This document shows, piece after piece, positions 1-64,000 of a DNA stretch of 64,000 nt. The translations under genes were made by a program, and so were the position numbers. Each line of letters begins with the position of its first letter. Within the stretch, counting starts at the first letter, position 1. The stretch is from Cellulomonas fengjieae (GTDB lineage: Bacteria; Actinomycetota; Actinomycetes; Actinomycetales; Cellulomonadaceae). The notes under the pieces were generated by a model, which did no database searches, was not told the DNA's origin, and saw only the letters and a list, made by a program, of their open reading frames with translations. Location: positions 3,925,909 through 3,989,908 of the forward strand of contig NZ_CP074404.1 of NCBI RefSeq assembly GCF_018388465.1, given 5' to 3'.

Positions 1-230
1 TCCGCGGGCGTGGGGATCGGCTCCGCGTCGTCGTCCCGCCCACCGTCCGACACCAGCACCATCATCCGGGAGGTGCCCGCACCCGGATCCAGGTGGTACG
101 CGCAGAGGAATGCCGCGCGGAGGTACTCGTCTCCCTCGGGCGTGCCCGTGGCGCGCGCGCGGCCCGCGGCGAGCTCCAGGCACAGGCGTCGCCCACGGGG
201 TCCCGCCATGACGTCGTCGGGGTCGATCAC
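1..230 (-). CDS. Hypothetical protein, N-terminal part (runs off the left edge)
   Basis: An open frame enters from the left edge and reads on the minus strand; its beginning lies near base 230. The visible product begins around a GTG (VIDPDDVMAGPRG) and continues with GRRLCLELAAG, EYLRAAFLCAYHLDPG and SRMMVLVSDGG, then runs off the window. Codon usage is strongly GC3-biased as in real genes here. A TACGGT hexamer (237-242, minus) sits exactly 6 bases before the GTG, the leaderless spacing seen at many genes in this window. An ATG at 209 is the alternative start. It follows the MDMPI gene on the same strand by about 55 bases. I do not recognise the family; only about 76 residues are visible. 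Confidence 0.55.
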   Translation of the reverse strand, partial: MIDPDDVMAGPRGRRLCLELAAGRARATGTPEGDEYLRAAFLCAYHLDPGAGTSRMMVLVSDGGRDDDAEPIPTPA

Positions 231-284
231 GACGTCACCGTAGAGCCCGGGCGCGCCTTCGTCTGCGGTTGCCGATGACGCGCC

Positions 285-875
285 CTACCAGGGCCCGCTC
301 AGCTCGGGCGCGGGTGCTCGATCGAGGAGCCAGGCGAGGAGCTCGGCTCGGTCGGCCCGGTCGGGGAGAGCGCGGAGGCGCTTGGGCAGCTCGCCGTCGA
401 CGAACACCGACGGCCAGTCGGACGGTCGATGCCCGATGTCGAGATCCACGTGGTGGACCTCGACGTTCCGCAGGTGGTGCCCCACGATCTCGGCCATCGT
501 CCGCGGGCCGGCGGCCATGTGCCCCCGCCGGGTCCAGAGCGCATCGTCGAGCCCGGCCCACGCGGTCTCGAGAAGCCCGAAGCACTGGGCCAGCTCGGTG
601 CGGAGCTCGACGCCGGGGCGGGCCGCGCCCAGCTCCGCCGCCCGGTCCGGGTCGTACCCGTCAGGGTGGATCCTGCGCACCTCCCCGGCGACGGCGCCGT
701 CGAAGAGCAGCGCGTGCGCCTTCGCCTTGTTCACGACGTGCGCGACGACGTGTCCCCGCGAATAGCCGGGGAGCAGGCTCGGCGCGCGAAGGTCCTCCTC
801 GGTGAGCGACGCCAGGCGCTCCAGCAGGACCCGATGGCTCGTGTGGCACGCGTCGATGGTCGCGACCGGCTTCAT
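285..875 (-). CDS. Maleylpyruvate isomerase (MDMPI) family mycothiol-dependent enzyme
   Basis: This 196-residue protein has the DinB-like four-helix metal-binding fold of the MDMPI family. In actinobacteria these enzymes use the thiol mycothiol as cofactor, for isomerisation or conjugation reactions. The signatures seen are LLPGYSRGHVVAHVV (residues 34-48; His46 is the likely metal ligand) and LRNVEVHHVDLDIGH (135-149). Many homologues carry Glu where this protein has Asn137, so the metal site may be altered; that comparison is from memory. A TACCGT hexamer (882-887, minus strand) lies 6 bases before the ATG, suggesting a leaderless transcript. The specific substrate cannot be inferred. The presence of ino1 in this window, which feeds mycothiol synthesis, fits. 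Confidence 0.8.
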   Translation of the reverse strand: MKPVATIDACHTSHRVLLERLASLTEEDLRAPSLLPGYSRGHVVAHVVNKAKAHALLFDGAVAGEVRRIHPDGYDPDRAAELGAARPGVELRTELAQCFGLLETAWAGLDDALWTRRGHMAAGPRTMAEIVGHHLRNVEVHHVDLDIGHRPSDWPSVFVDGELPKRLRALPDRADRAELLAWLLDRAPAPELSGPW

Positions 876-971
876 CGGGCAACGGTAGCCACCAGGCTTC
901 GAGACGGGCCGTCATGGACAGCGCGATCGTGACGTCGACGATCCCCATCGCGGCGTCGTGCCGGCAAGGGC

Positions 972-1415
972 TCAGGACTGCAGGTCCCGAACTCGAGGAC
1001 GTGCGCGCCGGGAGCGGGCCAGGACGAACCCACCGAGAACGACGGCGAGCGCCCCGAGCACCACGGCCACGACGGCACCGCCGAGCCCGTTGCCCGTGCC
1101 CAGACCACCGTCGGCGGTGGCCGCGAACACCGCCCCGGACACCACACCGAGCAGTCCCAGCGCCACGGCCGCGACGGCGGCAGAGCGCCCTGCACGGCGC
1201 CTGAGGGCCAGAGCGCCGAAGACCGCTCCGGCCAGCGCCAGGACCGCCACGGCGGTGGGCCCGACACGTCCGGAGGTGAGGCCGGAGGTGTCACGTGCCG
1301 CCTGCACGTGAGCGTGCGCCGCAGCCGGTGCGGCGAGCGCGCACGTGACGACGAGGACTGCTCCGGCTGCGGCAAGGGCCCGCCGGACCGACGTGAGTGC
1401 TCCTGGCGTTCGCAT
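972..1415 (-). CDS. Small multi-pass membrane protein (DUF6223-like)
   Basis: A 147-residue protein opening with a hydrophobic signal-like segment (residues 11-34) ending in APAAAHAHVQ. Two or three further membrane segments follow (about 52-70, 80-105 and 112-135) and the tail is basic (ARSRRARPRVRDLQS). The ATG at 1415 was chosen over longer readings because a GAGGAG ribosome site precedes it by about 7 bases and the signal-like segment begins right after. The pattern resembles small actinobacterial DUF6223 membrane proteins; I infer this from layout only. It is divergent from the histidine kinase gene to its right, with about 190 bases between. Confidence 0.6.
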   Translation of the reverse strand: MRTPGALTSVRRALAAAGAVLVVTCALAAPAAAHAHVQAARDTSGLTSGRVGPTAVAVLALAGAVFGALALRRRAGRSAAVAAVALGLLGVVSGAVFAATADGGLGTGNGLGGAVVAVVLGALAVVLGGFVLARSRRARPRVRDLQS

Positions 1416-1604
1416 GGACTCGCTCCTCTTCCGTGGCTGTCCTGCGAAGCCTGTCGCGGGTCGGCCCGCGGGTCGTCCCGCCGACGCGGACACTTCACGC
1501 TGCCGCGGACGTCGTAGGAGCGGCTCGGATACCGCGACCGCGGTACGGGCCGGTCCTCCCCGAGCCGGATCCGCTCGACGACGGCGCGCCGCTACGGTGC
1601 CCGT

Positions 1605-2729
1605 ATGAGCCAAGGTCGGTTCCGCGTGCCTGCTCCCGTCAGGGACACCGGCGTCGGCATCGGCGTCGCCGTTGCACTCGTGCTCGCCGGACTGTCGGGC
1701 GAGCGGCCGGCCGGCGACCTCGATGTGCTCGGTCTGGTGCTGCTCGCCGCCGGCGGGCTGACCCTCGCCGCCGGCCGCCGCGCACCGGTCGCCGTCCTGG
1801 CCGTCACCGGGCTGTGCGCCGTGGGCTATCAGGCGGTCGGCTTCGACGGCCCTGCGGTCGCGTTCCTGTTCGCGGTGTTCGCCGCGATGCGGGCGGGCCA
1901 TCACGCCGCCACGGCGATCGCGAGCGTGGCCATGCTGGCGGCGCTACCGCTCGTGGCCCTGTCCTCCGGGCGCGACGTGGGCACGGCGTTCACGCAGGGC
2001 CGGGACGCGCTCGAGCTCGCGTGGCTCATCGCGGCCGCCGCCGGCGGCGAGGCGCTACGCCAGGCGGAGCGGCGCGCGGACGAGGCGGAGCGCACCCGGG
2101 AGGAGGTCGCGAAGCGCCGCGCCGACGAGGAGCGGCTGCACATCGCGCGCGAGCTGCACGACTCGCTCACCCACCAGATCTCGATCATCAAGGTGCAGTC
2201 CGAGGTCGCCGTCCACGTCGCACGGAGGCGCGGCGACCAGGTGCCGGAGGCCCTGCTGGCCATCCAGGAAGCCAGTCGTGAGGCGACCCGAGAGCTCCGC
2301 GCGACGCTGACCGCGCTCCGCGACGACGACCTCGCTCCGCCACGCGGGCTCGACCACGTCCACGAGCTGGTGTCGGGCGCCCGGTCCATCGGTCTGGACG
2401 CGACGCTGACGATGGACGGCCCACGCGCCGACGTGCCGACCGCCGTCGGCCGGGCCGCCTACCGGATCATCCAGGAGTCGCTCACCAACGTGGTCCGGCA
2501 CGCCGGCGCCACGACGGCGTCGGTCACGGTCGACTGCCGCCCGGACCTGCTGTCGGTCCAGGTCGACGATGACGGTCGGGCGACGCCCGGCACCGTCCAG
2601 CTGATGGGTGTGGGACTGCTCGGCATGCAGGAACGCGTCCGCGCGCTCGGCGGTCGGCTGAGCGCGGGAGCCCGCAGCGAGGGAGGGTTCACCGTCCGGG
2701 CCGAGCTCCCCGTGGACCGCACGCCGTGA
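1605..2729 (+). CDS. NarL/DesK-type sensor histidine kinase
   Basis: The 374-residue membrane sensor kinase starts with about four to five transmembrane segments (residues 15-150) and no obvious extracellular sensor domain. A short coiled coil leads to a HisKA_3 dimerisation domain with phospho-acceptor His185 in ARELHDSLTH. The C-terminal ATPase has IIQESLTNVVRHAG (N box), VQVDDDGRA and GVGLLGMQERV. It should autophosphorylate and pass the phosphate to the response regulator encoded next, whose GTG overlaps its stop (GTGA). TACGGT at 1593-1598 lies 6 bases before the ATG, indicating a leaderless promoter. The signal sensed is unknown; the adjacent cellulase is on the same strand but has its own promoter. 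Confidence 0.9.
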   Translation: MSQGRFRVPAPVRDTGVGIGVAVALVLAGLSGERPAGDLDVLGLVLLAAGGLTLAAGRRAPVAVLAVTGLCAVGYQAVGFDGPAVAFLFAVFAAMRAGHHAATAIASVAMLAALPLVALSSGRDVGTAFTQGRDALELAWLIAAAAGGEALRQAERRADEAERTREEVAKRRADEERLHIARELHDSLTHQISIIKVQSEVAVHVARRRGDQVPEALLAIQEASREATRELRATLTALRDDDLAPPRGLDHVHELVSGARSIGLDATLTMDGPRADVPTAVGRAAYRIIQESLTNVVRHAGATTASVTVDCRPDLLSVQVDDDGRATPGTVQLMGVGLLGMQERVRALGGRLSAGARSEGGFTVRAELPVDRTP

Positions 2730-3388
2730 TCCGGGTCCTGCTCGTCGACGACCAGCCGCTCCTGCGCAGCGGGTTCCGCGCGCTCCTCGACCTCGAGGAC
2801 GACATCACGGTGGTGGGCGAGGCCGCGGACGGGGAGCACGGCGTCGCGCTCGCGCGGGAGCTCCGGCCGGACGTCGCGCTCATGGACGTCCAGATGCCCG
2901 TGGTCGACGGCATCGAGGCCACGCGGCGCATCGCCCTCGACCCCGATCTCGCCGGGGTGCACGTCGTGATCCTGACCAACTACGGGCTCGACGAGTACGT
3001 CTTCGAGGCACTCCGCGCCGGGGCGGCAGGGTTCCTGGTCAAGGACATCGTCCCGGAGGACCTCCTGCACGCCGTGCGCGTCGCGGCACGTGGCGACGCC
3101 CTGCTCGCACCGTCGATCACCCGCAAGCTGATCGACCGGTACGTCACCCGGCCGCCCCGGGCCGTCGGCGACGCGGCGCTGCGCGACCTGACCGCTCGCG
3201 AACGTGAAGCCGTCGCCCTCGTCGCCGGAGGCCTCACCAACGACCAGATCGCCGCGACGATGGTGATCACGCCGATGACCGCCAAGACTCATGTCAACCG
3301 GGCCATGGCCAAGCTGCACGCCCGCGACCGGGGCCAGCTCGTGGTGCTCGCCTACGAGTCGGGGCTCGTGGCACCGGGCGACCGCTGA
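2726..3388 (+). CDS. NarL/FixJ-family response regulator
   Basis: A 220-residue response regulator. The receiver domain (1-120) has acidic pocket DD (8-9), phospho-acceptor Asp54 in ALMDVQMP and the conserved Lys in FLVKDI. The LuxR-type helix-turn-helix (about 155-215) has LTAREREAVALVAGG and TNDQIAATMVITPMTAKTHV. The start is a GTG overlapping the kinase stop codon by four bases, so the pair is translationally coupled. It is the cognate partner of the preceding kinase by position. Target genes are not shown by sequence. Confidence 0.92.
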   Translation: MIRVLLVDDQPLLRSGFRALLDLEDDITVVGEAADGEHGVALARELRPDVALMDVQMPVVDGIEATRRIALDPDLAGVHVVILTNYGLDEYVFEALRAGAAGFLVKDIVPEDLLHAVRVAARGDALLAPSITRKLIDRYVTRPPRAVGDAALRDLTAREREAVALVAGGLTNDQIAATMVITPMTAKTHVNRAMAKLHARDRGQLVVLAYESGLVAPGDR

Positions 3389-3434
3389 CGTCCGCCACGC
3401 GACCACTCGGTGGTCGACCAGGCCGCTCCCCGTC

Positions 3435-3498
3435 TGAAATGTTTCATCCCTGGCTCGCGGACCGTGCCGGCTCCTAGGTTCCCCCACGGGAGCTCCCG
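3435..3498. promoter_or_regulatory. Cellulase promoter with operator-like palindromes
   Basis: A candidate -10 hexamer TAGGTT lies at 3475-3480. Just downstream, where transcription would start, is a perfect 12-base palindrome CGGGAGCTCCCG (3487-3498). Upstream, at 3435-3446, is TGAAATGTTTCA, inverted arms around TG. The first palindrome resembles the LacI-family cellulase operator of actinobacteria (TGGGAGCGCTCCCA, CelR/CebR type) with the central CG missing. A repressor bound there would block initiation. The regulator itself is not in this window. Confidence 0.45.
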
Positions 3499-3625
3499 CC
3501 GTCATCGACCGACCGGCTGGTCGCGTTGCACCGGACCAGCTGCACCGGACCAGGAGGCGGCCGTGCTGCCCGGTGACGCCCGTGTCCTCAGCCCGATGCA
3601 CATCCGATGCAGCGAGGAGCAGCTC

Positions 3626-5743
3626 GTGCTTCCCACCCGGCACCCCCGTCGAGGCGGGATGCGCCTCGGCCTGATCTTCGGCTGCCTGGCCGCCCTGCTC
3701 CTGGGCGGGAGCACGACGGCGCTCAGCGCCGACGCTGCTGCGGGGTGCCGGGTGGACTACAGGGTGCCGTCGCAGTGGCCGAGCGGCTTCACCGCCGACG
3801 TGAAGGTCACCAACCTGGGCGATCCGTTGCACGGTTGGCGCCTGACGTGGACCTTCCCGTCGGGACAGCGGGTCACGCAGGCGTGGAACGCGACGACCAC
3901 GGCGTCGGGCAGCCAGGTCACCGCGACCGACGTCGGCTACAACGCCGTCGTGCCGAGGAACGCGGTGATCTCGTTCGGGTTCAACGGCTCGTGGACCGGC
4001 ACCAACGGCGCACCGGGTGTGTTCACCCTGAACGGTGTGGCGTGCACCGGGCAGGCGGGACCGACCTCGTCACCGACGGTCACCACCACGCCGACGGCGA
4101 CCCCGACGGCCACCCCGACCCCGACCACGACACCGCGACCGGTCGACGCGATGGCGACGGTCGCGGCGATGCAGCCCGGCTGGAACCTGGGCAACACCCT
4201 CGACGCGATCCCGGACGAGACCGCGTGGGGCAACCCCCTGACCACCCGGGAGCTGCTGCGCCACATCCGCTCGCAGGGGTACAACAGCATCCGCATCCCG
4301 GTGACGTGGAACGGTCACTTCGGCCCGGCTCCCGACCACACGATCGACGCGGCCTGGCTCGCCCGGGTCGAGCAGATCGTCGACTGGTCCCTGGACGAGG
4401 GGTTCTACGTGATGCTCAACCTGCACCACGACTCGTGGGAGTGGGCCGACTCGTACCCCACGGACAAGGCCGGCGTGCTCGCGACGTACCGGGCGCTGTG
4501 GGACCAGCTCGCGGCGACGTTCCGTGACCACTCCTCGAAGCTCGTTCTCGAGAGCATCAACGAGCCGGCGTTCACGGACACCGCGGACGAGCAGGGGGAC
4601 GTGTTCGTCCAGGAGCTCAACACCGACTTCGTCGAGCGCGTCCGCGCCTCCGGCGGGGGGAACGCGACGCGGCTGCTCGTCCTGCCCACCCTGCACACCA
4701 GCAGCGAGCAGCCCCGGCTCGACGCGCTGGCCGAGACGATCAGCCGGCTCGACGACCCGAACATCGCGGCGACCGTCCACTTCTACGGGTGGTGGCCGTT
4801 CAGCGTCAACATCGCCGGCGGCACCCGCTACAGCAGCGAGGTCGAGCAGGACCTCGTCAGTTCCTTCGACCGCGTGACCAGCACCTTCGTCGAGCGCGGG
4901 ATCCCTGTCATCATCGGCGAGTGGGCGCTGCTCGCCTGGGACCACACGCGCCCGGGCATCATCGAGCGGGGCGAGTTCCTCAAGTACGTCGAGGCGGTCG
5001 GGTACCACGCGCGCACCCGCGGCCTCACGACGATGGTGTGGGACGCCGGTCAGTTCCTCGACCGCAGCGCGCTCCGGTGGAGGGACCAGGGCGTGCACGA
5101 TGCGATGCGGTCGAGCTGGACGACCCGGTCCGGCACCGCGTCGTCGGACCGGGTCTACCTGCCGCGCACCGGCACCATCACCGCCACGTCGCTCACGCTC
5201 AACCTGAACGGCACCACGTTCCAGGGGCTGCGGTACGGAAGCGCCGACCTGGCCCGTGGGACCGACTACACGGTCGACGGCACCCGGCTGACCCTGACCG
5301 CGTCGGCCCTCTCCCGGCTGGCAGGCAACCGGGAGTACGGCGTCAACTCCACCCTCGAGGCCCGCTTCTCCCAGGGAGTGCCCTGGCAGATCAGCATCAT
5401 CACCGCCGACCCGCCCCTCCTCGGCGCCGCGACCGGCAGCACGAGCGGACTGACCATCCCCACCCAGTTCCGCGGCGACCAGCTGGCCACCATGGAAGCC
5501 CGGTACGACGACGGCACGAACGCCGGACCCGCCAGCTGGACCTCGTACAAGGAGTTCTGGAGCAGCTTCCAACCCGACTACACCGCGGGGACCATCCTGC
5601 TGAAGCCGGACTTCTTCGCCGAGGTCCGCGACGGCCGGGTCACGCTCACCTTCCACTTCTGGAGCGGCGCGCAGGTGACGTACATCGTCACCAGGTCCGG
5701 CACGTCTGTGGTCGGCGCGGAGAGTCCCCCGACGGGCGGCTGA
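3626..5743 (+). CDS. Secreted endoglucanase-type cellulase, CBM2-GH5 with C-terminal X2-like modules
   Basis: A 705-residue exported glycoside hydrolase. A GTG at 3626, behind GAGGAG, gives a proper signal peptide (RR then LGLIFGCLAALLLGG, cleavage near residue 35-39). Longer in-frame readings have no signal peptide at their N terminus. CBM2 cellulose-binding domain: 41-140, bounded by Cys41 and Cys140, with exposed tryptophans. A Pro-Thr linker covers 143-172. GH5 catalytic domain: about 173-495, with GWNLGNTLDA, RIPVTWNGH, LNLHHDSW, acid/base Glu313 (ESINEPAF) and nucleophile Glu432 (IIGEWALL). The last 200 residues resemble CBM_X2/Ig-like modules (SLTLNLNGTTFQGL, GTDYTVDGTRLTLT) followed by a second beta-rich unit. 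It should cut internal beta-1,4 glucan bonds outside the cell. The exact GH5 subfamily is unclear. Confidence 0.93.
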   Translation: MLPTRHPRRGGMRLGLIFGCLAALLLGGSTTALSADAAAGCRVDYRVPSQWPSGFTADVKVTNLGDPLHGWRLTWTFPSGQRVTQAWNATTTASGSQVTATDVGYNAVVPRNAVISFGFNGSWTGTNGAPGVFTLNGVACTGQAGPTSSPTVTTTPTATPTATPTPTTTPRPVDAMATVAAMQPGWNLGNTLDAIPDETAWGNPLTTRELLRHIRSQGYNSIRIPVTWNGHFGPAPDHTIDAAWLARVEQIVDWSLDEGFYVMLNLHHDSWEWADSYPTDKAGVLATYRALWDQLAATFRDHSSKLVLESINEPAFTDTADEQGDVFVQELNTDFVERVRASGGGNATRLLVLPTLHTSSEQPRLDALAETISRLDDPNIAATVHFYGWWPFSVNIAGGTRYSSEVEQDLVSSFDRVTSTFVERGIPVIIGEWALLAWDHTRPGIIERGEFLKYVEAVGYHARTRGLTTMVWDAGQFLDRSALRWRDQGVHDAMRSSWTTRSGTASSDRVYLPRTGTITATSLTLNLNGTTFQGLRYGSADLARGTDYTVDGTRLTLTASALSRLAGNREYGVNSTLEARFSQGVPWQISIITADPPLLGAATGSTSGLTIPTQFRGDQLATMEARYDDGTNAGPASWTSYKEFWSSFQPDYTAGTILLKPDFFAEVRDGRVTLTFHFWSGAQVTYIVTRSGTSVVGAESPPTGG

Positions 5744-5791
5744 CAACGTGTCCGCGCCCGATGCACGACGAGACGTCCCGAGTGCCCGCGA

Positions 5792-6454
5792 TCATTCGTC
5801 GAACCGTGTCCACTGCCCTTCGGAGACCACCTCGACGGTGCCGTCGACGACCATGATCGCCGTCTGCTCATCGATGGCGTAGGCCGGGCCACCGAGGTCT
5901 GCGGCCCACCGCTGCGCGTGCGCCAGGGTGTTGCTCGGGAAGGCGTCCAGGTGCGGGAAGATCGAGAAGTCGACGACGCCCAGGGTGCGGTCGTCCGGCG
6001 CGGCCGGCCATTCGACGAAGTACTCCCCGATCCGCGGCGTCAGCACCATGCTCCCGGCGCTCACCCCTACCCAGACCGTGTCCGGCAGCGAGGGCAGCAG
6101 GTCGGCCAGCCCGGACTCCCGCATCCAGTGGTTCAGGTACGTCGCGTCGCCACCGTCGACCAGGAGGACGTCCGCCTCCCGCACCCAGGGCGCCCACCGC
6201 TCCTCGCCGATGGTGGGCAGCGCGGTGAGCTCGAGGACACCGAGCGACCCCCAGCCCAGACCGGAGAAGTGCCGGGAGCGGGCATCGGCGGCCACCAGGC
6301 TGCGCACCGACGCCGGCCCGCACAGGGGATGACCCCACTGCGCGGTCGGGACGACGAGCGCGTCGCACTCGTCGACCGGCTTGCCGAGAAGCTGCACGAG
6401 CGCCGAGTGGATGCTGGGGTTCGTGACGCCGCCCGACGTCAGCAAGAGCTTCAC
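5792..6454 (-). CDS. Peptidase E-like protein (family S51)
   Basis: A 220-residue cytosolic serine peptidase-like protein of the S51 family, related to dipeptidase E, which releases N-terminal Asp from dipeptides, and to cyanophycinase. Signatures seen: LLVDGGDATYL (97-107), the nucleophile elbow GVSAGSMVL with Ser132, and DFSIFPHLD with His168 as the likely catalytic histidine. The GTG start at 6454 is chosen because GGAGG stands about 6 bases upstream and the protein then begins with the typical strand KLLLTSGG. A long reading upstream in the same frame is not conserved-looking. It stands alone, convergent with the cellulase gene. Confidence 0.85.
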   Translation of the reverse strand: MKLLLTSGGVTNPSIHSALVQLLGKPVDECDALVVPTAQWGHPLCGPASVRSLVAADARSRHFSGLGWGSLGVLELTALPTIGEERWAPWVREADVLLVDGGDATYLNHWMRESGLADLLPSLPDTVWVGVSAGSMVLTPRIGEYFVEWPAAPDDRTLGVVDFSIFPHLDAFPSNTLAHAQRWAADLGGPAYAIDEQTAIMVVDGTVEVVSEGQWTRFDE

Positions 6455-6789
6455 GGTGCCTCCGAGGTGGAGGGGAGATGGGATGTGCGAGGACCGCTTC
6501 GAGTCGATCTTCGCCTGAATCGCTGCCTGGCTGCAGTGTCGAACCGGCGCGGATCTCACGCACGCGAACCGATCCCGCCGGCTGGGCGCCCCGGCGGCCG
6601 CCGGCGCGAGGGCTACGACTCGTCGCGCCCCGACTCCGGCACGACTCGGCCGGTTCGGTTCGCACGCCGTGCGGCAGGTAGACGGTCCCAACCGAACCGG
6701 GTAGTCCCGCTCGAGGGGCTGGCCGAGTCGGCGCAGGAACGGGCGTGCGGCGTACGTCGACGGACGTTCGCGGACGGTGTCTCGGTCCT

Positions 6790-7542
6790 TCAGTCCGACT
6801 CGCAGACGCAGAGCTGGACCGGGGCGTCCCCGGTGAACGGTCGACCGGACCAGTCGCCGAAGCGCTCGACGAGCCGAAGCCCGCCCAGCGCGAGCAGGAG
6901 CGGCAGCTCCTGGGGAAAGATGCTCCTGATCTCCAGAGGCGCGACAGCGACGTCGGCCTCGGACTCGGTCGAGAAGTACCACCTCGCGCGAGTGACCTGC
7001 GCAGCCGCGTCGTAGGTTTCCGCGACGTCGACGTGCATGACGCCACGATCGGGGTCCACGAACGACAGCGCCTCGCGCCTCCGTCGGACGCCGTCGGCAT
7101 GGGCAAGCATCTGCACGCTCGGGTTGAACCCGTCGAAGACGAGCCGTCCTCCTGGCGCCAGGTGCCTTCGCACCGACCGGAAGCAGTCGACCAGGTCCTG
7201 CGTCTCATGCAGATGGAGCAACGAGTTGGCGGCGACGATCACGAGGTCGAACGTTCGGCCGAGGTCGAACTCGCGCATGTCGCCCTCCACCAGCTCCAGC
7301 TCCACGCCGCGCTCGTCCGCCTTGCGCTGAGCCTCGGCAAGCATGGCCGTCGAGAGCTCCAGGCCCACGCACGGATGCCCGTCGGACGCGATCGGTATCA
7401 GCTTGTTGCCGGTGCCACACCCGAGTTCCAAGACAGACCCGCCCTGCCGGTCGGCCTCAGCCCTGTAGAAGTCGACGGCCGGCGCGCGACCCGGGAACAA
7501 CCGGTCGTACAACTTGGCGTCCGAGTAGAACGGTTCGCTCAT
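6790..7542 (-). CDS. Class I SAM-dependent methyltransferase
   Basis: A 250-residue methyltransferase with Rossmann motifs in order: VLELGCGTGNK (SAM binding, about residue 40), GLELSTAML, VEGDMREFDLG, FDLVIVAANSL and LAPGGRLVFDGFNP. The C-terminal half is an antiparallel extension ending in LCVCESD. The ATG at 7542 is preferred over the ATG nine bases upstream because GGAGGAGG abuts the latter and is properly spaced only for the former. Upstream lie two similar inverted repeats (7565-7609), so expression is probably controlled by a repressor not found here. The substrate is unknown. Confidence 0.82.
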   Translation of the reverse strand: MSEPFYSDAKLYDRLFPGRAPAVDFYRAEADRQGGSVLELGCGTGNKLIPIASDGHPCVGLELSTAMLAEAQRKADERGVELELVEGDMREFDLGRTFDLVIVAANSLLHLHETQDLVDCFRSVRRHLAPGGRLVFDGFNPSVQMLAHADGVRRRREALSFVDPDRGVMHVDVAETYDAAAQVTRARWYFSTESEADVAVAPLEIRSIFPQELPLLLALGGLRLVERFGDWSGRPFTGDAPVQLCVCESD

Positions 7543-7564
7543 GAAGCGCATCCTCCTCCGTCTG

Positions 7565-7609
7565 ACCCGACAAGTCGGGTGGTCAAACTAGGAGGCCCGA
7601 ATAGTCGGA
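7565..7609. promoter_or_regulatory. Twin operator-like palindromes upstream of a methyltransferase gene
   Basis: ACCCGACAAGTCGGGT (7565-7580) has perfect 7-base arms. A second, weaker copy, CCCGAATAGTCGGA (7596-7609), matches it at 11 of 14 positions and starts 30 bases later, about three helical turns. TTGACC on the minus strand (7581-7586) lies between them. The arrangement suggests cooperative binding of a dimeric regulator at the promoter of the methyltransferase gene. Confidence 0.45.
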
Positions 7610-7669
7610 GCATCTTGCATCTCGACACGTCGGCAGCAATGCTCCTGTCGAGAAGCGCAGCAGATTGAC
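7609..7669. repeat. Back-to-back short inverted repeat, related to copies near 26 kb
   Basis: AGCATCTTGCATCTCGACA (7609-7627) and a 24-base motif starting TGTCGAGAAGC and ending CAGATTGAC (7646-7669) point away from each other; TCTCGACA and TGTCGAGA form an 8-base stem. The first matches 26708-26726 at 18 of 19 bases and the second matches 26055-26078 at 21 of 24. This is too similar for chance. No open reading frame accompanies it here. Confidence 0.5.
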
Positions 7670-7844
7670 CGCCGCTGATCGTCGCACTTTGACTCGCCGG
7701 GTTCGACCGCCTCCCGAGACGCGAAGTCCCGCGGCGAGGCCCCGTGCTCCCGTACCGTCCGGTCTGCGGTGGTGCGCGTACGGCCCTCGCTCAGGAGCGG
7801 CAGCGGGAGAGGGCCCCGACCGCGGGACGGATCGGAGCCAGGTC

Positions 7845-8288
7845 ATGACGTCGTCCACAGGTGGACCGGACCAGAGCGTGCCGGGCGGCTCGCCGCGCGG
7901 GAGGGTGTCGGTCGCGTCGCGCACCGCGCTCGTCGCAGTGCTGAGCGCCGCGTGCTGGTTCGCGTGGCTCGGGTGGGACACCACGTACCAGACCGACCCG
8001 GCGACTGGCGTCGCGAGCGGGCCCTACGAGGCCTGGCAGGTGCTGGGCTGCGTGCTCAGCCTCGCGGCGGTCGTCGCGCTCGGGTCCCTGGTGCTCGGGC
8101 CGTGGTGGACGGTGCTCACCGTGACCGTGGCGTTCACGATCGCGTTCTCGGTCACGGCGAGCAGCGACGAGACGGGGCTGTGGGGCGTCGGGGCGCTGCT
8201 CGTCGCTTTCGGGGTGGCCGCGGGATCGACCGTCCTCGCGATGATCATGAAGGCGGTGGCCAGCCGCCGTCGCGCCCGGGCGGCGTAG
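7845..8288 (+). CDS. Small membrane protein of unknown function
   Basis: A 147-residue protein with four predicted membrane segments: AVLSAACWFAWLGW (about 30-45), VLGCVLSLAAVVALGSLVL (65-85), WTVLTVTVAFTIAFSV (88-105) and GALLVAFGVAAGSTVLAMI (113-135). It ends in a basic tail (KAVASRRRARAA). The ATG at 7845 was chosen because the preceding in-frame sequence is arginine-rich and not conserved-looking. About 300 bases upstream separate it from the divergent methyltransferase gene; apart from the repeats described, I see nothing in that gap. No family recognised. Confidence 0.6.
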   Translation: MTSSTGGPDQSVPGGSPRGRVSVASRTALVAVLSAACWFAWLGWDTTYQTDPATGVASGPYEAWQVLGCVLSLAAVVALGSLVLGPWWTVLTVTVAFTIAFSVTASSDETGLWGVGALLVAFGVAAGSTVLAMIMKAVASRRRARAA

Positions 8289-8343
8289 GCGAGTGGCTTG
8301 GCTCGTCGTCCGGGCGTCCACCGCTCCGGCCTAGGCTGACCGG

Positions 8344-9099
8344 ATGCCCGAGCAACCAGTACGACGTCCGCGCCTGGAGGAGCTCGCCTGGGAGCCGACG
8401 ACGATGGGCGACATCAGCCTGCGTCGACGCCAGGACCCGGTGACCGGAGCCGACGTGCTCGAGGTCAAGCTGGGCGACGAGTTCCTCATGTCGAGCCTGT
8501 TCACGGTGGCCGAGGAGGAGCTCGCGCGGCTCGGGCTGGCCATGACCGGGGGGTCCGCCGACGGTGGTACGGCTCCTCTCGACGTCGTCGTCGGCGGCCT
8601 CGGGCTCGGGTACACCGCCCTCACCGTGCTCGAGGATGCGAGCGTCGGCTCGCTGGTGGTCGTCGACGCCCTCGCCGAGGTGATCGACTGGCACCACGCC
8701 GGCCTGATCCCGGCCGGCGCCGTCCTCACCGCCGACCCGCGGTGCCGGCTGGTGCACGCCGACTTCTTCGCCGCCCTCGCGTCGGACGACGGCCTGGACC
8801 CCGGCATGCCCGGCCGCCGGTGGGACGCCGTCCTGGTCGACATCGACCACTCGCCCCGCCACCTGCTCAACCCCAGCCACGCGAGCTTCTACACCCCGGC
8901 CGGCCTGCAGCGGCTGCGCGAGCAGCTGAAGCCCGGCGGCGTGTTCGCGCTGTGGTCCAACGACCCGCCGGACGAGGCGTACCTGGAGCTCCTCCGCACC
9001 TTGCTGGTCGACGTCCGGGCGGATGTGGTCGCCTTCCCGAACCCCTTGCAGAGCCGGGACGCCACCAACACCGTCTACCTCGGGCGCGCGCCGGGCTGA
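8344..9099 (+). CDS. Spermidine synthase-like methyltransferase-fold protein
   Basis: A 251-residue protein with the polyamine-synthase Rossmann fold: VVVGGLGLGYTALTVLED (nucleotide loop, about 78-97), VVVDALAEVIDWH, CRLVHADFFAAL, WDAVLVDIDHSP and LKPGGVFALWSNDPPDE. The catalytic Asp of true spermidine synthases corresponds to the DIDHSP region. Actinobacterial proteins of this type are often annotated spermine/spermidine synthase without proof of substrate. TAGGCT (8332-8337) lies 6 bases before the ATG, pointing to a leaderless transcript. There is no partner gene such as speD nearby, so polyamine synthesis is not established. Confidence 0.78.
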   Translation: MPEQPVRRPRLEELAWEPTTMGDISLRRRQDPVTGADVLEVKLGDEFLMSSLFTVAEEELARLGLAMTGGSADGGTAPLDVVVGGLGLGYTALTVLEDASVGSLVVVDALAEVIDWHHAGLIPAGAVLTADPRCRLVHADFFAALASDDGLDPGMPGRRWDAVLVDIDHSPRHLLNPSHASFYTPAGLQRLREQLKPGGVFALWSNDPPDEAYLELLRTLLVDVRADVVAFPNPLQSRDATNTVYLGRAPG

Positions 9100-9188
9100 T
9101 CCCGCCTGGTCCCGTTCGATGCCGTCCGCGAGAGGTACACCGGAAAAAAGCCCTGCCCGAGATCCGCGTCCCGCCTAGCGTACGAAAC

Positions 9189-9908
9189 ATGTCCTGCCGA
9201 CTGACGGCCCTCGCCCTCGACGCGTACGACCCCGCCCGGTTGGCGCGCTTCTGGGCGGGCGTCCTCGGGCGGGAGGCCCTCGAGGACGCACAGGGTGGCG
9301 TACTGCTGCCCGGTTCCGGGACCCAGCTCGGCCTGCGGTTCGTACCGCGGCAGGTCGAGAAGGTCGGCCGGAACCGGATGCACCTCCACCTCACGAGCAC
9401 GACTCCCGACGACCAGCGACGGATCGTCGAGAGGGCCCTCCGCCTCGGCGCGCAGCACCTCGACGTCGGACAGCTCCCCGAGGAAGGGCACGTGGTGCTG
9501 GCCGATCCCGAGGGGAACGAGTACTGCGTGATCGAGCCGGGGAACGCCTACCTCGCCGGCTGCGGGCTCCTCGGGGAGCTCACGTGCGACGGCACGCGCG
9601 ACGTGGGCTTCTTCTGGGCCGAGGCGCTGGAGTGGCCGCTGGTGTGGGACCAGGGCCTGCAGACCGCGATCCAGTCCCCGCGGGGAGGCACCAAGATCTC
9701 CTGGGACGGCTGGGACGTCGCCGCCGTAGCGCCGGAGCACCGGAACCGGCTCCGGTTCGAGGTCGTCCTGGCCGCCGGCGACCTGACCGAGGAGATCGAA
9801 CGACTGACCTCGCTCGGCGCGACCCGGCTCAGCGCCGCAGGTGACGGTGGGGTGACCCTCGCCGATCCCGACGGCAACGAGTTCCACCTCGGTACCCCCG
9901 CGTCCTGA
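9189..9908 (+). CDS. Two-domain VOC (glyoxalase-superfamily) protein
   Basis: A 239-residue protein made of two vicinal-oxygen-chelate-type halves. Each half starts with ALDAYDPARLARFWAGVLG or the related VGFFWAEALEWPL and ends in a DPEGNEYCV or DPDGNEFHL strand. His residues in MHLHLTST and the Glu in GNE could bind metal in the first half. This type is common in actinobacteria and often linked to antibiotic or electrophile resistance, but the substrate is unknown. TAGCGT (9176-9181) lies 7 bases before the ATG, and no ribosome site is visible, so it is probably leaderless. Confidence 0.82.
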   Translation: MSCRLTALALDAYDPARLARFWAGVLGREALEDAQGGVLLPGSGTQLGLRFVPRQVEKVGRNRMHLHLTSTTPDDQRRIVERALRLGAQHLDVGQLPEEGHVVLADPEGNEYCVIEPGNAYLAGCGLLGELTCDGTRDVGFFWAEALEWPLVWDQGLQTAIQSPRGGTKISWDGWDVAAVAPEHRNRLRFEVVLAAGDLTEEIERLTSLGATRLSAAGDGGVTLADPDGNEFHLGTPAS

Positions 9909-9928
9909 CCCCGCGGACGGTCGGACGC

Positions 9929-11107
9929 TCACCGGCGCAACCGATCACCGAGCAGGAGGAGCGCCGGCACCAGGACGAGGGAGCCGGCCGCGAGCGCCAG
10001 CGTGGACCAGCCGGCGGCCGCGAGGACCACGGTCGAGCTCAGGGTGCCCGCCGCGGCCGAGATCCACACGACCGCCTCGACCGAACCCTCCACACCCGGG
10101 CGCTGGTCCTCGGGAAGCCCGACGGCCAGGGATGCGCTGCCGCCGACGAAGCACAGGTTCCAGCCGTACCCGAGCGCGAACAGCCCGACCGCCTGCGGGA
10201 CGAGGTCGCCGGACGCGGCGACGAGCGTCGAGACGAACAGCGTGCCGAGGCCGAGCGCCATCACCGGTCCGGGGCCCAGGCGGTCGACGAGGCGCCCTGT
10301 GACCGGGGACAGGGCGAACATGCCGAGCGTGTGAGCCGCCAGGACGATCCCGACGACGTCCAGACCGTGATGGTGCAGGTGCAGCTGCACCGGCACCGAC
10401 GTCATGACAACGGCCATCACGACCTGCCCGGCGACCATCACGGCGAGGCCGTCGCGCCCGGCCGGGGACACCAGGATCGTCCGGACGGGCACTCGGGCGC
10501 TGCTCACCGGTCGTCGGGCCGTGTGCAGCCCGCTCACCACCAGCGCGGCCAGCAGTCCTGCCGGCACGCTGATCAGGAACGCACCGGAGAGGGCGGGCTC
10601 TCCGAGGGCCTCCGCGAGGCGCGCGGTCGGCAGCAGGAACAGGGGGCCGCCCACGGCGCCCACCGTGCCGGCCCACACGATCAGCCCGATGGCGAAACCG
10701 CGGCGTCGCGGGGGCACGAGCTCGGCCGCCACGTACCGGGACAGCTGTGCCGCGGCGTTGCCCACGCCGATCAGGAACATCGCACCGACCAGGAGCCCGA
10801 CGTGTCGCAGGGGTACGGCCACGGCTCCGGCCGCGGCGCCGAGCGAGCTCGCCAGGTACCCGAGCCGCAGGGCCGTCGGAGTTCCGAAGCGGCGGGTGAG
10901 CCGGGTGACCAGCAGGGCGCCGGTCCCCGTTCCGACCACCGCCGCGGTGCCGGGCACCCCGCCCCAGGCCGGCCCCAGGACGTCGACCGCGACCAGTGCA
11001 GCCACCGTGCTGGTGGTCGCCATGACCGCGCTGCTCAGGGCGGCCGCGACGAACAGGGCCGACGTCGCCGGGGTGACGCGGGTGAGGACGGCCGTGCTCT
11101 GCACCAT
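9929..11107 (-). CDS. MFS transporter, drug efflux type
   Basis: A 392-residue integral membrane protein with about 12 hydrophobic segments, the usual MFS size. The cytoplasmic loop LLVTRLTRRFGTPTALRLG after TM2 corresponds to the MFS motif A region, and VTGRLVDRLGPGPVM is its repeat in the second half. It lies divergent from an Lrp-type regulator, 105 bases apart. That layout usually means the regulator controls the transporter. TAGCCT on the minus strand (11115-11120) is 7 bases from the ATG, a leaderless arrangement. Efflux of an amino acid or a drug is plausible; the substrate cannot be read. Confidence 0.88.
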   Translation of the reverse strand: MVQSTAVLTRVTPATSALFVAAALSSAVMATTSTVAALVAVDVLGPAWGGVPGTAAVVGTGTGALLVTRLTRRFGTPTALRLGYLASSLGAAAGAVAVPLRHVGLLVGAMFLIGVGNAAAQLSRYVAAELVPPRRRGFAIGLIVWAGTVGAVGGPLFLLPTARLAEALGEPALSGAFLISVPAGLLAALVVSGLHTARRPVSSARVPVRTILVSPAGRDGLAVMVAGQVVMAVVMTSVPVQLHLHHHGLDVVGIVLAAHTLGMFALSPVTGRLVDRLGPGPVMALGLGTLFVSTLVAASGDLVPQAVGLFALGYGWNLCFVGGSASLAVGLPEDQRPGVEGSVEAVVWISAAAGTLSSTVVLAAAGWSTLALAAGSLVLVPALLLLGDRLRR

Positions 11108-11212
11108 GCGACCGAGGCTACGAAGGCTCGGCGGCGCGTTGAATGGCCGATCGCAGGCGTTGGTGGCTCTTCGCCTCTCGATCGTGACGTGTTCGGTCGC
11201 TACGGTTTGTGA

Positions 11213-11734
11213 ATGAGCAGAGCGCTCGACGGCACCGACTGGCGCATCCTCTCCGAGCTCCAGGAGGACGGCCGCCTGTCGTTCAACCAGCTCGGCCGCA
11301 AGGTCAACCTGTCCGCGCCCGCAGTCGCCGACCGGGTGCGGCGGCTGGAGGAGGCCGGCGTGATCGCGGGGTACCAGGCCCGGATCGACGCCACGCGTGC
11401 GGGACTCCCGCTGACCGCGTTCATCAAGCTGCGGTGCTCACCCGGCCGCTGTCTGCTCACGACCACCGCGTCCGACGAGTACCCCGAGGTCGTCGAGATC
11501 CACAAGCTCAGCGGCAGCTCGTGCACCCTCCTGCGGGTCCGCGCCGCGTCGATGCCGCACCTGGAGGAGATCTTCGAGCGCATCGGCAGGCACGGCGAGA
11601 TCGACACCCAGATCGTGCTCTCCACCCAGTACGAGGGTCGTCCCGTCGCCGAGCCGCCCGCGCACACCCGGTCTGCTCAGCCGTCGCCGGGATGGAGCCG
11701 TGCCGCACCTGCCCGACCGGGGGAGCCGAGCTAG
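11213..11734 (+). CDS. Lrp/AsnC-family transcriptional regulator
   Basis: A 173-residue regulator. The winged helix-turn-helix (about 5-60) carries DGTDWRILSELQEDGR and LSAPAVADRVRRLEEAGVI. The RAM ligand-binding domain (about 70-145) follows. The ATG is preceded by TACGGT (11201-11206) exactly 6 bases upstream, suggesting a leaderless message. Divergent orientation to the MFS gene implies it controls that transporter and itself from the shared 105-base region. The last 25 residues (after YEGRPVAEPP) are low complexity. Confidence 0.9.
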   Translation: MSRALDGTDWRILSELQEDGRLSFNQLGRKVNLSAPAVADRVRRLEEAGVIAGYQARIDATRAGLPLTAFIKLRCSPGRCLLTTTASDEYPEVVEIHKLSGSSCTLLRVRAASMPHLEEIFERIGRHGEIDTQIVLSTQYEGRPVAEPPAHTRSAQPSPGWSRAAPARPGEPS

Positions 11735-11757
11735 GCGGTTGCCTAGTGTGGAGTGCC

Positions 11758-12522
11758 ATGCGGACGACGACGGGACGGGTGGCGGTGGTCCTCGCTCTGG
11801 TGGCCGCGACCGGGCTGGCCGCGTGCGGCGCCCCCCTGTCGCAGGACGAGAAGGACGCGCGCGGCGTGGTCGTCGACTTCATGCGGACCACGCGCATGAC
11901 GTCGTACCACCCGGACATCGAGGACTTCGTCCGCGCAGCCCCCGGCGGACCGACGCTCGTGGCGTGGTCGGACGAGGCCTCCGGCAGCCGGATCGGCACG
12001 CTCACGTTCGCGGTGACGCTCCCCGAGCCGCCCGAGACGTACGGCGTGTTCGCACCCGAGCGGGAGCTCGACCCCGGCCCGTACTGCTTCGCGGTCGAGA
12101 TGGACGCTCACGGCAAGGTCGGAGAGTTCGGGACGCCGGAGGGCATCCGGTCGGTCGACTGCCCCGAGCCGCTCGTCGCGGTGACGCCCCCGACGTCCGA
12201 CGAGCCGGTGGTCGCCGACAACGCCCGCGAGGCGGCGTGGCAGGTGCTCGCGGACCTGCCGTCGACCCCGGATGCGGACGAGGTGGCGGCCCGGATCACC
12301 GACCTGCTCACGCCGGAGGAGCGACGCGTGCTCGCCGAGGTGCGGGTGGGGGTCGACGGTGCCGACGTCGGGGTCGCGGTCGGCGGGCCCGACGACTGCG
12401 TCCTCGTCGCGCGGCGGGACGGCACCGTCACCGACGTGCACGTCACCTCCGTGCAGCTGCAGCCCGGTGAGGCCGGGTGCACGGCCGGCACCGCGCTGGC
12501 GCCGCCCGACCCGCCGCACTGA
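11758..12522 (+). CDS. Predicted lipoprotein of unknown function
   Basis: A 254-residue protein with a lipoprotein signal peptide: basic RTTTGR, a hydrophobic stretch, then lipobox ATGLAACG with Cys at about residue 22. The mature part is acidic, with several Cys (YCFAVEMD, VDCPEP, DDCVLVARRD, EAGCTAG) that could form disulfides outside the membrane. TAGTGT (11744-11749) and GGAG (11750-11753) both lie just upstream of the ATG, so either a leaderless or a led start is possible. No domain family recognised. It is convergent with the exonuclease gene, only 15 bases apart. Confidence 0.7.
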   Translation: MRTTTGRVAVVLALVAATGLAACGAPLSQDEKDARGVVVDFMRTTRMTSYHPDIEDFVRAAPGGPTLVAWSDEASGSRIGTLTFAVTLPEPPETYGVFAPERELDPGPYCFAVEMDAHGKVGEFGTPEGIRSVDCPEPLVAVTPPTSDEPVVADNAREAAWQVLADLPSTPDADEVAARITDLLTPEERRVLAEVRVGVDGADVGVAVGGPDDCVLVARRDGTVTDVHVTSVQLQPGEAGCTAGTALAPPDPPH

Positions 12523-12537
12523 CGTCGACGTCGGACG

Positions 12538-13575
12538 TCAGAACAGCGTCAGCTCGTCCTCGTCCTCGACGTCCACCACGGCCGCCGTGACCACCGCGGG
12601 CGCCCTGGCCGGGGTCGGCGGCCGCGTCACGACCGCGCCCGGGGCGTCGTCGGCACCCGAGGCCAGAACGCGCGCCGCCAGCCACTGCAACGAGTGCATC
12701 TCGACCGCGGCCAGCGCGTCGTGCAGGACCTGCGCGTCCACGGGCAGCAGCCCGCGCCCGTCGGCGCCGAGGCCCAGCGCGAGATCCAGGTCCGTGCGCA
12801 TGGTCATCAGCTCGACGTTCTGCCAGAACGCGGCGCGACCGTCGGGGTCCGCAAGCTTCTTCACGCAGGCCTTGCCGAGCACCTCGGCGACGCGGGCTCC
12901 GCCGTTGGTGTCGACGTCCGCGAACGCGGCCTCGACGGAGCCGAACGCGTTCAGCAGCGCGACGCCCGTCTTCTCGCCGATGCCCCGGATGCCCGTGAGG
13001 TTGTCGGACGTGTCCCCGCGCATCGCGGCGTACTGGCGGTACTGCCACGGGTCGATGCCGAGCAGGATGCGCAGCCGCTCCGGCGTCAGGACGGGAGAGG
13101 CCTCGACGCCGCCGTTGATGATCCGCAGCACCGACGTCGTCTCGTTGACCAGCGCGAACGCGTCGCGGTCGGACGTGCACACGACCGTGTGCCAGCCCGC
13201 CGTCGTCGCGGCCGAGGCGGCTGACGCGAGGACGTCGTCCGCCTCGAGCCCGTCCGGGGTGACCACGTGCAGGCCCGCTGCCCCGAAGACGTCGACCGCG
13301 AGCGCGAGCTGGCTGACCAGCTCCGCGGGCTTCTCGGTGCGATGGGCCTTGTAGTGCGGGTGGGCGACCTTGCGCTGGTTGTTGCCCGCGTCGTCGAACC
13401 CGATGACGACCGCGTCGGCGGCGACCCGGTCGACGGCGCCGAGGATCTGCGAGAGGGCACCCTTGACCGCCCACGTCGGCCGTCCGTCACGCGTGCGCAG
13501 CTGGGACCCCGCCAACGCGTGGAACGAACGGTGGAGCAGAGAGTTGCCGTCGACGGCCAGGAGGGTGTTCGTCAT
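12538..13575 (-). CDS. 5'-3' exonuclease (FEN/PolI 5'-nuclease family)
   Basis: A 345-residue stand-alone flap/5' nuclease, the same fold as the N-terminal domain of DNA polymerase I. Metal-binding acids are seen in LLAVDGNSLLHRS, IGFDDAGNNQR, LEADDVLAS, CTSDRDAFAL and GDTSDNLTGIRGIGEKT; the last belongs to the helix-three-turn-helix that grips DNA. A lysine/arginine arch, RKVAHPHYKAHRTEKP, is present. The C-terminal 30 residues are a Pro/Ala linker and an acidic tip (VEDEDELTLF). The start ATG at 13575 gives the canonical LLAVDGN opening; no strong ribosome site is seen. It probably works in RNA-primer or flap removal alongside PolI. Confidence 0.88.
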   Translation of the reverse strand: MTNTLLAVDGNSLLHRSFHALAGSQLRTRDGRPTWAVKGALSQILGAVDRVAADAVVIGFDDAGNNQRKVAHPHYKAHRTEKPAELVSQLALAVDVFGAAGLHVVTPDGLEADDVLASAASAATTAGWHTVVCTSDRDAFALVNETTSVLRIINGGVEASPVLTPERLRILLGIDPWQYRQYAAMRGDTSDNLTGIRGIGEKTGVALLNAFGSVEAAFADVDTNGGARVAEVLGKACVKKLADPDGRAAFWQNVELMTMRTDLDLALGLGADGRGLLPVDAQVLHDALAAVEMHSLQWLAARVLASGADDAPGAVVTRPPTPARAPAVVTAAVVDVEDEDELTLF

Positions 13576-13670
13576 GGGGGGTCGGGCGGCAGGGGCCGCC
13601 CGGGTCCTTTCGTGGGAGCGCACTCCAGGGTAGGTGCTCGGGTGACGTCGGCGTGCGGGTCGGGTGACTC

Positions 13671-13690
13671 TTGACAAGATTTCTCGTCAA
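13671..13690. promoter_or_regulatory. Palindromic operator at the promoter of the ArsR-like regulator gene
   Basis: TTGACAAGATTTCTCGTCAA is a 20-base near-palindrome (16 of 20 positions symmetric) whose left edge is a perfect -35 TTGACA. It ends 15 bases before the start codon of the regulator. A dimeric winged-helix repressor bound here would cover the -35 and spacer. Autoregulation is inferred from position. Confidence 0.6.
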
Positions 13691-13705
13691 TGCCACGGTG
13701 GCGAC

Positions 13706-14284
13706 ATGCAGGACATCGAGGTCATCGAGGACGCCGAGGCCGCCGCCGCCGCGCTGGATCCGGTCCGAGCGCGGCTGCTCGCCGAGCTGGCCGTCCCAGC
13801 ATCCGCCGCCGGTCTCGCCGCCCGGGTCGGCATCGCCCGTCAGAAGGTCCACTACTACCTCAAGGCGCTCGAGGCGCACGGCCTGGTGGAGCTGGCCGAG
13901 GAGCGCCGGCACGGGGGCATCACCGAGCGGGTGCTGCGGGCGTCGGCGGCGTCCTACGTCGTGTCGCCCGCGGCCGTGAGCCCGGCCGCGGCGGACCCGA
14001 ACGCCAGCGCCGACCACCTGTCCGCCGCCTACCTCGTCGCGCTGGCCGGCCGGCTGGTGCGCGAGGTCGGCGCCCTGGCACGCCGTGCGGGTGCGTCCGG
14101 CAACCGACTGTCGACCCTGACGATCGACACGCGGATCGGGTTCCGGTCGGCTGCCGACCGGGCCGCCTTCGCCGACGACCTGACCGCCGCGGTGCTCGAC
14201 CTGGCCGCGCGCTACCACCACGACGACGGCCGACCACACCGGCTCGTCGTCGCCGCCCACCCGCTTCCCGAGGAGGACCAATGA
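13706..14284 (+). CDS. ArsR-like winged-helix transcriptional regulator
   Basis: A 192-residue regulator. The N-terminal winged helix (about 15-80) contains LDPVRARLLAELAVPASAAG, then GIARQKVHYYLKALEAHGLVEL as recognition helix and wing. The C-terminal half (100-190) is helical and probably dimerises. ATG 13706 gives the shortest frame that keeps the domain, and lies 15 bases after a 20-base palindrome. Its stop overlaps the start of the SRPBCC gene (ATGA), so both are one operon. HTH plus SRPBCC pairs are common in actinobacteria. No metal-binding Cys pair is visible. Confidence 0.82.
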   Translation: MQDIEVIEDAEAAAAALDPVRARLLAELAVPASAAGLAARVGIARQKVHYYLKALEAHGLVELAEERRHGGITERVLRASAASYVVSPAAVSPAAADPNASADHLSAAYLVALAGRLVREVGALARRAGASGNRLSTLTIDTRIGFRSAADRAAFADDLTAAVLDLAARYHHDDGRPHRLVVAAHPLPEEDQ

Positions 14285-15072
14285 GCGCCACCACGACCGT
14301 CCCGTACCGCCTCGACCTCAGCGTCGAGGTCCCCGGCACCCCCGAGCAGGTCTGGCAGGCCATCGCCACTGCCCAGGGCCTGAGCGCGTGGTTCCTGCCG
14401 ACGGAGCTGGAGGAGCGCGAGGGTGGCGCCGTGCACTTCGCGATGGGCCCCGAGATGGGCTCCGACGGCCGCGTCACCGGTTGGGACCCGCCGCGCCGCA
14501 TCGCCTACGAGGAGGACTGGGCCGCCCTCATGGGCAAGGACCCCGGTTCCCTGAGCCCGCTGACGTCGGAGTTCCTTGTCGAGGCGCGGTCCGGCGGCAC
14601 CTGCGTCGTGCGTGTCACCAGCAGCGGCTTCGGGACCGGCGCCGACTGGGAGCAGGAGTGGTGGGACGACATGGGGTCCAGCTGGCTGCCGTTCTTCGAC
14701 AACCTCCGTCTCTACCTGGCGCACTTCCCCGGCCAGGAGGCCACGCCGCTCGAGGCCGCCGCCTCGCACGCGGTCGACGAGGGAACGCTGTGGACCGCCC
14801 TGCACGACGCGCTCGGGCTGGGCGCGGAGGGCGCAACGATCGAGGTGCGCGGCGCCACCGGCACGGTCGAGCGGATCGCTGAGCGGCAGGCGCTGGTGCG
14901 GCTCACCGCGCCGGTGCCCGGGATCCTCACCGTCTTCGCGCACAGCATGGGCAGCGAGACGTCGACCGCCGGCGTCAGGGCCTACCTGTTCTCCGCCGAC
15001 GCGGCCGACTACGTGCGACGCGAGGAGCCGACCTGGCAGGCCTGGCTGCAAGGCCTCCGCGTCCCCGTCTGA
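14281..15072 (+). CDS. SRPBCC/AHSA1-domain protein
   Basis: A 263-residue protein with a START-like hydrophobic-pocket fold in the first 150 residues: VEVPGTPEQVWQAIATAQGL, WFLPTELEEREGG, VTGWDPPRRIAYEED, then WDDMGSSWLPFFDNLRLYL. The C-terminal 110 residues (from LEAAASHAVDEG) form a second, less familiar unit. It is translationally coupled to the upstream regulator through ATGA. Proteins of this type bind small hydrophobic ligands; the ligand here is unknown. It may act as a co-sensor or as a target of the regulator. Confidence 0.8.
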   Translation: MSATTTVPYRLDLSVEVPGTPEQVWQAIATAQGLSAWFLPTELEEREGGAVHFAMGPEMGSDGRVTGWDPPRRIAYEEDWAALMGKDPGSLSPLTSEFLVEARSGGTCVVRVTSSGFGTGADWEQEWWDDMGSSWLPFFDNLRLYLAHFPGQEATPLEAAASHAVDEGTLWTALHDALGLGAEGATIEVRGATGTVERIAERQALVRLTAPVPGILTVFAHSMGSETSTAGVRAYLFSADAADYVRREEPTWQAWLQGLRVPV

Positions 15073-15116
15073 CCGGGGCGGTACGGGGCCGGGTCCGACG
15101 AGGGGACCGGGTTCGT

Positions 15117-15305
15117 TCAGTCGGTCGGCTCGACTGCCGACGGGTCCTCCTCGAGCTCGCCGGGCGTCGGTCCGTCGCCGTCAGTGTCCTCCTCGGCGGA
15201 CTCGGCACCCTCCAGCACCTCCGGGGTGACCTCCTGCTCGAGGGTCGGGTACCCGTAGCCGCCTTCCTCCACGCCGGTGTCCGGGTCCTGAGATGTGTCG
15301 CTCAT
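15117..15305 (-). CDS. Small acidic hypothetical protein
   Basis: A 62-residue, highly acidic, disordered-looking protein, with MSDTSQDPDTGVEEGGYGYP, then LEQEVTPEVLEGAE and a Glu/Asp-rich tail. Similar short acidic proteins occur in Cellulomonas-type genomes. The start at 15305 was chosen since the frame upstream becomes arginine-rich. Low complexity makes the call tentative, but codon usage is consistent with coding. It is convergent with the SRPBCC gene. Confidence 0.5.
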   Translation of the reverse strand: MSDTSQDPDTGVEEGGYGYPTLEQEVTPEVLEGAESAEEDTDGDGPTPGELEEDPSAVEPTD

Positions 15306-15466
15306 GGTCGCCCTTCCCTGCCGTGACCGGACCGTCGTGGTCGTCGGTCCCATCGTCGCCGCCCGCACCCGGCCGCGCATCCGGACACCACTGGCGCCCG
15401 GGAGCCGAGCAGCGGACGCGGACCACGCCCCGCGACCGCGTGCGCCCGACGTCGGGCCAGGCCGGG

Positions 15467-16054
15467 TCAGTGGGTGATGAGGCGCACGAGCGTCTCGAGC
15501 CGCTCCTCCTGGTGCACGGCCGGGAACCGCCCGGCGCGACGGAGTGCGACGAGGCCGTGCACGGCGGCCCAGAGCACCTCCGCGGTCGTGGGGACGTCGG
15601 CGGGCGGGTCGTCCAGGCGGCGCAGTGTGCCCTCGATCGCCTCGAACCCGGCGCGCACGACCTCCGGCGTCTCGTCCGACGCGAAGGGCACCAGCACGGG
15701 GAGCAGGAACATCGCGTCGTAGGTCGCGGGATGGCGCTCGGCGAAGTCGAGGTACACGGTCACGAGTGCTCGGACACGCTCGACGTCAGTGCCCGTGCCA
15801 GCGAGCGCCGACGGCGCGAGAGCGGCCGCGAGCTCCTCGAAGCCCTCGAGCGCGACAGCGGTGACGATCTGGTTCCGGCCCTGCGGGAAGTGCCCGTACA
15901 GCACCGGCTGGCTGTACTCGATCGCATCGGCGAGGCGGCGGGTCGTCACCGCGTCCCATCCCTGCTCCTCCGCGAGAGCGCGCGCAGCGCCGACGATCCG
16001 CAACCTGCGCTCCTCGAGCTGACGGGCTCGGCGTGCCGCAGCGGGAGTCGTCAT
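15467..16054 (-). CDS. TetR-family transcriptional regulator
   Basis: A 195-residue repressor. The N-terminal helix-turn-helix (about 17-62) reads RRLRIVGAARALAEEQGW, VTTRRLADAIEYSQPVLYGHF and then the linker helix. The helical C-terminal domain (70-190) is of the TetR_C ligand-binding type (WAAVHGLVAL). It diverges from the DUF1772 membrane protein gene, and three copies of a CTAG-type palindrome fill the 88 bases between them. TAGAGT on the minus strand (16062-16067), 7 bases before its own ATG, overlaps the first palindrome, which points to autoregulation of a leaderless message. Confidence 0.92.
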   Translation of the reverse strand: MTTPAAARRARQLEERRLRIVGAARALAEEQGWDAVTTRRLADAIEYSQPVLYGHFPQGRNQIVTAVALEGFEELAAALAPSALAGTGTDVERVRALVTVYLDFAERHPATYDAMFLLPVLVPFASDETPEVVRAGFEAIEGTLRRLDDPPADVPTTAEVLWAAVHGLVALRRAGRFPAVHQEERLETLVRLITH

Positions 16055-16064
16055 GGGCGGGACT

Positions 16065-16125
16065 CTAGCACTGCTAGACGATCGCTGATACCTTCACTAG
16101 CACCGCTAGATACTAGCAGCGCTAA
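16065..16125. promoter_or_regulatory. Three TetR operator copies in the divergent promoter region
   Basis: CTAGCACTGCTAG (16065-16077), CTAGCACCGCTAG (16097-16109) and CTAGCAGCGCTAA (16113-16125) are near-identical inverted repeats. Copies 2 and 3 are 16 bases apart and copy 1 is 32 bases from copy 2. Copy 1 overlaps the -10 of the TetR gene; copies 2 and 3 sit just upstream of the DUF1772 gene start at 16143. The set would let one repressor shut both genes. Confidence 0.75.
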
Positions 16126-16142
16126 CATCGGAGGAGTGCGTC

Positions 16143-16583
16143 ATGGAGTGGTTGCCTATCGTCGCCGTGGTCGTCGTCGGGCTGATGGTGGGGGTGGAGC
16201 TGTCGGTCGCGTTCGTCATGAACCCGATCTTCAACCGCCTCCCGACAACCGCCGGGATCGCCGCCCGCAGTGACGGGGCCCGCATGCTCGGGCGCATCAT
16301 GCCGTTCTGGTACATCGGCTCGACGCTCCTGGTCGTCGGCACGGCGCTGGCCGAGCCCGCTGCCACCGCGCCCGCCTGGGTCGCCGTGGCGCTGCTGCTC
16401 GTCAGCGTGGTCATGTCCGTCGCCCTGCTGGTCCCGATCAACAACCGGTCGAAGGCCTGGACCCCCGAGACGGTCCCGTCCGACTGGCGCGAGCAGACGA
16501 GTCGGTGGGACCGCCTGCACCTGGTGCGCCTCGCCGTGATCGTCACCGCATTCGTCCTCGTGGCTCTCGCCGCGACGAGGTGA
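16143..16583 (+). CDS. DUF1772 (anthrone oxygenase-like) membrane protein
   Basis: A 146-residue protein with four membrane segments: WLPIVAVVVVGLMVGVEL, WYIGSTLLVVGTAL, WVAVALLLVSVVMSVALL and LVRLAVIVTAFVLVALA. The family-typical conserved stretch VELSVAFVMNPIF and loop PINNRSKAW..TVPSDWREQTSRWDRLH are clear. DUF1772 proteins are small membrane proteins, often under TetR control as here; the biochemical role in bacteria is not established. The start ATG follows GGAGGAG at a good distance. Confidence 0.85.
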   Translation: MEWLPIVAVVVVGLMVGVELSVAFVMNPIFNRLPTTAGIAARSDGARMLGRIMPFWYIGSTLLVVGTALAEPAATAPAWVAVALLLVSVVMSVALLVPINNRSKAWTPETVPSDWREQTSRWDRLHLVRLAVIVTAFVLVALAATR

Positions 16584-16734
16584 GGTCGACGCACCGGTGC
16601 GGAGCTGCTGGGCAGTTTCGGCCACCGTGTGGGCTGTCCCCGAGGCGAGAGCAGCCGTCGGCTCAACCGTGGCATCCCGAGCCGCCACAGCTGGCCGCCT
16701 GCCTGCTGTGACGCGGCGCGGCACCTCGACAGGG

Positions 16735-17193
16735 TCAGACGGTCACCAGCGACGACCAGACCTCGTTGGGGCTGTTGGTGCAGGCACCCCAGGTGAGCGT
16801 CGCCGTGCGGAAGTCCTCGATGCAGCCCATGCCCCAGTCGAGCTGGTGGATACGGCCGTCACTGGTCGGTCCCCAGTGCACCAGCAAGCCGCTGTCGCAG
16901 GCCGCGACGAAGATCCCGGAGGAGCTTCCGGTGGCCAGGCACCGGCCGTCCGGGGTGCGGATGGTCTGGTCCGCCGACGAGTAGACCCAGCGCTGCGTGG
17001 CCGAGCCGTTGCACTTCGTGGTGAACGCCGCCACCGGCCGCTCGGGGTGCTCCCGGCGGTCGACGCACAGTCCGGTGTCCTTGTTGCGCAGCTCGCTGCC
17101 GGAAGCGGCGGCCTGTGCGGGCTGTGCCGCGCCGAACAGGCTCAAGGCCAGCAGGGCGGATGCCGCCAGGGTCGAGATGATCTGTCGCACCAT
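16735..17193 (-). CDS. Secreted ricin-type (beta-trefoil) lectin-like protein
   Basis: A 152-residue exported protein. The signal peptide is VRQIISTLAASALLALSLFGAAQPAQAA with cleavage near residue 29. The mature 120 residues form one R-type trefoil: LRNKDTGLCVD, CNGSATQRWVYSSADQTIR, GRCLATGSSSG, CDSGLLVHWG and GMGCIEDFRTATLTWGAC. These show the repeated cysteines and the QxW-like QRW motif. The domain usually binds sugars; here no enzyme is attached, so it may be a free lectin or surface protein. The ATG at 17193 follows GGAG. Upstream is an array of nine-base tandem repeats (17271-17315). Confidence 0.8.
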   Translation of the reverse strand: MVRQIISTLAASALLALSLFGAAQPAQAAASGSELRNKDTGLCVDRREHPERPVAAFTTKCNGSATQRWVYSSADQTIRTPDGRCLATGSSSGIFVAACDSGLLVHWGPTSDGRIHQLDWGMGCIEDFRTATLTWGACTNSPNEVWSSLVTV

Positions 17194-17270
17194 CGTCGGG
17201 CTCCTTGTCGCGAGACTGAGTTCGGACCGTCGCACCGCCGCATTCCGACGTCGGCACCGACGTGGATCTG

Positions 17271-17315
17271 TGGAGATAGTGGAGATAGTGGAGATAGTGG
17301 AGATAGTGGAGATAG
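17271..17315. repeat. Nine-base tandem repeat (TGGAGATAG) x5
   Basis: Five exact head-to-tail copies of TGGAGATAG, followed by a partial sixth (tgga). They lie 78-122 bases upstream of the lectin start. The unit is much less GC-rich than the surroundings. Copy number could vary by slipped-strand pairing and would change promoter spacing or a leader; nine is a multiple of three, so a reading frame through it would not shift. Confidence 0.9.
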
Positions 17316-17479
17316 TGGAACTTTGCACCACTTCGGACCTGGCCACAAGGGCGGCGGACCCTGGCGGGGCGACTCGGACCCGATGAGGAGGTCGTGGCCG
17401 TCGGCGGGGCGTGGGCATGTGGAGGGCGCAGCTGCCTGAGCGGTCGACGCCCTTGGGAGGTCGCAGCTAGCGTGGCGCG

Positions 17480-18484
17480 ATGGCAACGGACCAGCGCCTG
17501 CTCACCTGGCTGCTCGACTCCGATCCCGCCCTTCGCTGGCAGGTGGAGCGGGATCTGGCGGGCGCCCCGCCCGAGACCTGGGAGGCGACTCGTGCCCGGG
17601 TCGCCACGGAGGGCTTCGGCGCCGAGCTGCTCTCGAAGCAGGACGCGGACGGTCAGTGGGCAGGCGGCGCGTACTTCCCCGCCGGATTCTTCGGGAGCGC
17701 CGAGGCCGAGCGTCCGGGCCAGCCGTGGACCGCGACGACCTGGGCGTTGAAGGACCTACGTGAGTGGGGTCTCGACGCCTCCGTGCTGACCGGGACGGCC
17801 GAGAAGATCGCGGCGAACAGTCGCTGGGAGTACGACGACCTGCCGTACTGGGGTGGTGAAGTCGACGTCTGCATCAACTCCTACACGCTCGCGACCGGGG
17901 CGTGGCTCGGTGCCGACGTCTCAGCCCTTGCCGCGTGGTTCCCCGCCCACCGACTCACCGACGGCGGCTGGAACTGTGAGGCCGAGGAAGGCCGCTCGAC
18001 TCGCTCCTCGTTCCACTCGACCCTCAACGCACTACGCGGCACGCTCGCCTATGAGCGGATCACCGGCGACACCAGCGTTCGCGCGGCCCGGCACGCCGGC
18101 GAGGAGTACCTGCTCAGCCGGCACCTGCTGTACCGGGCGTCCACAGGCTCGCCCGTCGGTGACTTCGTTGGGCAATTCGTGTTCCCGAACCGGCACCGGT
18201 ACAGCGCGCTCGTGGCGCTCGATCACTTCCGCGACGCCGCGCTGCTCGACGGGACGCCTCCCGATCCGCGTCTCGCCGATGCCGTCGATGTCGTGCGCGC
18301 CGCGCGCCAGCCGGACGGCACCTGGCTGCAGGGGGCTCCCCTGCCTGGCCGCACGTGGTTCGACGTCGATGTCCCCGAAGGCGAATCGTCGCGGTGGCTC
18401 ACTCTGATCGGAGCACGTGCGCTCGACTGGTGGGACCAGGATCCGGCTCGAACCGCTGGCGGTGCGACCGGGCGGTCGCGCTGA
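17480..18484 (+). CDS. Squalene-cyclase-like alpha-toroid protein of unknown function
   Basis: A 334-residue soluble protein. It is built from helical hairpins with QxxW-like repeats (LSKQDADGQWAGGAY, LTDGGWNCEAEEG, AARQPDGTWLQG), as in the (alpha/alpha)6 toroids of terpene cyclases and prenyltransferases. The catalytic DxDD motif of true squalene-hopene cyclases is not seen, and the protein is half their length. It is therefore probably a structural relative rather than a cyclase. TAGCGT (17468-17473) lies 6 bases before the ATG, a leaderless arrangement. No neighbour explains its role. Confidence 0.7.
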   Translation: MATDQRLLTWLLDSDPALRWQVERDLAGAPPETWEATRARVATEGFGAELLSKQDADGQWAGGAYFPAGFFGSAEAERPGQPWTATTWALKDLREWGLDASVLTGTAEKIAANSRWEYDDLPYWGGEVDVCINSYTLATGAWLGADVSALAAWFPAHRLTDGGWNCEAEEGRSTRSSFHSTLNALRGTLAYERITGDTSVRAARHAGEEYLLSRHLLYRASTGSPVGDFVGQFVFPNRHRYSALVALDHFRDAALLDGTPPDPRLADAVDVVRAARQPDGTWLQGAPLPGRTWFDVDVPEGESSRWLTLIGARALDWWDQDPARTAGGATGRSR

Positions 18485-18565
18485 CGGCATGAACGCGCGC
18501 GGCGGCACCGAGCCGACCTCGAACCGCCCGTCGGCGACGCTCGCTGCGATGCTCCGCCGATCGTC

Positions 18566-19126
18566 CTAGGGGTCAGCGAGGTTCGAGTCATCTCTGTGGA
18601 CCCGCTCGACCGCGTCTGCCAACCGCCGGGTGGTCTCGTCCAGGTCGCCCTCGACCTGCTCGACGACCACGACGCGCGGCCGTGTCGCAAGGAGCTCTCG
18701 GTGAGCAGCGACGACTTCGGCCATGGGCGCCCAGAGCGGACCGTGCACCGCCACGTCCCCGAGGTCGGCAGAGCGACGGTCGAACCGGCGCTGCGCCATC
18801 TCCACGCCCACCTCGAGCTCGACCTCGACGAACGCGGCTCCCACCTCGCTGGCGAGCGACGCCAGGTCGTCGGCGAACCCGGTCCGGCGCAAGAACTGGG
18901 GCACGATGACATCTCGGCCGCCCGTCAGGTGGGTGCGCGCCATCGCCAGCGCCAGGTCGCGCGCGGCGACGCCGGCCGAAGCGGGATCGTCCTGCCAGGC
19001 GCCGAGCAGTGAACGCACCACATCGACATCCAGCACGAGCGCAAGCGGCCGGCCATCTGCCCAGCGGCGCGCGAGCGTCGACTTGCCCGACGCCGGAGCG
19101 CCGTGGAGCAGGACGAGCAACGGCAT
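18566..19126 (-). CDS. P-loop NTPase, small-molecule kinase type (AAA_33-like)
   Basis: A 186-residue protein with Walker A GAPASGKST near the N terminus, then LVLDVDVVRSLLGAW, ALAMARTHLTGGRDVIVPQF, FVEVELEVGVEMAQRRFDRR as the lid and VVVVEQVEGDLDET. The pattern is that of small kinases such as gluconate- or chloramphenicol-phosphotransferase-like proteins. The substrate is not evident. The start at 19126 places the P-loop at residue 9, as usual. About 280 bases upstream to the next gene hold no recognisable feature. Confidence 0.75.
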   Translation of the reverse strand: MPLLVLLHGAPASGKSTLARRWADGRPLALVLDVDVVRSLLGAWQDDPASAGVAARDLALAMARTHLTGGRDVIVPQFLRRTGFADDLASLASEVGAAFVEVELEVGVEMAQRRFDRRSADLGDVAVHGPLWAPMAEVVAAHRELLATRPRVVVVEQVEGDLDETTRRLADAVERVHRDDSNLADP

Positions 19127-19404
19127 GCAGTCATCTTGTCGCTGAAGCACTCCGGCGTCGCGCGTCCCGCCGCTGCTGCTGGAACCGGTCGAGCCTCGAA
19201 CACGCCTGACCTGACGGCTCGCGGCGGGAACGGCGGCGCAGCGAAGGCTGGCGCTGCAGCGAAGTCCAACCAGGCAACCGCCGTCGAGGTGCGCTCTTGC
19301 CCGGCCCTCGGGTGACGGGTGAACATTGACCCACGGGCAAGTTCCGTTCACACAAGGGCGGCGACGGGGCTTGAGCCTCCTGAGCTGCTCCAAGAGGTGC
19401 CAGC

Positions 19405-19908
19405 ATGGCGCAGAACGAGCCCGTGCGAGAGCCGCTCGTCGTACCTGCGTGGCACGACCCAAAGGCGCGCACCGTCGTTTTCAACCCGTCAGACTTCGAG
19501 GTTGGCATCGTGGTGGTGACCGACGAGCTCATCAGCTTCGCCACGAAGGACACGGCCACGTTCGTCGCACCCTGCAGCCAGGTCGGCGTGAAGTGGCTCA
19601 GAATGGCGCGGCCCACACGCGGGTGCGAGATGACGTTCGCCGGGGAACGGCATCGGTTCTACTTCGCACGACCGCTCGAATCCGTCCCGGGGATCGACGA
19701 GACGGGCGCGCAAGCCGCCCTTGGCAACATCTCGGTCGCTGCGGACCTACTGGAGCTCGCAACCGGGCCCCTCGCGACCTTCGCCTCCGTCACAGGCTTC
19801 CTCGGCGAGCTCGCCGCACTCCCCGGCGAGGTGCTCGCCGCCCGCCGGGGCATCCGAAACGGCGACTCGGTGCGGCAAAGACTGGAGTCCGCCGCTGCCG
19901 AGGCCTGA
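19405..19908 (+). CDS. Hypothetical protein with a possible PH/GRAM-like N-terminal domain
   Basis: A 167-residue protein. Residues 25-90 form a run of short strands (TVVFNPSDFEVGIVVVTDEL, ISFATKDTATFVAPCSQVGV, CEMTFAGERHRFYFARP) with the rhythm of a bacterial PH/GRAM-like domain. The C-terminal part is helical and hydrophobic (ALGNISVAADLLELATGPLA), with SVTGFLGELAALPGEV possibly membrane associated. The ATG has AAGAGG 8 bases upstream. The gene is slightly less GC-rich than its neighbours. I recognise no family; the domain idea is inference from pattern only. Confidence 0.5.
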   Translation: MAQNEPVREPLVVPAWHDPKARTVVFNPSDFEVGIVVVTDELISFATKDTATFVAPCSQVGVKWLRMARPTRGCEMTFAGERHRFYFARPLESVPGIDETGAQAALGNISVAADLLELATGPLATFASVTGFLGELAALPGEVLAARRGIRNGDSVRQRLESAAAEA

Positions 19909-20081
19909 CCACAGCTCGAACACACCGGAACGGGCGCGACCCTTGCGCTGCGGGCGGAGCCGTTCAGAGTACGGATCGTCGTGGACGCCCCCGGCCCGCT
20001 CGGCTGGATGGGTTCATCAAGGTGCGTAATGGTCGGTCAGGGGCCGAACGAGGTCTGGCGGCCAGCGAAGCCGGCCTGCGG

Positions 20082-20183
20082 TCAGTGCAGGCAGCGCAGT
20101 GCGCCGGGTCCGAGCAGGCCGCCCAGCAGCAGCGCGGTGCCGGACGTGACGCCGAGCCGGTAGGGCGTTGGGGCGGCCGTCAT
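20082..20183 (-). pseudogene. Remnant of an amino-acid permease (APC family), N-terminal fragment
   Basis: The frame starts at an ATG overlapping the stop of the DUF2000 gene (ATGA) and reads TPYRLGVTSGTALLLGG then LLGPGALRCLH before a stop. This matches the opening of actinobacterial APC permeases, which run on into LLLPALxA. Shifting the frame after GPGAL gives LPALTAG, so at least one frameshift is present, and the rest of the gene is missing. It looks like the second gene of a DUF2000-permease operon lost by deletion. Homology is from memory of the family. Confidence 0.5.
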
Positions 20184-20581
20184 GCCATCAGTTCGAGGCG
20201 CTTGGTCAGCTTGGTGACGCCGTTGCGCGGGCCGTGCACGATCAGGCCCACGTAGTCGAGGGTGTGCGACGGTGTCGCGGCCAAGGCTTGCTCGTACTCC
20301 GGGTAGGTGCGCGACCGGCGGGCCACCTCGTTGAAGCCGACCACCGTGACGTCCGCTGCACTGGTGGCCTGATCGTGCAGGGCACGCAGCTCCTCTGCCG
20401 AGGCGACGAGCGTGGGTACGGGTACCGGGTTCAGACCCGCGTGCAACGTCCCGGAGGCGTCCGGGCTGTCGGCTGCGACGGATCGCTCGAGGCGACCGCC
20501 GAGCGCGAGCCCCAGAACGGCCGCGGCGTTGGCCGCCAGCGCCGGTGGTAGATCAGCACGCAGCACCAGAACGATCTTCAC
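20180..20581 (-). CDS. DUF2000 domain protein
   Basis: A 133-residue soluble protein: VKIVLVLRADLPPALAANAA, AVLGLALGG, then VPTLVASAEELRALHDQA, VTVVGFNEVARRS, YPEYEQALA and LDYVGLIVHGPRNGVTKLTK. These are typical of DUF2000, a small Rossmann-like family of unknown function often encoded beside Lrp/AsnC regulators and transporters. The GTG at 20581 is preferred because GGAGG stands 8 bases upstream; a GTG at 20587 is too close. It is divergent from the Lrp gene, which probably controls it. Confidence 0.82.
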   Translation of the reverse strand: MKIVLVLRADLPPALAANAAAVLGLALGGRLERSVAADSPDASGTLHAGLNPVPVPTLVASAEELRALHDQATSAADVTVVGFNEVARRSRTYPEYEQALAATPSHTLDYVGLIVHGPRNGVTKLTKRLELMA

Positions 20582-20661
20582 AACCACGTCCTCCCACCAT
20601 CCTCGATCATCGGCTTCTGGCCGAAACGGTAGGCGGATGAGCGGGTGGAAAGACTTGTCAC

Positions 20662-20674
20662 CGAACTTTGTTCG
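20662..20674. promoter_or_regulatory. Candidate Lrp-family operator
   Basis: CGAACTTTGTTCG is a perfect inverted repeat (5-3-5) in the 115-base region between the divergent DUF2000 and Lrp genes. It sits 23 bases before the Lrp start and near where the -35 of its leaderless promoter would be. Assignment to this regulator is by position only. Confidence 0.5.
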
Positions 20675-20696
20675 ATACCGGTTCTACCCTGACGAG

Positions 20697-21155
20697 ATGG
20701 ATGAACTTGATTCGGTGATCGTGAGCGAGCTGCAACGCGATGCGCGGCTGACCAACCGCGAGCTCGCACGCCGGCTGGGCATCGCCCCCTCCACATGCCT
20801 GGAACGGGTGCGACTGCTCCGCCGCCGTGGCGTGATCCTCGGCTACCGGGCCGCGATCTCCCCGGCAGCGCTCAACCGACAGGTTGAGGCCTTCATCTCG
20901 ACACGCCTGCGGCCGCTGAACCGGACGGTGATCGACGGATTCAGAGCGGCCGTCCTCGACCTGCCCGAGGTCGTGGCCGTGTACGTGATAGCCGGCGACG
21001 AGGACTTCCTGATCCACGTCGCCGTGCCCGACCTGGACCACCTGCACGCCTTCCTTGTCGACCGCCTCGCACAACGCCGCGAGGTGGTGAGCTTTCGCAG
21101 CCAGATCGTCTACCAGAGCGCCCACAAGGATGTGCTCGAACGCCTACCCCTCTGA
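20697..21155 (+). CDS. Lrp/AsnC-family transcriptional regulator
   Basis: A 152-residue regulator with a DNA-binding domain (1-55: MDELDSVIVSELQRDARLTN, RRLGIAPSTCLERVRLLRRRG) and a RAM ligand domain (65-140: VEAFISTRLR, DLPEVVAVYVIAGDEDFLIH). Glycines of the ligand loop are kept (IAGDEDFL). TACCCT (20685-20690) stands 6 bases before the ATG, the leaderless spacing. It is divergent from DUF2000 and the permease remnant, so its original job was probably sensing an amino acid and controlling that operon. Confidence 0.92.
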   Translation: MDELDSVIVSELQRDARLTNRELARRLGIAPSTCLERVRLLRRRGVILGYRAAISPAALNRQVEAFISTRLRPLNRTVIDGFRAAVLDLPEVVAVYVIAGDEDFLIHVAVPDLDHLHAFLVDRLAQRREVVSFRSQIVYQSAHKDVLERLPL

Positions 21156-21205
21156 GCCGCCCCGGACACGCCGAGGCGTACCCACGACGCCGGCCCGGCG
21201 ACGGT

Positions 21206-21811
21206 CTAGAGCCAGCCGAACCGCTCGGCGGTCCTGACCGCCTCGGCACGGGTGGACGCGTCGAGCTTGGCCTGGGCGGCGAGCAGGTAGTTGCGCACGG
21301 TGCCCGGTGCCAGGTGCGCCCGCTGCGCGATGACGGCGGCGGGTAGGTCGAACGACGCCAGGCGCAGCACCTCGAGCTCACGCGGGCTGAGCGGACACGG
21401 CGGAGCGCTGAGCGCGTCGGCCGCCAGACCCGGGTCGACGTACCGCCCACCGGCGTGAACGGTGCGCAGCACGTCCGCGAGCGTCGCGCCGGACGCGCCC
21501 TTGGTGACGAAGCCCCGCGCGCCCGACTCGAGCGCGCGGCGCAGGTGCGCCGGGCGGCCGCGGCCGGTGAGGACCACGACCCGGCACCCGGGCAGCGCGC
21601 GCGTGATCTCGGCAGCGACCGCCACGCCGTCGAGGCCGGGCATCTCGAGGTCGACGAGCGCGACGTCCGGGCGGTGCGCGAGCGCGGCCGCGACAGCGGC
21701 CGGCCCGTCGGCGGCCTGCGCGACGACGTCGAGGTCGTCCTCGAGTGCGAGCAGCGCGGCGACGGCGGAGCGGACGAGCTCCTCGTCGTCGGCGAGCAGG
21801 ACGCGGATCAC
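21206..21811 (-). CDS. NarL/DesR-type response regulator
   Basis: A 201-residue response regulator: receiver with DDEE (8-11), phospho-acceptor Asp in ALVDLEMPG, and the conserved Lys in GFVTKGASG. The C-terminal LuxR helix-turn-helix has LSPRELEVLRLASFDLPAAV and HLAPGTVRNYLLAAQAKL. The GTG start overlaps the stop of the kinase gene by four bases. It resembles DesR, which responds to membrane state in other Gram-positives, but the signal here is not known. Confidence 0.92.
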   Translation of the reverse strand: MIRVLLADDEELVRSAVAALLALEDDLDVVAQAADGPAAVAAALAHRPDVALVDLEMPGLDGVAVAAEITRALPGCRVVVLTGRGRPAHLRRALESGARGFVTKGASGATLADVLRTVHAGGRYVDPGLAADALSAPPCPLSPRELEVLRLASFDLPAAVIAQRAHLAPGTVRNYLLAAQAKLDASTRAEAVRTAERFGWL

Positions 21812-23034
21812 GGTGCGTCGGCTCCGGGCGCGGCGGGAACGACCCGCGGAACAGGCACGCTCGCCCGGAGCAGGAACTCGTCGCCCAGCCTCTCGACCCG
21901 CAGCGACCCACCCGCGTCGGCGAGCCGCGCGGCCAGCCCGTCGAGCCCGGAGCTGTGCGCGTCCGCGACCCGGGTGTCGACGCCGTCGTTGCGGACGGTG
22001 AGCGTCGCGAACCCGCTGGCCGACGCGGCCGCGGCGCCGCCCTCAGGGTCGACCCTGACCTCGACGCGGCACCACGTGGCGCGGCTGTGCCGCAGCACGT
22101 TCGTCACCGCCTCGCGCAGCACGGGCGCGAGCCGGGCCGCGATGTCCGGCGGCACGTCGGCGGCCTCCCCGACGACCGTGCACCGCACACCCACCGAGTC
22201 GAGCACCTGGCGCACGGCCGCCACCTCTTCGTGCAGGTCGACCGAGCGGTAGGCGTGCACGGCCTGCCGGACCTCCGCGAGCGCCGTCGTCGCGAGCCGC
22301 TGGATCTGGGCGGCCTCGTCGCGCACGGCCGGGTCACCCGCAGGCAGGCGCACGACGAGCTCGGCCTTGAGCGCGATGACGGTGAGGCTGTGCCCGAGCA
22401 GGTCGTGCACGTCCCGGGCGAACCGCAGCCGCTCCTCCCCGGCCGCCAGGCGCGCGCGGGCGTCGCGGCCGGCGTCGGCGTCGAGCAGCAGCGCCCACAT
22501 CCACACCGGCGCCCAGTTGACGGCCGCGACGAACAAGCCGATCCCACCCGTCACCACGAGCGCCTGCACGGGCGATCCCCCGACCGCCCCGGCCACCACC
22601 ACGCTCACCGCGGCGCAGACCGACGCCACGACGACGACCCACCGCCACGTCACGAGCAGCGGTGCGATGCCGACGACGCCCGCGCCGACCCACGCCCACG
22701 TGGCCCACCGCCCGCCCGCGACCGGCCCCACGAGCGCGACGGACGCCACGGTCGTCAGGACGAGGGCGAGGGTCCACGCCCGCCGGGTCCCGGCCGGCGT
22801 CCACGGCGTCACCGCCCCGTGCACCGCGCCCGCCGACGCCACCGTGACCGCGACGATCCCCAGCGCGCCCAGGGCGACCCACAGCGGTCGCGGCTCGTCG
22901 GCCAGTCCGAGGCCGGGCATCACGAGGCTCGTGCACACCGTCGTCGCCAGCCACACGAGGACGAGCGCCCGCGCACGACCCAGCCGTCGGTCGCGCGGGG
23001 CGGCCGCCCACGGCAACGCTGCGACGGTGTTCAC
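21808..23034 (-). CDS. DesK-type sensor histidine kinase
   Basis: A 408-residue membrane kinase with about five to six transmembrane segments in the first 190 residues. A HisKA_3 domain has RFARDVHDLLGHSLTVIALK (the His is the phospho-acceptor). The ATPase domain has LREAVTNVLRHSRAT and LTVRNDGVDTR. The GTG at 23034 is chosen because TAGCAT (23042-23047, minus) lies 7 bases upstream and no ribosome site is visible. It forms an operon with the response regulator. The divergent membrane protein gene to its right may be its target. Confidence 0.9.
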   Translation of the reverse strand: MNTVAALPWAAAPRDRRLGRARALVLVWLATTVCTSLVMPGLGLADEPRPLWVALGALGIVAVTVASAGAVHGAVTPWTPAGTRRAWTLALVLTTVASVALVGPVAGGRWATWAWVGAGVVGIAPLLVTWRWVVVVASVCAAVSVVVAGAVGGSPVQALVVTGGIGLFVAAVNWAPVWMWALLLDADAGRDARARLAAGEERLRFARDVHDLLGHSLTVIALKAELVVRLPAGDPAVRDEAAQIQRLATTALAEVRQAVHAYRSVDLHEEVAAVRQVLDSVGVRCTVVGEAADVPPDIAARLAPVLREAVTNVLRHSRATWCRVEVRVDPEGGAAAASASGFATLTVRNDGVDTRVADAHSSGLDGLAARLADAGGSLRVERLGDEFLLRASVPVPRVVPAAPGADAP

Positions 23035-23079
23035 AGGCGTGATGCTAGGCGCGGCGGGCGCACGGCGGACCCGTGCGAT

Positions 23080-23099
23080 CCGCACCGGATCCGGTGCGG
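23080..23099. promoter_or_regulatory. Perfect 20-base palindrome between divergent genes
   Basis: CCGCACCGGATCCGGTGCGG is symmetric over its full length. It lies 46 bases upstream of the sensor kinase GTG and 45 bases upstream of the membrane protein ATG, almost exactly midway. It is a strong candidate binding site for the neighbouring response regulator or another dimeric regulator. Confidence 0.6.
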
Positions 23100-23143
23100 A
23101 GGACCCGGGACCCGCGGGCGCCCATCAGCCCGAGCGTGAGTCC

Positions 23144-24016
23144 ATGGACACCACGACGTACCCAGCACCGCAGCACCGCACCGCGACGACCACGGCACCC
23201 CCGCCCCGCGGGCCGGCCGCGACCTTCGCCCTCCATCTCGGCGCCATGGCCGTGGCCATGCTCCTCGGGATGCTCCTGCTCGCCCCCGTCGCGACCGCCC
23301 TCGCCGACGCCGCGGGGTGGGACCAGGCCGCAGCCGGCCCCGAGGCCGAGGCCCTCGTCATGGCGGCGACCATGACCCTCGGCATGGCCGTGTGGATGGT
23401 GCACCGCGGGCACGGTCCGCGGGCGGTCGGCGAGATGACGGCGGCGATGGTCCTGCCCTTCGCGATGGGCCTCGCCCCGTACTGGGCCGGTCTGGTGAGC
23501 GCCGCGGACGCTCTCGTCGTCGGCCACGTCCTCATGCTCCCCGCCATGGTCGGCGCGATGCTCCTGCGCCGGTCGGAGTACACCGGCGGGCATGCCCACA
23601 TCCGGGCGCGCACGGCATGGGGCCGGGCGGTCGAGGCGGTCGCGCACCGTTGGCCGACGCTGCTCGCTCTCGGTCTGACGTTCGACTCGTGGCTGCGCCC
23701 GGGCATCCCGCCCGCGTGGACGCTGCTCCTCCTCGGGGCGGAGTACCTCGTCATCGGCGCGGTGCGACGCGAGTTCCACCGCGACCGGCTGCTGGCGGCG
23801 CACATCGCCGGGTTCGTCCTCTACCTCGGGCTCGCCGCCGTCGCAGCCACGACGCCGGCCACGGTCGCCGGACCCGTCATCGCCGCCGCGTGGATCCTGC
23901 ACATCGCCTGGGACGCTGCGCTGCACCGGGCCGACCGGGTCACGTGGCGCTGGTACGCCGAGGCGTGCGCCGTGATCGACCTGGTCGTCGGCGTGACCGT
24001 CCTGCTGGCGCTGTGA
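23144..24016 (+). CDS. Multi-pass membrane protein of unknown function
   Basis: A 290-residue integral membrane protein with about eight hydrophobic segments, including ATFALHLGAMAVAMLLGMLL, a methionine-rich stretch MVLPFAMGLAPYWAGL, and VLMLPAMVGAMLLRR. Histidines occur inside or next to several segments (HRGHGPRAVGEM, GHVLMLPAM, AHIAGFVLYL, ILHIAWDAALH). The first 40 residues are Pro/Thr-rich and cytoplasmic. It is divergent from a DesK/DesR-type pair and is a likely target of it. Family not recognised; the His/Met pattern could mean metal or haem binding, which is speculation. Confidence 0.65.
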   Translation: MDTTTYPAPQHRTATTTAPPPRGPAATFALHLGAMAVAMLLGMLLLAPVATALADAAGWDQAAAGPEAEALVMAATMTLGMAVWMVHRGHGPRAVGEMTAAMVLPFAMGLAPYWAGLVSAADALVVGHVLMLPAMVGAMLLRRSEYTGGHAHIRARTAWGRAVEAVAHRWPTLLALGLTFDSWLRPGIPPAWTLLLLGAEYLVIGAVRREFHRDRLLAAHIAGFVLYLGLAAVAATTPATVAGPVIAAAWILHIAWDAALHRADRVTWRWYAEACAVIDLVVGVTVLLAL

Positions 24017-24135
24017 GCCACGGCGGCGGCGCTCGAACCTGCGCAGTCCGGCGTCGACACCCATGCCCGCAACCACGAGCCAGCGTTCAACGGTCAGCTG
24101 GAGACACTCGAGCTCGCCCCCTGCGACACGCAGCG

Positions 24136-24381
24136 CTACGCGCGGACAGCCAGGACCGTCTCGCCTGTCACGTCCGACCTCGGCCTCGATGCCTGAACGA
24201 AGACGATGTCGCCGCCCATCACCCGCGCCCGGCCGACCTGCGCTGCGTCTGCAAGGCCTGCCGATGACACGAGCCGCTCGATGCCGTGGTCGGCGTTGTC
24301 GGCCAGGTAGGCGCGCGATCGTCGGGCGTGGCCTGGTTCACCCGGCGCCATGTCGGCGATCGTCACGCGGCCGCCCGTTGA
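24136..24381 (-). pseudogene. Methyltransferase C-terminal remnant
   Basis: The minus frame reads STGGRVTIADMAPGEPGHA, LADNADHGIERLVSSAGLAD and VGRARVMGGDIVFVQASRP before its stop. This is the layout of the end of a class I methyltransferase: the strand after the PGG loop, then the final beta hairpin. The SAM-binding half is absent. The recognisable part begins at 24381, six bases from a perfect inverted repeat, so the upstream half may have been lost in a recombination event there. Assignment rests on pattern memory, not alignment. The rest of the 24017-24422 gap holds no gene I can support. Confidence 0.45.
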
Positions 24382-24386
24382 GCGGG

Positions 24387-24430
24387 CTACTTTGACCGGA
24401 TGGCGGTAGATCCGACCGGCGGTCAAAGTA
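24387..24430. repeat. Inverted repeat TACTTTGACCG / CGGTCAAAGTA
   Basis: Perfect 11-base arms (24388-24398 and 24420-24430) flank a 21-base loop. The extended left arm CTACTTTGACC occurs again in direct orientation at 25333-25343. The three copies bracket the HAD gene, whose stop codon lies inside the right arm. The AT-rich 11-mer is unlikely to recur by chance in this DNA; it may be the scar of a mobile element. Confidence 0.55.
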
Positions 24431-25094
24431 AGGAGTCCGCGCGAGGCCCGACTGCCGTGCTGATCATCAGGCCACTGGCGGTAGCCTCCACGCTGCACGC
24501 CCCAAGGTCAGGTATGACCGCGTCTGCAGCGCAGAGGTCCTGAGCCGAATGGGATGTCGCCACGGCGAGCACATGGGCCCCTGCGGCGCGACCGGCCTCT
24601 AGGCCGGCTGGCGCATCTTCGACGACGAGGCACCGGCGAATGTCGAAGCCGAGCGCCCGGGCCGCCTGCAGGTACCCCTGCGGGTCGGGCTTGCCGAGCC
24701 GCACATCTTCGGCCGCTACCAACACGTCAGGCACCGGAAGCCCCGCAGCCGCCAGTCGCGCACGCATGAGCGCCCGTGACCCGGAAGTCACCGCGGCCCA
24801 CCGGCCCTCTGGAAGGGCCGACAACAGGTCGCGCGTGGCCGGGAGTGCGGTCACATCACCGAGGTCGGCTAGCTCCAAGCGCTCAAGCTCGGCAACCGCC
24901 TCGGCGCGTTGGTCGCTCGGAAGAAACTCAGCGACCGTGTCCTCCGAGCGGCGCCCGTGACAGACCCGGAGAATCTCCGCAGGGTCGATCCCCCGCGCCG
25001 CCGACCACGCCTCCCAGGTCCGCACGACCGCCCCGGTCGAGTCCACCAACGTCCCATCGATGTCGAACAGGATCGCGTCGACCTCAAAGCGCAT
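24423..25094 (-). CDS. HAD-superfamily hydrolase (phosphoglycolate/sugar phosphatase-like)
   Basis: A 223-residue phosphatase with HAD motif I FDIDGTLVDSTG (Asp nucleophile near residue 10), motif II VTSGSRALM, motif III Lys in LGKPDPQGYLQAA and motif IV VVEDAPAGLEAGRAAGA. The alpha-helical C1 cap (RTWEAWSAARGIDPAEI, RVCHGRRSEDTVAEFLP) fits sugar-phosphate phosphatases. ATG 25094 puts motif I at the usual place. Its stop falls inside an inverted repeat, and the last 15 residues (TASGLMISTAVG...) may be altered by that event. Substrate unknown. Confidence 0.85.
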   Translation of the reverse strand: MRFEVDAILFDIDGTLVDSTGAVVRTWEAWSAARGIDPAEILRVCHGRRSEDTVAEFLPSDQRAEAVAELERLELADLGDVTALPATRDLLSALPEGRWAAVTSGSRALMRARLAAAGLPVPDVLVAAEDVRLGKPDPQGYLQAARALGFDIRRCLVVEDAPAGLEAGRAAGAHVLAVATSHSAQDLCAADAVIPDLGACSVEATASGLMISTAVGPRADSLL

Positions 25095-25738
25095 GGGCAA
25101 CAACCTACGCGGGCCGGAGCCTGACCCCGGGCGAGGTCACGGTGTCCTACCGTGCCAGTCGAAAGGTGGTGCGTCGACCGGTTGAGACCGCCATCGTTTG
25201 CAGGTGGTGCCGCCCAGGTGCGCCGCGCAGACGACCGGAATCCGTCCTCGTCCGGAACGGGGTTTCGGGGCGGTGGCCCTCGTGCTGTGGATCGCCCCAG
25301 AGGCCCAGACGGGTGCATCGGTGTCGGAAGACCTACTTTGACCAGCCACCCCGGCATCGAGTAACCCCGTGGACTAGCCGTCAGCTCCAGCAGTTGTGCC
25401 CAGAAGCTCGTTGGTATCCATGTCGACGATGACGATCGCCCCCTTCGGCCAGTCACCGTGAACCGTGGCTTGATTGGTGCGGCTACCGGTCTCCACCGGT
25501 CACCAGTCAATGTGTGCAGTCTGCTCAGTGCGTGCCCGGGCCGCCCTCGTGGGACTGGCCCGGCGGAACACGCTCCGGGCAGCTGCCGTCAAGCGACCCG
25601 CCTGAGCCCCTCGAGCCCTCGAAGGGCTTCTCTACTAGCGCTCGTCGTGACCGTGCGCCATGCTCCGGGGTGCTTTCGAATCACCGGAAGCATCAGACCC
25701 TCCGGCAGGCTCGCCGGACCCCTCCCCTTGGAGTGCTC
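25095..25738. other. Gene-poor stretch with possible remnants
   Basis: About 640 bases without a convincing full-length gene. It holds a direct copy of the CTACTTTGACC motif (25333-25343) and one short plausible reading frame (25374-25496, listed separately). Otherwise the six frames are arginine/serine-rich and interrupted. Together with the methyltransferase remnant at 24.1 kb this suggests a deletion-prone accessory spot. Confidence 0.5.
25374..25496 (-). CDS. Possible 40-residue protein or gene remnant
   Basis: From a GTG the frame reads VETGSRTNQATVHGDWPKG then AIVIVDMDTNELLGTTAGAD and stops. The second half looks like real protein: a buried strand followed by a turn, with codons ending mostly in G or C. 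It is either a small independent gene or the last exon-like scrap of a decayed one. There is no clear ribosome site. Family unknown. Confidence 0.3.
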   Translation of the reverse strand: METGSRTNQATVHGDWPKGAIVIVDMDTNELLGTTAGADG

Positions 25739-25942
25739 ATGCTTGCGCTCGTCTCTGCCGCGATCTTCGCCCTCGCCCTGCTCCTCGACCTCGTCGAGGC
25801 GAACGTCGGGGACGCTCTGACCCCACAGACGCTGATGTTTGCCGGTCTGTTCTTCCTCGCGCTGCACCTGGGAGGGGTCGGCGGCGCGTCGCCGGTGAAC
25901 GGCGGCTGGCGGGGGCGTGGGGGGAGCTCCCGCCGGCGGTAG
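25739..25942 (+). CDS. Small membrane protein of unknown function
   Basis: A 67-residue protein with two hydrophobic segments: LALVSAAIFALALLLDLVEA and LMFAGLFFLALHLGG. A Gly/Arg tail follows (GGWRGRGGSSRRR). GGAG lies 5 bases before the ATG. Similar two-helix proteins with a conserved acid between the helices are widespread in actinobacteria and uncharacterised. It stands alone. Confidence 0.55.
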   Translation: MLALVSAAIFALALLLDLVEANVGDALTPQTLMFAGLFFLALHLGGVGGASPVNGGWRGRGGSSRRR

Positions 25943-26054
25943 GGGCTCGTACCACCCGCTCCCGTCATCACGCCGGAATGCACCAAGAGGTCACGGCGCG
26001 CTCCGCGCGTTCGTGGCCTCTTGGCGCCTGCTGCTGCTGCGCGGTGGTGGCGAC

Positions 26055-26078
26055 TGTCGAGAAGCACGACAGATTGAC
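26055..26078. repeat. Left copy of a dispersed short repeat, upstream of the GNAT gene
   Basis: A 24-base motif starting TGTCGAGAAGCACGA and ending CAGATTGAC. It matches 7646-7669 at 21 of 24 positions. Its first 15 bases are an inverted copy of the end of the repeat at 26708-26726 (TGTCGAGATGCATGA on the minus strand, two mismatches). The two copies therefore bracket the GNAT gene as terminal-inverted-repeat-like ends 672 bases apart. Confidence 0.5.
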
Positions 26079-26122
26079 TGGGCTCGCGGGCACCGTCAGG
26101 GCCACCTCCGTACTGTCGGGGC

Positions 26123-26686
26123 ATGGCAGAGCTTGGGCGCGTCCCGTGGCCACCCGGACCGATCGCTACCGATCGACTTCTGCTCCGTCCGCCGGAGGCG
26201 CGCGATCGCGGGGCATTCGTCGCGCTTTACACATCGCCCGACGTCGGAACCTATACGGGCGGAGCGCGATCGCGTGAGGCGGTCGAACGCGCGCTGCCCG
26301 AGGCTCCACGGGGCCGTCCCGGTCATTTCGTGATCGACCTCGACGGAGCAATGGTCGGGATCGTTCAGCTCGAACGCCGGGACCTCGACTACGAGGTTCG
26401 CCAGGCGGCCGGCCACGTGGACCTCGGGTACCTCCTTCTTCCGGAGGCATGGGGACGGGGATACGCCACCGAAGCCTGCGAAGCCGCACTCAGCTGGTTC
26501 GCTGACGCACTGCCCGGTGAAGCCGTCGTACTCATCACCCAGACCGCCAACGTGCCGTCGATGCGCCTGGCATCGAGGCTGGGGTTTGTCGAGGTCGAGC
26601 GGTTCGAGGCATACAACGCCGAGCAGTGGTTCGGTACGTGGACCCCCGCCGCAGCGACTGGCCGAGCTGTGCCGACCGGTACTTAA
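26123..26686 (+). CDS. GNAT-family N-acetyltransferase (RimJ/RimL type)
   Basis: A 187-residue acetyltransferase. The acetyl-CoA fold is seen as TDRLLLRPPEARDRGAFVAL, MVGIVQLERRDLD, HVDLGYLLLPEAWGRGYATE (the pantetheine-binding loop with the RGYATE signature) and TANVPSMRLASRLGFVEVE. It should move an acetyl group from acetyl-CoA to an amine, on a protein terminus or a small molecule. TACTGT (26111-26116) lies 6 bases before the ATG, a leaderless pattern. It is framed by short inverted repeats at 26055 and 26708, hinting at cassette-like gain. Confidence 0.88.
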   Translation: MAELGRVPWPPGPIATDRLLLRPPEARDRGAFVALYTSPDVGTYTGGARSREAVERALPEAPRGRPGHFVIDLDGAMVGIVQLERRDLDYEVRQAAGHVDLGYLLLPEAWGRGYATEACEAALSWFADALPGEAVVLITQTANVPSMRLASRLGFVEVERFEAYNAEQWFGTWTPAAATGRAVPTGT

Positions 26687-26707
26687 AGTATCCGGGCCCG
26701 ATTTCAA

Positions 26708-26726
26708 AGCATCATGCATCTCGACA
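26708..26726. repeat. Right copy of a dispersed short repeat, downstream of the GNAT gene
   Basis: AGCATCATGCATCTCGACA matches 7609-7627 at 18 of 19 bases and is inverted relative to the copy at 26055. No target-site duplication is obvious outside the two ends. Confidence 0.5.
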
Positions 26727-26757
26727 ACAGCTACAGGATCCGAGCAGCAGCATCTGG

Positions 26758-29346
<2,589 letters not shown>

Positions 29347-29566
29347 CTGGTCCCCATCATCTCGTCCGAACACATGTTCCATGGGGGGTCTGACATCCGC
29401 GCCCAAGTGGTCTGCCAGGCACAGCATCGGGTCCTCGCACACGCGACGTTAGGGCCCTCGCGGCGTCGTTCCAAACGCGCTCGGGCCCCTGTGCGGAACC
29501 TCTCCTGGATCTGTGGGGAAGCCCCGACATTCTGTGGAGCAACCCCTCGCCTACTGTGAGCAGGGC

Positions 29567-29682
29567 TGTGGATCGCGTCCGATTCTGTCCACAGGCCGTG
29601 GACAGGGGTGTGGACAGCGGCCGGATCTGCGACGGAGATCGGCGCGTCACCCGCAGTAACGCTGTACACGTGCTGTGGACGC
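29567..29682. promoter_or_regulatory. Cluster of DnaA-box-like sequences upstream of dnaB
   Basis: Five matches to the actinobacterial DnaA box TTGTCCACA/TTATCCACA fall in 116 bases. CTGTCCACA at 29585-29593 and its inverted form at 29609-29617 match 8 of 9. Those at 29567-29575, 29597-29605 and 29674-29682 match 7 of 9. They lie between the divergent dnaB and MATE genes. They could titrate DnaA or tune dnaB expression; binding is unproven. Confidence 0.4.
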
Positions 29683-31034
29683 GAGAAAGGTTTGCTGAGA
29701 TTTCATCTGTCGGACACCGGCCGTCCGGTATCGATCGCCAGATACTGGCCCTCGCCGTTCCAGCGCTCGGTGCGCTCGTCGCCGAGCCGCTCTTTGTGCT
29801 CGTCGACTCCGCCGTCGTCGGCCACCTCGGCACCGCGCCGCTAGCCGGTCTGGCCCTGGCGTCGACCGTGCTGGTCACGGTCATCGGCCTGTGCGTCTTC
29901 CTCGCGTACGCCACCACCGCGGCCGTCGCCCGGCGCATCGGCGCAGGTGACCGCGCCGGTGCGCTGCAGGTCGGCGTGGACGGGATGTGGCTGGCGCTGG
30001 GCCTCGGACTCGTGCTCGCCGCGGCCACCTGGCTGAGCGCGCCGTGGCTGATCGAGGCCCTCGGGGCCGCCGACGAGGTCGCCCGCCAGGCCGTGCTCTA
30101 CCTGCGCTGGTCCGCACCCGGCCTGCCCGGGATGCTCCTGGTCCTCGCCTCCACCGGCGCCCTGCGCGGCCTGCTCGACACCCGCACCCCGCTCGTCGTC
30201 GCCGCCGTCGGCGCGGTGGTCAACGCCGCGCTCAACGTGGCGCTGGTCTACGGCGTGGGTATGGGGATCGCCGGGTCCGGGCTGGGGACCGCCCTGACGC
30301 AGCTCGGCATGGCGGTCGCCCTGACGGTCGTCGTCGTGCGGGGCGCGCGCTTTGCCGGTGCCCAGCTGCGCCCGGCCGCGGGTGGCATCTGGGCCAATGC
30401 GCGCGCCGGCACGCCGCTGTTCGTCCGCACGCTGTCGCTGCGCCTGGCCATCCTGCTCACCGTCTGGGTGGCCACCGGGCTGGGCGCCGTCGAGCTGGCC
30501 GGGCACCAGGTGGTCAACGCCGTCTGGGGTCTGGCGGCGTTCGCGCTCGACGCCCTGGCGATCGCCGCGCAGGCGCTCGTCGGGCACGCCCTCGGCGCCG
30601 CCGACGTCCCGCGCGTGCGGGCCGTCCTGCGTCGGACCCTGCAGTGGGGCATCGGGGCCGGCGCCGTGCTCGGCCTGCTCCTCGGCGGGCTCGCCTGGTT
30701 CTACGTGCCGCTCTTCACGTCCGACGACGACGTGCGCCGGGCCGCCGTGGTCGCGCTCGTCGTCGCCGCCGTGACGATGCCGATGGCCGGCTGGGTGTTC
30801 GTGCTCGACGGCGTGCTCATCGGCGCCGGCGACGGCCGCTTCCTCGCCTGGGCCGGCATGGCGACGCTGGCGGTCTACGTGCCGTTCGCGCTGGCGGTGC
30901 GGCAGGCCGCTCCGCCGGGTGCGGCGGGTCTCGCCTGGCTGTGGGCGGCGTTCGCGGGCGTGTTCATGCTCGCCCGGGCGGTCACCACCGGCTGGCGCGC
31001 CCGCGGCACCGCCTGGATGGTCACGGGGACCTGA
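29670..31034 (+). CDS. MATE-family efflux transporter (DinF-like)
   Basis: A 454-residue membrane protein with 12 hydrophobic segments arranged as two six-helix halves, as in MATE Na+/H+-coupled exporters. Opening IDRQILALAVPALGALVAEPLF, then VDSAVVGHLGTAPLAGLALA, is typical of the DinF branch; the second half begins at GTPLFVRTLSLRLAILL. The frame is open further upstream to 29556, but the GTG at 29670 gives the usual family length. The start is not certain. It is divergent from dnaB and convergent with rplI, with a shared terminator at 31070-31108. Confidence 0.85.
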   Translation: MLWTRERFAEISSVGHRPSGIDRQILALAVPALGALVAEPLFVLVDSAVVGHLGTAPLAGLALASTVLVTVIGLCVFLAYATTAAVARRIGAGDRAGALQVGVDGMWLALGLGLVLAAATWLSAPWLIEALGAADEVARQAVLYLRWSAPGLPGMLLVLASTGALRGLLDTRTPLVVAAVGAVVNAALNVALVYGVGMGIAGSGLGTALTQLGMAVALTVVVVRGARFAGAQLRPAAGGIWANARAGTPLFVRTLSLRLAILLTVWVATGLGAVELAGHQVVNAVWGLAAFALDALAIAAQALVGHALGAADVPRVRAVLRRTLQWGIGAGAVLGLLLGGLAWFYVPLFTSDDDVRRAAVVALVVAAVTMPMAGWVFVLDGVLIGAGDGRFLAWAGMATLAVYVPFALAVRQAAPPGAAGLAWLWAAFAGVFMLARAVTTGWRARGTAWMVTGT

Positions 31035-31069
31035 CCCGCCCGCCCACTCCCACGCAGCGCACCGGACGC

Positions 31070-31108
31070 AGAAGCGCCCCGCACCGGCGAACGGGGCGGG
31101 GCGCTTCT
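31070..31108. terminator. Bidirectional intrinsic terminator between MATE and rplI
   Basis: AGAAGCGCCCCGC (31070-31082) pairs perfectly with GCGGGGCGCTTCT (31096-31108) around a 13-base loop. It lies between two converging genes and can serve both strands. Confidence 0.88.
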
Positions 31109-31121
31109 GGTGGTGCTCAGC

Positions 31122-31571
31122 TCAGGCTGCGACGACCTTGACGGTCACCGTGGCCGACACGTCTGCGTGCAGACGGACCGACACCTGGTACTCGCCGAGG
31201 GCCTTGATCGGCTGACCGATCTCGACCTTCCGCTTGTCGATCTGCGGAGCGCCGGACTTCTTGACCGCCTCGGCGATCTCGGCGGTCGTGACGGCACCGA
31301 ACAGACGGCCCGACTCGCCGGCCTTGGCCGTGACGACGACCGGCTTGCTCTGCAGCGAGTCGCGGATCGCCTTGGCGTCGTCGAGCGTCGCGATCTCGCG
31401 GGCCTTGCGGGCCTTGCGGATCGCCGTGACGTCCTTCTCGGCGCCCTTGGTCCAGGCAGTCGCCAGGTTGCGCGGGACGAGGAAGTTCCGGGCGTACCCG
31501 TCCTTCACCTCGACCACGTCACCGGGCTCACCGAGACCGGTGACCTCGTGGGTCAGGATGATCTTCGCCAT
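31122..31571 (-). CDS. rplI: 50S ribosomal protein bL9
   Basis: A 149-residue ribosomal protein with the classic N-terminal RNA-binding strand [20 protein letters not shown] and [17 protein letters not shown], a long connecting helix (30-75), and a C-terminal domain ending [18 protein letters not shown]. It binds 23S rRNA domain V and steadies the L1 stalk. AAAGGGGA precedes the ATG. It is the last gene of rpsF-ssb-rpsR-rplI, 14 bases after rpsR, and is closed by the hairpin at 31070-31108. Confidence 0.98.
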
Positions 31572-31585
31572 GATGGTCCCCTTTC

Positions 31586-31822
31586 TCAGCGCGCCGACGA
31601 CGAGTACGGCAGCAGGGCCATCTCGCGAGCGTTCTTGACAGCGCGCGCGATCGCGCGCTGCTCCTGCGTGGACACACCGGTCACCCGGCGAGCGCGGATC
31701 TTCCCGCGGTCGGAGATGAACTTGCGCAGCAGCGCAGTGTCCTTGTAGTCGACGACATCGATCTTCGCCGCCTTGAGCGGGTTCAACTTCTTCTTGGGCT
31801 TACGAACCACGGGCTTGGCCAT
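31586..31822 (-). CDS. rpsR: 30S ribosomal protein bS18
   Basis: A 78-residue basic protein: [37 protein letters not shown] and [20 protein letters not shown]. It sits on the 30S platform next to bS6. There are no zinc-binding cysteines, so it is a Cys-minus form. It belongs to the rpsF-ssb-rpsR-rplI operon. Confidence 0.98.
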
Positions 31823-31899
31823 CGTGGTGCTCCTTGTCTGCTGGAGCCCTGGGCGTTGCCGTGCCCAGGGATGGGGAATGTCTGAGTGTCAGGCGCCGA

Positions 31900-32439
31900 T
31901 CAGAACGGGGGCTCGTCGGAGTAGCCGGCACCGCCAGCACCACCCGCGGGCGTCGCCCACGGGTCGTCCTGCTGGTTGCCGCCACCGCCGCCGCCACCGA
32001 ATCCGCCGCCACCGCCACCGTTGTTGAAGCCGCCGCCGCCCCCGCCGCCGAAGCCACCGCCGCCGCCACCCGAACGCTGGGTCCGGGTGACCTTGGCCGT
32101 GGCGTAGCGCAGGGACGGGCCGACCTCGTCGACCTGGAGCTCGTACACGGTGCGCTTCTCGCCCTCGCGGGTCTCGTAGGAGCGCTGCACGAGCCGGCCG
32201 GTCACGATGACGCGGGTGCCCTTGGTGAGCGACTCGGCGACCGACTCGGCCGCCTCCCGCCAGATCGAGCAGCGGAGGAACAGCGTGTCGCCGTCCTTCC
32301 ACTCGTTGCTCTGGCGGTCGAACGTACGGGGGGTGGACGCGACGGTGAAGTTCGCGACAGCGGCCCCCGAAGGGGTGAAGCGCAGCTCGGGATCCCCGGT
32401 CAGGTTCCCGATCACCGTGATGACGGTCTCACCGCTCAT
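31900..32439 (-). CDS. ssb: Single-stranded DNA-binding protein
   Basis: A 179-residue SSB. OB-fold 1-112: [53 protein letters not shown] and [21 protein letters not shown] glycine-rich flexible tail (about 120-165, runs of six to seven Gly) leads to the acidic tip SDEPPF, which recruits repair and replication partners. The tail DNA (31960-32070) is a strongly repetitive GGC/CCG tract. It is co-transcribed with rpsF, 72 bases upstream, and rpsR. Confidence 0.98.
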
Positions 32440-32511
32440 GCCCTGCTCCTCGTTCGTTCGATCAGTCGGTAGGTGTGGGACCGCACGTTACGGGCGGCCG
32501 CCCACAGGAGA

Positions 32512-32805
32512 TCAGGCGTCGGCGCGCATGACCTTGGTCCGCAGGACGACCTCGTTGAGGCCGAGCTGACGGTCGAGCTCCTTGGCGGTCGCAGGCGTCG
32601 CGTGGAAGTCGATGACGGCGTAGATGCCCTCGGACTTCTTCTGGATGTCGTAGGCAAGCCGACGACGGCCCCAGATGTCGACCTTGTCGACAGTGCCCCC
32701 GTCGGTCTTGATGACCGTCAGGTACTTGTCGAGCGACGGAGCAACGGTGCGCTCTTCGATCTCGGGGTCAAGGATGATCATGAGTTCGTACTGACGCAGG
32801 CTCAT
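32512..32805 (-). CDS. rpsF: 30S ribosomal protein bS6
   Basis: A 97-residue ribosomal protein: [40 protein letters not shown], and [20 protein letters not shown]. It pairs with bS18 on the 30S platform. The ATG at 32805 is used, because AGGAGG ends six bases upstream; a GTG six bases earlier is too close. It opens the rpsF-ssb-rpsR-rplI operon; its promoter should lie in 32820-32970. Confidence 0.98.
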
Positions 32806-32980
32806 ACCCACCTCCTCTGGTCTTCACGGCCACGGTCGATCCGTGGCAGGAGGGTGTGTGCGTCGCTGGCCGCAGTGATCCGTCCATTTCGACGGAGCCC
32901 TCCGGGCACAGCAATGTTCTAGGGTACCGGCCGCCGGGCCAGGCCCGAAATCGCCTGGGGAAAACCAGGTACCGGGCGAT

Positions 32981-33009
32981 CCGGTGAGGGGCGCACCGCC
33001 CCTCACCGG
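32981..33009 (-). terminator. Intrinsic terminator of the penicillin-binding protein gene
   Basis: CCGGTGAGGGGC (32981-32992) and GCCCCTCACCGG (32998-33009) form a perfect 12-base stem with a 5-base loop directly after the PBP stop codon. There is no U-run, as is usual in high-GC actinobacteria. Confidence 0.85.
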
Positions 33010-33011
33010 GA

Positions 33012-35393
33012 TCACGGCTCGACGGGGGCGGTCTCCGTCGGCACGGGCACCGGCGGCGCGGTCGGGACCGGCTTCGGCTTCGGCCCCGTCGACACGACGA
33101 CGGTCACCGAGCTGCCGGGCGCCAGGGCCGCGCCCCCCTTCGGGTCCACGCGGATCACGCGGCCGGCCGTCACGGTGTCGGACGGCTCGGAGACGACGCT
33201 CGCGGTGAGCCCGGCGTTGACGATGGTCGCGGTCGCGTCCGCCTCGAGCTTGCCCTCGAGCCCGGCCGGGACGGTGACCTCCGTGGGCGCCTCCTGCGTC
33301 GGCTCCACCGTCGGCGCGACCGTCTCGGACGGCGCCTGGGTCGCGGTCGGGGAGGGCTTGCCGCCGACGTTCGCCCGCTCCGGGAACTCCAGGACCTCGG
33401 CGTACTGCGGCTGCGCGAACACGTCCTTCATGTACGACTGCCACAGGAAGGCCGGCCAGGTGGATCCGGTGACGAACTTGACCTTGCCGATCTGCCCGAT
33501 CGACTCCTGGGACTTGCCGTCCTCACCGATCTGGCTCAGCGACACCTCGGTGACGATGTTGGGAGTGAAGCCGACGAACCAGGCGGCCTTGTTGTCGTTC
33601 GTGGTCCCGGTCTTGCCGGCGACGGGGCGGTCGAGCGGCTTGATCCACTGCTTGCCGGACCCCTTCTGCACCACCTGCGTCATGGCGTACGTGGCGTCGG
33701 CGATCACGTCCGCGGCGAACGCCTGCTCCGTCGGGTCCTTGTGCTGGTACGCGACCGAGCCGTCGGGGTTGGTGACGGTGCGGACGATGTACGGGTCGAC
33801 CCGGACGCCGCCCGAGGCGATGGTGGCGTAGGCCCCGGCCATGTCCATCGGGTTCAGGGTCTCGGTGCCGAGCACGTTGGCGCGGTTGGTGTCCACGGGC
33901 GCGGTCAGACCGGCGCGCTCGGCCACCTGGGCCGTCTTCTCCGGGCCGATCTCCAGGTTCAGCTGCGCGTACACGGTGTTGACCGACTGCGCGGTCGCCT
34001 CGACGAGGTCGATGTTCCCGAAGCCGTCGTTCCCGAAGTTGTTGACCTTCCAGTCGCCGAACTCCTGGGGCGTCCTGCCGCTGTAGCGCGTCTTCAGGGC
34101 GATGCCCTGCTCGAGCGCGGCGATGAGGGTGAACGGCTTGAACGTCGAGCCGGGCTGGATGAGGTCGAACGTCGCGGTGTTGCGCTGGTCGGCCAGGAAG
34201 TCCGGCCCGCCGTACAGGGCCACGATCGCGCCGTCCTTGGGGTCCACCGAGGAGAGCGACACCCGGGTGCGCTCGTGCGGCGTGGCGCCGTCCTGGCCGG
34301 GGAGCGTGCCGGCGCGGAAGGCGCCGACCTGTCCCTCGGCCGCCGCCTGGAGCGGCTGCTGGATCGTCGTGACGACCGACAGTCCACGGCGGTTGATCTG
34401 GTCGTCCGTGAGGGCGAGCGGCTCGCGCTTGAGCTCGTCACGCACCATCTCGAGCAGGTGGCCCTTGGGGCCGGCCATCGTGTTGTCCCGCTTGTACTCC
34501 ACCGTCGGCGGGAAGACCATCGGCGCCCGCTCGGCGGCCGTGAGCCAGCCCTCCTCCTCCATGGAGTCGAGCACGATGTTCCAGCGCGCCTCGGCCTTCT
34601 CGGGCGCCTTGGCCGGGTCCCAGTTGTTGGGCGACGGGATGATCCCGGCCAGCAGGGCTGCCTGCTCGCGGGTCAGGTCCTTGGCGTCGACGTCGAAGTA
34701 CGCCCGGGCGGCGGCCTGGATGCCGTACGAGTCGCGACCGAAGTAGATCGTGTTGAGGTACCGCTGCATGATCTCGGTCTTGGACTCCACCTTGGCGATC
34801 TTGATCGCCAGGATGGTCTCCTTGAACTTGCCGACGTAGTCGGTCGTCGTCTCGTCGACGTAGTACCGCTCCACGTACTGCTGCGTCAGGGTCGACCCAC
34901 CCTGGGTCGGGCCGCCGCGCAGGTTGTTGAGCAGCGCGCGGCCCATGCCGGTGATCGACACCCCGCTGTTGTTGGTGAAGAACGTCTTGTCCTCGGCGGC
35001 GGCGACCGACTGGCCGACGTACTCGGGCAGCGTCTCGTACTCGACGAGCGTGCGCTTCTGCGCCGCGAACGTCCCCATCACCGGGCCGGGGGAGCCGTCG
35101 GGGTTGTTGGCGTAGTAGACCGTGGTCGTCTGCGCCTTGGTGTCGTCCGCCGGGTTCGGGATCTCCGTGCTGGCGTACGCGGCGACGAGCGCGCCGGCGC
35201 CGAGGAACGCGACCGCGAGGATCGCGCCGAGCACGAAGCGCCACGACGGCAGCCAGCGGTGCAGGCCCTGGTAGCCGGAACGGGGGTAGTCGAAGAAGCG
35301 TCGCTTGGTGGCGCTGCTGGGCGACGAGCTCGCCGTTCCGCGGGGCGCGGTGCGCTTGCCCCGGGCGGGAGCCCTTCGATTCGTGCCTGCCAA
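33012..35393 (-). CDS. Bifunctional class A penicillin-binding protein with PASTA domain
   Basis: A 793-residue peptidoglycan synthase. Cytoplasmic basic tail 1-50; one TM segment (FVLGAILAVAFLGAGALVAA, about 53-72). Glycosyltransferase GT51 domain about 95-280, with SVAAAEDKTFFTNNSGVS (catalytic Glu), TQGGSTLTQQYV and REQAALLAGIIPSPN. Transpeptidase domain about 345-640, with PGSTFKPF (acylated Ser), SVN and KTGTT. A single PASTA domain (about 700-765: GLEGKLEADATATIVNAG) and a Pro-rich tail follow. It polymerises and crosslinks cell wall outside the membrane, and PASTA binds muropeptide. The neighbouring terminator suggests a single-gene unit; divergent PadR gene on the right. Confidence 0.96.
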   Translation of the reverse strand: MAGTNRRAPARGKRTAPRGTASSSPSSATKRRFFDYPRSGYQGLHRWLPSWRFVLGAILAVAFLGAGALVAAYASTEIPNPADDTKAQTTTVYYANNPDGSPGPVMGTFAAQKRTLVEYETLPEYVGQSVAAAEDKTFFTNNSGVSITGMGRALLNNLRGGPTQGGSTLTQQYVERYYVDETTTDYVGKFKETILAIKIAKVESKTEIMQRYLNTIYFGRDSYGIQAAARAYFDVDAKDLTREQAALLAGIIPSPNNWDPAKAPEKAEARWNIVLDSMEEEGWLTAAERAPMVFPPTVEYKRDNTMAGPKGHLLEMVRDELKREPLALTDDQINRRGLSVVTTIQQPLQAAAEGQVGAFRAGTLPGQDGATPHERTRVSLSSVDPKDGAIVALYGGPDFLADQRNTATFDLIQPGSTFKPFTLIAALEQGIALKTRYSGRTPQEFGDWKVNNFGNDGFGNIDLVEATAQSVNTVYAQLNLEIGPEKTAQVAERAGLTAPVDTNRANVLGTETLNPMDMAGAYATIASGGVRVDPYIVRTVTNPDGSVAYQHKDPTEQAFAADVIADATYAMTQVVQKGSGKQWIKPLDRPVAGKTGTTNDNKAAWFVGFTPNIVTEVSLSQIGEDGKSQESIGQIGKVKFVTGSTWPAFLWQSYMKDVFAQPQYAEVLEFPERANVGGKPSPTATQAPSETVAPTVEPTQEAPTEVTVPAGLEGKLEADATATIVNAGLTASVVSEPSDTVTAGRVIRVDPKGGAALAPGSSVTVVVSTGPKPKPVPTAPPVPVPTETAPVEP

Positions 35394-35652
35394 CGCGCTG
35401 CCTTCCGTTCGGGTGCTTGGTCGGGCCGGGCCTGCCGCCGGTCGTGGACCGGTTTCGGGCAGGCGTCAGCCGCGCAGCCCAGTATGGGGGACCTCGCCGT
35501 GCGTGCCAGGTACTCCGCCGCACGATCCGGTCAGCCTTCACACGATCGGCACCGTGCACGCCAACCCCGGACGCACCCGTCGTCCCACGCGCGCGGACGC
35601 AGTGGCGTGGGTCACTGCACTTGCTGCGCCGACGTTCCCGACATATTCTCCG

Positions 35653-35673
35653 GATGTATCGAGTTGATACATC
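35653..35673. promoter_or_regulatory. PadR-type operator upstream of padR-ino1
   Basis: GATGTATC (35653-35660) and GATACATC (35666-35673) are perfect 8-base arms separated by GAGTT. The ATGT...ACAT outline is that of PadR-family operators. It lies 30 bases upstream of the PadR GTG start. Autoregulation of the padR-ino1 operon is inferred. Confidence 0.7.
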
Positions 35674-35703
35674 GAGTTCGACCCCGACCCGAGGAGGTGC
35701 CGA

Positions 35704-36354
35704 GTGCGCGGACGTTCTGACGTCCTGGAGCCCGCCATCCTCGGCCTGCTCCACGAGTCCCCGATGCACGGGTACGAGCTGCGCAAGCGGCTCAACCTCG
35801 TGCTGGGCTCGTTCCGTGCGCTGTCGTACGGCTCGCTGTACCCCTGCCTGAAGTCGCTCGCCGACCGCGGGTGGATCCAGGGCATCGAGTCGATCGACAC
35901 CACGCACGCCGTGGCGTCCAAGCGCGCCCGCATCGTCTACCAGCTGACCGCCGACGGCAAGGAGCACCTGCAGCAGGTGCTCGCGTCGTCGGGACCGGCC
36001 ACGTGGGAGGACGAGAACTTCGACGTCCGGTTCGCCTTCTTCGGGCAGACCGACGCGGAGACCAGGCTCCGGATCCTCGAAGGTCGGCGCACGCGCCTGA
36101 CCGAACGACTCGAGAACGTCCGACAGTCCTTCGCCCGCACCCGCGAGCGCATGGACGAGTACACCCTCGAGCTCCAGCGGCACGGCCTCGAACAGGTCGA
36201 GCGTGAGGTCCGCTGGCTCGACGGGCTGATCGACAACGAGCGTGGCCTCGGCCGCACCCGTCCAGCAGGCACCGGCCGCCCGGCCGTTGCTGACACATCC
36301 GTTGGGGACGACGACGTCGACCTCGCGCGAATCACCGAGAAGGAGCGAGGATGA
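35704..36354 (+). CDS. PadR-family transcriptional regulator
   Basis: A 216-residue regulator. The PadR winged helix (1-90) opens [20 protein letters not shown] then [33 protein letters not shown] and [12 protein letters not shown]. The C-terminal part (95-180) is a long coiled dimerisation helix ([16 protein letters not shown]) of the Vir_act_alpha_C type. The GTG at 35704 follows GAGGAGG. Its stop overlaps the ATG of ino1 (ATGA), so it probably governs inositol synthesis. Inducer unknown. Confidence 0.92.
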
Positions 36355-37442
36355 CCTCCATCCGCGTCGCCATCGTCGGCGTCGGCAACTGCGCCGCGTC
36401 GCTCGTCCAGGGCGTGCACTACTACGCCGACGCCGACCCGACCAGCACCGTTCCCGGACTGATGCACGTCCAGTTCGGCGACTACCACGTGCGGGACATC
36501 GAGTTCGTGGCGGCGTTCGACGTCGACGCGAAGAAGGTCGGCTTCGACCTGTCCGAGGCCATCGGCGCCTCGGAGAACAACACGATCAAGATCGCCGACG
36601 TGCCCCCGCTCGGCGTGACCGTGCAGCGTGGCGTGACCAACGACGGTCTCGGCAAGTACTACCGCGAGACGATCACCGAGTCCGACGCCGAGCCGGTCGA
36701 CATCGTCGCCGCCCTGCGCGAGGCCCGCGTCGACGTCCTGATCTGCTACCTGCCCGTCGGGTCCGAGATCGCCGCGAAGTACTACGCGCAGTGCGCGATC
36801 GACGCCGGCGTCGCGTTCGTCAACGCGCTGCCCGTCTTCATCGCCTCCGACCCGGTCTGGGCCGCGAAGTTCGAGGCCGCCGGCGTCCCGATCGTCGGCG
36901 ACGACATCAAGTCGCAGGTCGGCGCCACCATCACGCACCGCGTGCTCGCGAAGCTCTTCGAGGACCGCGGCGTCGTGCTGGACCGCACGTACCAGCTGAA
37001 CGTCGGCGGCAACATGGACTTCAAGAACATGCTCGAGCGCGAGCGCCTGGAGTCCAAGAAGCTCTCCAAGACGCAGGCCGTGACCTCCAACCTGACCGGC
37101 CCCCTGGGCGGCAAGAAGGAGGACCGCAACGTCCACATCGGCCCGTCGGACTACGTCGCGTGGCTCGACGACCGCAAGTGGGCCTACGTCCGCCTCGAGG
37201 GTCGCGCGTTCGGCGAGGTGCCCCTGAACCTCGAGTACAAGCTCGAGGTCTGGGACTCGCCCAACTCGGCCGGCATCATCATCGACGCCCTGCGCGCCGC
37301 GAAGATCGCCAAGGACCGCGGCGTCGGCGGCCCGATCCTGTCGGCCTCGACGTACTTCATGAAGTCCCCGCCGGTCCAGATGGAGGACACCCTGGGCCGC
37401 GCCCAGCTGGAGGCCTTCATCAACGGTGAGAACGAGCGCTGA
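36351..37442 (+). CDS. ino1: Inositol-3-phosphate synthase
   Basis: A 363-residue enzyme converting glucose-6-phosphate to 1D-myo-inositol-3-phosphate with NAD+. It is the first step to phosphatidylinositol and to mycothiol in actinobacteria. Seen: NAD-binding [16 protein letters not shown] (6-21), [70 protein letters not shown] and [13 protein letters not shown]; the last two hold the conserved catalytic lysines. Length and order match the actinobacterial Ino1 family. It is translationally coupled to the PadR gene and ended by a strong hairpin. Confidence 0.97.
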
Positions 37443-37450
37443 GCTAGCCG

Positions 37451-37481
37451 AAGGCGCCGCACCCCCCGGGTGCGGCGCCTT
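37451..37481 (+). terminator. Intrinsic terminator after ino1
   Basis: AAGGCGCCGCACCC (37451-37464) pairs with GGGTGCGGCGCCTT (37468-37481), a perfect 14-base stem with a three-base loop, nine bases after the ino1 stop. Confidence 0.92.
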
Positions 37482-37567
37482 CGTCGTGTGAAGAGTTCGT
37501 CACGGCAGGCGGTGCGAAGTCTTCACTCGAAGTCGCCTGTGCATGGCCTCGGCGGCTGGACCCTGAC

Positions 37568-38572
37568 GTGCGGGACCGTGGCTGGGTGAGCGACGGCGCG
37601 CGACTGCCCCCACAGCTCGACGACGTGGCCCGGGAGACGGTATCTCGACAGGACGCGGTGGTGACCACAGCGCAGATGCAAGCCTGGGGCGTCAGCCGGT
37701 CGGTCGTCGCGCGCCGCGTCGGGTCCGGCCAGTGGCAGCACCTCTGGCGCGGGGTCGTCGTCGTGCATTCCGGGAACGTCACATGGCGGCAGCGCGCACG
37801 CGGCGCGCTCCTGTACGCAGGCAGAGACGCGGCCCTGTCGCACGGCTCGGCCGCGTTCATCCACGGGATCGTCGCCGCCCCGGGGTCGGATCTCGTCGTG
37901 AGCATCCCCGTCAACCGGGTGGTGACGCCTCAACCGGGACTCGTGGTCCGGCGACGTCGGGTGATGCCGTACGCCGGTGGTCGACTGCGAACGGTCGGAG
38001 TCGATTCCACTGTCCTGGACCTGGTCGACCAGATGCGTTCCGAGGACGAGGTCGTCGGCGTGGTGTGCGACGCACTCCGCACCGGCGTGCTGCCGGGCCG
38101 CCTCCTCATGCACGCCGGACAGCGGCGTCTGCTGCGCCACCGCGCGCTGCTCACGGAACTCCTCGGGGAGTCGAGTCAGGCTGTCGAGTCGCCGCTCGAG
38201 CACCGGTACGCGCGGGACGTCGAGCGGCGGCACGGCCTACCGGCCGCCCGGGCACAGGTGTCCGAGAGGGTCGACGGCCGGTGGATCCGTGCGGACCGCG
38301 TGCACGTCGGGCTCGGCGTACGGATCGAGCTCGACGGGCAGCTGGCCCACCCGTTCGGGCGTACCGACGACGACACGTGGCGGGACAACGCCGTCGTGAT
38401 CGCGCGCGACGAGGTCACGCTGCGCTACCGCTGGCGGCACGTCGCCGTCGACCCGTGCGCCACAGCCGCCCAGGTGGCCGCCGCCCTGCGATCCCGCGGC
38501 TGGGAGGGCAACGCCACGCGCTGCAGCCACACCTGCGCGGTGTCGCCCAACCAGAAGACTTCGTCCCGGTGA
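37568..38572 (+). CDS. AbiEi-like / DUF559 protein
   Basis: A 334-residue protein. The N-terminal part (20-90) is a winged-helix region of the AbiEi antitoxin type: VSRQDAVVTTAQMQAWGVSR then VVARRVGSGQWQHLWRGVVV. The C-terminal part (215-310) resembles the restriction-nuclease-like DUF559 fold: SPLEHRYARDVERRHGLP, RADRVHVGLGVRIELDGQLA and RDNAVVIARDEVTLRYRW. The D..ELDGQ pattern fits a PD-(D/E)xK core, though catalysis is unproven. Such proteins are numerous in actinobacteria and usually lack the AbiEii toxin partner; none is adjacent here. Start uncertain: GTG 37568 or GTG 37586. Confidence 0.7.
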   Translation: MRDRGWVSDGARLPPQLDDVARETVSRQDAVVTTAQMQAWGVSRSVVARRVGSGQWQHLWRGVVVVHSGNVTWRQRARGALLYAGRDAALSHGSAAFIHGIVAAPGSDLVVSIPVNRVVTPQPGLVVRRRRVMPYAGGRLRTVGVDSTVLDLVDQMRSEDEVVGVVCDALRTGVLPGRLLMHAGQRRLLRHRALLTELLGESSQAVESPLEHRYARDVERRHGLPAARAQVSERVDGRWIRADRVHVGLGVRIELDGQLAHPFGRTDDDTWRDNAVVIARDEVTLRYRWRHVAVDPCATAAQVAAALRSRGWEGNATRCSHTCAVSPNQKTSSR

Positions 38573-38653
38573 GCAGGACCAGGTCTTCGGGATCACGGGA
38601 CCACCGGCCGGCGGCGTGACCGAGCGCTGATTCTCGGGTGCGAGGATGAGCCG

Positions 38654-39964
38654 GTGCAGGTGATCTCCGACCTCAAGGCCCTCTGGCCCCTCAAGGACTT
38701 CCGCAAGCTGTTCGCCGTCCGGCTCGTGAGCCAGAGCGCCGACGGCATGTTCCAGGTCGGACTCGCCACGCTCTTCTTCTTCTCGCCGGAGAACGCGAGC
38801 ACCGCGACCGGCGTCGCGGCGGCGTTCGCGGTGCTGCTGCTGCCGTTCACGATCGTCGGCCCGTGGGCGGGGGTGCTGCTCGACCGGTGGCGCCGCCGGC
38901 AGGTGCTCTTCGTCGGCAACCTGGTGCGGGTCGCCATCACCGTGGTCATCGCGCTGCTCATGCTCACCGAGGGCGTCGGCCCGGCCGTGTACGTCCTCGC
39001 GCTGGTCAACCTGTCGATCAACCGGTTCCTGCTGTCGGCGCTCAGCGCGTCGCTGCCGCGCACGGTCGACGGTCCGCTGCTGCTCACCGCGAACTCCCTG
39101 ACCCCCACCCTCGGGGCCGGGGCGGCCGGGGTCGGCGGTGCGATCGGCCTGGTGCTCGGCCTGGTGCTGCCGGCCGGTCGGGGGCGCGACGCGGCGGCGC
39201 TGTTCATCGCCGCCGCCGTCATGGCGATCGCCGCCGCGCTGGCCACCCGGCTGGGCAAGGACCGGCTGGGTCCCGACCAGCGCGCCGACGCCCGCCAGAT
39301 GAAGGCCGCGCTGAGCAGCCTCGCCCACGGGCTGGTGGCCGGTGCTCGGCACCTGATCGCCCGCCGGACCCCGGCGCGCGCGCTCGGGATCATGGCCGCT
39401 CACCGGTTCCTGTACGGCGTGACGTTCATCGCCAGCATCCTCATCGCCCGCAACCTGCTGTCGAACCCGGCGGACCCCGACGAGGGCCTGCGCACCTTCG
39501 GGCTGGTGCTGGGCGCCTCGGCGGCCGGGTTCGTGCTGGCCGTGATCCTGACGCCGGTGCTGTCGCCGCGCACCGGGCCGCACGTGTGGATCGTGCTCTG
39601 CCTGGGTCTGGCCGCGCTCAGCCAGCTGCTGCTCGTCGCGTCGGCGAGCAAGCCGGCCGTGCTGGTGGCCGCCGGTTTCCTCGGCCTGGCCGCCCAGGGC
39701 GCCAAGATCGCGGTCGACACGATCGTGCAGCGCGACACCGACGACGCCTACCGCGGCCGCGCGTTCTCGCTGTACGACGTCCTCTACAACGCCGCGTTCG
39801 TCGGCGCCGCGGCCCTCGGGGCCGTCACGTTGCCGGACACCGGCTACTCCCGCGGCCTGTTCCTCGCCCTCGCCGTCGCCTACGCCGGGTTCGCAGCCCT
39901 GTACGGCTCGGCGTCCCGAGGGGTACCCACGGCGCACACCCCCGAGGCACGATTGGCCTCGTGA
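38654..39964 (+). CDS. MFS transporter
   Basis: A 436-residue membrane protein with 12 hydrophobic segments. Opening LKALWPLKDFRKLFAVRLVS then VGLATLFFFSPENASTATGV, and the TM2-TM3 loop GVLLDRWRRRQVLFVGNLVR (motif A), are typical of macrolide-efflux-like MFS proteins. A GAGGAT hexamer lies 6 bases before the GTG start, a leaderless layout. Its stop overlaps the GTG of the LOV phosphatase (GTGA), so the two are translationally coupled, which is an odd pairing. Confidence 0.88.
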   Translation: MQVISDLKALWPLKDFRKLFAVRLVSQSADGMFQVGLATLFFFSPENASTATGVAAAFAVLLLPFTIVGPWAGVLLDRWRRRQVLFVGNLVRVAITVVIALLMLTEGVGPAVYVLALVNLSINRFLLSALSASLPRTVDGPLLLTANSLTPTLGAGAAGVGGAIGLVLGLVLPAGRGRDAAALFIAAAVMAIAAALATRLGKDRLGPDQRADARQMKAALSSLAHGLVAGARHLIARRTPARALGIMAAHRFLYGVTFIASILIARNLLSNPADPDEGLRTFGLVLGASAAGFVLAVILTPVLSPRTGPHVWIVLCLGLAALSQLLLVASASKPAVLVAAGFLGLAAQGAKIAVDTIVQRDTDDAYRGRAFSLYDVLYNAAFVGAAALGAVTLPDTGYSRGLFLALAVAYAGFAALYGSASRGVPTAHTPEARLAS

Positions 39965-41649
39965 GCAGTGACGACAGGGTGGTCGGGCGGCAGGACGACC
40001 TGCCCCTGGACGCCGTGCTCGCCAGCGACCTCGCGATGTCCATCTCGGACGCGCAGCGGCCCGACGACCCTCTGGTCTGGGTCAACGGCGCGTTCAGCCG
40101 CCTGACGGGGTACCCGCTCGACGAGGTGCTGGGGCGCAACTGCCGGTTCCTGCAGGGCGCGGACACCGACCCGATCGCCGTGGCCCGCGTCCGGGTCGCG
40201 CTGGACGAGGACCGCGCGGTGGCCACCGTCCTGCGCAACTACCGGCGCGACGGCACGCCGTTCTGGAACCAGATGGTCATCAGCCCCGTGGTCGACGGGT
40301 CCGGCCGGATCACGCACCACATCGGCATCCAGGCCGACGTCACGGACCGCGTGGACGGCGACCGGGTGCGCGACCTGGAGATCGAGCTGGTCGACGAGGT
40401 GACGGCGCGACTGGGGCTGCTCGCGCACATCAGCGACGAGCTGGCCGTCCACCTCGACTACGACGCGGCGGTCGACGCGCTCGGCGACCTCGCGATCCCG
40501 TCGTTGGCCAGCTGGGGCTTCGTCGCCATCACGGACGACCGCGGCCGGTTCTCCCGGGTGCACCTGGTGGCCGGCGACCCGCGGAACCGCGACGTCGTCG
40601 AGGCCCTGGCCGGTGAGGACCTCAGCTGGCTGGTGCGCGCCCCGAAGGTCGTGGAGGCGCTGCACAGCAGTCCCGGCTTCGTCGCCGCGCCGTACGCGAT
40701 CGACACCATGGGGCTCCCCGACCGCACGACCCCGGCGCAGCTCGAGCTGCTGCGCCGGCTCGGGCTCGGCCAGGCCATGATCGTGCCGCTGCGTGCGCGC
40801 GACCGCGTGCTGGGGGTGCTGACGCTCGTCGCGGCCGACGGGTTCAGCGCCGAGGTGGTGGTGACCGCCGCCCACCTCGGGCGTCGCGCGGGCCTGGCGC
40901 TGGACAACGTCCGGCTGTTCCTCGCGGAGCGAACCGCGGCGCTGACCCTGCAGCACAGCCTCCTGCCCGAGATCCCCCACCTCCCCGACCTCGACGTCGC
41001 CTCCGCGTACGTCCCGTCCGGCCGCCACGCGGAGGTCGGCGGGGACTGGTTCGACGTCCTGCCCCTGCCGGACGGCACGATCGGGCTCGCCGTCGGTGAC
41101 GTCGTGGGGCATGACCTGCGGGCCGCGGCGGCGATGGGTCAGCTCCGGTCGCTGCTGCGGTCGTACGCGTGGGAGGGGTCAGCACCGGGCGAGGTGCTGG
41201 CCCGGGCCGACGAGCTGGTGCGCGGCCTGGACATCGCCGACGTCGCCACGTGCACGTATCTGCGCTGGCGGTCGGTCGACGGGGGCGCAGAGGTCTCCTA
41301 CGCGCGCGCCGGCCACCCGCCGCCGCTGCTGCGGCTCGCCGGCGGTGAGGTGCGCCTGCTCGACGCCGGCCTGTCCACGCCGATCGGGCTCGGCGGCCCG
41401 GGCGGCGCGCAGGCCTCCGTGGACGTGCCGTCCGGCTCGACCCTCGTGCTCTACACCGACGGGCTCGTGGAGCGTCGCGACCGCGGCCTGCGCGAGGGGA
41501 TCGCCGCCCTCGTCGCCGAGCTCGCGGCCCTGCCCGACGACGCCGACTCCACCACGGTCAAGGACCGGCTCGTCAACGCGTTCGTCGGCACCCACCCGGA
41601 GGACGACGTCTGCCTCCTCGTGGTCAGGAGCGAGCCGCCCACCAGCTGA
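39961..41649 (+). CDS. Blue-light LOV-GAF-PP2C (RsbU/SpoIIE-type) phosphatase
   Basis: A 562-residue soluble signalling protein. LOV domain about 20-128: GRNCRFLQG with Cys61, the residue that forms the flavin adduct in LOV photoreceptors, NYRRDGTPFWNQM and IGIQADVT with the flavin-sensing Gln124. A helical linker then a GAF domain (about 150-315) follow. The PP2C/SpoIIE phosphatase (about 325-558) has VGGDWFDVLPL, AVGDVVGHDLRAAA, ARAGHPPPLL and LYTDGLVERRD, all metal-binding acids kept. Family knowledge suggests it dephosphorylates an anti-sigma antagonist, linking light to stress sigma control; no sigma/antisigma genes are adjacent. Last 26 bases overlap cca, convergent. Confidence 0.92.
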   Translation: MSSDDRVVGRQDDLPLDAVLASDLAMSISDAQRPDDPLVWVNGAFSRLTGYPLDEVLGRNCRFLQGADTDPIAVARVRVALDEDRAVATVLRNYRRDGTPFWNQMVISPVVDGSGRITHHIGIQADVTDRVDGDRVRDLEIELVDEVTARLGLLAHISDELAVHLDYDAAVDALGDLAIPSLASWGFVAITDDRGRFSRVHLVAGDPRNRDVVEALAGEDLSWLVRAPKVVEALHSSPGFVAAPYAIDTMGLPDRTTPAQLELLRRLGLGQAMIVPLRARDRVLGVLTLVAADGFSAEVVVTAAHLGRRAGLALDNVRLFLAERTAALTLQHSLLPEIPHLPDLDVASAYVPSGRHAEVGGDWFDVLPLPDGTIGLAVGDVVGHDLRAAAAMGQLRSLLRSYAWEGSAPGEVLARADELVRGLDIADVATCTYLRWRSVDGGAEVSYARAGHPPPLLRLAGGEVRLLDAGLSTPIGLGGPGGAQASVDVPSGSTLVLYTDGLVERRDRGLREGIAALVAELAALPDDADSTTVKDRLVNAFVGTHPEDDVCLLVVRSEPPTS

Positions 41650-43132
41650 GCAGCTCCTCGCGCGCCGCATCGGGCCCCAGGGGCCCGCGCTCCATCCGCA
41701 GCTCGAGCAGGTACTTGTAGGCCTCGCCGACCTCACGACCCGGCGGCAGGTCGAGGATCGCCATGATCTGCGTCCCGTCGAGGTCGGGCCGGATCGAGCT
41801 CAGCTCCTCCTGCTCACGCAGGCGCGCGATCCGCTGCTCCAGGTCGTCGTACGCCGCCGACAGCTGCGCCGCCTTGCGCACGTTCCGCGTGGTGCAGTCG
41901 GACCGGGTCAGCCGGTGCAGCCGCTCCAGCAGCGGTCCGGCGTCCGTGACGTAGCGGCGCACCGCGGAGTCGGTCCACGCACCCTCGCCGTAGCCGTGGA
42001 AGCGCAGGTGCAGCTCGGTCAGCCGCGCGACCGCCTGCACGGTGGCCTTGTCGAAGCGCAGCTCCTTGAGCCGCTTGGCCACCAGCTTGGCGCCGACCAT
42101 CTCGTGGTGGTGGAAGCTGACGCCCCCGCCCTCCTCGAACCGCCGCGTGCGCGGCTTGCCGATGTCGTGCAGCAGCGCGGCCAGCCGCAGCACGAGATCG
42201 GGTCCGGGGACGGCGCCGTCGGGGCCGGTCTCCAGCGCGATCGCCTTGTCGAGGACCATCAGCGAGTGCTCGTAGACGTCCTTGTGCCGGTGGTGCTCGT
42301 CGATCTCCAGGCGCAGCGCGGGCAGCTCGGGCAGCACGTGCTGCGCCAGCCCGGTGTCCACCAGCACCTCGAGCCCGGTCCGCGGCTGCACCGAGAGGAG
42401 CAGCTTGCTGAGCTCGTCGCGCACCCGCTCGGCCGACACGATCGCGATCCGGTCGGCCATCTCGACGATCGCCTCGCGCGCGGCGGGGTCGACGGCGAAC
42501 CCCAGCTGGGCGGCGAAGCGTGCGGCGCGCATCATGCGCAGCGGGTCGTCGTCGAACGACTGCCGAGGGTCCACGGGCGTGCGCAGCACACCGGCGGCCA
42601 GGTCGGTGAGGCCGTCGAACGGGTCGACGAACGTCAGGTCCGGGACGCGGACGGCCATGGAGTTCACGGTGAAGTCGCGGCGGGACAGGTCGCCCTCGAG
42701 CGAGTCGCCGAACGCGACCTGCGGCTTGCGTGACGTGGGGTCGTACTCGTCGGAGCGGTACGTGGTCACCTCGACGACGACGTCCTGCGCGAGCGACGCG
42801 CGGCGACCGGCGAACCGGCGGGCGCCGATGGTGCCGAACTCCTTGCCGATGTCCCAGTGCGCGTCGCCCCAGCGGGCCAGGATCGCCTGCGTCTGGTCCG
42901 GGTCCGCGGAGGTCGTGAAGTCCAGGTCGGCCGACGAGCGCCCGAGGAACGCGTCCCGCACCGGACCGCCGACGAGGGCGAGCTCGTGCCCCGCGGCACG
43001 GAAGAGCTCACCCAGCTCCAGGGCGTCGGGCGGCAGCGCGGCGAGCACGCTCAGCGCACGCTTCTGCAGGGCAACCAGGGCGGCGCTCGGGTCGGGGAGC
43101 TCGGGGCTGACGGGCGGATCGAGGGACGGCAC
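41624..43132 (-). CDS. cca: CCA tRNA nucleotidyltransferase
   Basis: A 502-residue enzyme adding or repairing the 3' CCA end of tRNA. Head: HELALVGGPVRDAFLGRSSA then DLDFTTSADPDQ (metal-binding DxD), RRDFTVNSMAV, DPRQSFDDDPLRMMRAARFA. The C-terminal half holds an HD phosphohydrolase-type domain: HRHKDVYEHSL, LAALLHDIGKPRTR and FHHHEMVGAKL. This composition is standard for actinobacterial PcnA/Cca. The GTG start at 43132 begins VPSLDPPVSPELPD; 26 bases of its 3' end overlap the LOV phosphatase on the other strand. The position next to murJ is conserved near actinobacterial origins. Confidence 0.95.
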   Translation of the reverse strand: MPSLDPPVSPELPDPSAALVALQKRALSVLAALPPDALELGELFRAAGHELALVGGPVRDAFLGRSSADLDFTTSADPDQTQAILARWGDAHWDIGKEFGTIGARRFAGRRASLAQDVVVEVTTYRSDEYDPTSRKPQVAFGDSLEGDLSRRDFTVNSMAVRVPDLTFVDPFDGLTDLAAGVLRTPVDPRQSFDDDPLRMMRAARFAAQLGFAVDPAAREAIVEMADRIAIVSAERVRDELSKLLLSVQPRTGLEVLVDTGLAQHVLPELPALRLEIDEHHRHKDVYEHSLMVLDKAIALETGPDGAVPGPDLVLRLAALLHDIGKPRTRRFEEGGGVSFHHHEMVGAKLVAKRLKELRFDKATVQAVARLTELHLRFHGYGEGAWTDSAVRRYVTDAGPLLERLHRLTRSDCTTRNVRKAAQLSAAYDDLEQRIARLREQEELSSIRPDLDGTQIMAILDLPPGREVGEAYKYLLELRMERGPLGPDAAREELLSWWAARS

Positions 43133-43214
43133 TCGTCCAACCCTGCCAGATCCTTTCCCTGCCCAGGACGCTGCGCGGACCGGGCGAGGGTGTTCATGTC
43201 GTTACAGTGTCGAT

Positions 43215-43769
43215 ATGTCGAGCCCGGTGCGCCCACCCGTACCCGGGGGTGTGCCAGCGCCGCCGGGCGGCCATCCGCTGCGCATCGACCCGAGGCACAC
43301 GGTGGCTCGGGTCCCTGCGGTGCCGCTGCCCGTGGTCGACGAGACGTCGGCCGGCGGCATCGTCGTGAGCCGACGCGAGGGCGTGGACCACGCCGCCGTC
43401 ATCGCCCGTCGCAACCGCGCCGGCCGCCTCGAGTGGTGCCTGCCGAAGGGCCACCTGGAGGGCGACGAGACGCCCGAGGAAGCGGCTGTCCGCGAGATCG
43501 CGGAGGAGACCGGCATCACCGGCCGCATCCTGCGGCGCCTGGGCGTCATCGACTACTGGTTCAGCGGCGACGACCGCCGCGTGCACAAGGTCGTCCACCA
43601 CTTCCTCCTCGGCGCGACCGGTGGGTCCCTCTCGGTGGAGGGCGACCCCGACGGCGAGGCGGAGGACGCCGCCTGGGTCCCGGTGGTCGACCTGCGCGGA
43701 GTCCTCGCGTACCCGAACGAGCGGCGACTGGCCGAGGCGGCACACCTCGTGCTCGTCGGCGAGGAATGA
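43215..43769 (+). CDS. NUDIX hydrolase
   Basis: A 184-residue protein. The Nudix box GHLEGDETPEEAAVREIAEE with TGI following is complete (about residues 80-102). A Pro-rich N terminus (1-45) precedes the first strand ETSAGGIVVSRREG. It resembles the MutT/NUDIX proteins encoded beside cca and murJ in actinobacteria; substrate is a nucleoside diphosphate derivative, not further defined. TACAGT (43203-43208) lies 6 bases before the ATG, hence leaderless. Its stop overlaps the next ATG (ATGA), opening a coupled run nudix-DUF6049-murJ. Confidence 0.93.
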   Translation: MSSPVRPPVPGGVPAPPGGHPLRIDPRHTVARVPAVPLPVVDETSAGGIVVSRREGVDHAAVIARRNRAGRLEWCLPKGHLEGDETPEEAAVREIAEETGITGRILRRLGVIDYWFSGDDRRVHKVVHHFLLGATGGSLSVEGDPDGEAEDAAWVPVVDLRGVLAYPNERRLAEAAHLVLVGEE

Positions 43770-45853
43770 GCGCCGGCTCGCTGCGACGCCGGGTGCTCGG
43801 TGCGGCCCTGGCGGTCGTCGGCGCTCTCGCACTCGCGGCCCCCGTCGCCGGACCCGCCGTCGCGGCGACCGAGCAACCCGAGCTCGCGGTCTCCGTGCAG
43901 GTCACCGAGGTGTCGCCGAGCATCCTGCGGCCGGGAGAGGACCTGCGCGTCCGCGCGACGCTCCGCAACGACTCCGACGAGGCGATCGCTCAGCCGAGCG
44001 CCGCCCTGCGGATCAGCCGCTTCCGGATCAGCTCGCGCGCCGAGGTCGACGCATGGGCGACCGCCGGCACCACGGGACTCAGTCGCACCTCCCGGGTCGC
44101 CGCCGCCCCCGTCGCCGAACCCCTGCTGCCGGGCGCGAGCGTGGCCGTCGAGCTCGTCGTCCCGGCCGCCGACGTCCGGCTCCTCGACGGGGCGGACACC
44201 TGGGGACCGCGTGGCCTCGTGGTCGAGGTGCTGGACGGCACGAGCCGGGTGGGCCTCCAGCGCACCTTCCTGCTGTGGCTGACCACCGACGACGTACCGC
44301 GGACGCAGCTCTCGCTGCTGGTGCCGGTGGTCGGGCCGCCGACCGCGCCGGCGGACGCCGACCCCGCGACGGCGTCCGCGCTCGACGACCAGGTCGCGCC
44401 CGGTGGGCGGCTGCGCGACCTGTCGAGCGTGATCGCGGCTTCGCCGAACATCGGTGTCGCGGTGGATCCGGCGCTCCTCGCGGACGCGTCGGCCGGGGGC
44501 GAGGAAGCCCGCAGCTGGGCGGCGGAGCTGACGGACGAGCTGGCGGGGCACGATGCCATCGCGCTGCCGTGGTCCGACCCGGACATCGCCGCGGCGGCGC
44601 ACGCGGGCCACCCGGACCTGGTCCGGCTGGCCGCGGACCGCACCGCGCAGGCTGGGATCCCCGCACTGACCGCGGCCGGGCTGCTGTGGGCGCCGGGGAC
44701 GGACCTGCCGGACCAGTCGACCGCTGCCGTGACCGCACAGGTGGGTGCGGGCGTGCTCGTCCTGCCGCCCGTGGCCCCCGACGACGGTGACACCCCGGGC
44801 GCGGCCGTGCGCGTGCAGACGACCGCCGGCCCCGTGAACGCCCTGGCACCGGACGCGACGCTCACCCAGCTGCTCACCGCACCGCGCGCGGTCGACGAGG
44901 GCGCGACGACGACGACGACCGTGCAGCGTGCGCTCACCGAGCTCGCCGTCATTTCGCGGGAGAGCGACGACCCGCCGCACCTGCTGGTCGCGCCGGGGCG
45001 CGACTGGGAGCCCGACGTGGCCACGGTGACGGCGCTGACGAACGCGTTCTCCGCCGCGCCCTGGGTGCGCGTCGCACCCGTGTCCGCGCTCGTCGAGTCG
45101 CCGTCGCCGGACGCACGGGTCACCCTCCCGAGCCGGGCGGTCTCCGACGACGAGCTCGCACCGTCGGACGTCGGCGCCCTGGCCGACGCCCGGACGCGCG
45201 CCGTCGCGTTCGCCGGGGTGACCAGCGAGCCGGCGACGCTGCTGGACGGCGTCGACACCGAGGTCCTGGACCCGCTGTCGGTGGCGTGGCGCGCCGAGCC
45301 CGAGCGCCGGGCGGCCCTGGTCGCCGAGGTGGTCGCAGACATCGACGCGCGCACGACCGGCCTGAGCATCGCCGACCTCAGCGACGTCCGCGTCGTCGCG
45401 GCCGACAGTGCGCTGCCCATCGTCGTACGCAACCAGCTGGCCGTGCCCGCGACCGTCCTGCTCGACGTCACCCCCCGGACCGCGTGCCTGGAGGTCGGCG
45501 AGGTGGAACCCGTCGTGCTGGACGCCCGGAGCGAGAAGAGCGTGCGGATCCCGATGCACGCCCGCGCCAACTGCACCGTGACCGTCAGCGCCCAGCTCAC
45601 CGCGCCCGACGGCCTGGCGGTGTCCCCGCCCGTGGAGTTCACTGCGCAGGTGGCGCCCACGATCGAGAGCATCGGCACCGTGGTCATCGGCGTGCTGCTC
45701 GCGCTCGGCCTGGTGCTCGGCATCGTCCGGACCGTGCGGCGCGGCCAGAGCGCCCGGCGTGGCGCACGCATCGCCGCCGAGGCCGACGCCCCGACGTCGC
45801 TGCCCGTGCTCGGCGGCGCCCCCGACGACGACGCGACCGGACAGGCCCGATGA
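43766..45853 (+). CDS. DUF6049 family secreted, membrane-anchored protein
   Basis: A 695-residue exported protein. Signal peptide 1-34 (SLRRRVLGAALAVVGALALA, cleavage near AVAA). Extracytoplasmic part: an Ig-like opening (SVQVTEVSPSILRPGEDLRV), then a large domain with ASPNIGVAVDPALLAD and HDAIALPWSDPDIAAAAHAG, then a closing beta domain. One TM segment near 635-655 (TVVIGVLLALGLVLGIVRTV) and a short basic cytoplasmic tail. The layout matches actinobacterial DUF6049, always found upstream of murJ; a cell-wall role is likely but unproven. It is coupled to both neighbours by four-base overlaps. Confidence 0.88.
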   Translation: MSAGSLRRRVLGAALAVVGALALAAPVAGPAVAATEQPELAVSVQVTEVSPSILRPGEDLRVRATLRNDSDEAIAQPSAALRISRFRISSRAEVDAWATAGTTGLSRTSRVAAAPVAEPLLPGASVAVELVVPAADVRLLDGADTWGPRGLVVEVLDGTSRVGLQRTFLLWLTTDDVPRTQLSLLVPVVGPPTAPADADPATASALDDQVAPGGRLRDLSSVIAASPNIGVAVDPALLADASAGGEEARSWAAELTDELAGHDAIALPWSDPDIAAAAHAGHPDLVRLAADRTAQAGIPALTAAGLLWAPGTDLPDQSTAAVTAQVGAGVLVLPPVAPDDGDTPGAAVRVQTTAGPVNALAPDATLTQLLTAPRAVDEGATTTTTVQRALTELAVISRESDDPPHLLVAPGRDWEPDVATVTALTNAFSAAPWVRVAPVSALVESPSPDARVTLPSRAVSDDELAPSDVGALADARTRAVAFAGVTSEPATLLDGVDTEVLDPLSVAWRAEPERRAALVAEVVADIDARTTGLSIADLSDVRVVAADSALPIVVRNQLAVPATVLLDVTPRTACLEVGEVEPVVLDARSEKSVRIPMHARANCTVTVSAQLTAPDGLAVSPPVEFTAQVAPTIESIGTVVIGVLLALGLVLGIVRTVRRGQSARRGARIAAEADAPTSLPVLGGAPDDDATGQAR

Positions 45854-47496
45854 CCGACGACGGCACCCGTCGCGGCGCCGCCCTCATGGCGTCCGGCACG
45901 GCGGTCTCCCGTGGGCTGGGCCTGCTGCGCGGCATGGTCATGGTCAGCGCGATCGGCGCCACCGGCCAGGCCGCCGACGCGTTCGCGGTGGCCAACAAGC
46001 TGCCGAACGTCCTGTACATGCTGCTCGCGGGCGGTGTGCTGAACGCGATCCTCGTCCCGCAGGTGGTGCGCGCCTACAAGCGCAAGGTCGGTCAGGAGTA
46101 CGTCGACCGGCTGCTGACCTTCGGGTTCGCGGCGCTGGCAGCCGTGACCGTGGTGCTCACGCTCGCGGCGCCGCTCCTCGTGAACCTGTACTCGGACTTC
46201 GACAACCCGGCGCAGCAGGCGCTCGCGACGGCGTTCGCCTACTGGTGCATCCCGCAGCTCTTCTTCTACGGCGTGTACGGCCTGCTGGGTCAGGTGCTCA
46301 ACGCGCGCGGGTCGTTCGGTCCGTACATGTGGGCGCCCGCGGTCAACAACCTGGTCGCCATCGTCGGGTTCGGCGTGTTCATCGCGGTCTTCGGCGTGTG
46401 GTCGCGCTCGGACGTGGTCGAGGCGTCCACGTGGACCGCGGGGCAGACGGCGCTGCTCGCGGCCGCCGCGACGCTCGGGGTGGTCGCCCAGGCCGTGGTG
46501 CTCATCCCGCCGCTGCGCCGGGCGGGCGTCCGCTACCGGCCTCGCTGGGGCCTGCGCGGCTCGGGGCTGGGGACGGCCGGCGGCGTCGCCACGTGGACCC
46601 TCACCGGCCTGGCGATCGGGCAGCTCGGCTACGTCGTCGTGTCCAACGTCGCGTCCGCCGCGCCGGCTGCAGCGGTCGCCGAGGGCGCGGCACCGTCCGC
46701 GGTGGCCGGTACCGCGGCCTACGACGTGGCGTTCCTCATCTTCATGCTGCCGCACTCGCTGGTGACGGTGTCGCTGGCCACGGCCCTGTTCACACGCCTG
46801 TCCGGCCAGGCGCACGACGCCGACGTCGCGGGCGTGCGCACCACGTTGTCCTCGGGGCTGCGGGTGGTCGGGGTGTTCACCGTCTTCGCCACGGCGGCGA
46901 TCGCGGTGCTCGCGCTGCCGCTGACGCGCGTGGTGCTCGCGACCGCGTCGGCGGGGTCGGCGGAGGCCGTGGCGACCGTGGTCCTGACCATGATCCTCGG
47001 CCTGCCGGCGTTCGGCGCCTGGTCGATGTACCAGCGGGCGTACTACGCCTACGAGGACGCCCGGTCGATGGTGCCGATCCAGATCGTCATGGCCGGGATC
47101 GTCGCCCTGGGTGCCGTGCTCGCCCAGGCCTTCCTGCGTCCCTCGCTGTGGGTCGCCGGCGTGGGCGCCGCCATGAGCCTGTCGTACGTCGCCGGGGCGC
47201 TGATCGCCCAGTGGCGGCTGCGCCTGCGGCTCGGAGGCGTCGACGACGCGCGCGTGGTGCGGCTCATGGTCCGCGCGACCCTCGCGGGGCTGGTGTCCGC
47301 GGCCGTCGGGCTCGGCGTGCTGCAGCTGCTCCGCCTGGGTCTGTCGACGAGCTTCGCGGCCTCGCTGATCCAGTGCGCCGTCGTCGGCACCGTCATGGTG
47401 CTGGTGTACGGCGGCGCCCTGCGACTGCTGCGGGTGCGGGAGCTCGATGAGCTGCTCGTTCCGGTGGTCCGTCGGCTGCGCAGGGGACGCCGCTGA
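45850..47496 (+). CDS. murJ: Lipid II flippase MurJ
   Basis: A 548-residue polytopic protein (about 14 TM segments) of the MOP superfamily that moves lipid II across the membrane for wall synthesis. Seen: ALMASGTAVSRGLGLLRGMV, ADAFAVANKLPNVLYMLLAG, GVLNAILVPQVVRAYK and MYQRAYYAYEDARSMVPIQI, typical MviN signatures with conserved arginines. The pseudokinase part fused to MurJ in Mycobacterium (MviN) is absent here; a separate gene encodes it next door. The ATG overlaps the DUF6049 stop. Confidence 0.95.
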   Translation: MTDDGTRRGAALMASGTAVSRGLGLLRGMVMVSAIGATGQAADAFAVANKLPNVLYMLLAGGVLNAILVPQVVRAYKRKVGQEYVDRLLTFGFAALAAVTVVLTLAAPLLVNLYSDFDNPAQQALATAFAYWCIPQLFFYGVYGLLGQVLNARGSFGPYMWAPAVNNLVAIVGFGVFIAVFGVWSRSDVVEASTWTAGQTALLAAAATLGVVAQAVVLIPPLRRAGVRYRPRWGLRGSGLGTAGGVATWTLTGLAIGQLGYVVVSNVASAAPAAAVAEGAAPSAVAGTAAYDVAFLIFMLPHSLVTVSLATALFTRLSGQAHDADVAGVRTTLSSGLRVVGVFTVFATAAIAVLALPLTRVVLATASAGSAEAVATVVLTMILGLPAFGAWSMYQRAYYAYEDARSMVPIQIVMAGIVALGAVLAQAFLRPSLWVAGVGAAMSLSYVAGALIAQWRLRLRLGGVDDARVVRLMVRATLAGLVSAAVGLGVLQLLRLGLSTSFAASLIQCAVVGTVMVLVYGGALRLLRVRELDELLVPVVRRLRRGRR

Positions 47497-47531
47497 TCCA
47501 GCACGTCTAGCATGCAGGTGTCCGGAGGACA

Positions 47532-49520
47532 ATGGTGCAGGTGATCGAGTCGGAGGTGCTGGTGAGCGAGGTCGTCGGACGGGGCACGGTGCTCGCGGGC
47601 CGCTACCGCGTGCTGTCCCCCGTGGTGTCCGACCTCGAGGGCGCCAGCGCCTGGCAGGCCACCGACCAGATCCTCGACCGGCCGGTGCGGGTCCGCATCC
47701 TCGAGCACGGAGCGGTCGCCCCCGCGCTCGACGCCGCGCGTCGCGCGGCCCTGGTCACCGACTCCCGCCTGGTGCGGGTGCTGGACGTCGGTACGCACGA
47801 GGGCTACGGGTACGTGGTGTCCGAGCAGCTCGTCGGCCCGTCCCTGGCGCGGCTCGTCGCGCAGGAACCGCTCACCGCCGACCAGGCGCGTGCGGTCGTC
47901 GGCGAGGCCGCGTCCGCGCTCGAGGTGGCCCGTCGCCGTGGCGTGCACCACCTCGCGCTGCGCCCGTCCGTGCTGCACGTGAGCCCCGACGGGCGCGTGC
48001 TCGTCGGCGGGCTCGCGCTCGACGCCGCCCTGCTGGGCGACTCGGGCGGTGATGCGCGCTCGACCTCCCGGGCCGACGCCGTCGGCCTGGTCCGGCTCCT
48101 GTACGCGGCCCTCACCGGACTGTGGCCCGCCGACCCGCGCACGCCGCAGACCCCTGGCGGGGAGACGCTCCCGCCTGCCCCGATCGTCGACGGCGCGCCG
48201 GTCGCGCCTGCCGACCTCGTGCCGGGCGTGCCCAACGACCTGGACACGCTCTGCGTCGTGACGCTCGGTCCCAACGACGACGGCCCGCACAGCCCGGGCG
48301 AGCTCGTGCGCGAGCTCGAGCCGTGGGGGGAGATCCGCTCCTCCGTCAGCGAACCGGCCACGCCCGGCGGCGCGGTCACCGCCCTGTTCCCTCCCACCGG
48401 TGCGGCCGCGCCCGGCGGCGGCGTCCCGGTGCCCCACGAGCACGACGCCCGGGACACCGCGCCCGTGACGGTGCAGCGCAACTCGGTCCGCAGCGCCTTC
48501 CAGCAGCAGGACCCGCCGGGCGCCAACCGCCCGGGCACCCCGCCTCCGGCGACCCCCGCGCGGAACCGCTCCGTGGGTGCGGCCGCTGTGGAGAGCGACA
48601 CGGCCGCCGCGACCACGCCGCTGCCGCCCGCACCGACACCGACTCCTCGGCCACAGGCACAGCCACAGCCACAGCCGCTCCCCCCGCCCGTGCCGCCCTC
48701 GGTCCAGCGCCGGCCGGTCTCGCAGACGACGTCCGCCGCGCCGGCCGCGTCCTCCGTGCCGCCCGTGGCGCGGGAGCCCCGGCCCCAGCGGCAGCCCGAG
48801 CCGGAGCCCCAGCCGCGCGACGACGACCCGTTCGACTTCGGCGATGTCATCGGCGCCGACAACGGTCCCCCCTCCAAGAACCGGTTCAACGCGACTGCCC
48901 TCGTCCTGATCGTCGTCGTCGCCGTGGTGATCCTGGGCGTGGTCCTCGCGTTCCGTGCCCTCTTCTCGTCGTTCGATCCCGCGAGCGGGTCGGCCGACGA
49001 GGGCCCCGAGCCCTCGCAGTCCGCCGCGGCGCCGCCCGTGGCCGAGCCGTCCGAGGGGGCGCCGGCCGAGGAGCCACCCGCTCCCGTCGCGGCTCCGCCG
49101 GTCATCGCGTCGGCGACCTCGATCGACCCGTCCGACGCCGACGGCGAGCACGAGGAGGACGTCGCCAAGGCGTTCGACGGCGACCCGGGGACGTACTGGT
49201 ACACCCAGACCTACAAGCGGGACGACTTCGCGGGCTTCAAGGACGCGGTCGGATACGTCATCAACCTCGCGGAGAAGACCACCGTGAGCACCGTGACGCT
49301 GCGCACGAACAGCGCGGGCGGGAACGTCGAGGTCCGGGCGACGGATGCCGCCAACCCGACGGCCGGCACCGTGCTCGCGTCCGGCGCGTTCGGGCCCGAC
49401 ACGGTGCTGACCCTGAACCCCCCGACGGAGACCCAGTCGCTCGTCCTGTGGATCACACAGCTGCCGACAGCCTCGGACGGTGCGTTCCGGCTCGAGGTCA
49501 CCGAGATCGAGCTGTCCTGA
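47532..49520 (+). CDS. MurJ-associated pseudokinase with extracellular sugar-binding-like domain
   Basis: A 662-residue protein. Residues 18-260 have the Ser/Thr kinase fold ([46 protein letters not shown].. helix), but the catalytic residues are gone: the VAIK Lys region is [11 protein letters not shown] is [11 protein letters not shown], and DFG is VLVGGLA. A long Pro/Gln linker (270-445) leads to one TM ([20 protein letters not shown], about 455-475), a Pro-rich spacer and a galactose-binding-like beta domain (about 530-662: [17 protein letters not shown]). It is the free-standing counterpart of the C-terminal half of mycobacterial MviN. It probably docks an FHA protein and regulates MurJ. 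GGAGG precedes the ATG. Confidence 0.85.
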
Positions 49521-49540
49521 GCCGTTCCGGCGCCGGCCGT

Positions 49541-49567
49541 GGAACAGATCGCCCCTAGGATCGGTTG
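49541..49567 (+). promoter_or_regulatory. Sigma-R (SigH/SigR) type promoter of trxB-trxA
   Basis: GGAAC (49541-49545), an 18-base spacer, then GTTG (49564-49567) fits the actinobacterial oxidative-stress consensus GGAAT/C-N18-19-GTT. It stands about 60 bases before the trxB start. trxBA is a known target of this sigma factor in Streptomyces. A TAGGAT (49556-49561) overlaps and could serve the housekeeping sigma. Confidence 0.78.
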
Positions 49568-49623
49568 AAGCCGTCAGCCCACGCCGGTGCGTCACCGGCA
49601 CGCCGAACACGCAAGGACCCCAC

Positions 49624-50619
49624 GTGACCGACCAGTCCACCACCGTCCGCGACCTGATCATCGTCGGGTCGGGTCCCGCCGGCTACACGGCCGCGATCTA
49701 CGCGGCCCGTGCCGGCCTGGCCCCCCTGGTGATCGCCGGTTCCGTCACCGCCGGCGGTGCGCTCATGAACACGACCGAGGTGGAGAACTTCCCCGGGTTC
49801 CCCGACGGCATCCAGGGCCCCGAGCTGATGGAGGGTCTGCAGAAGCAGGCCGAGAAGTTCGGTGCCGAGGTGCTGTGGGACGACGCCTCCGCGCTCGACC
49901 TGGCCGGTGACGTCAAGACGGTCGAGACCCTTGGCGGCGAGACGTACCAGGCACGTGCCGTGGTCCTGGCCACCGGTTCCGCCTACCGCCAGCTGGGCCT
50001 CGAGGACGAGGCGCGCATGTCCGGCCGCGGCGTGTCGTGGTGTGCCACGTGTGACGGGTTCTTCTTCCGTGACCAGGAGATCGTGGTGGTCGGCGGCGGC
50101 GACTCCGCGGTCGAGGAGGCCACCTTCCTGACCCGGTTCGCCAAGCGCGTCACCCTGGTGCACCGCCGCGACGGCCTGCGCGCCTCGAAGATCATGGCCG
50201 ACCGCGCGGCGAACGACCCGAAGATCGAGTTCGCCTGGAACAGCGAGGTCGTCGCGATCCACGGCGAGAACAAGGTCACCGGCATCACGCTGCGCGACAC
50301 CGTCACGGGTGAGACGCGCGAGCACCCGGCCACCGGGCTGTTCGTCGCCATCGGCCACATCCCGCGCTCCGAGCTGCTCAAGGGCCAGGTGGACCTCGAC
50401 GAGAACGGCTACGTCCAGGTCGTCGGCCGGACCACCGCCACCAACCTGCCGGGCGTGTTCGCGTGCGGTGACCTGGTCGACCACACCTACCGCCAGGCGA
50501 TCACCGCGGCCGGCACCGGGTGCTCGGCCGCCCTCGACGCGCAGAGCTACCTCGCGTCGCTCACCGACCTCGGCCACGCCGTGCCCCCCACCGAGGGCAC
50601 CTTCTTCGGGGAGAGCTGA
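49624..50619 (+). CDS. trxB: Thioredoxin-disulfide reductase
   Basis: A 331-residue FAD/NADPH flavoenzyme that keeps thioredoxin reduced. Seen: FAD loop [20 protein letters not shown], redox pair [16 protein letters not shown] loop [20 protein letters not shown] and FAD-binding [20 protein letters not shown]. The GTG at 49624 gives the usual [17 protein letters not shown] opening; longer readings run into the preceding gene's end. It overlaps trxA by one base and sits behind a sigma-R type promoter. Confidence 0.97.
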
Positions 50620-50951
50620 TGGGCGCCACCACCGCGGTCACGGATGCCACGTTCGGCACCGAGGTCCTCGAGTCGCAGATCCCCGTGATCGCGTACTTCT
50701 GGGCGCCCTGGTGCGGCCCGTGCCGGATGGTCGGTCCTGTGATGGAGGAGCTGGCCGAGCAGTACGCGGGCCGGGTCAAGATCGTGAAGATCAACTCCGA
50801 CGAGAACCCGCAGACCGTCGCCGACTACGGCATCGTGTCCATCCCGACGCTCAACTTCCACGCCGGCGGCGAGCTGGTGAAGTCCGTCATCGGGGCGCGT
50901 CCCAAGTCCATGGTCGCGCAGGAGATCGAGTCGGTGCTCGCGTCCGCCTGA
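50619..50951 (+). CDS. trxA: Thioredoxin
   Basis: A 110-residue thioredoxin with active site WCGPC in VIAYFWAPWCGPCRMVGPVM, then KINSDENPQTVADYGIVSIP with the cis-proline and TLNFHAGGELVKSVIGARP. It donates electrons to ribonucleotide reductase and repair enzymes. The first base of its ATG is the last base of the trxB stop, so both are one message. A WxGPC at standard spacing and length leave no doubt. Confidence 0.97.
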   Translation: MGATTAVTDATFGTEVLESQIPVIAYFWAPWCGPCRMVGPVMEELAEQYAGRVKIVKINSDENPQTVADYGIVSIPTLNFHAGGELVKSVIGARPKSMVAQEIESVLASA

Positions 50952-50997
50952 GGGCGCCTTCGCGGGCGGTGTGCCGGCACGTGCCACACTGCGGGGC

Positions 50998-52344
50998 ATG
51001 ACTGCGCCCCTGGTTCCCGACGGCGAGACGTCGGGCCCCCCCACGTCCTTCGCCGCCGGCACCGGAACGCGCCTCGACCGCTGGCTCGGCTCCTACGCCG
51101 AGCGCACCCACGGGATGCGGTCGAGCGAGATCCGCGCCCTGTTCGCCGTCGCCAACCGGCCCGAGGTCGTGTCCCTGGCGGGCGGCATGCCGTTCCTCGA
51201 GGGACTTCCCCTCGACATCCTCGGCGAGCTCGCCCAGCGGGTGGTGGCCAGCCGCGGTCTGCAGGCGCTGCAGTACGGCTCCGGTCAGGGTGACGAGACG
51301 CTGCGCGAGCAGATCCTCGACGTCATGGCGCTGGAGGGGATCGACGCGCACCCCGACGACGTCGTCGTGACCACCGGATCGCAGCAGGCGCTCGACCTGG
51401 TGACCCGCATCTTCATCGACCCGGGCGACGTCGTCGTCGCGGAGGCCCCGTCGTACGTGGGGGCCCTCGGGGTGTTCCGGGCGTACCAGGCCGACGTGGT
51501 GCACGTGCCGATCGACGCCGACGGGCTGGTCCCCGAGGCGCTGGAGGCCACGCTCAGCGCCCTCGCCCGCGAGGGACGCCGCGTCAAGTTCCTGTACACC
51601 GTGCCCAACTTCCACAACCCCGCCGGCGTCTCCCTGTCCGCGCAGCGCCGCCCGCAGGTGCTCGAGATCGCGCGTCGCCACGGTGTGCTGGTGCTCGAGG
51701 ACAACCCGTACGGCCTGCTCGGGTTCTCCGGGGACCCGGTCCCGGCCCTGCGGTCGCTCGACGACGAGGGTGTGCTGTACCTGGGCTCGTTCTCCAAGAC
51801 CTTCGCGCCCGGCTACCGCGTCGGCTGGGTCGTCGCCCCGCACGCCGTGCGCGAGAAGCTGGTGCTGGCCAGCGAGTCGGCGATCCTCTGCCCGTCCAAC
51901 GCCTCGCAGATCGCCATCTCCACCTACCTGGCGACCTGCGACTGGCGGGGGCAGATCAAGGCCTACCGCGAGCAGTACCGGGAGCGGCGCGACGCGATGA
52001 TCTCCGCGCTCTCCGAGCACCTCCCCGACGCCTCGTGGAACGTGCCCGACGGCGGCTTCTACACCTGGGTCAAGCTCCCCGACGGCCTCGACGCCAAGGA
52101 CATGCTGCCGCGAGCCGTCACCGCTCGCGTGGCGTACGTGCCGGGCACGGCGTTCTACTACGACGGCTCGGGTGCCGACCACATGCGGCTCTCGTTCTGC
52201 TACCCCACGCCCGAGCGCATCCGTGAGGGCGTGCGGCGGCTCGCCGGTGTCGTGGAGAGCGAGCGGGAGCTCGTGGAGCTGTTCGGCACCTCCGGCTCCG
52301 CCGGGCAGGGAGACGTGCAGTCCCCCGGCCCGGACGTGTCCTGA
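50998..52344 (+). CDS. PLP-dependent aminotransferase, class I/II (2-aminoadipate-type)
   Basis: A 448-residue fold-type I aminotransferase: VVSLAGGMPFLEGLPLD, LQYGSGQGDETLREQI, TTGSQQALDLVTRIFI, VPNFHNPAGVSLS, EDNPYGLL and SFSKTFAPGYRVGWV; the Lys of SFSK binds PLP. It resembles LysN/aromatic or 2-aminoadipate aminotransferases and the catalytic part of MocR regulators, but has no helix-turn-helix domain. A similar gene sits between trxA and the ddl-like gene in related origin regions. The amino acid substrate is not determined. A CACACT hexamer lies 7 bases before the ATG. Confidence 0.9.
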   Translation: MTAPLVPDGETSGPPTSFAAGTGTRLDRWLGSYAERTHGMRSSEIRALFAVANRPEVVSLAGGMPFLEGLPLDILGELAQRVVASRGLQALQYGSGQGDETLREQILDVMALEGIDAHPDDVVVTTGSQQALDLVTRIFIDPGDVVVAEAPSYVGALGVFRAYQADVVHVPIDADGLVPEALEATLSALAREGRRVKFLYTVPNFHNPAGVSLSAQRRPQVLEIARRHGVLVLEDNPYGLLGFSGDPVPALRSLDDEGVLYLGSFSKTFAPGYRVGWVVAPHAVREKLVLASESAILCPSNASQIAISTYLATCDWRGQIKAYREQYRERRDAMISALSEHLPDASWNVPDGGFYTWVKLPDGLDAKDMLPRAVTARVAYVPGTAFYYDGSGADHMRLSFCYPTPERIREGVRRLAGVVESERELVELFGTSGSAGQGDVQSPGPDVS

Positions 52345-52385
52345 ACCGTCCCCCCCGACCAGCCTCGTCTCGACATCGGAGTCCC

Positions 52386-53336
52386 GTGAGCACCACACCG
52401 TCCCCTCGCGTCGTCGTCCTGGCCGGGGGCCTGTCGCACGAGCGGGACGTCTCGCTCCGGTCCGGCCGCCGGGTGGCCGACGCGTTGCGCTCCGTCGGGG
52501 TCGACGTCTCGATCCACGACGTCGACGCCGACCTGGTGCCCGCGCTCGTCCAGCTGCGCCCGGACCTGGTCTGGCCCCTCCTGCACGGCACCAGCGGTGA
52601 GGACGGCTCCGTGCGTGACGTCGTCCAGATGCTCGGCCTCCGTCTGCTCGGCACCGGGCCGCGCGAGAGCAGAGTTGCCTGGAGCAAGCCGATCGCGAAG
52701 ACGGTCGCCGCGCGGGCCGGCCTGGCCACCCCGGACTTCGTCACGCTGCCCCAGTCGCTGTTCCGGGAGCTCGGCGCCCGGCACGTGCTCGACTCCATCG
52801 TCGCGAGGCTCGGCCTTCCGCTCGTGGTGAAGCCGTCCCGCGGCGGGTCCGCCCTGGGCGTCACGCTGGTCACCCGTGCCGACGAGCTCCCGCAGGCCAT
52901 GGTCGACTGCTTCGCGTACGGCGACACCGCACTCATCGAGCGGGCCGTCCTCGGCACCGAGGTCGCCGTCAGCGTGATCGACACCGGCGACGGCCCGACC
53001 GCGCTGCCCGCCGTGGAGATCGTGACCGAGGGGCCCTACGACTTCGACGCCCGCTACAACCCCGGTCGCACCGAGTACTTCGTGCCCGCCCGGCTGTCCC
53101 CGGAGCTGTCCGCAGCGGTCGCGGACGTCGCCGTCGCCGCCCACCGGGCGTTCGGGCTCGACGGCCTGTCGCGCACCGACCTCATCGTCGACCACGACGG
53201 GACCGTCTGGTTCCTTGAGGTCAACGTGGCCCCGGGGATGACCGAGACCTCGCTGCTCCCGCAGGCGGCCGAGGCGGCCGGGCTCTCCCTCGGACAGCTC
53301 TACCGCGCGCTCGTCGAGACCGCGCTGGCGCGCTGA
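52386..53336 (+). CDS. D-alanine--D-alanine ligase-like ATP-grasp protein
   Basis: A 316-residue ATP-grasp ligase. Seen: VVVLAGGLSHERDVSLRSGR at the substrate end, LRPDLVWPLLHGTSGEDGSV, LPLVVKPSRGGSALGVTLV (ATP loop) and VWFLEVNVAPGMTETSLLPQ (Mg2+-binding Glu/Asn and D-Ala loop). The order matches Ddl, which makes D-Ala-D-Ala for lipid II. The gene may be a second, divergent Ddl, as origin regions of actinobacteria commonly hold this copy and the true ddl lies elsewhere. It follows the aminotransferase by 41 bases, same strand. Confidence 0.87.
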   Translation: MSTTPSPRVVVLAGGLSHERDVSLRSGRRVADALRSVGVDVSIHDVDADLVPALVQLRPDLVWPLLHGTSGEDGSVRDVVQMLGLRLLGTGPRESRVAWSKPIAKTVAARAGLATPDFVTLPQSLFRELGARHVLDSIVARLGLPLVVKPSRGGSALGVTLVTRADELPQAMVDCFAYGDTALIERAVLGTEVAVSVIDTGDGPTALPAVEIVTEGPYDFDARYNPGRTEYFVPARLSPELSAAVADVAVAAHRAFGLDGLSRTDLIVDHDGTVWFLEVNVAPGMTETSLLPQAAEAAGLSLGQLYRALVETALAR

Positions 53337-53432
53337 CCTGCTGCTTGGCAGCCGACGCCAGCTCGCCACCAGCAGCGGCGGCACGGGTTCGGCTACCGGC
53401 CGTGGCGGTCCGCGTGTGCCACAGTCGTCACC

Positions 53433-53912
53433 GTGCCCCTGTCCCGTCTCAGCACGCGCCCCGGCGCCCTGACGCTCACCTGGTCGTTCTCCGCCCCGAT
53501 GGAGGACGTCTGGGTGGGCCTCACCGATCCGGCGCTGGTGGCGCAGTGGTTGGGTCGGCCCACCCAGTACGACGTCCGATTGGGCGGGGCGCTCGTCGTG
53601 GACCACGGCGACGGGTTCCTGTCCCGCAGCGTCGTGACCGAGCTGGAACCGGCCCGCCGGCTGGCCATGACCTGGGACTTTCCCGACGAACCCGCCTCGG
53701 TGGTCGGGTTCACGCTACGGCCGTCGGGTGCCGGGACGGTTCTGGAGCTGGCCCACGACGGCCTCGGTGAGCTCGTCGCGGCGTACGGTCCCGGGTGGGT
53801 GACCCACCTGACGTACCTGGAGGCCGCGGTCGCCGGTGCACCGATCCCCCGGGCGCAGTTCTGGGCGCTCCACGCGACGTTCGAGCTGCTCCACGCGGGA
53901 GCCGCCCGGTAG
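53433..53912 (+). CDS. SRPBCC/AHSA1-domain protein
   Basis: A 159-residue START-like protein: LTLTWSFSAPMEDVWVGLTD, PALVAQWLGRPTQYDVRLGG, ALVVDHGDGFLSRSVV, and WVTHLTYLEAAVAGAP. It is a typical AHSA1-type single domain. GTG 53433 is used; CACAGT lies 7 bases before it. The function is unknown. It is separated from the convergent parB by a long hairpin. Confidence 0.8.
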   Translation: MPLSRLSTRPGALTLTWSFSAPMEDVWVGLTDPALVAQWLGRPTQYDVRLGGALVVDHGDGFLSRSVVTELEPARRLAMTWDFPDEPASVVGFTLRPSGAGTVLELAHDGLGELVAAYGPGWVTHLTYLEAAVAGAPIPRAQFWALHATFELLHAGAAR

Positions 53913-53914
53913 GA

Positions 53915-53947
53915 GGCCGGGCGGGGCACGTGTGCGCCCGCCCGGCC
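53915..53947. terminator. Bidirectional terminator between the SRPBCC gene and parB
   Basis: GGCCGGGCGGG (53915-53925) and CCCGCCCGGCC (53937-53947) form an 11-base stem; the loop itself contains the inner pairing GCAC/GTGC. The structure lies between two converging genes. Confidence 0.85.
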
Positions 53948-53954
53948 GATCGCG

Positions 53955-55157
53955 TCAGTTCTTGAGCAGGCCCGGGTCCTCGGGGGCCAGGCTCGCCAGG
54001 ATGCGGTTCAGGTCCTGGACGGACGCGAACTCGACGGTCAGCCGTCCGCGCGACTTGCCCAGGCTCACCTTGACGCGGGTCTCGAAACGATCCGAGAGCC
54101 GTGCCGCCAGGTGATCGAGCGCCTCGTTCTTGACGCCCGCGCGGGGGGCAGCCCGACGAGCCGACGAAGACCCGTCGCCGCCGAGCGACACGATCTCCTC
54201 GACCGCTCGCACCGAGAGACCCTCCGCCACGATGCGCTGGGCCAGGCGCTCGATGGCCGCGCCGTCGTTCAGGCCGAGCAGGGCACGGGCGTGTCCCGCG
54301 GACAGGACGCCCGCCGCCACGCGGCGCTGCACCAGGGGCGGGAGCCGGAGCAGTCGCAGCGTGTTCGAGATCTGCGGCCGCGAACGGTGGATGCGCGTGG
54401 CCAGCTCCTCGTGCGTGCAGCCGAAGTCGTCGAGCAGCTGCTGGTACGCGGCGGCCTCCTCGAGCGGGTTCAGCTGCGAGCGGTGCAGGTTCTCGAGCAG
54501 CGCGTCACGCAGCAGGTCCGAGTCGTCCGTGTCCCGGATGATCGCGGGGATCGACTCCAGGCCCGCCGCCTGCGTGGCACGCCACCGCCGCTCGCCCATG
54601 ATCAGCTCGTAGCCGTCGCCGGTGTCGCGCACGACGATGGGCTGCAGGACGCCGACCTCGCGGATCGAGCCCACGAGCTCGTCGAGAGCGTCCTCGTCGA
54701 AGACGGACCGCGGCTGCTTCGGGTTCGGCCGGATGTCGCCCACCGGCAGCTCCGCGAAGCGGGCGCCAGGAACCGGGAGCAGTCCGTCCGACGGCTCGTC
54801 GTTGGCAGGGGTCGCCGGCTGCGCGGCTTCCGGCGCCACCACGGCCGCCGGCGCGTCCGTGGTCCCGGGCGTCTCGTCCACCCGGCGCGCCTCGTCGACC
54901 ACCACCCCGACGGCCTTGGCGTCCGGCTGCACCGGCGCGCCGAGCGCGCCGTCCGGCGTCGACTCCGCGGCCGGCCGCTCCTCGGTCACCGTCGCCGCCG
55001 CGGCTGCCGCCGCAGCCGCAGCCGCAGCACCGTTGCCTCGATTGTCGGGGAAGAACACGTCCACAGGCCGCTCTGCCCCCGTGGGGCGCTGGCCGTCCAG
55101 CCCGGTCGGGATCAGGGCACCCAGGCCCTTGCCCAGCCCGCGTCGCTTCTCTACCAC
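53955..55157 (-). CDS. parB: Chromosome-partitioning protein ParB
   Basis: A 400-residue CTP-dependent DNA clamp that loads at parS and spreads. The first 130 residues are a basic then Ala/Val-rich linker. ParB/Sulfiredoxin domain about 135-230: [20 protein letters not shown], the CTP-binding [12 protein letters not shown], then [20 protein letters not shown]. The helix-turn-helix ([20 protein letters not shown]) reads parS. The C-terminal dimer domain ends [18 protein letters not shown]. It overlaps the parA stop by seven bases and lies beside ten parS sites in this window. Confidence 0.97.
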
Positions 55158-56977
55158 TGTTCCTCCTGCAGGACCGGCGCAGCCGCCTGGTTCTCGTGGG
55201 TCGCGTTCCGGGCATCGCCGTCGGCCGGCGCCCCGTCGGTGTAGTCGTCTCGCATCTCGACGGCGCCGCGCTCGGCCACCTCACGCGCGGCCTCGAGGTA
55301 GGCCAGCGCGCCGGACGAGCCGGGGTCGTACGTCATCACGGTCTGGCCGTAGCTCGGCGCCTCGGAGATCCGCACCGAGCGCGGGACGGTCGTGCGCAGC
55401 GTCCGCTCCGGGAAGTGCGTGCGCACCTCGGTCGCCACCTGCTGCGCCAGATTCGTCCGGGCGTCATACATGGTCAGCAGGATGGTCGAGACGTGCAGCC
55501 GCGGGTTGAGGTGCGCCTGGATCAGCTGGATGGTCTTCAGCAGCTGGCTCAGCCCTTCCAGCGCGTAGTACTCGCACTGGATCGGGATCAGCACCTCACG
55601 CGCCACCACGAAAGCGTTGACGGTCAGCAACCCGAGGCTCGGCGGGCAGTCGACCAGCACGTAGTCCATGCGCTCCTGGCCGTTGGCGACGCGCCACTCC
55701 AGGTAGGTGTCGAGCGCGTTCCGCAGTCGAGTCTCGCGGGCGACCATCGAGACCAGCTCGATCTCGGCGCCCGACAGGTCGATCGTCGCGGGCAGGCACC
55801 ACAGGTTGGGGACGTCCGGGCTCTGCTGCACCGCCTCCGCAAGCGGGGCACCGTCGACGAGCACCTCGTAGATCGACGGCGTACCCGCACGGTGCTCGAC
55901 GCCCAAGGCGGTCGACGCGTTCCCCTGCGGGTCGTTGTCGAGGACGAGGACGTTCAGTCCTGCCTGGGCCAGCGCGGCCGCCAGGTTGACGGTCGTGGTC
56001 GTCTTGCCCACGCCGCCCTTCTGGTTCGCCACCGTGATCACCCGCGTCTGCGGGGGCCGGGGGAAGCGGCGACCGCGCAGCTCGATGCGGCGCCGCGCGT
56101 CCTGCTGGAGCTGCGCCATGAGCGGTGTGTCATCCGTGACCGCCGGCAGGCTCTCGACCAGCGCTGCGCGACGGCTCTCGTCGGGGTCAAGATCGTGACG
56201 CTGAGCCATGGGCGAGATGGTGTCACGCGATCCCCCACCCGCACCGCCGCTGGCGTCGCTCGCGGTCTTCGTTTCGATCACATTGCTCGCCGCGGAGATG
56301 TTCCCCGCATCGCGGGCGTCACCGTCGTCGCGTCCAGCGGCGCTCTGACCAGCGGTGACGCCGCCCGCAGAATCGCGTGCGGTTGTCGATCCGTCAGGCG
56401 CCTCGCGCTCTGTTTCACGTGAAACGGTCTCGCCCAACCCTGCCTCGCCGCCGACGGCGGGACGCGCGGATCGTTGATCCGCGCCTCGGGACGGATCGGT
56501 CGTTTCACGTGAAACGCCCTCACCGATGACGCGGTCTGTGGCGGGCACAAGGTGAGCGAACCGGCGGTCACCTGCGTCGTCCGGACCGCCCGCCGTTTCA
56601 CGTGAAACGGTGCCGTCGAGTCCTTCGGCGGGCAGGGCGTGCGCGGCCCGGGGGTCGCCCGCGGGCGAAACTGGAGAGGTCGAGGCGGCGATCGGCAGGT
56701 CGTGTGCCGCGCTTGCGTCGGGCGTCGTGTGGAGCACACGGGCGCCACCGAAGGGGTCACCGGTCGGTGTCCCCTGCTCTGTCACACCCTCCGCACGGGG
56801 CGCAGTCGGTGGCGTCACCGCCGCCACATCGGCTCGGTCGGGCTCGGGAGCCCACCCCCCGGGATTCGGCTGGACCGTCGTACCCGGCCCGACGGGCTGC
56901 TCGACTGCTGCCGGCTGCCCTTCCGGCGCCTGCTGGGCGGCCAGCTGCTCGTCGCGACGCTTCTTCCTACCGAACAC
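55151..56977 (-). CDS. parA: Chromosome-partitioning ATPase ParA, N-terminally extended
   Basis: A 608-residue deviant-Walker ATPase that segregates ParB-parS complexes. The catalytic part (about 310-590) has [51 protein letters not shown] and [17 protein letters not shown]. Residues 1-255 are a Gly/Ala/Pro/Thr-rich disordered extension with three VSRET peptides (124, 155, 185), each encoded by a parS site. GTG 56977 overlaps the rsmG end by 11 bases. The alternative start ATG 56209 would give a standard 352-residue ParA with no parS. The 256 codons without a stop favour the long form; expression of it is not certain. Confidence 0.92.
56412..56425. other. parS: parS site 1 (inside parA)
   Basis: GTTTCACGTGAAAC, a perfect parS core palindrome. 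On the minus strand it reads in frame as VSRET, codons 185-189 of long ParA. Confidence 0.95.
56502..56515. other. parS: parS site 2 (inside parA)
   Basis: GTTTCACGTGAAAC, 90 bases from site 1; encodes VSRET at ParA residues 155-159. Confidence 0.95.
56595..56608. other. parS: parS site 3 (inside parA)
   Basis: GTTTCACGTGAAAC, 93 bases from site 2; encodes VSRET at ParA residues 124-128. Confidence 0.95.
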
Positions 56978-57644
56978 CAGGAACTGCCTCTCGTACGACG
57001 CGGACCACCCTCGTCACCTCGACCCCCTCGATCGTCGGCGCGTCCAGGACCGACGCCGTCCCCGCACCGAGCTTGCGCCCGACGTGCTTGGCCGCCTCGA
57101 TCTCCTCTTCCGCCTTGGCGCCCTTGAGCGCCACCAGCTGCCCGCCGCGCACCAGGAGCGGCATCGCCCAGCGGTACAGCTTGTCCAGCGACGCGACTGC
57201 ACGGACCGTGACGGCGTCGCCGGTCAACCTGCCGTGCTCGTCCTGGGCGCGACCGCGCCGGACCACCACGTTGTCGAGCTTGAGCGTGTCGGCCACCTCG
57301 CTGAGCCAGTCGGTGCGACGCTCCATCGGCTCCAGGAGCACCACCTCGACGTCCGGCAGCATCGCCGCGACCACGATTCCGGGTAGGCCGGCCCCGCTGC
57401 CCAGGTCGATGACCCGGCCCTGCGTGGGCAGGAAGGGCACCACGGCGGCAGAGTTCAGCAAGTGCCGCTCCCACAGGCGGGCGAGCTCGCGCGGGCCGAC
57501 CAGTCCTCTGAGCTCGCCCTGGTCGACGAGCAGATCATGGAACGCCGAGACTCTCGGCCACGCCGAGCCGAAGTACTCGGGAAGGCGTTCGTCGCCGTCC
57601 AGCGGGTCCGCTCGATCGGTCTCGGCCGACTGAGCTTCCGTCAC
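56967..57644 (-). CDS. rsmG: 16S rRNA (guanine527-N7)-methyltransferase RsmG
   Basis: A 225-residue methyltransferase of the 16S rRNA 530 loop (GidB). Seen: YFGSAWPRVSAFHDLLVDQG, RELARLWERHLLNSAAVVPF, then the SAM site VIDLGSGAGLPGIVVAAMLP and VEVVLLEPMERRTDWLSEV. The GTG at 57644 gives the usual length; a longer reading to 57716 would run through a parS site. Its 3' end overlaps parA by 11 bases. Normally jag is a close upstream neighbour, but here about 3.6 kb lies between them. Confidence 0.95.
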   Translation of the reverse strand: MTEAQSAETDRADPLDGDERLPEYFGSAWPRVSAFHDLLVDQGELRGLVGPRELARLWERHLLNSAAVVPFLPTQGRVIDLGSGAGLPGIVVAAMLPDVEVVLLEPMERRTDWLSEVADTLKLDNVVVRRGRAQDEHGRLTGDAVTVRAVASLDKLYRWAMPLLVRGGQLVALKGAKAEEEIEAAKHVGRKLGAGTASVLDAPTIEGVEVTRVVRVVREAVPGVR

Positions 57645-57658
57645 TGTGGGGCCCCCTG

Positions 57659-57672
57659 GTTTCACGTGAAAC
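57659..57672. other. parS: parS site 4 (just upstream of rsmG)
   Basis: GTTTCACGTGAAAC, 15 bases before the rsmG GTG, so it lies in the leader or promoter of the rsmG-parA-parB operon. ParB loading here could repress its own operon. Confidence 0.95.
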
Positions 57673-58649
57673 GCGTTGCACTTGCGACTGCGCGCGCCAG
57701 CCGGGTCCACCGCCACAGGTGGCTCGCTCGGCGTCGCGCGGCCCTACCGTACCGTGCTGCGGCGGCGTTCCTCGTGCGTCCACACCGCTACATCTCGGGT
57801 CTCTCGACTGGTGGTATCGGGACCGTCCATCGCCGTGTGCGTAAGCACACGTTCGCGCCCAAGGTGGCCTCGGCGCGTGCGTGACCTGCAGATACGGGTC
57901 TACGGTCGCCGGCGGGTGGCACGAGGCGGGGTAGGACTTCTCACACTCCGCGCGGGCGCGCGTGGTCTCGGCACGGTGGACGTGGACCGTTCGGGAACCG
58001 AAGTGCCCCGGCCGCGGTTCGGGAAGCCGACGCCCGCGCGTAAGTGACGGCGCCGACCCGGCCCTCGTGGACGAGCGGCACATCCGCCCTCGGCCGCCAC
58101 ATTCCCGCAGACGTTGGCATGATCGGGACGCCGAACAGGGCTCCCGTGCGCGTGGGGAATCCCATCGCAACGCGGGACAGCCCACGCGCGTTCCGGATAG
58201 CGCATGTGCCCCTTCGGATCGACGTGGCAGGGCGTGTGCTGACTCGGCTTGCCGGCACGCCGGCCCGCGCGCGGCCAGAGACCCGCCAGCCGGCGACGAA
58301 TCATCGGTGCTGCATGGTGCGCTCAAGCCTCGCGCCGTGCTGCTTGCCCTCCTGCGTTACGGGTCGCGATCTGAGCGTGAGGCGTCGGGCTGACTCGTTC
58401 GACGTGGTCCCGCGTGCGTATGCGTGGTCCTCCCCCCGGCGGTACGAGGAGCTCGGCGGCCGCGGCCGCAGCGTGGGGCCAGGCCGACATCATGAAGCAA
58501 CCTCAGTCGGCCGCCTTACCTGCTCGAACCCTGGCCGCATCCGCTGCCAGCCTCGCCCGCGGACACCCCGGCGCGCCAAGCCTGGCCGCGACGGCCCGCC
58601 GTCGAATGCTCGTGCCGACAGGGCGAGGCAACTCACGGCGGACGGTGTC

Positions 58650-58663
58650 GTTTCACGTGAAAC
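58650..58663. other. parS: parS site 5
   Basis: GTTTCACGTGAAAC in the gene-free stretch, 991 bases from site 4. Confidence 0.95.
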
Positions 58664-59111
58664 ACGCTTAGGCCCTCCGCCACGGGTGAACCTGACGAAG
58701 CGCGCCTTCCAGCCGAACAGCCGGCGCAACGGCCAGTGAATCGGTCGCGGCCGAGCACCAGAGCTATTCGCGTGTCCCTCGCGGGCGTGCGCCGTATGCT
58801 CCGCCGTCCTCGACCGAGCCCCGGGCACCCCTAGCTCGCGATGTCTGTGTGACGGGGAGCGCGCTCGACCGCTTGCGCCGCACGGGCGGCACTGCGGTCC
58901 GCTGCGGGCGGCTGGGTCCTCGTGTGTTGGCGCCTCGTCGCCGGGTAGGCAGTCCTCCGGTTCCGGCGACTGCGCCGAAAGGCCGTTGCCACTTGAGCCC
59001 GGGAGGCCCTCCGCGCGCGGTGGAAGAGTCAACGGCCGCCCGCGGCAGGAGAATCCGAAAGAGCGACGCGGCGGCGTGACGTTCAGAGCCTGCGCGGCGG
59101 GCGCTCAGGGG

Positions 59112-59340
59112 GTCGAGCCGCTCGGCCGTCAGGCCGCAAGCGCGTCCGGCCGCGAGCCGTCAGGCCGTCGGGTCGGGGGCCATCCGGTCCTGAGTCGCGA
59201 GCCATCAGGGGCCGAGCCGCTCGGCCGTCAGGCCGCAAGCGTGTCGGGCCGCGAGCCGTCAGGCCGCCGAGCCCTCGGGGCAATCCGGTCCAGAGTCCCG
59301 AGCCGTCAGGGGTCGAGCCGTTTGGCCATGAGGCCGTCCG
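59112..59340. repeat. Degenerate tandem repeat, about 100-base unit, 2.3 copies
   Basis: Units begin with GTCGAGCCGCTCGGCCGTCA at 59112, GCCGAGCCGCTCGGCCGTCA at 59211 and GTCGAGCCGTTTGGCCATGA at 59312. The shorter motif GAGCCGTCAGG recurs within the units. Most changes are substitutions, so this is an old duplication. It lies between parS sites 5 and 6. Confidence 0.75.
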
Positions 59341-59424
59341 GGCCACAAATCGTCAGGCCGTCACGCCGAGAGAGTGCCGGCAACCCGCGGCCGCTGACAA
59401 TGAACCTTCGCGACCGTGAGTCCT

Positions 59425-59438
59425 GTTCCACGTGAAAC
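59425..59438. other. parS: parS site 6 (one mismatch)
   Basis: GTTCCACGTGAAAC: a T-to-C change in the left arm, otherwise exact; flanked by T and A as in the 16-base consensus. Confidence 0.85.
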
Positions 59439-59868
59439 ATCGCCGGCGCCAGTCGTTCAGTCCCGCCGGTCGGCGGTCCCCTATCGCGACGCCGCCACGG
59501 CATCGAGCTGTTCGTCTGCACTCCGCGACCGCCGAACTGTCCAGACCAGTCCAGCGACAGTCCTGTCACGCGAAGGTCGCGTGCCAACTGCGCCAACCCC
59601 GTCGGTAGCACCTCGCACCACGACCCCATGTTGAAGCGATCGCTCTTCTCGACCGCGCGACCTCCTGACCTCCCGAGCGCCCGCGCCTCGCAGGGTTCGC
59701 AATCGACGCGTCGCCTATCCATCAGAATCGACGCGGGCGGCACCGTTGCTTCCGCCTGCAGAGCCGGACCTTTGATCGCCCGCACGTCGACGCCGTCCGT
59801 CAGGCTGCCCGGGCGCGGGACGCCCGGACGGTGCCGGACACCGCGTAGGCGCGCTAGGTATGCTTCTC

Positions 59869-59882
59869 GTTTCACGTGAAAC
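59869..59882. other. parS: parS site 7
   Basis: GTTTCACGTGAAAC, 444 bases from site 6. Confidence 0.95.
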
Positions 59883-60276
59883 GGGTCCGCGCCATCGGTT
59901 GGCCTTTCGTCGCTTAGTCCCAATCCCCTGCGACGCAGCGCGGGGACGGATACCGACGCCGCCGGTCCACGAATCCCCGCAGAATGGCTCCTGCAGAAGA
60001 CACAAGGCCGGGATGAGCCTGCGTGAGGTCAACCGCACCCGCCTTCCCTAGCCAGAACCGGTGCGAACTCGGGCACCGACTTTCCCGCGGCGCCGCTCCC
60101 GTTCCGAGCGCTGCAAAATCGCCCGTGCAGGGGCGGCTCGCGTCAACGGCGAACGTCACGCTGCCGAAGCGAGCCTAACCAGCCGACGGGAGGGCGGACG
60201 AGGACGACTGACCCCACTGTCTGCCGACTCCATCCTCGCTCGGACGCGGTCATACTGCCGCGACCGTGGTGGGCGC

Positions 60277-60290
60277 GTTTCACGTGAAAC
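60277..60290. other. parS: parS site 8
   Basis: GTTTCACGTGAAAC, 408 bases from site 7. Confidence 0.95.
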
Positions 60291-60440
60291 GGTGAAGGGG
60301 CAACTGCGCCTCGCAGGACACTCAACTGGCGACACACTCCGCGGGCACGGCTACGGGTCGGGAGAGGTGGGCCGTACCCGAAGCTTCGCTCGCACGGAAG
60401 GAGCCACACATCTGCGAGCACGGCGAGAGTCCCGGACGCC

Positions 60441-60563
60441 CCGGGCATTCCATCGCTCGACACTCGATGCCCGAACTCGAAGGCCAAGTCCGGAAGCCTA
60501 AGAGGTCCGGGCGTCCCACCGCTCGAGGTCCGATGCCCGAAGCCGAAGCTCAAATCCGAAGCC
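60441..60563. repeat. Degenerate direct repeat, 66-base period
   Basis: A 57-58-base unit starting CCGGGCATTCCATCGCTCGA (60441) recurs as CCGGGCGTCCCACCGCTCGA (60507); both share GATGCCCGAA and end in AAGCC. About four of five positions match. It lies between parS sites 8 and 9. Confidence 0.7.
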
Positions 60564-60616
60564 CAGGGGATCACCCCGCTCTGACGCGCCGAGGCACGAG
60601 GCGCCCCGACGAGCGA

Positions 60617-60630
60617 GTTTCACGTGAAAC
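60617..60630. other. parS: parS site 9
   Basis: GTTTCACGTGAAAC, 340 bases from site 8. Confidence 0.95.
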
Positions 60631-61223
60631 AAGGCGCCCGCTTTGCCGCCTCGGCGCCGGCGCAGAGGCTCCAACTACTCACATCGCGCACCCTGTGTCA
60701 TCGTCGGCACCGGTGCGAAGGGGGCCGATCACCGTCGACACATCCGACCGGTTGCCCGGCCTTCACCCGCCCTCACCACCTGTCCCGGAGCCGCCTTCGC
60801 TTTGCGTCCGCCCTGCCGCCTGTCGTTCTCACACGCGAGCGCCTGTAGGACTGCCCCAGTATCCGCAGCGCGCTGCCCGCCGGCGCGCACGAGAGCGTCC
60901 AGACCGCCTGGCCGATAGGCCGAGTACACCCGGACTGGCGCCGTCGCGCTCTACCTGCGGGGACCGGGAACACGGGCTTCCGGCGAACGACGCCACGGGA
61001 ACTGCCCTGCTCGACCGCAAGTGTGCCCGCACGCGCTAGTGGGTAACGCCGCCGCCGCCAACGTGCGACGTGCGGGGGCCGCAGGCTGAGCGTGCGTGCC
61101 GACGCGCATACGCACGACGCCCGCCGCCCGAGCAGAAGGCCGAAGTGGATGCCCCGGCCGGTGTCGCCTGGATCTCGGTGCGCCGACTAGAGCGGCATGT
61201 CCGCGGCGAGGGCGATACCAGTC

Positions 61224-61237
61224 GTTTCACGTGAAAC
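61224..61237. other. parS: parS site 10 (at the jag terminator)
   Basis: GTTTCACGTGAAAC, right-most copy, abutting the U-run of the jag terminator. Confidence 0.95.
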
Positions 61238-61242
61238 GAAAA

Positions 61243-61266
61243 GGGGTGAGCCCGTAGGCCCACCCC
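61243..61266 (-). terminator. Intrinsic terminator of the rpmH-rnpA-yidD-yidC-jag operon
   Basis: GGGGTGAGCC (61243-61252) pairs with GGCCCACCCC (61257-61266) with one mismatch; on the minus strand a TTTT run follows. It lies 16 bases after the jag stop and directly beside parS site 10. Confidence 0.85.
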
Positions 61267-61282
61267 TCTTCGCACGGTCAGA

Positions 61283-61798
61283 TCACGCGGGACGAATCAC
61301 CACGTGCCGGTTGGGCTCGACGCCGTCGGAGTCGCTCGACATCCCGGCGGCCGCCACGGCGTCGTGGACCACCTTGCGCTCGAACGGGTTCATGGCATCG
61401 AGTGCCACCGCCGCGCCGGACTCCTTGACGCGAGCGATCGCCTCCTCGGCGACGGCCACCAGCTCGGCCCGACGACCGGCCCGGTACCCGGCGACGTCCA
61501 GCATGAGACGGCTCCGTTCGCCGGTCTTGGCCTGGACGGCAAGGCGGGTGAGCTCCTGGAGAGCGTCGAGGACCTCGCCGTCGTGTCCCGCCAACCGCGA
61601 CAGCGAACGATCTGCCGGGTCCTCCGAGACGATCTCGACCGCGGCGCGGCCGTGATCGATGTCGATGTCGATGTCGCCATCGAGGTCAGCGATGTCGAGA
61701 AGCTCCTCGAGGTAATCGGCTGCGATCTCGCCCTCTTCTTCGAGGCGCTTCAAACCGGTCGCCTCAACAGGAGCGGCGTCAGGCTGGGTCGACGTCAT
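61283..61798 (-). CDS. jag: KH/R3H RNA-binding protein Jag (KhpB)
   Basis: A 171-residue RNA-binding protein. The KH-like part (about 25-95) has DYLEELLDIADLDGDIDIDI and RLAGHDGEVLDALQELTRLA. The R3H domain (110-165) has VAEEAIARVKESGAAVALD and MNPFERKVVHDAVAAAG. In other bacteria KhpB works with KhpA on wall-related transcripts; its gene follows yidC. The ATG at 61798 follows GAGAGGG. It is the last gene of the rpmH-to-jag operon. Confidence 0.95.
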   Translation of the reverse strand: MTSTQPDAAPVEATGLKRLEEEGEIAADYLEELLDIADLDGDIDIDIDHGRAAVEIVSEDPADRSLSRLAGHDGEVLDALQELTRLAVQAKTGERSRLMLDVAGYRAGRRAELVAVAEEAIARVKESGAAVALDAMNPFERKVVHDAVAAAGMSSDSDGVEPNRHVVIRPA

Positions 61799-61833
61799 GG
61801 AGTCCCTCTCCGAATCATCATCACGCGGGGGCA

Positions 61834-62910
61834 CTACTTCTTGGGCCTGGTGGGGCGGGCCGGCGGCGGGGTCACGGGACCGTCGGTGTCGCCGTCCTTC
61901 GGTGTGCTCGAGGGCGCGCTCGGAGGGGTGCCGGGCTGAGTGTTCGGGCCCTCGGTTCCGGGCCGCGGCTTTGCGCGGTCCTTACGCTTGGGCTGGACGC
62001 GCTGCCCACGCGGCTTCTCCTCGATGACCGCCGTCGTCGGAGCCTCCTCGATCACTCCCTGCGGCTTGGCCTTCTTCGCCTTGCGCGCCTTCATGGCGAG
62101 CTCGGCCTGCGAGCCGGGGGCCGGCATGCGGCGGATCGTGTAGAACTGCTGGCCCATCGACCAGAGGTTCGTGGTGGTCCAGTAGATGAGGACACCGATG
62201 GGGAAGTTCACGCCCGAGAATGCGAACACCAGGGGGAGCACGTACAGCAGGACCTTCTGCTGCTGTGCCATCGGGCCCTGGAGTGCGGCCGGCGGCATGT
62301 TCTTCATCGTGAGCTGGCGCTGCGTGAGGAACGTCGTCGCGGACATCGCGATGATCAGGACGACGGTGACGACCTGGATGTGCCAGTTACCGTCGGCACG
62401 CATGAACGTTCCGGACAGCGGAGCGCCGAACAGCGTGGCGTTCTCCGCCTGCCCCGCCAGGTCGGCGCTGAGCGGACCGATCGGGGGATAGCTGCCGTTC
62501 GCGATCCGGGGGAGCTCGATGAGCACCCGGAAGAGCGCGAAGAAGATGGGGGACTGCAGCAGGATCGGCAGGCAGGACGCGAACGGGTTGGTCCCGTGCT
62601 CCTTGTAGAGAGCCATCGTCTCGCGGCTCATCGCCTCACGGGAGGCGGGGTCGGTCTTGCCCTTGTACTTCTTCTGGATCGCCTGCATCTGCGGAGCGAT
62701 CAGCTGCATCCCGCGGGACGCCTTGATCTGGCGGAAGAAGAGCGGGATCAGTGCGATCCGGATGACGATCACCAGCCCGACGATGGACAGCGACCACGCC
62801 GCACCGCCCTCGGGGTCGAGCCCGATGGCCGTGAACAAGGAGTGGAACTGGACCATGATCCAGGCCACGGCGATCATGATCGGTTTGAGCAGACCGTCGA
62901 ACCAGTCCAT
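61834..62910 (-). CDS. yidC: Membrane protein insertase YidC/Oxa1
   Basis: A 358-residue insertase that folds membrane proteins with or without SecYEG. There are about five TM segments, starting IMIAVAWIMVQFHSLFTAIG, then WSLSIVGLVIVIRIALIPLF with the conserved positively charged Arg in the groove. Also seen: MQAIQKKYKGKTDPASREAM (coiled loop), LPILLQSPIFFALFRVLIEL, and LPLVFAFSGVNFPIGVLIYW. A long basic tail (KKAKPQ..PKRKDRAKPRPG) probably touches ribosomes. The large periplasmic P1 domain of proteobacteria is absent, as normal for Gram-positives. Confidence 0.97.
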   Translation of the reverse strand: MDWFDGLLKPIMIAVAWIMVQFHSLFTAIGLDPEGGAAWSLSIVGLVIVIRIALIPLFFRQIKASRGMQLIAPQMQAIQKKYKGKTDPASREAMSRETMALYKEHGTNPFASCLPILLQSPIFFALFRVLIELPRIANGSYPPIGPLSADLAGQAENATLFGAPLSGTFMRADGNWHIQVVTVVLIIAMSATTFLTQRQLTMKNMPPAALQGPMAQQQKVLLYVLPLVFAFSGVNFPIGVLIYWTTTNLWSMGQQFYTIRRMPAPGSQAELAMKARKAKKAKPQGVIEEAPTTAVIEEKPRGQRVQPKRKDRAKPRPGTEGPNTQPGTPPSAPSSTPKDGDTDGPVTPPPARPTRPKK

Positions 62911-62931
62911 CGGGCAGAACTCCTCGGGGGG

Positions 62932-63228
62932 TCAGTGTGTGGACGAGGCCACGTCGAGATGGCGGTGATCGGGTCGTGCTGGTGGAACGTCGTCGATGCC
63001 GCCGGGGTTCCACGGGTTGCAGCGAAGCAGCCGGCGAGCGGCGAGCCAGGTGCCACGGAGAGCTCCGTGGCGTTGCACCGCGATGACGGCGTACTGCGAG
63101 CAGGACGGGTAGAACCGGCAGGTCGGCGGGGTCATCGGCGAGATGAACTGCTGGTACGCCCGAAGCAGGAGCAGCAGCAGCCGCGCGGGAGCGTGAAGGA
63201 TCCCCCGGGTCACCGCTCGAAGAGTCAT
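62932..63228 (-). CDS. yidD: Membrane protein insertion efficiency factor YidD
   Basis: A 98-residue small protein with the hallmark [37 protein letters not shown] and [19 protein letters not shown]. It assists YidC. It lies between rnpA (7 bases upstream) and yidC (21 bases downstream), the standard order. Confidence 0.96.
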
Positions 63229-63235
63229 GGGATGA

Positions 63236-63601
63236 CTACGCCCCGGCCCGTCGTTGTGACCGACGACTGGCCGTCTCGAGCGCGGCGTCGAGATCCGCGC
63301 CGAGCTGGGCGAACGGACGTGACGCGGCAGGTGGCAGAGCCCGGACCACGATGCCCGCGTCAGCCGGCATCGTCGACAGCCGCGCGCGGACGAGCTCTCT
63401 CAACCGCCGCTTGACCAGGTTCCGGGTGACCGCAGTGCCAACGGCCTTGGACACCACGAGACCGACCACCGGTCCGGAGGACGAGTGGTCGGTCCTGGTC
63501 GTCAGGTGCACCACGAGGGTGTCCCGTCCGCCGCGCGCGCCTCTGCGCACCGCCTGCTCGAAGTCGGCAGCGCGGCGCATTCGGTGCGCAGCGGACAGCA
63601 C
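63236..63601 (-). CDS. rnpA: Ribonuclease P protein component
   Basis: A 121-residue basic RNA-binding protein that assists M1 RNA in tRNA 5' processing. Seen: [40 protein letters not shown] then [10 protein letters not shown], the RNR motif family signature. The GTG at 63601 ([10 protein letters not shown]) gives the usual length; it follows rpmH by 11 bases. Confidence 0.95.
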
Positions 63602-63612
63602 CGACGCGCGTG

Positions 63613-63750
63613 TCAGGCCGAGAGCTCCGTGCGACCCTTGCGGCGACGAGCCGCCAGGATCGCGCGGCCGGCGCGGGTACGCATGCGCAGGCGGAAGCCG
63701 TGGGTCTTGGCACGGCGCCGGTTGTTCGGCTGGAAGGTGCGCTTGGTCAC
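63613..63750 (-). CDS. rpmH: 50S ribosomal protein bL34
   Basis: A 45-residue protein: [19 protein letters not shown] then [18 protein letters not shown] and KGRTELSA. It is very basic and belongs to the large subunit. GTG start with GGAGA six bases upstream. It is the first gene of rpmH-rnpA-yidD-yidC-jag, and dnaA normally lies on its far side, beyond the window. Confidence 0.98.
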
Positions 63751-64000
63751 GAGGGTCTCCAACTACATCGGGTGGGTCTCGCATGTGCCGCGCGACCAGG
63801 TTCAGGCTGCCGAGACCGAATGCTCCCAGGACACGCATCGCGTGCGTGCGGCGTCAGGGCGCGCCAGCAGGAGCCATCGATAAGGCTGCAATACCGTACT
63901 TCCAGCCGTACTGATGGGTCAAATGCGTGCGACTCGCCGGGACGAGAGCACACCCACCGCCGCTGCCCGGGTAGCGGCACCTCACCCTACGGGCCCCTGC
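63751..64000. other. rpmH upstream region, probably the start of the dnaA-rpmH intergenic (oriC) space
   Basis: About 250 bases with no gene, reduced GC in places (for example around 63870-63930) and no complete DnaA box that I can see. The rpmH operon promoter must be here. By synteny the origin lies between this point and dnaA. Confidence 0.5.

Follow-up and report, generated by a model that had tools for sequence, protein, structure and literature searches.

A gene-free block with clustered parS sites between rsmG and jag in Cellulomonas fengjieae, a putative chromosomal centromere

Introduction

Dense clusters of parS sites are already known from Myxococcus and Corynebacterium. Among the closest likenesses to the locus analysed here is Corynebacterium glutamicum, for which the accessible part of PMC7083940 describes ten parS sites on one side of oriC, nine of them intergenic, and demonstrates loading of ParB and SMC at the cluster. 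The C. glutamicum sites differ in being spread over 35 kb at a distance of 73 kb from oriC, and a single gene-free block is not mentioned in that part of the paper. In Streptomyces venezuelae, parS sites near oriC are likewise bound by ParB together with SMC, according to the accessible part of PMC12511625; there are 16–17 of them. The parABS locus of Myxococcus xanthus (PMC3778016, seen in part) belongs to another phylum. Here we compare with these systems a locus of Cellulomonas fengjieae in a window of 64,000 nucleotides, meaning the whole stretch of DNA analysed. Coordinates are window positions, and where no strand is named none was assigned.

Results

A first-pass annotation had reported ten parS sites in positions 56412–61237, and all of them were recovered: nine exact copies of GTTTCACGTGAAAC and one single-mismatch copy, GTTCCACGTGAAAC. 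The jag–rsmG gap holds seven of them; the other three fall within the frame of parA.

56412..56425, parS, exact; in the parA tail, reads VSRET
56502..56515, parS, exact; in the parA tail, reads VSRET
56595..56608, parS, exact; in the parA tail, reads VSRET
57659..57672, parS, exact; roughly 15 bp upstream from rsmG by the start assigned here, an edge position recurrent in the genus
58650..58663, parS, exact; from the site search
59425..59438, single-mismatch parS, GTTCCACGTGAAAC; relatives often have this form
59869..59882, parS, exact; from the site search
60277..60290, parS, exact; from the site search
60617..60630, parS, exact; from the site search
61224..61237, parS, exact; 46 bp past the jag stop, an edge position recurrent in the genus

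With up to three mismatches allowed, the window has 10 matches, where shuffles give an expectation of 0.92, and no exact parS arose in 2000 first-order Markov copies of the gap. The whole 3.99-Mb genome holds no further site at 0–1 mismatch. The wider pattern GTTYCACGTGRAAC adds two sites, both GTTCCACGTGGAAC, which in chromosome numbering lie at 22.7 and 71.5 kb; 10 of the 12 genomic sites of this form thus fall in 4.8 kb. The ten parS are clustered as in a ParABS centromere, 2.8–7.6 kb from the end of the chromosome numbering, and DnaA-like boxes at 179, 191 and 1808 in the first 8 kb of the chromosome suggest that oriC lies near its start. We rejected the block itself as a replication origin, as the window contains no DnaA-like box.

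The genes at and beside the block are as follows.

61283..61834, minus strand, jag/khpB; R3H domain PF01424 above the cut-off, KH domain PF13083 below it
56967..57644, minus strand, rsmG; PF02527 (GidB), start codon assigned by eye
55151..56977, minus strand, parA; PF13614 from residue 311
about 56021–56977, minus strand, variable N-terminal tail of parA, about 300 residues; three parS, frame open in most relatives
53955..55157, minus strand, parB; PF02195, PF17762, PF23552

Both flanking genes, jag (R3H) and rsmG (GidB), are intact, as had been claimed, and the block adjoins parA and parB. An intact ParA ATPase and a ParB with N domain, HTH and C domain stand beside the parS sites; judged by its sequence, the locus is securely a ParABS system. 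The idea that the parA tail is non-coding was rejected, since 58 of 60 genomes (all but G013 and G050) have an uninterrupted ParA frame between rsmG and the P-loop; in long-tailed genomes the open tail frame has about 250–545 codons. Among parS sites in the open parA frame, 101 of 114 begin on a codon boundary, mainly reading V-S/P-R-E/G-T, in a count that may include parS over the rsmG 3' end. The three parA-frame sites of the window were counted against a gene-free platform. Altered ParB specificity in genome G073 was also considered and rejected: its HTH region resembles that of its relatives.

Between the two flanking genes the window has the following features.

57645..61282, gene-free block from the rsmG start to the jag stop; 3638 bp, seven parS
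58693..58727, plus strand, 35 bp similar to the beginning of rpmH; a weak match, the same E-value being reached by 1 of 20 shuffles
59089..59336, degenerate tandem duplication; absent from relatives' gaps in gap-to-gap comparison
59781..59836, 56-bp fragment with 93% identity to part of an acetyltransferase-like gene (name given by eye) that this genome has at 1.94 Mb; E 1.8e-16
61237..61272, minus strand, hairpin followed by a U-rich stretch, a probable jag terminator, at the block edge

The 3.6-kb gene-free stretch said to split rsmG from jag withstood analysis, as these 3638 bp carry no coding signature. The non-coding run in the gap is, at 3570 bp, the longest in the 744 kb examined, where the second longest has 810 bp, so parS sites do lie here within a non-coding run of at least 1 kb. 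GC frame amplitude is 0.088 in the gap, 0.076 in the shuffled gap and 0.39 in the 27.6 kb upstream. The longest open frames of the gap (247 codons) are no longer than chance, an Rfam search of the gap gave no match, and neither did a Pfam search of ten of its ORFs at E 0.1. The jag-side hairpin (61-nt fold, −35.9 kcal/mol, z −6.6) was not listed by a simple terminator scan. Degenerate tandem repeats had also been noted; they are present (about 59.09–59.34 kb), but are hardly part of a platform, because no copy was found in the relatives' gaps.

The block is not special to this organism, contrary to what the first-pass annotation had implied. Among 63 same-genus genomes with rsmG and jag on one contig, the gap spans 0.05–5.8 kb with 0–9 sites of GTTYCACGTGRAAC form; it exceeds 1 kb in 55 of them (median of the gap 2.9 kb), and the long and short states changed four times in all on the tree. 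The edge positions recur: of the 55 gaps, 30 have a parS no more than 100 bp from rsmG, against 9.2 expected, and 28 have one no more than 150 bp from jag, against 13.3 expected. Gap length follows the number of parS in the gap (rho 0.75; phylogenetic contrasts r 0.37, P 0.003), and by contrasts it is not correlated with the locus-wide parS count (r 0.17, P 0.19). Helical phasing of the sites was rejected (245 spacings, Rayleigh P about 0.33), as was orientation bias of asymmetric parS (P 0.20 over 30 genomes with three or more). Some long gaps hold coding-like pieces, because 300-bp windows with frame amplitude above 0.3 occur in 13 of the 55. The gap is below 1 kb in 8 of 63 genomes, and for six of these (G039, G007, G064, G061, G028, G048) the limited stretches seen hold no gene-free block elsewhere.

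Gap DNA between the parS sites is poorly conserved among relatives. The window's gap can be aligned to others only over about 115 bp before rsmG, the jag edge and short pieces, and in tblastx between gaps the matches listed are all short and scattered. Global alignment scores exceeded the null in 11 of 11 gap pairs tried, so some homology persists, and what is small is just the fraction that aligns locally; in the closest pair (G046/G069) 92% of the gap is alignable. In the closer informative pairs gap DNA diverges faster than nearby synonymous sites. The neutral expectation in this comparison varies with indels and with the chance identity that is assumed (0.40 or 0.48): at the harshest settings it nears the observed values for G024/G040 and G079/G059, and is 0.30 against 0.05 observed for G010/G003. 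Support for faster turnover thus comes from G077/G072, G022/G065 and G067/G069 and, less firmly, from G010/G003.

Gene fragments were found in the gaps of all three genomes tried (G000, G017, G015). As a block-specific feature they were rejected, since other low-periodicity stretches of the genome also match elsewhere (8 hits of 30–120 bp in 4 of 138 stretches, 40 kb, of the same genome). When the 54 other gaps were compared with part of this genome, 26 hits were obtained against 8 for Markov and 13 for reversed controls. We claim no enrichment of fragments, because the control stretches match too and the excess over controls is small.

Outside the genus rsmG and jag do mostly lie close, as had been stated: 62 non-Cellulomonas loci have a median gap of 79 bp, and 8 of them exceed 500 bp. 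That parS is elsewhere scattered among genes is true of the Streptomycetaceae and Nocardioidaceae examined, with 0 of 76 sites (18 loci) and 0 of 39 (15 loci), respectively, in long non-coding runs (low-periodicity run of at least 1 kb). It does not apply to Georgenia and Occultella. Some short-gap lineages have a gene-free parS block on the far side of rsmG: 2.6 kb with 4 of 5 parS in G013, about 2.6 kb with 4 parS in G026, and 1.8–2.7 kb with 6–10 parS in two Georgenia and two Occultella. Hence the block is not tied to the rsmG–jag junction.

Discussion

We consider it probable that the block is a chromosomal ParABS centromere built as a compact platform without genes on which ParB would load and slide. 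The ten parS would be the loading points of ParB-CTP dimers, which would close into clamps and slide along the gene-free DNA, bridging it into a compact complex that would be passed on to ParA and SMC. A transcript-free stretch behind the probable jag terminator would leave few roadblocks on the clamp track and keep ParB away from essential genes. If clamps need such a clear track, selection would keep parS number and emptiness while the filler drifts. On stretched DNA in vitro, one-dimensional ParB diffusion is halted by roadblocks, which ParB can also pass in trans (both in the accessible part of PMC9242446); the latter makes an empty track less necessary. It also counts against a platform that in C. 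glutamicum a single parS suffices for wild-type-like growth, according to the accessible part of PMC7083940.

A close rival, to which we give somewhat less than an even chance, holds that the emptiness is passive. ParB loading at clustered parS would silence or disfavour nearby genes, which would therefore disappear or fail to become established; the empty DNA would be tolerated junk without a function, and only parS would be selected. The accessible part of PMC7022226 points this way, with P. aeruginosa ParB repressing promoters beside parS3/4. So do the poor conservation between parS, the divergence of close pairs beyond synonymous sites, a gap length not tracked by all-locus parS number, and ordinary-gene fragments in gaps. 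On the other hand, the second longest run in 744 kb has less than a quarter of this length, blocks are found on the other side of rsmG too, and most of the genus has kept a long gap although useless DNA tends to be lost from bacterial genomes. That a gene, a small protein or a non-coding RNA was overlooked in the gap seems very improbable to us: the window's gap does have many ORFs of 130–263 aa, and in relatives 3 of 55 gaps contain, between them, four ORFs whose coding signature is strong (by a cut-off stricter than the values reached by jag and parA themselves), but ORF lengths are chance-like without frame signal, Rfam gave no match and neither did Pfam for ten ORFs, and little of the gap aligns to others. 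We give hardly any credence to a decayed mobile element or an assembly artefact. Draft contigs of 11 relatives re-read do stop 0.6–3.6 kb from rsmG on the jag-facing side, and a transposase-like ORF (name given by eye) adjoins the G026 block; yet the block is present in single-contig genomes, its own included, different species' gaps share scant DNA, and the ten ORFs lack Pfam matches.

Beyond the platform itself, we propose only tentatively, and with more doubt than belief, a regional bacterial centromere in Cellulomonas and several related Micrococcales. It would be multi-kb and transcript-free, defined not by sequence but by its emptiness and its number of parS, quickly renewed (partly by captured gene fragments) and placed on either side of rsmG with its function kept. 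Eukaryotic regional centromeres retain function while their DNA sequence is quick to change. The parallel is an analogy only, as the Cellulomonas block differs by a conserved sequence-specific site, parS; still, it could be a bacterial case of fast-evolving centromeric DNA with stable function. How far ParB spreading requires transcription-free DNA could be approached by comparison or gap filling, since the 63 genomes vary in gap and parS and the side of the block differs.

When intact parS were masked and gap edges trimmed, the top enriched 9-, 10- and 12-base words in the 55 gaps (167 kb) were parS-like. A small number of GC-rich words likewise surpass the Markov null, ACCGGGCACC occurring in 9 genomes against 0.6 expected, and the gaps may carry other weakly conserved elements besides parS.

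Results

All ten parS positions proposed by the first-pass annotation were borne out by a site search of the window, and a genome-wide search found them to be the sole copies at 0–1 mismatch in the single-contig 3.99-Mb genome. Two outlying GTTCCACGTGGAAC sequences at positions 22718 and 71502 of the same contig, past the numbering origin at which the window ends, are possible additional parS sites. The neighbouring genes each match their Pfam family:

53955–55157, parB
55151–56977, parA
56967–57644, rsmG
61283–61834, jag

Seven of the ten sites lie in the 3638-bp interval between rsmG and jag. GC frame amplitude, a 3-periodicity measure of coding character, is 0.088 in this gap as compared to 0.076 in the shuffled gap and 0.39 in the 27.6 kb upstream. 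Within 744 kb of the genome including the window (about 19%), no run lacking frame signal is longer than the one in the gap (3570 bp); the two runners-up measure 810 bp each, and one of these is the tail region of parA, where three parS lie. ORF lengths in the gap are at chance level, and neither an Rfam match in the gap nor a Pfam match for ten of its ORFs was found.

The same-genus set comprised 81 Cellulomonas genomes including that of C. fengjieae (handles G0xx below), with jag found in 76 and rsmG in 79. In the 63 genomes carrying both on one contig the gap has a median of 2868 bp and a maximum of 5818 bp, and exceeds 1 kb in 55. In 11 drafts with the two genes on separate contigs, re-read out of the 18 genomes that lack a joined pair, the contig ends 0.6–3.6 kb from rsmG on the jag-facing side, in most cases with parS in between. 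Mean frame signal is low in the 55 long gaps, yet some 300-bp windows exceed 0.3 in 13 of them. No more than four ORFs, from three genomes, showed a strong coding signature; jag (0.21) and parA (0.20) themselves score below the cut-off of 0.25, so real genes can have been missed. Gap length correlates with parS number in the gap (rho 0.75; contrasts r 0.37, P 0.003), and not with all parS of the locus (contrasts r 0.17, P 0.19). In G078 (locus L107) a gene apparently landed inside the block: the gap holds an ORF resembling, by eye, a FAS1-domain protein, and a 593-bp stretch 78% identical to window 300–892.

Sites are also placed at the block edges. Among the 55 site-bearing gaps longer than 1 kb, 30 have their last parS no more than 100 bp from rsmG, where uniform placement predicts 9.2, and 28 have their first no more than 150 bp from jag, where 13.3 is predicted. 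In the window, one site is 15 bp upstream of the start codon assigned to rsmG here. At the other edge, a 61-nt stretch has a folding energy of −35.9 kcal/mol (z −6.6); its hairpin, with UUUUCGUUU after it, is located between the stop codon of jag and the nearest parS, and the jag transcript probably terminates at this edge; the hairpin is absent from the output of a consensus terminator scan.

The filler between sites is poorly conserved and turns over fast in several close pairs. The window's gap is matched by five other gaps at E 1e-5, each covering at most 3.1% of it. Eighteen close pairs were compared, more distant ones being uninformative. In the closest, G046/G069 (fourfold identity 0.87), 92% of the gap is alignable. 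In G077/G072, with flanking-gene fourfold-degenerate sites 75% identical, only 6% aligned as compared to 85–100% in neutral simulations. The aligned fraction was likewise 0.19 for G022/G065 (expected 0.96–1.00) and 0.28 for G067/G069 (0.70–0.99); G010/G003 (0.05, expected 0.30–0.99) mostly fits the same pattern. Global alignment still detects weak homology. With intact parS masked and edges trimmed by 70/140 bp, the top enriched 9-, 10- and 12-base words of the 55 gaps resemble parS and represent incomplete or altered copies of it. A few GC-rich words also rise above the first-order null, but less strongly. The window's gap contains a 56-bp piece 93% identical to part of a gene at 1.94 Mb that by eye resembles an acetyltransferase gene (E 1.8e-16), and a 35-bp piece weakly resembling the rpmH start. 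In the G017 and G015 gaps, 53–63-bp pieces are 87–89% identical to coding-signature ORFs elsewhere in their own genomes. Since controls gave similar short matches in other low-periodicity DNA, these pieces only suggest where the filler may have come from and are no special feature of the block.

Outside the genus, 80 named loci were fetched by jag, overlapping with the 81-genome set; both genes are present in 75 (13 labelled Cellulomonas, 62 others). The claim that rsmG and jag are normally close held for the 62, where the median gap is 79 bp. Eight of these gaps exceed 500 bp: six are non-coding by periodicity (Pengzhenrongella, two Actinotalea, Luteimicrobium, Flavimobilis, Paraoerskovia) and those of both Nocardioides are coding-like.

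parS within low-periodicity runs of at least 1 kb (73 of the 75 named loci)
Cellulomonas: 73/95
Other Cellulomonas-related genera: 32/90
Georgenia/Occultella and others: 40/62
Nocardioidaceae: 0/39
Streptomycetaceae: 0/76

Long and short gaps are separated by four changes on the tree of Jag, RsmG, YidC and ParB. The short-gap pair G013/G026 has a gene-free parS block downstream of rsmG: in G013 it measures 2606 bp and contains 4 of the 5 sites, and in G026 it follows one gene, spans about 2.6 kb and contains 4. The six remaining short-gap Cellulomonas have none within the stretches seen. Among eight named loci chosen for a long rsmG–parA distance, two Georgenia, two Occultella and one MAG have a jag–rsmG gap of just 44–108 bp and 1.4–2.7 kb of non-coding DNA with 4–10 parS from rsmG to the ParA frame. 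Weaker cases are Actinotalea solisilvae (664 bp, 3 of 7 sites) and Puerhibacterium (1157 bp, 3 of 6); the stretch in Ruaniaceae KH17 (1007 bp, 2 of 5) appears partly coding. As some short-gap lineages show the block past rsmG, the recurring unit is the gene-free parS block and not the jag–rsmG junction; some lineages lack one.

Discussion

According to the excerpts cited, ParB loads at parS and slides as a clamp, its one-dimensional diffusion being halted by DNA-bound roadblocks with passage in trans possible (PMC9242446); it recruits SMC (PMC7083940) and is capable of repressing parS-adjacent promoters (PMC7022226). Judged from sequence, the Cellulomonas block is likely to be a gene-free ParB platform: most parS would be placed in transcript-free DNA, which may favour ParB sliding or spare genes. 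A passive desert made by ParB itself accounts for the sequence data almost as well. It fits less easily with two observations, that the block recurs on either side of rsmG and that the gap persists, and for these reasons the balance is modestly toward the platform.

Dense clustering of parS around parAB and the origin has precedents: the excerpts cited give 24 parS with such a cluster in M. xanthus (PMC3778016) and ten parS in 35 kb in C. glutamicum (PMC7083940). No earlier description of such a gene-free block was met among the titles and abstract beginnings listed from open-licence papers.

The parA N-terminal tail is long and variable (window 56021–56977 and relatives). In the interval from the rsmG stop to the P-loop, 46 of the 60 genomes with parA have 1–5 parS, mostly in the ParA frame, and 13, all with a short ParA, have none. 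Exact GTTTCACGTGAAAC is missing from 26 of the 81 genomes; 25 of these possess variants in which position 4 of at least one half-site is C, and ParB HTH is similar in those inspected. G073 (L108, C1:3430788-3433376) has no GTTYCACGTGRAAC at all and five GTTTCACGGGAAAC, all on one strand and found only there among the 81 genomes; its ParB HTH region nevertheless resembles that of relatives. One half-site of GTTTCACGGGAAAC has C at position 6, as Noc binding sites do in the excerpt cited (PMC7383237).
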